From the NCBI GenBank assembly GCA_029932675.1, contig JAOZPP010000076.1, forward strand, positions 1-16,901: DNA of 16,901 bases, written 5' to 3'. How positions within the stretch are numbered: position 1 is the stretch's first letter; every line of letters starts with the position of its first letter. The position numbers and the translations under genes were made by a program. This document shows, piece by piece, positions 1 to 16,901 of this stretch. A model generated the notes under the pieces. It was not told the origin of the DNA and searched no databases. It saw nothing but the letters and a program-made list of their open reading frames with translations. This DNA is from a bacterium (lineage in GTDB: Bacteria; SM23-81; DAOVCL01).

Positions 1-60
1 ATTTGCCATTTTTTTAAGATACTTAGTGTAAATGAGGACTTTTTGCCTAACCATCTTATT
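1..60. repeat. End of a repeat element cutting into mod
   Basis: The segment 36-60 contains GACTTTTTGCC then ACCATCTTATT, nearly the same as 4452-4478 (right end of the MITE-like element at 4346-4472) with two mismatches between the two blocks. Both are in the same orientation. The mod protein stops resembling its family at this point, so this is probably the right-hand end of a second element copy whose body lies left of the window. Only about 60 bases are visible, so the element cannot be classified. Confidence 0.5.
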
Positions 61-1010
61 ATGCGTTCAAGAAGTTGTTCAGACTTTTGAGTTGGATAGT
101 ATAACTTTTCGGGGTCGGTAGGACTTGTTATTTTCTTTACATCAGTCCACCAATCATTAATTGGTGTACCTTCTTCTCTCAACTTAGCATTTTCACCTTT
201 TACAGCGGTTCTACCTCTTTCAATAGTCCCCTCAGAATAAGGCCGATATTGAGTGTTGAATATCCAATTATTTACAGATTTAGTATGCCAGTAAATAGTA
301 TCGTGTTTTTTAGGAAATTCTTTTTCTGGTATTCCACCACCACTATAACACCAAATTATTTCATTCCGAAAATTTTCAATGGAAAAAATATCATCAAGAA
401 GATTCTTTAAATAATTACTTACCCTCCAATCACAATGCACATAAATACTCCCATCTTCGGCCAGTAGTTGGTGCATCAGTTTCAGACGTTCATACATCAT
501 GGAAAGATAAGATGAAATGCCCCGGCCCCAGGTGTCACGGTAGGCGATCTCTTCGATAATGGACTGCTGTTTGGTCACATCCTCGCCATTGACGGTAATA
601 TTGTAAGAAAAATCCGCGCCCACGGCAAAGGGCGGGTCAATGTAAATCAGCTTCAGTCCGCCCTGTTTTTCAATTTCCTCCCGCAGCGGTCCGTTCACCA
701 GCGATGAGAGAATCAGTTTGTTGTCGCCCCAGATGAGCTTGTTGGTCCAGCCTTTCAGTTGCCTGCCTGTGGTGTCAAACAGGGTCGCCTGCTGCGGTTC
801 GACCTCCTTGCGGGGTTCATCAATATGCTCAATGGAGTGAAAGGGCAGCACCGCGTTGGTCACGGTTTCGCTGCGCCCATTCCAGAACAGGAAAACGTCC
901 TCGTCGTCGGCGTAGAGTTTGTAAATATATTCCTTTGGCAGGGGTTTGCCCTGTTTAATCAATTCGATGATTTCGTTTTTTTCGGATTCGGTTAAATTGG
1001 GCTTAGCCAT
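1..1010 (-). CDS. mod: Type III restriction-modification system, DNA methyltransferase subunit (Mod), 3' end disrupted/off window
   Basis: Reading leftward from ATG at 1010-1008, the frame stays open for 336 codons to the window edge. The protein resembles beta-class N6-adenine or N4-cytosine methyltransferases of Type III systems: GWTNKLIWGDNKLIL at about residues 87-101, catalytic motif IV DPPF at 125-128, a target-recognition-like middle, and YYPTQKSEQLLERII at 304-318, which normally sits just before AdoMet motif I (FxGxGTT). Instead, from residue 319 the frame enters a repeat sequence (about 36-60) also found at 4452-4478, and no FxGxG motif is seen. I infer an element insertion or rearrangement that removes the AdoMet-binding motif; the rest of the gene could lie beyond the window. 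The start follows the preceding small gene by one base (TAAAATG). The role would be protective methylation and target recognition with Res. Family assignment is firm; function is doubtful. Confidence 0.85.
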   Translation of the reverse strand, partial: MAKPNLTESEKNEIIELIKQGKPLPKEYIYKLYADDEDVFLFWNGRSETVTNAVLPFHSIEHIDEPRKEVEPQQATLFDTTGRQLKGWTNKLIWGDNKLILSSLVNGPLREEIEKQGGLKLIYIDPPFAVGADFSYNITVNGEDVTKQQSIIEEIAYRDTWGRGISSYLSMMYERLKLMHQLLAEDGSIYVHCDWRVSNYLKNLLDDIFSIENFRNEIIWCYSGGGIPEKEFPKKHDTIYWHTKSVNNWIFNTQYRPYSEGTIERGRTAVKGENAKLREEGTPINDWWTDVKKITSPTDPEKLYYPTQKSEQLLERIIRWLGKKSSFTLSILKKWQ

Positions 1011-1011
1011 T

Positions 1012-1221
1012 TTATTTTCTCATTTTTTCTATTTCATCCGCAATTTGATTCAAATCAGGATTACCCAACCAGCGATGCCGGTCCTGGGAATAATCGCCGT
1101 ATCCTTTGTTTTCATATTGTAAAAATCGTATCGTCCCTACCACACCGAGATGCTGAACCAGAGCTTCAATTCCGGCAATGCGGATTTCTTCCAGAGTTTT
1201 TACTGCTACTTTTGTTCCCAT
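1012..1221 (-). CDS. Small antitoxin-like protein paired with the PIN gene
   Basis: A 69-residue protein starting MGTKVAVKTLEEIR and ending in a charged helix (ADEIEKMRK). I do not recognise a named domain with certainty. Small genes of this size commonly accompany PIN-domain toxins, and this one begins one base after the PIN gene stop (TAAAATG) and ends one base before the mod start. The simplest reading is a toxin-antitoxin partner translated by coupling. The order is toxin first, antitoxin second, the reverse of most VapBC pairs. The C-terminal half is rich in aromatic and charged residues (FLQYENKGYGDYSQDRHRW), which could form the toxin-binding segment; that is inference. No DNA-binding fold (ribbon-helix-helix, AbrB) is obvious. 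It could instead be an accessory R-M protein of unknown role. Confidence 0.6.
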   Translation of the reverse strand: MGTKVAVKTLEEIRIAGIEALVQHLGVVGTIRFLQYENKGYGDYSQDRHRWLGNPDLNQIADEIEKMRK

Positions 1222-1222
1222 T

Positions 1223-1663
1223 TTATATAACCTCCCTAATCCAATTTAATGGATTATTCACTTTCACTTTTATTTTATCAACAAATTGATGAATTTTTTT
1301 TAGCAATTTATCATCGGTCGTCAGAAAAATATCGGCCTGAGCGGCTTCCGCGCAGGCAATGTGCAATGCATCGAAGCTTTTAACGTCCAATTGTTGGATT
1401 TGTTTGGCGCGCCTCAATATTTGTTCATTAATTTGAACGTAATCATCTGCATTGGACAGCGTGAACTGAACTTTTGTTTTTCTCTCCGGATCGGGAATTT
1501 TGTTCACTTCATAAAGAATGGCGTCGCTGTTTATCATCGACCACTGTTTTTTCTCAATATATTTCAAAATAGTCAATATCGCTTCAGCTTCCAGATGGAT
1601 TCTGTCCTGCGTCTGGTCATCAAAAGGTCTATTCAGACAACAAACATCAAGGTAAACTCTCAT
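1223..1663 (-). CDS. PIN-domain protein, VapC-like ribonuclease toxin candidate
   Basis: A 146-residue protein with the acidic pattern of PIN-domain nucleases: D6 in MRVYLDVCCLNRPFDD, a middle acidic residue E52 (SDAILYEV), D98 in FDALHIACAEAAQADIF, and D117/D118 in LTTDDKLL. These would bind divalent metal for RNA cleavage. Length is typical for the family. It starts 3 nt after the res stop (TAG at 1667-1669) and ends one nt before the small gene at 1221, so it is co-transcribed with the restriction genes. No strong Shine-Dalgarno is visible; translation coupled to res is likely. Toxin activity is inferred from the fold and the small downstream partner. A processing nuclease in the R-M system is an alternative. 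Confidence 0.85.
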   Translation of the reverse strand: MRVYLDVCCLNRPFDDQTQDRIHLEAEAILTILKYIEKKQWSMINSDAILYEVNKIPDPERKTKVQFTLSNADDYVQINEQILRRAKQIQQLDVKSFDALHIACAEAAQADIFLTTDDKLLKKIHQFVDKIKVKVNNPLNWIREVI

Positions 1664-1666
1664 CGA

Positions 1667-4318
1667 CTATTCCATTTCAATTTTAAACAAATTAACGATT
1701 TGAGCGAAATTCTTCAAATCCTTTTTATGCTTTTCCCACAATTCCTGTTTTACATACAACGGCGTATATCGGCGCTCATTTTGTGCGGCGTTCACGTCTT
1801 CACACCAAACGTGTAATCGCCTGATCTTGCGCACGTCGTCCAAATCTTCCCTACCCTTGGTTTCGGCAATGTAAATCTCCTGCTTGGCCTTTTTGATGAG
1901 AAAATCTGGATGAAAGTCGTGGATATTGCCATCCTCCCCCTGGTATTCAATCTTGAACCCAAGTGGCTGGTAGTTCTTGGCAAAGGAGATGATATCCGGG
2001 CAGTTCTCCAGAAAAGCGGCAAATTCCAGTTCAAATTGATTGTCGCCAATGATTTTATTGAACACGCTCTTCTGCGGCACCAGATAGGGCTGATTATCCG
2101 CCACCAGCGGTTTGGCTTTTCGCAGGGGAATAAAGTTTTTAATTTGCGCTGAACCCTTGTCTCTGATGGTCAGATTATCAATTGCCTTTTTGAATGCGCC
2201 ATACAACGTCTGTTTTGCCTCCACTTCGGAAAGATTCCTTAAAACGTTGGCGTCTTCAATATTCACGCTTTTACCGAACAACTTGTATCGAATAAACTGC
2301 TCCACTTTGGGATAGAGAATATTGAATCCGCTCACCAGTCGGCTTTCCTTCAGGATGGCTTGCGTGAAAAAACCTACCACGTTTCGGTAATCGGGGAGGG
2401 TGTCGGTAAATTCTATTTTATGAGAAAACCGACCGTCAATATCGGTGAAGACGATTTCCTTCAATTCATTTTCACTGAACTGTTTCAGGGTAATCGGTTT
2501 GATATTCATGGCGCCAACCTGAATATCTTCCAGATTTTTATAATCCCGATGGATACGGGGCGACAACAGGGGCACAGGGATATCCAATTTATCCAGATCC
2601 TTTTTTTCATTGTCGCTGTCAATTTCCACAATAATCGGATTGCGGGATCTGCCCGTCTCGCCCATTGGTCGATAACTGAATTCCACACCTTCGGTTTTGA
2701 TGGATTCCACGAATTCAATAAAGGCAGATGTGCCCACCACCAGTTCTTCTTTCACGTCCATGCCGAACATTTTACGCAGGCCTCTGCCCAGGGTTTGTTC
2801 GGGCAAAATTTTGGCGGGCGAGCCATAGGGACGCAGTCCCACAATGGTCATCACATTACGCACATCCCAGCCTTCCCGGAGCATCATCACCGAAACCACA
2901 GCTTTGTAAGGAGATGTATCTTTATCCACCGCATCCGCTGCTTTGCGCAGTTGTTCCAGCTCTTCCTTGTCCCGTTTCGATGCCGCGCTCTCAGAAATCT
3001 CACCGCTTTTTTTAGTATGAATGAGCAACACGGAATCCTTGAATTCAGGATATTGGGCCTCCAGATAGCCTTTGGTTTGATTGGCTTCTTTTGTGTCCAG
3101 CGTCATCACAAACAAGATTGGCGTTTTTGCACTTTTCAATTCTTCAAACTGTTTTTTCCATTCAATATACCCCAGATGAATATAGTCTTTATAACGCTCC
3201 ACGAATTCAGACGAGGTCTTTTCGCTCAATTTTGCCCGCGAAGCCTCATCTGGCAATACAGGCGATTTGACAATATTCTGTTTGATGGCTTCCACCAGCG
3301 GATAGTCGCAGATGGTTTGAACAAAAATGGCGCCGTTGTTGTGTTTGGGCGTGGCGGTGTTGTCTATTTGCAGGGAAATGCCCTTGCCCTGTTTCAGTTT
3401 CAGATGATTGTTGATGTCCTCGATACTTTTGAACCACTGCATACTTTCATCATGAATATGATGAGCCTCGTCGTTCATCACCACCAAATCTTTAATTTTA
3501 TTGCTGCGCAGCACCTTTCCCAAATCCATGCCTTTGGATGTGTCCGCATCGGCTGGTGGTTTTTTGCCCAAAAATTCCTCTTCCGGAGACAGCTCTCTAT
3601 CTTCGTTTAAATAGACGCGGTGAATATTGGTCAGAAATAGATTGCCTTCTTCGGTAATCGGCTTCAATTCGTCCTGAATATGCAGGGTAAGATGAAAATC
3701 ATTTTGCCAGTCACGGTCGAAATAGCCATTTTCAGGAATGAGCGGGTCTTCACGAAAAATTTTGAAATCATCAAAATCCTTGCGCAGGCGATTTAGAACG
3801 ATGATATTTGGAGCGATGATGAGAAAATTTCGGGAAAGATCGGATTTGGGTTCATAAAGTTTATGGAAATACGACCAGACCAGGGCAAGACTCAAAACCT
3901 TGGTTTTCCCCGAGCCCGTTGCCATTTTAATCACATACCTCGGCCAACTTTCAGGAAACATGCCCGTGCTGATTCTGCCAGATGAGTCGAATCGCATCAG
4001 CTCAAACTTGTCTCTGGCTTTGGCGATTTCATACAGGTAAATAATGGATTCAACAGCTTCCCGCTGGGCAAAATAATATTGGAAAACATGGTCGTTTTTC
4101 TTATGACCATCGGGTTTGAACCAGAATTGTAATAAGGCCTTTGTCGTATCGGAAGCGCCAGAATAATCACTGTCCCGCCACTCTTTTACCGCCAGGCGAA
4201 TTTTATAGACCAAAGGCGGAATGAGTTGCTCGTAGGCTTTTTCCTGTAAATCTTCCTGCGACGGCGCCGAAGCGAACATTTGGGTCAAGTATTTCAAACG
4301 GATTTTGTGGAAATTCAT
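1667..4318 (-). CDS. res: Type III restriction enzyme, helicase/nuclease subunit (Res)
   Basis: An 883-residue protein of typical Res length. SF2 helicase motifs are in order: Walker A ATGSGKT at 133-139, motif II DEAH at 283-286, motif III TAT at 321-323, and motif VI QTLGRGLRK at 508-516. A C-terminal PD-(D/E)xK nuclease is indicated by HPDF (D805) followed by AETKG (E819, K821), with an acidic residue near 763-765. Known Type III Res proteins use ATP to translocate along DNA and cleave when complexed with Mod at unmodified sites. An in-frame TGA lies directly before ATG 4318, which fixes the start no further upstream; no clear Shine-Dalgarno precedes it. It is the first gene of the chain res, PIN, small gene, mod, whereas mod usually comes first. 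A MITE-like element lies 28 bp upstream and may affect expression. The reading frame is intact. Confidence 0.95.
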   Translation of the reverse strand: MNFHKIRLKYLTQMFASAPSQEDLQEKAYEQLIPPLVYKIRLAVKEWRDSDYSGASDTTKALLQFWFKPDGHKKNDHVFQYYFAQREAVESIIYLYEIAKARDKFELMRFDSSGRISTGMFPESWPRYVIKMATGSGKTKVLSLALVWSYFHKLYEPKSDLSRNFLIIAPNIIVLNRLRKDFDDFKIFREDPLIPENGYFDRDWQNDFHLTLHIQDELKPITEEGNLFLTNIHRVYLNEDRELSPEEEFLGKKPPADADTSKGMDLGKVLRSNKIKDLVVMNDEAHHIHDESMQWFKSIEDINNHLKLKQGKGISLQIDNTATPKHNNGAIFVQTICDYPLVEAIKQNIVKSPVLPDEASRAKLSEKTSSEFVERYKDYIHLGYIEWKKQFEELKSAKTPILFVMTLDTKEANQTKGYLEAQYPEFKDSVLLIHTKKSGEISESAASKRDKEELEQLRKAADAVDKDTSPYKAVVSVMMLREGWDVRNVMTIVGLRPYGSPAKILPEQTLGRGLRKMFGMDVKEELVVGTSAFIEFVESIKTEGVEFSYRPMGETGRSRNPIIVEIDSDNEKKDLDKLDIPVPLLSPRIHRDYKNLEDIQVGAMNIKPITLKQFSENELKEIVFTDIDGRFSHKIEFTDTLPDYRNVVGFFTQAILKESRLVSGFNILYPKVEQFIRYKLFGKSVNIEDANVLRNLSEVEAKQTLYGAFKKAIDNLTIRDKGSAQIKNFIPLRKAKPLVADNQPYLVPQKSVFNKIIGDNQFELEFAAFLENCPDIISFAKNYQPLGFKIEYQGEDGNIHDFHPDFLIKKAKQEIYIAETKGREDLDDVRKIRRLHVWCEDVNAAQNERRYTPLYVKQELWEKHKKDLKNFAQIVNLFKIEME

Positions 4319-4345
4319 TCATAGTTCTGGTTAAGCTTATTTGAG

Positions 4346-4472
4346 GGTTGGGCAAAAAGTCAAAATTTGCTCTAAGGGACGCAGACACAAAATGCAACTT
4401 ATTAAATAAAAATAGATTACATTTCAGGATTTAATTAGTTATAGCCCTAATTGGGACTTTTTGCCGCACCAT
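4346..4472. mobile_element. Short MITE-like element with inverted ends and 10-bp target duplication
   Basis: The left end reads GGTTGGGCAAAAAGTC from 4346. The right end, read on the minus strand up to about 4472, gives GGTGCGGCAAAAAGTC, with similarity continuing a few bases inward (AATT). The perfect direct repeat CTTATTTGAG lies immediately outside both ends (4336-4345 and 4473-4482), as expected for a target-site duplication. The interior is AT-rich and has no reading frame. It occupies the upstream region of res. The transposase family that could move it is not identifiable. Two extra bases (AT) at the right end leave the exact boundary uncertain. Confidence 0.65.
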
Positions 4473-4503
4473 CTTATTTGAGATAAAAATTCAAGGAGAT
4501 CAT

Positions 4504-5007
4504 GGGGTCAGATCTTGCTTTTTGCTGTTTTAGGCAACTGTTATCACCCTCTGGTCAGGACTTGCGGGCCAATCACTTTGTAAGGATGCACCTGCTAACC
4601 TGATCTATACATAAATTAGCATCAAATCCCTAAATTGTCAAAGGTTTTTGTAGTAGGAACAGGCCTTTTAGACCTGGCCGAGAGGGCGAACAGAGATAAA
4701 TGCCTGCCTATACAGGATAAATAGACCCTTTGCTTAAAGAAAGTTATCTCAATTCGCCATTAGTTTATGAATAATTCGGGCGAATGGGTTGACGTCCAGG
4801 GGCTCAATCTATCCTCCAGTGAAGGCAGATTATCTCCCTCTATGCCTCTGGGCCTCCTTTTCCAAATAGAGATAGTTGCCTTTCCTGAGCTACGAGATCC
4901 TTTATAGGGGGGGACTCAAATTGGAGGAAATTAAAAATTACCTTGGGTTTACTCCTCAATGGTAAGTAGGTAACCTCCAAGGGGGCAAAAAGTAAGGCCT
5001 AAACCCC
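4504..5007. repeat. Dispersed TIR-bounded repeat, copy A (longest)
   Basis: It begins GGGGTCAGATCTTGCTTTTTGC and ends GGGGCAAAAAGTAAGGCCTAAACCCC-like (4982-5007), so the two ends are inverted repeats of each other. The first 280 bp closely match copy B at 6899-7181, for example the stretch around CTGATCTATACATAAATT and the segment ending GAATAATTCGG. Copy A also holds about 210 bp more before its right end (about 4790-4980) that I do not see in the other copies and that has no recognisable gene. A foldback segment (about 4651-4710) lies in the middle. It looks like a non-autonomous transposable repeat; no transposase is encoded. This accounts for the gene-free stretch between the MITE-like element and the first cassette. 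Confidence 0.7.
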
Positions 5008-5014
5008 ATAATTC

Positions 5015-5069
5015 CCTTAACCAAATTCTTGCCCCGCGTTTTTCGGTTAGGTGGAGCGATTTGTTATGC
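5015..5069 (-). other. Possible degenerate attC-like recombination site after the CPBP cassette
   Basis: Read on the minus strand, the segment starts GCATAAC (a usual outer core form, rc of GTTATGC) 15 nt after the CPBP stop, continues AAATCGCTCCACC, and closes near GTTAAGG, which fits GTTRRRY at six of seven positions. The arms AAAT/ATTT and several CC/GG pairs could form an imperfect stem, but there are mismatches and wobble pairs. Position directly behind a cassette gene supports the call; the weak stem does not. It may be a decayed attC or a half site. Confidence 0.4.
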
Positions 5070-5084
5070 ACTTGTTTTGCTCTA

Positions 5085-5951
5085 TTATCCTGTGTATTGT
5101 AAGTGGCTAAACATCTTCTTGACCAAGAATATCATTAAGATCAAAACTACGGCAGTGACAATCCCTGACTCTCCAATCCATAGCATTGAATTGTCACCCT
5201 GGGTTACAGGATTAAATGCAGATTGTGTTAATGCATTCGATGTTGCATGAGCAACGAAAGAAGGCCAGATAATCCCCGTATCCATACGGAGCCAAGCTAA
5301 AAGATAAGAGAAGGATGTGGCAATAATAGTAAACAGGGTAACTGACAAACCAACCGATGGGCCAGATGCTGCTGAATATGCCCCAGCTATAATCAAAGGC
5401 ATATGATAAGCTGCCCAAATGAGACCGTGAATTAGCAGTGGTCTGGGAGCGCCTGAGTTAATGAGGCGAGTTAGCATGTAGCCACGCCAACCTATCTCTT
5501 CACCGGCAACAAAAATCATATTTATCACAACTTGAGCAGTCCAAACTATCGCTATCAAGATCAGAAAACCTTGATAAGGATCTCCTGGAAGAGGGATACT
5601 TGAGTGGGACTGTATAGTTGAAAAGTCAAATTCAGTAAGCCCCGATATCCACGTAAAGCCATAAGCAATAAGGGCAACGGCCATAGGGAATAGGTAGGCA
5701 ATCAAATATGCCTTACGAAGATTACGTCCTCGAAAACTAAATTATACATCTTGAAATCCTTCTCTGAGTATCAGCCTGGTGATGATGGAAGCAATAGCTG
5801 GTGGAAAAAGGATAGCAAATGGAGTAATTCCCTTAATTCTCAGCCAGTACGCTGGAATTGCTAGAACGATTAAAAGAGTGAAAAATATGGCAAGCCCAAG
5901 CTGGGCTTGTTTCCTTGACTTTCGCTTAGGTTTTCCAATATCCTCAGTCAT
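5085..5951 (-). pseudogene. CPBP/CAAX-type (Abi) intramembrane metalloprotease, split by an in-frame TAA
   Basis: Two leftward reading segments (5951-5742 and 5741-5085) are in the same frame, separated only by TAA at 5744-5742. Joined, they give about 287 residues, a normal family length. The N-terminal part has a basic cytoplasmic tail and two hydrophobic spans. The rest carries the three CPBP motifs: EEIGWRGY (EExxxR), HGLIWAAYHMPL with its conserved His, and FVAHATSN (HxxxN), plus further membrane spans. Such proteins are membrane-embedded glutamic or metallo-proteases used in prenyl-protein processing, bacteriocin immunity and signalling. All motifs lie after the stop, so a shortened protein from the internal TTG at 5705 is conceivable but would lose the first spans. 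The gene starts 25 nt after an attC-like core, as gene cassettes do, with no clear Shine-Dalgarno. A sequencing error is an alternative to a nonsense mutation. Confidence 0.8.
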
Positions 5952-5976
5952 TGCTTAGCCCAATTATTTCCAAAGT

Positions 5977-6049
5977 GTCTAACGATTTGGATCACTTGTT
6001 GGTATGAAACGGCAGCGGAATACCAGTCAAGTGCATCCTTTTGTTATAC
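5977..6049 (-). other. Integron attC-like recombination site between two cassettes
   Basis: On the minus strand the 73-bp site runs from GTATAAC (6049-6043) to GTTAGAC (5983-5977). GTTAGAC is a perfect GTTRRRY core; GTATAAC fits RYYYAAC at six of seven. Between them the arms pair: GGAT and CACTTG with CAAGTG and ATCC, leaving one unpaired G, then TGGTAT with ATACCA, closing on a 14-nt loop (TCCGCTGCCGTTTC). An extrahelical base in the arm and near-palindromic cores are hallmarks of attC. The outer core contains the TAA stop of the methyltransferase gene, a common cassette feature, and the next gene starts 25 nt beyond the inner core. Orientation agrees with both genes. Confidence 0.75.
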
Positions 6050-6835
6050 CCATTTTTTTAATCTTATAAATCTATATCCTGCATCAAAATTTGTTCGCCT
6101 TCTTAAATCGCCAAACCTATTGTCCCATACCCCTGATTCTAAATCTTTTTCCAATCTTTGTATTCCACTTTGAACTATCGTTGGATCTGCAAGGGCAAAA
6201 GCTGACATACTTTTTCGAATCTGGGCATCTAAGTATAATTCCGGTTTATTCCATCCCGCACCCATGAACCGATCAGACAAGTTATTTGGAAGTAAAAATG
6301 TTTGGACTTCTACTGACCACTGCCCTTGTTTTGCAATAGATCGGGCTATGTCATTAATCGGCGGAAAGAGATTAAAAGCTTGTTGCCAGATTTCAGGGAA
6401 ATACTCTTTGACCCAGAAATCTTCACATTCTCTGGGGTCAAATGTAAAGATAACGATAGGGCCATTTGGGCAAATTCTAAAAAATTCTAAAGTGGCCTTT
6501 CTAAAAGATGAAAAATGATGCATGGCTAAAATGACCACAACACCATCCACAGAATTATCTGGCAGCGGTATTGATTCTGCCATTCCATCAAACCATGTAA
6601 CATTGGGATTCTGGATAGCCTGATTGCGCATCTCTATTGATGGCTCAACAGCTTTCACTTTGAACCCCAAGTCTGCTAAGGCAGTGCTATAGTTACCGGT
6701 GCCAGCTCCAATGTCTGCAATGTTTGATTCTATAGGTAAATTCAGCAGGCATTTGATAGCATTCAGTATTCTTTTATCAGCAGTTCTATGTTTATTGTAC
6801 CTATTGCCTATTTTATCGTAGATTATGTTGTCCAT
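6044..6835 (-). CDS. Class I SAM-dependent methyltransferase, gene-cassette cargo
   Basis: A 263-residue protein. Motif I is IADIGAGTGNYSTAL at about 39-53. An acidic loop follows (VEPSIEMRNQA), then the motif II/III region AESIPLPDNSVDGVVVILAMHHF, a pattern of Methyltransf_11/UbiE-like small-molecule methyltransferases. The C-terminal half (about 130-263) is not diagnostic, so the substrate is unknown. ATG at 6835-6833 gives the usual start MDNIIYDKIGNRYN just ahead of the fold; there is no clear Shine-Dalgarno, as often in cassettes. The stop codon falls inside the attC-like site downstream. A copy of the dispersed repeat lies about 60 bp upstream, so any earlier cassette or promoter has been separated from it. 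The reading frame is intact. Confidence 0.88.
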   Translation of the reverse strand: MDNIIYDKIGNRYNKHRTADKRILNAIKCLLNLPIESNIADIGAGTGNYSTALADLGFKVKAVEPSIEMRNQAIQNPNVTWFDGMAESIPLPDNSVDGVVVILAMHHFSSFRKATLEFFRICPNGPIVIFTFDPRECEDFWVKEYFPEIWQQAFNLFPPINDIARSIAKQGQWSVEVQTFLLPNNLSDRFMGAGWNKPELYLDAQIRKSMSAFALADPTIVQSGIQRLEKDLESGVWDNRFGDLRRRTNFDAGYRFIRLKKWV

Positions 6836-6898
6836 GAGTATGACTAGGGTTTATCACAGTCGCATAAGAACCTTATAGATGACAAACTGGAGATCGCA

Positions 6899-7181
6899 GG
6901 GTCAAGTCTTGCCTTTTGCTGTTTTTAGCAACTATTATCACCTTCCGGTCAGGACTTGCGGACAATCACTTTGTATGGGTGCACCTGCTAACCTGATCTA
7001 TACATAAATTTAGCATCAAATCCTAAATTGTCAAAGGCTTTTATACCAGAAACAGGTTTTTTAGACCTGTTCGAGGGAGTGGACAGACATAAATGTCCGT
7101 CCCTACTCAAGAAATTATGCCAATTCGTTATTAGGCTATGGAATAAACCCTCAAGAGGGGCAAAAAGCAAGCCCCGACCCC
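6899..7181. repeat. Dispersed TIR-bounded repeat, copy B
   Basis: It starts GGGTCAAGTCTTGCCTTTTGC and ends GGGGCAAAAAGCAAGCCCCGACCCC-like (7157-7181), an inverted match to the start. The body aligns with copy A over nearly its whole length and in the same orientation; at about 283 bp it may be the ancestral size. A foldback with ACAG/CTGT arms lies at about 7047-7107. It encodes nothing recognisable. With copy A it forms a direct-repeat pair around the cassette block 5015-6835. Confidence 0.7.
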
Positions 7182-7235
7182 AAAGTCTTCACTGGTCCAC
7201 CTGCGGGCTCGCAATGGAGGGGACCCCCCTTCCTC

Positions 7236-7263
7236 TTGACAAAAAATTACAATATGGTAACTT
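7236..7263 (+). promoter_or_regulatory. Possible promoter for the DUF433/DUF5615 pair
   Basis: A perfect -35 box TTGACA (7236-7241) is followed after 16 bp by TAACTT (7258-7263), a poor -10. It lies about 70 bp before the first gene, the only rightward operon here. The -10 weakness keeps confidence low. Confidence 0.35.
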
Positions 7264-7330
7264 CTAAAGTGTAGAGATACTGTGGTAGCAAAGGTTTGGC
7301 GAAATTTAAGGAAGCTCAGGAGGTGGCTTT

Positions 7331-7584
7331 ATGGGAACCAAAACCTTAGGACGACACATTATAGCTGACTCTGCCATATGTCATGGCGAGCCGACTTTTA
7401 GGGGGACACGCATTCTGGTTGCGGAGGTGCTTGAGCAAGTAGCCAATGGCATGGCTTGGGAGGCAATTATCGAGGAATGGCGTGGGCATTAACCGAGGAA
7501 GCGATTGCAGAGGCCGTTCGTCTAGCTCGTGAAGCTTTGGTTACCCATGCATCTGATATGGTGCCAGAGATGGCTGGCTCATGA
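7331..7584 (+). pseudogene. DUF433 antitoxin-like gene with a frameshift
   Basis: ATG at 7331 follows AGGAGG with 7-nt spacing. The first 52 residues contain the DUF433 signature: AICHGEPTFRGTRILVAEVLEQVANGMAWEAIIEEW. The frame then hits TAA at 7490-7492. One frame over, ALTEEAIAEAVRLAREAL, the expected helical continuation, runs to TGA at 7582-7584. A single missing base near 7480-7489 explains this. DUF433 proteins are usually small DNA-binding antitoxins with a winged-helix-like fold, paired with DUF5615/PIN-like toxins, and that partner follows here with an ATGA overlap. A real mutation, a sequencing or assembly indel, or less likely programmed frameshifting could produce this; the site (GGCGTGGGCATT) is not a classical slippery sequence. 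Confidence 0.75.
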
Positions 7585-7969
7585 ATATTCTTGATGAGAA
7601 TATCCCTGAGAGTCAACGGCAACTTTTGCGTGGCCGGCGGATTCGGGTTCGTCAAATCGGTCACGAAATAGGCCGTCAAGGAATGGAGGATGAGGAGATC
7701 ATCCCGCTTCTGCACCAATTACGCTCTGTGACTTTCTTTACTCGCGATCTGGGTTTCTACAATCACCGCTTTTGTCACACCAACTACTCTCTGGTCTGCT
7801 GGCTGTAGGCCAATATGAGGTAGCCAGTTTCATCCACCGTTTTCTAAGGCATCCCGCATTCAACCTAAAGGCCAAACGAATAGGCAAAGTGGTTCGATTG
7901 GCCCACAGGGGGATACGGATATGGCAACTCCATGCTGAAAAAGAAGAAGAACTGGCTCGGCCTGCTTGA
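7581..7969 (+). pseudogene. DUF5615 (PIN-like) toxin candidate with a frameshift
   Basis: Starts at ATG 7581, overlapping the preceding stop as ATGA. The first 73 residues, MNILDENIPESQRQLLRGRR onward, show the DEN start typical of DUF5615/Mut7-C-like PIN domains and the later FFTRDLGFY acidic motif (D56). The frame ends at TAG (7806-7808), but another frame carries the natural continuation AVGQYEVASFIHRFLRHPAF ... HRGIRIWQLHAEKEEEL to 7969. One missing base near 7795-7800 restores a protein of about 129 residues. Both genes of this pair therefore have the same kind of lesion. If real, the module is dead; if an assembly error, it is a normal toxin-antitoxin pair. Confidence 0.72.
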
Positions 7970-8042
7970 AGTCAGGGTGGGAGTTCTGACAACCCAAATC
8001 TTTCCTCCTCTAGTGGGAAAGTAGTTGCAACCTCATATGTTG

Positions 8043-8070
8043 CGAAAAAAATACGCAGACTGAAGTCTGC
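8043..8070 (-). terminator. Intrinsic terminator after treT
   Basis: On the minus strand, 58 nt past the treT stop, GCAGAC-TTCA-GTCTGC (8070-8055) forms a 6-7 bp stem followed by GTATTTTTTT (to about 8045). The U-run is on the minus strand, matching treT. It also separates treT from the convergent toxin-antitoxin pair. Confidence 0.7.
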
Positions 8071-8127
8071 TTCCAAATCTGGGGAGGTTTAAGGTTGTTA
8101 CCACCTCCGATGAGGACTCTGTGGAGG

Positions 8128-9354
8128 TCAGTAGTGATTCCTTCTCCAGAGGATCTCGTTTAGCAGATCCAGGTAGTCAATGAGGTGTCTGGTGATCAGG
8201 AAATTCTTCCGTACCCACTCTCTCCCTTTCTGGCCCAGCTCCTTTGCCAGATCTATATCCTGTAAAATGGCCACGATCCTGGCTGCAAAGCCATCAAGGT
8301 CTTGTGGATCAAGGAGAAAACCGTTTTCCCCGTCAACGATCTGCAGGGGGATACCCCCCACATTAGAGGCCACCACAGGTGTCCCCTTCCAGAGTGCCTC
8401 GGTGACTGTAAGGCCAAAGCCCTCCCTGAGAGATTTCTGGATGATGACTGTGGAAACCCGCTGCAGGGCATTCACCAGGATCTGGTTCTCACTGGTGATG
8501 AAGATGATCTCCCCTTTCTCAAGGAGGTGTTTGGCAGAACGATACACCTTGGTGTAGATCCTTAGACTCTCCGGGTCATCTGTGGCCATACTCCCACACA
8601 AAACCAGCCGGCAATCCACTTTTTCCCTCACCCTCTTGAATACCTTAATTACACCCTCTGGGTCCTTCCATTTATCAAATCTGGAGACTTGAGTGATCAG
8701 GGGCTTGTCAAGGTTCACGCCGAACTTTTTCAGATGGGCAGAGATGAGGTTGGGGGAGATATCCTTGTTCTTCGGCGAGAGCGGATCAATGGAAGGATAA
8801 ATTCTCCTCTGCTCTACGGGGAGGTCTTGCCTCTTGTAGTCTTCGCTCGACAGGACCACCAGGTCATATCTAAGGATGAATGTCTTCAAGTAGTCGAAGA
8901 GTTCATCTATGGGGTTAGAGAGGTCGATGTGGCATCTCCAGATCCAGGGTTGTCCCTTGGGATAAAACTTGATCAAGGGAAGCGGCTGAGGGTCATGGAC
9001 GATGACACAGTCATGGTCTATATGGGTGAAGCGGGAGAAGTTCTCGTTGTTTTCCAGATATAATTGCTTCTTCATCTTGGTGAGATGGAGCGGTTCCCCT
9101 TGCAGGGCATTATGAAACTTCTTGGTTACGGTAAAGAAATCCGGGGTTCCATGCAGGATTCTCCAGCCGGTTTCTATGCCCACATCGTTCATTAGGGTGA
9201 CCAGGCTGTTGAGGATCTCGGCCACACCCCCACCCTGATAGGTGGAATTGATATGCAGGATATGTCTTCCGTATAGCCTGCGTGCCTTGCGATAGATACT
9301 GCTGATCACCTCATCTCCCACTATCCCCCGGTAATCCTCTAAGCAGCGCCTCAT
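8128..9354 (-). CDS. treT: Trehalose synthase, glycosyltransferring (TreT), GT4 family
   Basis: A 408-residue retaining glycosyltransferase; known TreT enzymes are about 410-415 residues. They interconvert NDP-glucose plus glucose with trehalose. Diagnostic stretches are HINSTYQGGGVAEILNSL (35-52; glycine loop of the acceptor domain), HDPQPLPLI (120-128), WRCHIDLSNP (139-148), SRFDKWKDPEG (224-234), VLCGSMATDDPE (251-262) and the GT4 EGFGLTVTEALWKGTPVV block with the paired glutamates E311 and E319. I chose ATG 9354 rather than TTG 9360 because GGGAGG sits 6 nt before the ATG. It lies 0.48 kb downstream of malG in the same direction and has its own possible promoter and a terminator. In Thermococcales treT sits among the trehalose/maltose transporter genes, which matches this context. 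The reading frame is intact. Confidence 0.92.
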   Translation of the reverse strand: MRRCLEDYRGIVGDEVISSIYRKARRLYGRHILHINSTYQGGGVAEILNSLVTLMNDVGIETGWRILHGTPDFFTVTKKFHNALQGEPLHLTKMKKQLYLENNENFSRFTHIDHDCVIVHDPQPLPLIKFYPKGQPWIWRCHIDLSNPIDELFDYLKTFILRYDLVVLSSEDYKRQDLPVEQRRIYPSIDPLSPKNKDISPNLISAHLKKFGVNLDKPLITQVSRFDKWKDPEGVIKVFKRVREKVDCRLVLCGSMATDDPESLRIYTKVYRSAKHLLEKGEIIFITSENQILVNALQRVSTVIIQKSLREGFGLTVTEALWKGTPVVASNVGGIPLQIVDGENGFLLDPQDLDGFAARIVAILQDIDLAKELGQKGREWVRKNFLITRHLIDYLDLLNEILWRRNHY

Positions 9355-9397
9355 TCTCAACCTCCCTTGTGGGTTTATTTTTTACTGCCCATCAAAT

Positions 9398-9425
9398 ATA
9401 ATATCGGCAAGTATCAACTATCCAA
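9398..9425 (-). promoter_or_regulatory. treT: Possible treT promoter
   Basis: On the minus strand TTGGAT (9425-9420), a 16-bp spacer and TATTAT (9403-9398) lie about 44 bp before the treT start. The -10 is good, the -35 only fair. The sequence around the -10, ATATAATATCGGCA on the plus strand, occurs again at 9552-9565. Confidence 0.3.
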
Positions 9426-9612
9426 TTCTGCCGCCACCCCTGTGCCGGGAACTTAATGGTTGGCCGATACCAGTCAGATGCGGGCATCTGACCGCTCAAT
9501 CATTGGTGGCTCGGAGGATCTGAGCAAGGGCTTATGAACAATTCGGGTTAGATATAATATCGGCAGATTTTGGGGGGAACTTAAGCCATATTTCACTTAT
9601 GAGCGGCTTAGT

Positions 9613-9635
9613 AAAATAGGGACACTTCCTATTTT
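9613..9635. repeat. Hairpin AAAATAGG/CCTATTTT, possible weak terminator or REP-like element
   Basis: An 8-bp stem with a 7-nt loop (GACACTT), flanked on the plus strand by further Ts (TTTTTTC) and on the minus strand by TTTTAC. It lies about 200 bp past malG. The motif resembles short extragenic palindromes scattered in many bacterial genomes; that comparison is from memory and was not searched. Confidence 0.4.
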
Positions 9636-9697
9636 TTCACCTACCGGAAAAGTCTTGGGGTTAAACCTCTAATTACCAATTTAGGTTCCCATCGGAG

Positions 9698-9725
9698 GTG
9701 GTATCCCGATTTATCGGGATACCAC
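9698..9725. repeat. Perfect 13-bp hairpin downstream of malG
   Basis: GTGGTATCCCGAT and its exact complement are separated by TT. It lies about 112 bp after the malG stop. On the plus strand a T-run (CCCTTTTTGC, from about 9731) follows a few bases on; on the minus strand no U-run follows. It could protect the 3' end of the operon mRNA or act as a processing site. Confidence 0.55.
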
Positions 9726-9837
9726 TCTTCCCTTTTTGCTGGTAGGGCAGAGCCCTACTGACACATAAATTTCTTTATTTTGAATATCTTTTGCCTATCT
9801 GATGGAATCTGGGAGTTCCTTGTTGCCTAATCCGGGG

Positions 9838-10671
9838 TTATCCCTTCAATGCCCCTTTGGTCAGGTCCTGAATGATATAGCGCTGGAAGCCAACGGTAAG
9901 CAGGACCAAAGGGATGGAGGAGATTGTGGAAGCCGCCATAATATGCCCCCAGGGGATCTCCCCATGCAGGCCCTGGAAGAGGGCAATTCCCACCGGAATG
10001 GTCCTGGCCGCCTGGTCTGTGGTGAGCATCAGGGCGAAGAGAAACTCGTTGAAGGAGAAGATGAAGACCAACAGTGCGGTAGAGAAGAGCCCTGGTAATG
10101 CCAAGGGGAAGATTATCTTATAGAGGGTTTGAAATCGGGATGCCCCATCCACCAAGGCGGCCCTGTCCAGCTCCTGAGGGATCTGCATAAAATAGCTCAA
10201 GACTATCCAAAGAGCAAGGGGTAGGGCCCAGGCTATATAAGGGAAGATCAAGGCATTGTAGGTGTTTATCCAGCCCAATCCCGTCATTAACTTGAAGAGA
10301 TACCCCACAACGCTTATCTGGGGAAACATAGAGATCCCTAAGACCCCCAAAGGGATAAGCCTCCTCCCCGGGAAACGATACCGGGAGAAGGCATAGGCAG
10401 CCAGCCCGGCCACAAATGTGGTAAAGAGCGCCACCAGGGCCGAGATGATCAGGCTGTTTCTCAAGTAGGCGGGGAAGTGAAGCGATCCCGCTCTCAGGAT
10501 GTGACCATAGTTCCTTAAGGTCATGAGATATTTAACCTCCTGTGAGGAGAGGAATGTGGGGTCTCTGCTCAGGGAGACAATTATCATAAAGAAAAAGGGG
10601 ACCAGGCAGAAGCCAACCATAAAGGTTATTCCCAGCCAGGTCAGGAGGCGCTTTGTCCGTTCTTCCCTCAT
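9838..10671 (-). CDS. malG: ABC sugar transporter permease, MalG-like
   Basis: A 277-residue inner-membrane permease with about six hydrophobic spans. The first is near LTWLGITFMVGFCLVPFFFMII. The cytoplasmic EAA loop that docks on the ATPase is visible as ELDRAALVDGASRFQTLYKIIFPLALPG. The C-terminal YIIQDLTKGALKG tail is typical of MalG-type permeases (usual length about 270-290). I start it at ATG 10671, after GGAGGGG with 7-nt spacing; longer in-frame starts would overlap malF deeply and add a low-complexity head. The malF stop TGA lies one nt before this ATG (TGAGATG), so translation is coupled. With MalF it forms the channel for trehalose or maltose-type sugars delivered by the MalE-like protein. 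Substrate is inferred from neighbours. No ATPase gene follows. Confidence 0.9.
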   Translation of the reverse strand: MREERTKRLLTWLGITFMVGFCLVPFFFMIIVSLSRDPTFLSSQEVKYLMTLRNYGHILRAGSLHFPAYLRNSLIISALVALFTTFVAGLAAYAFSRYRFPGRRLIPLGVLGISMFPQISVVGYLFKLMTGLGWINTYNALIFPYIAWALPLALWIVLSYFMQIPQELDRAALVDGASRFQTLYKIIFPLALPGLFSTALLVFIFSFNEFLFALMLTTDQAARTIPVGIALFQGLHGEIPWGHIMAASTISSIPLVLLTVGFQRYIIQDLTKGALKG

Positions 10672-10672
10672 C

Positions 10673-15032
<4,360 letters not shown>

Positions 15033-15126
15033 GAGAGCCCTCCTTTTGGTGACACCAAGGCATATGCCCACCAGATCCCCCCCTCGCTCTATCTCCCTCT
15101 CCCCGAGCGAAGCTTCGAATATAAAA

Positions 15127-15232
15127 TTCACCCCGTTAAATATCTGCTGGTCTTAAAAGGTTAACCCTTCTTCTAACAGGTTTGTTTCCTGGGCTCTGAT
15201 TCTCGGTTGGACTTACCATTTAACGGGGTGAA
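15127..15232. repeat. Segment bounded by a perfect 15-bp inverted repeat, upstream of otsAB
   Basis: TTCACCCCGTTAAAT at 15127-15141 is the exact reverse complement of 15218-15232. The flanks GAATATAAAA (15117-15126) and GAATGTAGAA (15233-15242) match at eight of ten positions in direct orientation, suggesting an aged target duplication. The 106-bp unit carries no gene and covers the place where the otsAB promoter would be expected; no strong -35/-10 pair was recognised. It may be a mini transposable element or a regulatory foldback. Confidence 0.55.
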
Positions 15233-15337
15233 GAATGTAGAATGAAAGAAACTCCCATGTTTGACACCTATAGTTATAACTTTTGGAATAGCAATGGGTT
15301 AGAAAATGGGTTACACTATACCCTTGAGGGTTAGAAA

Positions 15338-15546
15338 GAGCTAATCTTTGACCCGATCTATTCATAAATTAGCACCAAGTCCCAAATTGTTATATGTCTT
15401 GGCTGTAGGGACAGGGCTTTAGACCTGTCCGCAGGACCGGAGGAGCGGACAGACCTGAAGGTCTGTCCCTACCCCAAAAAACACATAATCCCTTAGCTTC
15501 AGGAAAGTTATGCCAATTCATTATCAGTTTATGAATAATCCAGGTT
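15338..15546. repeat. Dispersed repeat, copy D (truncated, lacks TIRs)
   Basis: It matches the middle of copies A and B: GATCTATTCATAAATTAGCA (15355-15374), CCCAAATTGTTATATG, and TTATGCCAATTCATTATCAG (15508-15527) through TTATGAATAATCCAGG. The GGGTCAG... start and the ...CAAAAAGCAAGACCC end are both missing. Its right edge abuts the transposase remnant. The stretch from 15243 to 15337 shows nothing I recognise. Confidence 0.6.
15405..15472. repeat. Nested foldback (cloverleaf-like) inside copy D
   Basis: The outer arms GTAGGGACAG (15405-15414) and CTGTCCCTAC (15463-15472) are exact complements. Inside, CTGTCCGC (15425-15432) pairs with GCGGACAG (15445-15452), and the two sides can also form ACAGG/CCTGT and ACAGACCT/AGGTCTGT hairpins. 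Degenerate versions occur at the same place in copies A and B, so it is part of the repeat family. Confidence 0.6.
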
Positions 15547-15552
15547 GATAAG

Positions 15553-15738
15553 TTACTCTACAATACGGCTGAATTCGTCAAGTCCGGCAACCTTCAGGGG
15601 GGCAAGCTGCTCTAGGGCCTTTCTGGCGGTAAGTTTCATACCCGCCCAGTCGAAGGCCTTCTCCAATAGGCTCTCTATGAGATAGGCAATCACACATACG
15701 GCCACATGGGCCTTTACCCTGGGGTCTGCAAAAATCAT
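15553..15738 (-). pseudogene. C-terminal remnant of a DDE transposase (IS4/IS1634-like)
   Basis: 61 codons reading leftward to TAA at 15555-15553. The segment PRVKAHVAVCVIAYLIESLLEKAF, followed by LTARKALEQLAPLKVAGLD, resembles the very C-terminus of IS4-superfamily (IS1634-type) transposases: a conserved Arg/Lys-ala-His helix followed by a Ser/Thr-ala-x-Lys-Ala-Leu-Glu region. The catalytic DDE residues and the rest of the protein are absent. The fragment is cut at its upstream side by copy C, which starts at 15740, and is bounded on the other side by copy D. The apparent ATG at 15738 is accidental. Assignment rests on remembered family patterns. Confidence 0.6.
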
Positions 15739-15739
15739 A

Positions 15740-15896
15740 GGGTCAGATCTTGCTTTTTGCTATTTTTCCTACTTTATCACCCTTTGGTCAAGAAGTGGGT
15801 AGGCATAAATGCCCATCCCTACTCAAGAAATTATGCCAATTCATTATCAGGTTATGGAATAAGCCTCAAGAGAGGCAAAAAGCAAGACCCGAGCCC
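15740..15896. repeat. Dispersed TIR-bounded repeat, copy C (internally deleted)
   Basis: It begins GGGTCAGATCTTGCTTTTTGC and ends near GCAAAAAGCAAGACCCGAGC, inverted relative to the start. The middle is shortened to a small hairpin (GGGTAGGCATAAATGCCCATCCC) followed by the family's AATTATGCCAATTCATTATC tail. A further inverted end, AGCAAAAGGCAAGTCCTGACC, lies at 15922-15942, matching the start of copy B; this may be a second, overlapping element end. Confidence 0.65.
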
Positions 15897-15975
15897 AAAG
15901 TTCTCACTTTTTTATGAAGTTAGCAAAAGGCAAGTCCTGACCCCTACTTCTCCATAAGATTATCTGCCAATAACC

Positions 15976-16704
15976 TCAACATTTGACCTCAAGATTCTTC
16001 CTGATTTTCCGAATAAATTCTTCCTCCTTTTTTGCAACTTTTCCGTCGTGATCCCATCTCTTTAGAACCATCTCACGCTTTGAAGGATGAATAAAAGGGT
16101 AAAGAAATACCCTTTTTTCTCCAAAAGCAAAACTCTTGTTAACGTCGGTCTTTCTAACGCATGTTACAATACCTCCCACATAGAATAATGACCTGTCCAT
16201 GAGAATGTCTCGACATAAAGCTAATGCGTAATTTCCCAGTGCAACTATCACTAGCTCCTTTGTTGGCAACAACTGAAGTTCCTTCCTAAAGTATTCTCTG
16301 CAATAAGGAGCACATTTCCTCCATCCAGAACTGCATCTAATATCTCTATCGTCTTCAGGAACACATTTTAAGGCGTGCGTCCAATAGATTTCATCAGTTG
16401 AGGGATTAAAGTTATGGCAAAAAATCTTAACCATCTTATTAATTGGAGTGTTCCCTGTGGGTCCGTCCTTTTTACAACCACCAATTAAGTAATCCTCCAT
16501 TTCACCGGGATCTCCACTCGGAACTTCATTACGCAAATTGGCTCCAGGATCTTGAGATAAAACTAAGAACTTCACTTTTGAGAGAGAGTCCTCACTTCTA
16601 TCAAAAAATATAGGCAATTTATCTCTATTCCTCGGGCAATCACTAAACCCACAACTCTTTACATTATTCCTCAAGTCTCCCCAGGTTTCGCTAATAGTAT
16701 CCAT
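15976..16704 (-). CDS. Uracil-DNA glycosylase superfamily protein, divergent, possible Fe-S type
   Basis: A 242-residue protein. The superfamily's first motif appears as VLSQDPGANLRNE (48-60; compare GxxPG). A KC-containing strand HALKCVPEDDR (110-120) corresponds to the family-4 region around VKC. CAPYCREYFRKELQLLPTKELVIVALGNYALAL (131-163) matches the conserved helix-strand unit, and YPFIHPSKRE (202-211) carries the motif-2 HPS. Family-4 enzymes bind a 4Fe-4S cluster through four cysteines; C18, C23, C114 and C131 are candidates, though the first pair is spaced by four residues instead of two. It would remove uracil or another damaged base, or act in defence. ATG 16704 is preferred over TTG 16707 because AAGGGGG lies 7 nt before it. 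It stands alone, AT-rich, between repeats, with no operon partner visible. Confidence 0.7.
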   Translation of the reverse strand: MDTISETWGDLRNNVKSCGFSDCPRNRDKLPIFFDRSEDSLSKVKFLVLSQDPGANLRNEVPSGDPGEMEDYLIGGCKKDGPTGNTPINKMVKIFCHNFNPSTDEIYWTHALKCVPEDDRDIRCSSGWRKCAPYCREYFRKELQLLPTKELVIVALGNYALALCRDILMDRSLFYVGGIVTCVRKTDVNKSFAFGEKRVFLYPFIHPSKREMVLKRWDHDGKVAKKEEEFIRKIRKNLEVKC

Positions 16705-16859
16705 CAAAATGCCCCCTTAAATTTATACGCTGTCTGATCTCTTTGAAATAACCGAGATATTTATTAGTCAAGCTGTTGTATAGTCAAACTTTCCTGAGCC
16801 CCCACAGAGATCACATACTTCTTTGCCTGCTGGGGAATTGCCATGTCTGAACTAAACTA

Positions 16860-16879
16860 CTACCGCCTAAAGGCGGTAG
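16860..16879 (-). repeat. Hairpin resembling the right end of an IS200/IS605-type element
   Basis: CTACCGCC and GGCGGTAG flank a 4-nt loop, reading CTACCGCC-TTTA-GGCGGTAG on the minus strand and followed there by TAGTTTAGTTCA. Hairpins with a CCTTTAGG-type tip, followed by a short TA-rich stretch, mark the right ends of many IS605/IS1341 (tnpB) elements. If so, the element body lies beyond the right edge of the window. From 16708 to 16859 I see no gene. Confidence 0.45.
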
Positions 16880-16901
16880 GTTTATGGGGTAGCCATAGAA
16901 A

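Follow-up and report, generated by a model that had tools for sequence, protein, structure and literature searches.

The res–mod locus at the contig end

The stretch of DNA analysed here (the window) is 16,901 nucleotides long and constitutes a complete contig, C70 (1-16901), of a genome comprising 116 contigs and 3.03 Mb; position 1 is therefore a contig end. Close to this end, a Type III-like restriction–modification (R-M) locus is encoded on the minus strand in the order res, PIN-domain gene, 69-aa open reading frame (ORF), mod. The res gene (1667..4318, minus strand) specifies the 883-aa helicase-nuclease subunit, which from residue 19 on is 89% identical to Res of L064, the Desulfobacteraceae MAG that is also the source of the closest Mod. 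Res matches PF04851 (E 2e-15) and the PADLOC profile REase_III (E 8e-21), possesses an SF2 helicase domain with mod adjacent, and retains its GSGKT, DEAHH, and PD..ETKG region motifs intact. The first 18 residues (MNEFPQNPFEILDPNVR) are out of frame, with one extra base in the window relative to L064; the original 5′ end of the gene (MNEFPQNPFEILDPNVRF; 4266..4322, minus strand) thus lies in another frame, separated from the remainder by a +1 frameshift at about codon 18. The shifted frame is opened by an overlapping ATG that lies 4 nt downstream, at 4318, and from this a Res with an altered N terminus may still be made.

Between res and mod lie the genes for a 146-aa PIN-domain protein (1223..1663, minus strand; PF01850, E 3e-7) and for the 69-aa ORF (1012..1221, minus strand). 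The latter has a homologue beside a PIN-domain gene on the Nostoc plasmid NZ_CP040301 and may be the antitoxin that partners the PIN gene. No similar pair was found by tblastn in 99 related loci, and in L064 a different ORF occupies this place.

The mod ORF runs on the minus strand from 1010 to 3, remaining open for 336 codons up to the contig end. Its 5′ part (56..1010, minus strand) encodes the N terminus, motif IV (DPPF), the TRD, and motif X (YYPTQKSEQLLERII) of a beta-class Type III-like methyltransferase, but it does so without motif I. The window Mod matches Pfam N6_N4_Mtase PF01555 (E 7e-25, profile positions 2-182 of 221) and PADLOC MTase_III (E 7e-60). When 80 Mod relatives (genome_contigs) were aligned to it, nearly all alignments ended at about residue 318-319; four reach residue 328-332, and that of the fragmentary locus L109 ends at 284. 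Past this point, K-x-S-S-N-E-G-D-L-V-A-D-F-F-C-G-S-G with motif I follows in the relatives; the window has RWLGKKSSFTLSILKKWQ instead. An earlier claim that Mod similarity ends where mobile-element sequence begins, with motif I replaced, is thus borne out. The boundary had been placed at about position 60: the break is real, but the exact switch point is 55/56, some 5 bp to the left, with 1-55 belonging to the element.

The locus shares with the Type III R-M systems (EcoP15I/EcoP1I and relatives) the beta-class Mod order IV-TRD-X-I and an adjacent Res with helicase motifs GSGKT and DEAH and a PD...ETKG nuclease-like C terminus. It differs from them in having DPPF instead of DPPY, in the order res-(PIN, 69 aa)-mod, in the interruption of mod, and in the frameshift at codon 18 of res.

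An insertion sequence divided between two contigs

The remainder of mod, including motif I (ADFFCGSG), lies in the same genome at C50:802-1923, so the missing end that the preliminary description expected beyond the element has been recovered. Using the C-terminal part of the L064 Mod as query, C50:817-1920 was matched at 88% identity (E 5e-225). Contig C50 opens with a 260-codon open transposase part (1-783), followed by AAACTTTTTGCCGTGCCATC and then ATAATAAAAGTTTCATCCAACGAAGGCGATCTGGTTGCCGACTTCTTCTGCGGCAGCGGC, the continuation of mod; the window end, read on the mod strand, runs ...CTTGAACGCATAATAA and then GATGGTTAGGCAAAAAGTCC....

Positions 1..55 (minus strand) hold the left end of an insertion sequence (IS) of IS1182-like type, cut off by the contig end and consisting of the terminal inverted repeat (TIR) followed by a leader, with a possible transposase start (ATG GCA AAT) at the very edge of C70. 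The right part of the IS occupies the first 801 bases of C50 (1-801) and contains the 3′ part of the transposase gene and the other TIR. The TIR of the IS is GATGGNNNGGCAAAAAGT, present as GATGGTTAGGCAAAAAGT at C70:55-38 and as GATGGCACGGCAAAAAGT at C50:801-784, and the two ends are inverted with respect to one another (GATGG..GGCAAAAAGT). Immediately outside the left end is a 7-bp target-site duplication (TSD), ATAATAA on the mod strand (TTATTAT in the window; 56..62, minus strand), the second copy of which lies at C50:802-808. As a control, 30 mismatched pairs of left and right flanks were compared, and these share at most 4 bp, versus 7 bp for the true mod flanks.

Joining the flanks with a single copy of the duplication yields an uninterrupted 689-codon Mod reading LLERIIKVSSNEGDLVADFFCGSG, in which the beta-class order is complete: motif IV (DPPF), TRD, X, and then I (FCGSG). 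A genome-wide search with this empty-site junction matched the two flanks only, overlapping by the TSD, and no uninterrupted mod junction was found in the whole assembly. TSDs can thus close a gene at a contig end without recourse to reads.

An IS1182-family-like IS of about 1.7 kb has very probably transposed into the res-(PIN/69 aa)-mod locus, landing in mod between motifs X and I and duplicating 7 bp (ATAATAA); the assembly broke inside the IS, such that the 5′ part of mod closes C70 and its 3′ part opens C50. That an IS has inserted into this Type III-like mod, and that the end of C70 and the start of C50 are the two sides of one IS within which the assembler stopped, can together be held with great confidence. 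The event is insertional inactivation of an ordinary sort, caused by an IS of a known kind, and the truncated look of the gene stems from the assembly break. Contig ends inside repeats are a common place for misassembly, and a false join at about position 55 of C70 could in principle have attached an element that does not belong there, with mod being intact in the genome. This is extremely unlikely: C50 independently supplies the opposite flank, in which mod resumes at precisely the following codon beside an identical 7-bp TSD and a TIR that matches, and the assembly is without an uninterrupted junction. The chimera at about position 60 that the preliminary description had named as grounds for doubt is likewise ruled out by the shared TSD and the complementary halves of the frame on two contigs.

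The transposase part on C50 (1-783) matches DDE_Tnp_1_6 (E 3e-17) and transpos_IS1182 (NCBIfam NF033551; E 1e-27, profile positions 281-486 of 488). Its 260 C-terminal residues score 97 bits, below the whole-protein NF033551 cut-off of 270 bits, as half a protein would be expected to do, and from these profile matches membership of the IS1182 family is likely. Since full-length homologues (37% identity) measure 535-561 aa, about 280 residues (approximately 0.8 kb), corresponding to the N-terminal half of the transposase, lie unassembled between C70:1 and C50:1. The total length of the IS, which is not seen end to end, is estimated at 55 + ~830 + 801 = ~1.7 kb. A search of the genome with the N terminus of a homologue gave no match to the missing half (best E 0.3). 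The transposase part recurs at C71:15969-16709, near a contig end, with 721 of 723 bases identical (99.7%); repeats such as this one probably caused the assembly to break within the IS. No relatives of the transposase were found in viral contigs, and the best ten plasmid relatives listed are only 25-35% identical.

Miniature elements related to the insertion sequence

A 131-bp MITE with the TIRs of the IS lies at 4343..4473, 20 bp upstream of the res start codon, flanked by the TSD TTATTT at 4337-4342 and 4474-4479. The MITE carries no transposase, and a consensus scan found no MITE-borne promoter for res. Five MITEs with the same TIR are present in the genome (on C4, C42, C46, C70, and C75), and four of them have a perfect 6-bp TSD.

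The 5′ end of the window and 4449-4478 are 87% identical over 30 nt (E ~1e-3 genome-wide), and the preliminary description had taken the element in mod to be the one found at 4452-4478. The 30-nt match is composed of one common TIR (38-55 versus 4456-4473) together with two AT-rich target duplications (TTATT) that resemble each other by chance, and the alignment between the MITE and the C70 end covers the TIR only, with no interior in common. Thus, 4452-4478 was rejected as a second copy of the element in mod, with which it shares the TIR alone: the former is the right end of a 131-bp MITE, whereas the latter possesses a DDE transposase, and only their TIRs are alike. The TIRs common to C70:38-55 and 4456-4473 would also suit an insertion in mod of a short MITE like that at 4343-4473 instead of an IS. 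This is scarcely credible, however, as the C70 interior is unlike the MITE interior, and on the C50 flank no less than 783 bp of transposase separate the TIR from the start of the contig.

The IS in mod resembles the IS1182 family in the C-terminal half of its transposase, its short TIRs, and its related MITEs. Its TSDs are of 6-7 bp at AT-rich sites, unlike IS1272, a member of the heterogeneous IS1182 family, which replaces a palindrome and does not make a TSD (PMC5678879). This lineage thereby gains an uncharacterised IS1182-like element together with the family of MITEs that belongs to it. A search of a paper library for IS-interrupted Type III mod genes or IS1182-linked MITEs returned no paper matching all terms.

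Other repeats are also present. Another family of short elements, whose ends are similar but whose interior differs (GGTAGCCGCAGGCTTTAGTAAGCGAAAA...TATAAATCAAT...GCAACCT), occurs at C33:~19035, C47:~4158, C75:~2945, and C100:~4044. Longer dispersed repeats in the window (4495-5018, 6889-7193, and 15351-15954) consist of pieces that are 75-94% identical, some of them inverted, with GGGTCAGATCTTGCTTTTTGC-like ends, and flank several genes; they probably form a further family of degenerate mobile or MITE-like elements. Beside the MITE region, the gene at 5085-5951 is in two pieces (5742-5951 and 5085-5705, minus strand) that resemble a membrane protease, possibly CPBP-like, disrupted by a stop or frameshift.

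Probable consequences of losing mod

In EcoP15I, a Mod dimer recognises DNA and the C-terminal domain of Mod touches Res (PMC4490356), and in Type III systems Res is stabilised by Mod (PMC3874151). Because Mod provides both recognition and Res stability, loss of Mod is expected to entail loss of restriction. From this comparison, breaking mod would disarm restriction, and no self-toxicity of the locus is to be expected. The earlier proposition that res without a working mod should be selected against therefore does not follow; moreover, res is itself frameshifted and has a MITE upstream. The apparent paradox of a restriction subunit without a methyltransferase becomes routine insertional inactivation combined with an assembly break.

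A functional Type III R-M system requires both genes intact, and here mod is split by the IS and a +1 frameshift affects res at codon 18. The locus would now be r-m-, since neither fragment of Mod contains the whole methyltransferase and Res relies on Mod. The split mod, the frameshifted res, and the MITE in the res upstream region together look like a decaying r-m- system. The good conservation still seen in the two mod halves and in the remainder of res points to a recent loss. The IS copy would also be recent, as both halves of mod remain open and well preserved and its transposase part is almost the same as that of the partial C71 copy.

The locus resembles the mod genes of phasevarions in having a rearrangement-altered mod next to a damaged res; the latter genes, however, switch through simple tandem repeats, whereas here an IS is responsible and there is no evidence of switching. 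Phase variation of Type III mod genes through simple repeats is known (PMC3874151), the insertion is flanked by a TSD, and the mod halves are otherwise open, all of which would be compatible with precise excision of the IS in some cells and a mixture of r+m+ and r-m- cells in the population. Nonetheless, the intact allele is absent from the assembly, and res is separately damaged by the +1 frameshift and the upstream MITE, so no intact system exists to be restored. Precise excision of an IS is, in addition, generally rare. Such population-level switching is very unlikely, and a shade more so in the form in which excision in a fraction of cells toggles mod while the IS-related MITEs also influence res. 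Inactivation of mod by the IS remains the preferred reading.

Intact Mods, defined as having at least 550 aa and both motifs, are found in 81 of the 99 related loci, so that interruption does not characterise the Mod family. Most of the remaining loci run off a contig end, encode shorter paralogues, or miss the motif pattern.

Two further mod loci depart from the usual arrangement. A second split mod occurs in the same genome (L167:1953-4635, equivalent to C54:16452-19134), in which a 439-aa methyltransferase part with FCGSG is followed by a nucleotidyltransferase (PF01909), a HepT-like RNase (PF01934), and the Mod C-terminal region as its own ATG-started ORF; on the basis of these domain matches, an MntA/HepT-type toxin–antitoxin pair appears to be inserted in, or to divide, this Mod. 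In a Chlorobiota MAG, mod (L072:1500-1640) has a frame break at about residue 328, just before motif I and at nearly the same point as the insertion described here, which may be a sequencing error or a coincidence.

Follow-up and report, generated by a model that had tools for sequence, protein, structure and literature searches.

The segment at positions 5015-6835 of the window, by which we mean the whole 16,901-nt stretch analysed here, consists, as judged from its sequence, of two adjacent gene cassettes in the same orientation. The first is a methyltransferase gene followed by a complete attC site, and the second a gene for a CPBP intramembrane protease followed by a truncated attC site (Table 1). 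The locus is best called a pair of putatively stranded, decaying cassettes from an eroded integron. The assembly to which the window belongs, as contig C70, comprises 3.03 Mb in 116 contigs and is 97% complete. The genome (G000) was compared with others of a little-sampled phylum, four genomes in all, one of which (G001) is of the same genus and is called the sister genome below.

Table 1. Predicted features of the cassette locus and its borders, with positions in the window
Feature	Position	Strand	Description
Dispersed repeat copy abutting attC site 2	4495-5010		TIR-like ends TGGGGTCAGATCTTGCTTTTTGC / GCAAAAAGTAAGGCC
attC site 2, truncated	5015-5069	minus	Confined to R'' (GCATAAC), L'' and a portion of the tip
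Cassette 2 gene: CPBP (Rce1-like) intramembrane protease	5085-5951	minus	One interrupted frame
attC site 1	5977-6049	minus	73 nt
R' of attC site 1	5983-5977	minus	GTTAGAC
L' of attC site 1	5998-5989	minus	CAAGTGATCC
L'' of attC site 1	6038-6028	minus	GGATGCACTTG
R'' of attC site 1	6049-6043	minus	GTATAAC
Cassette 1 gene: methyltransferase	6044-6835	minus	ORF of 263 aa, class I SAM-dependent (Methyltransf_11)
Second, shorter copy of the dispersed repeat	6889-7182	same direction as the first copy	Flanks the cassettes opposite the first copy; 85% identical across the first 208 nt

The complete attC site and the cassette genes

By its anatomy and model scores, the stretch at 5977-6049 is a genuine integron recombination site (attC). 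On the gene strand it reads GTATAAC-AAAA-GGATGCACTTG-A-CTGGTATTCCGCTGCCGTTTCATACCAA-CAAGTGATCC-AAATC-GTTAGAC. The motifs that define attC sites are an R' of the form GTTRRRY and a complementary R'' of the form RYYYAAC. The R' of site 1 fits its consensus exactly, and its R'' departs from it at one position, a departure that is common to attC sites of the sister genome (e.g. GTATAAC on G001 C47). Between the two boxes are unpaired spacers, paired L'' and L' arms with extrahelical bases on the L'' side, and a terminal structure; GGAT-G-CACTTG pairs with CAAGTGATCC, with a second extrahelical A. The original prediction had counted one extrahelical G, but there are two extrahelical bases, G (6034) and A (6027) on the gene strand, which on the bottom strand are C and T. 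It was right about the GTTAGAC core and about the outer core that contains the stop codon of the methyltransferase gene, as R'' contains the TAA at 6044-6046; the following ORF does start 25 nt past the site. The folding that it had anticipated was also borne out, with DNA folding z-scores of -3.0 and -2.7 for the two strands, each of which folds better than nearly all of its shuffled versions.

A simple attC finder, which looks for R''/R' motifs and arm pairing and recovers known attC sites from clinical class 1 integrons, returned site 1 as the sole site of the whole window, with a score of 29; when the window was dinucleotide-shuffled 400 times, one shuffle contained a site at least as good. 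We also assembled a set of attC sites from plasmid-borne class 1 integrons and from the surroundings of integron integrases at 80 loci of many phyla; the extrahelical bases were used to orient the sites. Two covariance models were built, both with the window site left out. The first (R1), based on 13 attC sites of other integrons, matched site 1 from end to end with 41.9 bits and an E-value of 1.6e-9 for the 3 kb searched; across the rest of 72 kb it gave one further weak match only, adjoining an integrase remnant on contig C59. The second (R2), based on seven genus-type sites from the genus and from other phyla, gave 71.5 bits and an E-value of 1.3e-19 for the genome, the E-values of such home-made models being rough. 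The held-out site thereby scored about as high as the R2 training sites. The original prediction had been staked on a covariance-model match at this place, and the match is strong.

The structure is further supported by covariation among 26 aligned attC sites, in which 90% of cells are paired, compared with 71% in shuffled alignments, and 95 cells are double-changed, compared with 27, although the alignment was fitted to the model and these figures therefore lean towards the structure. The signal collapses once the pairs are slid. The TTCCGCTGC tip of site 1 is also found in attC sites beside integron integrases of other phyla; sites from loci of Omnitrophota, Sedimentisphaerales and Chlorobiaceae share with it this tip, the blocks GCAC and TGAC, and both extrahelical bases (G and A). 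The motif pattern of the genus-type sites has four matches in this genome, two in the sister genome and none in the reversed control. The bare GTTAGAC core is uninformative, its 107 genome matches being fewer than those of the reversed control.

An ordinary transcription terminator or a chance palindrome might also account for the hairpin, which folds and is located at a gene's 3' end. However, no T-run follows it on the gene strand, its R boxes, spacers, extrahelical bases and tip agree with those of attC sites point by point, its model E-value is the 1.3e-19 given above, and an Rfam scan of the window gave no match. We regard this explanation as having a negligible chance of being correct.

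The methyltransferase gene matches PF08241 (E 7.7e-15). Among named relatives, the nearest is 49% identical and comes from a Nostoc plasmid, where the attC model detected no site. No relatives were found in the genome and viral collections searched, nor among the three other genomes of the phylum. The protease gene matches PF02517 (E 1e-12), and its frame is interrupted by a single in-frame stop, TAA at 5742-5744. Cassette 1 has the makeup of a gene cassette, a single ORF closely followed by an attC site in the same orientation. The 5' boundary of a cassette is expected at a G|TTRRRY core. Cassette 2 has such a core at its 5' boundary (5983); for cassette 1, none was seen by eye at 6836-6889, 5' of the methyltransferase gene, and its outer 5' boundary is thus not visible. 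Cargo other than resistance genes is ordinary for sedentary cassettes.

The truncated second site, the repeats and the neighbourhood

The weaker site that had been proposed at 5015-5069 is best described as the left 55 nt of a different attC site of roughly 99 nt. Its alignment with a complete 99-nt attC site of the sister genome (G001:C75:26220-26318) spans 51 nt at 86% identity, beginning within R'', running through L'' and the tip and ending at GGTTAAG, and this left half has a local alignment score of 65, compared with a shuffle maximum of 28. We take the half site to be real on the strength of this match. Its right arm is missing where the repeat begins; that arm was sought downstream, beyond the repeat, and not found. 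We rejected a complete attC site at 5015-5069, as the right arm is missing and the gene strand gave no match to the attC model, with or without its filters. Thus, the proposal stands in so far as genuine attC sequence is present, and falls short in that only half of a site is there. Similarly, the idea that each unit ends at an attC site is correct for cassette 1, whereas the site of cassette 2 has lost its right half.

The repeat is MITE-like, with inverted ends TGGGGTCAGATCTTGCTTTTTGC ... GCAAAAAGCAAG. A third copy occupies positions 15734-15903 of the window, and whole or partial matches are present at 21 places in the genome.

The neighbouring trehalose synthase has 91% protein identity with its counterpart in the sister genome. 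Below position 8073, the window and the sister genome share nothing at the trehalose synthase locus, and the cassette-bearing stretch is therefore variable. A sister ortholog of the whole locus was considered and rejected, as the trehalose synthase is shared and all beyond it differs. Positions 8128-15131 hold a group of genes for trehalose synthesis and sugar ABC transport (TreT, two permeases, a binding protein and an OtsA/OtsB fusion), among which TreT has a conserved counterpart in the sister genome. Beyond the cassettes in the opposite direction, at 1223-4318, a gene for a PIN-domain protein lies next to one for an 883-residue helicase resembling the res subunit of type III restriction systems; contig C57 has a 36% identical paralogue.

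It is conceivable that the cassettes are passengers from the integron of another bacterium, brought in by a mobile element or by homologous recombination between repeats, and that the bacterium's own integron did not move them. Two same-direction copies of the dispersed repeat bracket both cassettes, and the same-genus locus beside the trehalose synthase lacks everything below 8073. Nevertheless, attC site 1 is of the same family as the other attC sites of this genome and of the sister genome, and the truncated site matches an attC site of the latter, so that a source within the genus is simpler. The repeats are also found in many places without cassettes. On balance, we consider such a foreign origin unlikely.

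Related sites and integrase remnants in the genome and its phylum

The original prediction would have been weakened by a lack of similar sites elsewhere in the genome, but at least nine further attC-model matches with E < 0.01 were found, on contigs C2, C30, C47 (two), C57, C59 (two), C92 and C94. Such genome-wide counts are minima, as the window's own site was absent among the matches of the first genome-wide search, most probably because no more than 150 candidates are scored in its initial step. Pairs of attC matches within 4 kb are found on C47, C30 and C59. Clusters of R1 or R2 matches are present in the sister genome on C113 and C75, and the two remaining genomes of the phylum gave matches as well.

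The genes adjoining these sites read like typical sedentary cassettes. Several are of toxin-antitoxin type: the sites of C2, C30 and C47 have HicA/HicB-like genes nearby, and those of C59 an antitoxin/ParE-like pair, all of them named from sequence; the profile match of the HicB-like gene of C47 is below the Pfam cut-off. The stop codon of the HicA-like cassette of C2 also lies within R''. In the sister genome, cassette genes are of NUDIX, cold-shock/Shedu and glyoxalase-like types. One of them, at 7590-8528 of locus L136 (sister C113), fuses a cold-shock domain with a Shedu SduA C-terminal domain and is a possible anti-phage defence cassette.

The cassettes had been described as lacking an integrase in view, and this extends to the genome, in which no integron integrase scoring above the TIGR02249 cut-off was found. 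The two best full-length matches are XerD (C44) and XerC (C12). The search of the genome returned no complete intI or attI and hence no complete integron, and neither of the two genomes of the genus yielded an intact integrase. What the genome retains is a broken frame on another contig, C59, beside two attC sites; it matches TIGR02249 with an E-value of 4.6e-10 over 46 residues and responds to integron-integrase models only, and to no Xer family. The sister genome has two C-terminal intI remnants, one on C1 (209 bits, positions 189-315, including the integron-specific stretch) and one on C75 (112 bits). On both C59 and sister C75, the cassettes are located downstream of the intI remnant and in the same direction, and loci of environmental relatives have the same inverted layout, with the array 3' of intI. 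The C59 locus (L164) is an eroded integron with its array downstream of intI; between about 1908 and 3910, an intI pseudogene fragment is followed by an attC site, the antitoxin/ParE-like cassette and the second attC site. In the sister genome, the C-terminal remnant of C1 (L017/L023, at about 30-440 and 1055-1085) adjoins the half-attC-like sequences GCCTAACAACGGTTTGCAGCCGACC and GCCTAACCAGTCGTTCAACCGGTCGCG.

These observations raise the question of whether the contigs that carry cassettes belong to this organism, as the assembly is a draft of 116 contigs and might contain pieces of another, integron-bearing bacterium. Contamination of this kind is very improbable. The window cassettes share their contig with the trehalose synthase that is 91% identical to the protein of the same-genus genome, the stated contamination of the assembly is 0.24%, the attC-bearing stretches sit inside contigs of up to 60 kb, and attC matches are present in other genomes of the phylum too.

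We hold it to be very probable that the two cassettes come from an integron that has eroded, of the type whose array lies downstream of intI in the same direction, and of which the genome keeps the C59 fragment and cassettes in about seven other places. A different history is possible, if rather doubtful, in which the integrase spread cassettes singly at attG-like places of the genome and was then lost; the present distribution would be a record of dispersal and not of the break-up of an array.

As for the mechanism by which the eroded integron would have given rise to this locus, recombination of attC sites proceeds via the bottom strand (PMC11023631), which for site 1 would be the plus strand of the window. 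The IntI tyrosine recombinase would bind this strand in its folded form and cut R' at G|TT, and the cassette would be excised or inserted as a circle. IntI would once have placed both cassettes, and the locus would now be immobile unless IntI were supplied in trans. Subsequent decay, in which the CPBP gene acquired its nonsense codon and attC site 2 lost its right half beside the repeat, would have fixed the second unit.

Relation to known integrons and significance

The kind of element is already known, and the window locus is a fresh instance of it in a little-sampled phylum. CALINs are groups of at least two attC sites less than 4 kb apart with no intI nearby, two being also the software default, and have been described as probable degraded integrons (PMC9024848). 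The locus resembles them in its same-orientation, attC-bearing cassettes, in the lack of a nearby intI and in its presumed origin by degradation. It differs in that the window has one complete and one half attC site, which is short of two. Elsewhere in the genome, C47, C59 and C30 have two attC matches each, C59 together with its intI remnant.

Sedentary chromosomal integrons with an inverted intI, in which the array is downstream of the integrase gene, form a sub-clade from soil and freshwater (PMC8352920). The remnants of C59 and sister C75, with downstream cassettes in the same direction, are similar to them, and there are signs that the integrase was lost; in contrast to those integrons, the integrase is in fragments here and the cassettes are distributed over about eight loci and not in one array. 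Integrons have been lost within a genus, and both gain and loss have been reported for Treponema (PMC3607928). Dispersed CALINs are known in Xanthomonas (PMC12444791), and attC-bearing archaeal MAGs and the use of cassettes in trans have also been described (PMC9668308). As in those cases, there are clusters of cassettes away from intI in several chromosomal places, but phylum and attC family are different, and the search of the two genomes of the genus gave no intact integrase.

With this locus, a phylum represented by very few genomes joins the carriers of integron parts. Families of attC sites follow taxon (PMC8352920). The genus-type family, TGCACYTGAC...TTCCGCTGS, is usable for tracing cassettes. 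With its integrase fragments, half attC site and nonsense codon in a cassette gene, this would be an integron caught in the course of decay, whose stranded cassettes could still be mobilised by an integrase acting in trans.
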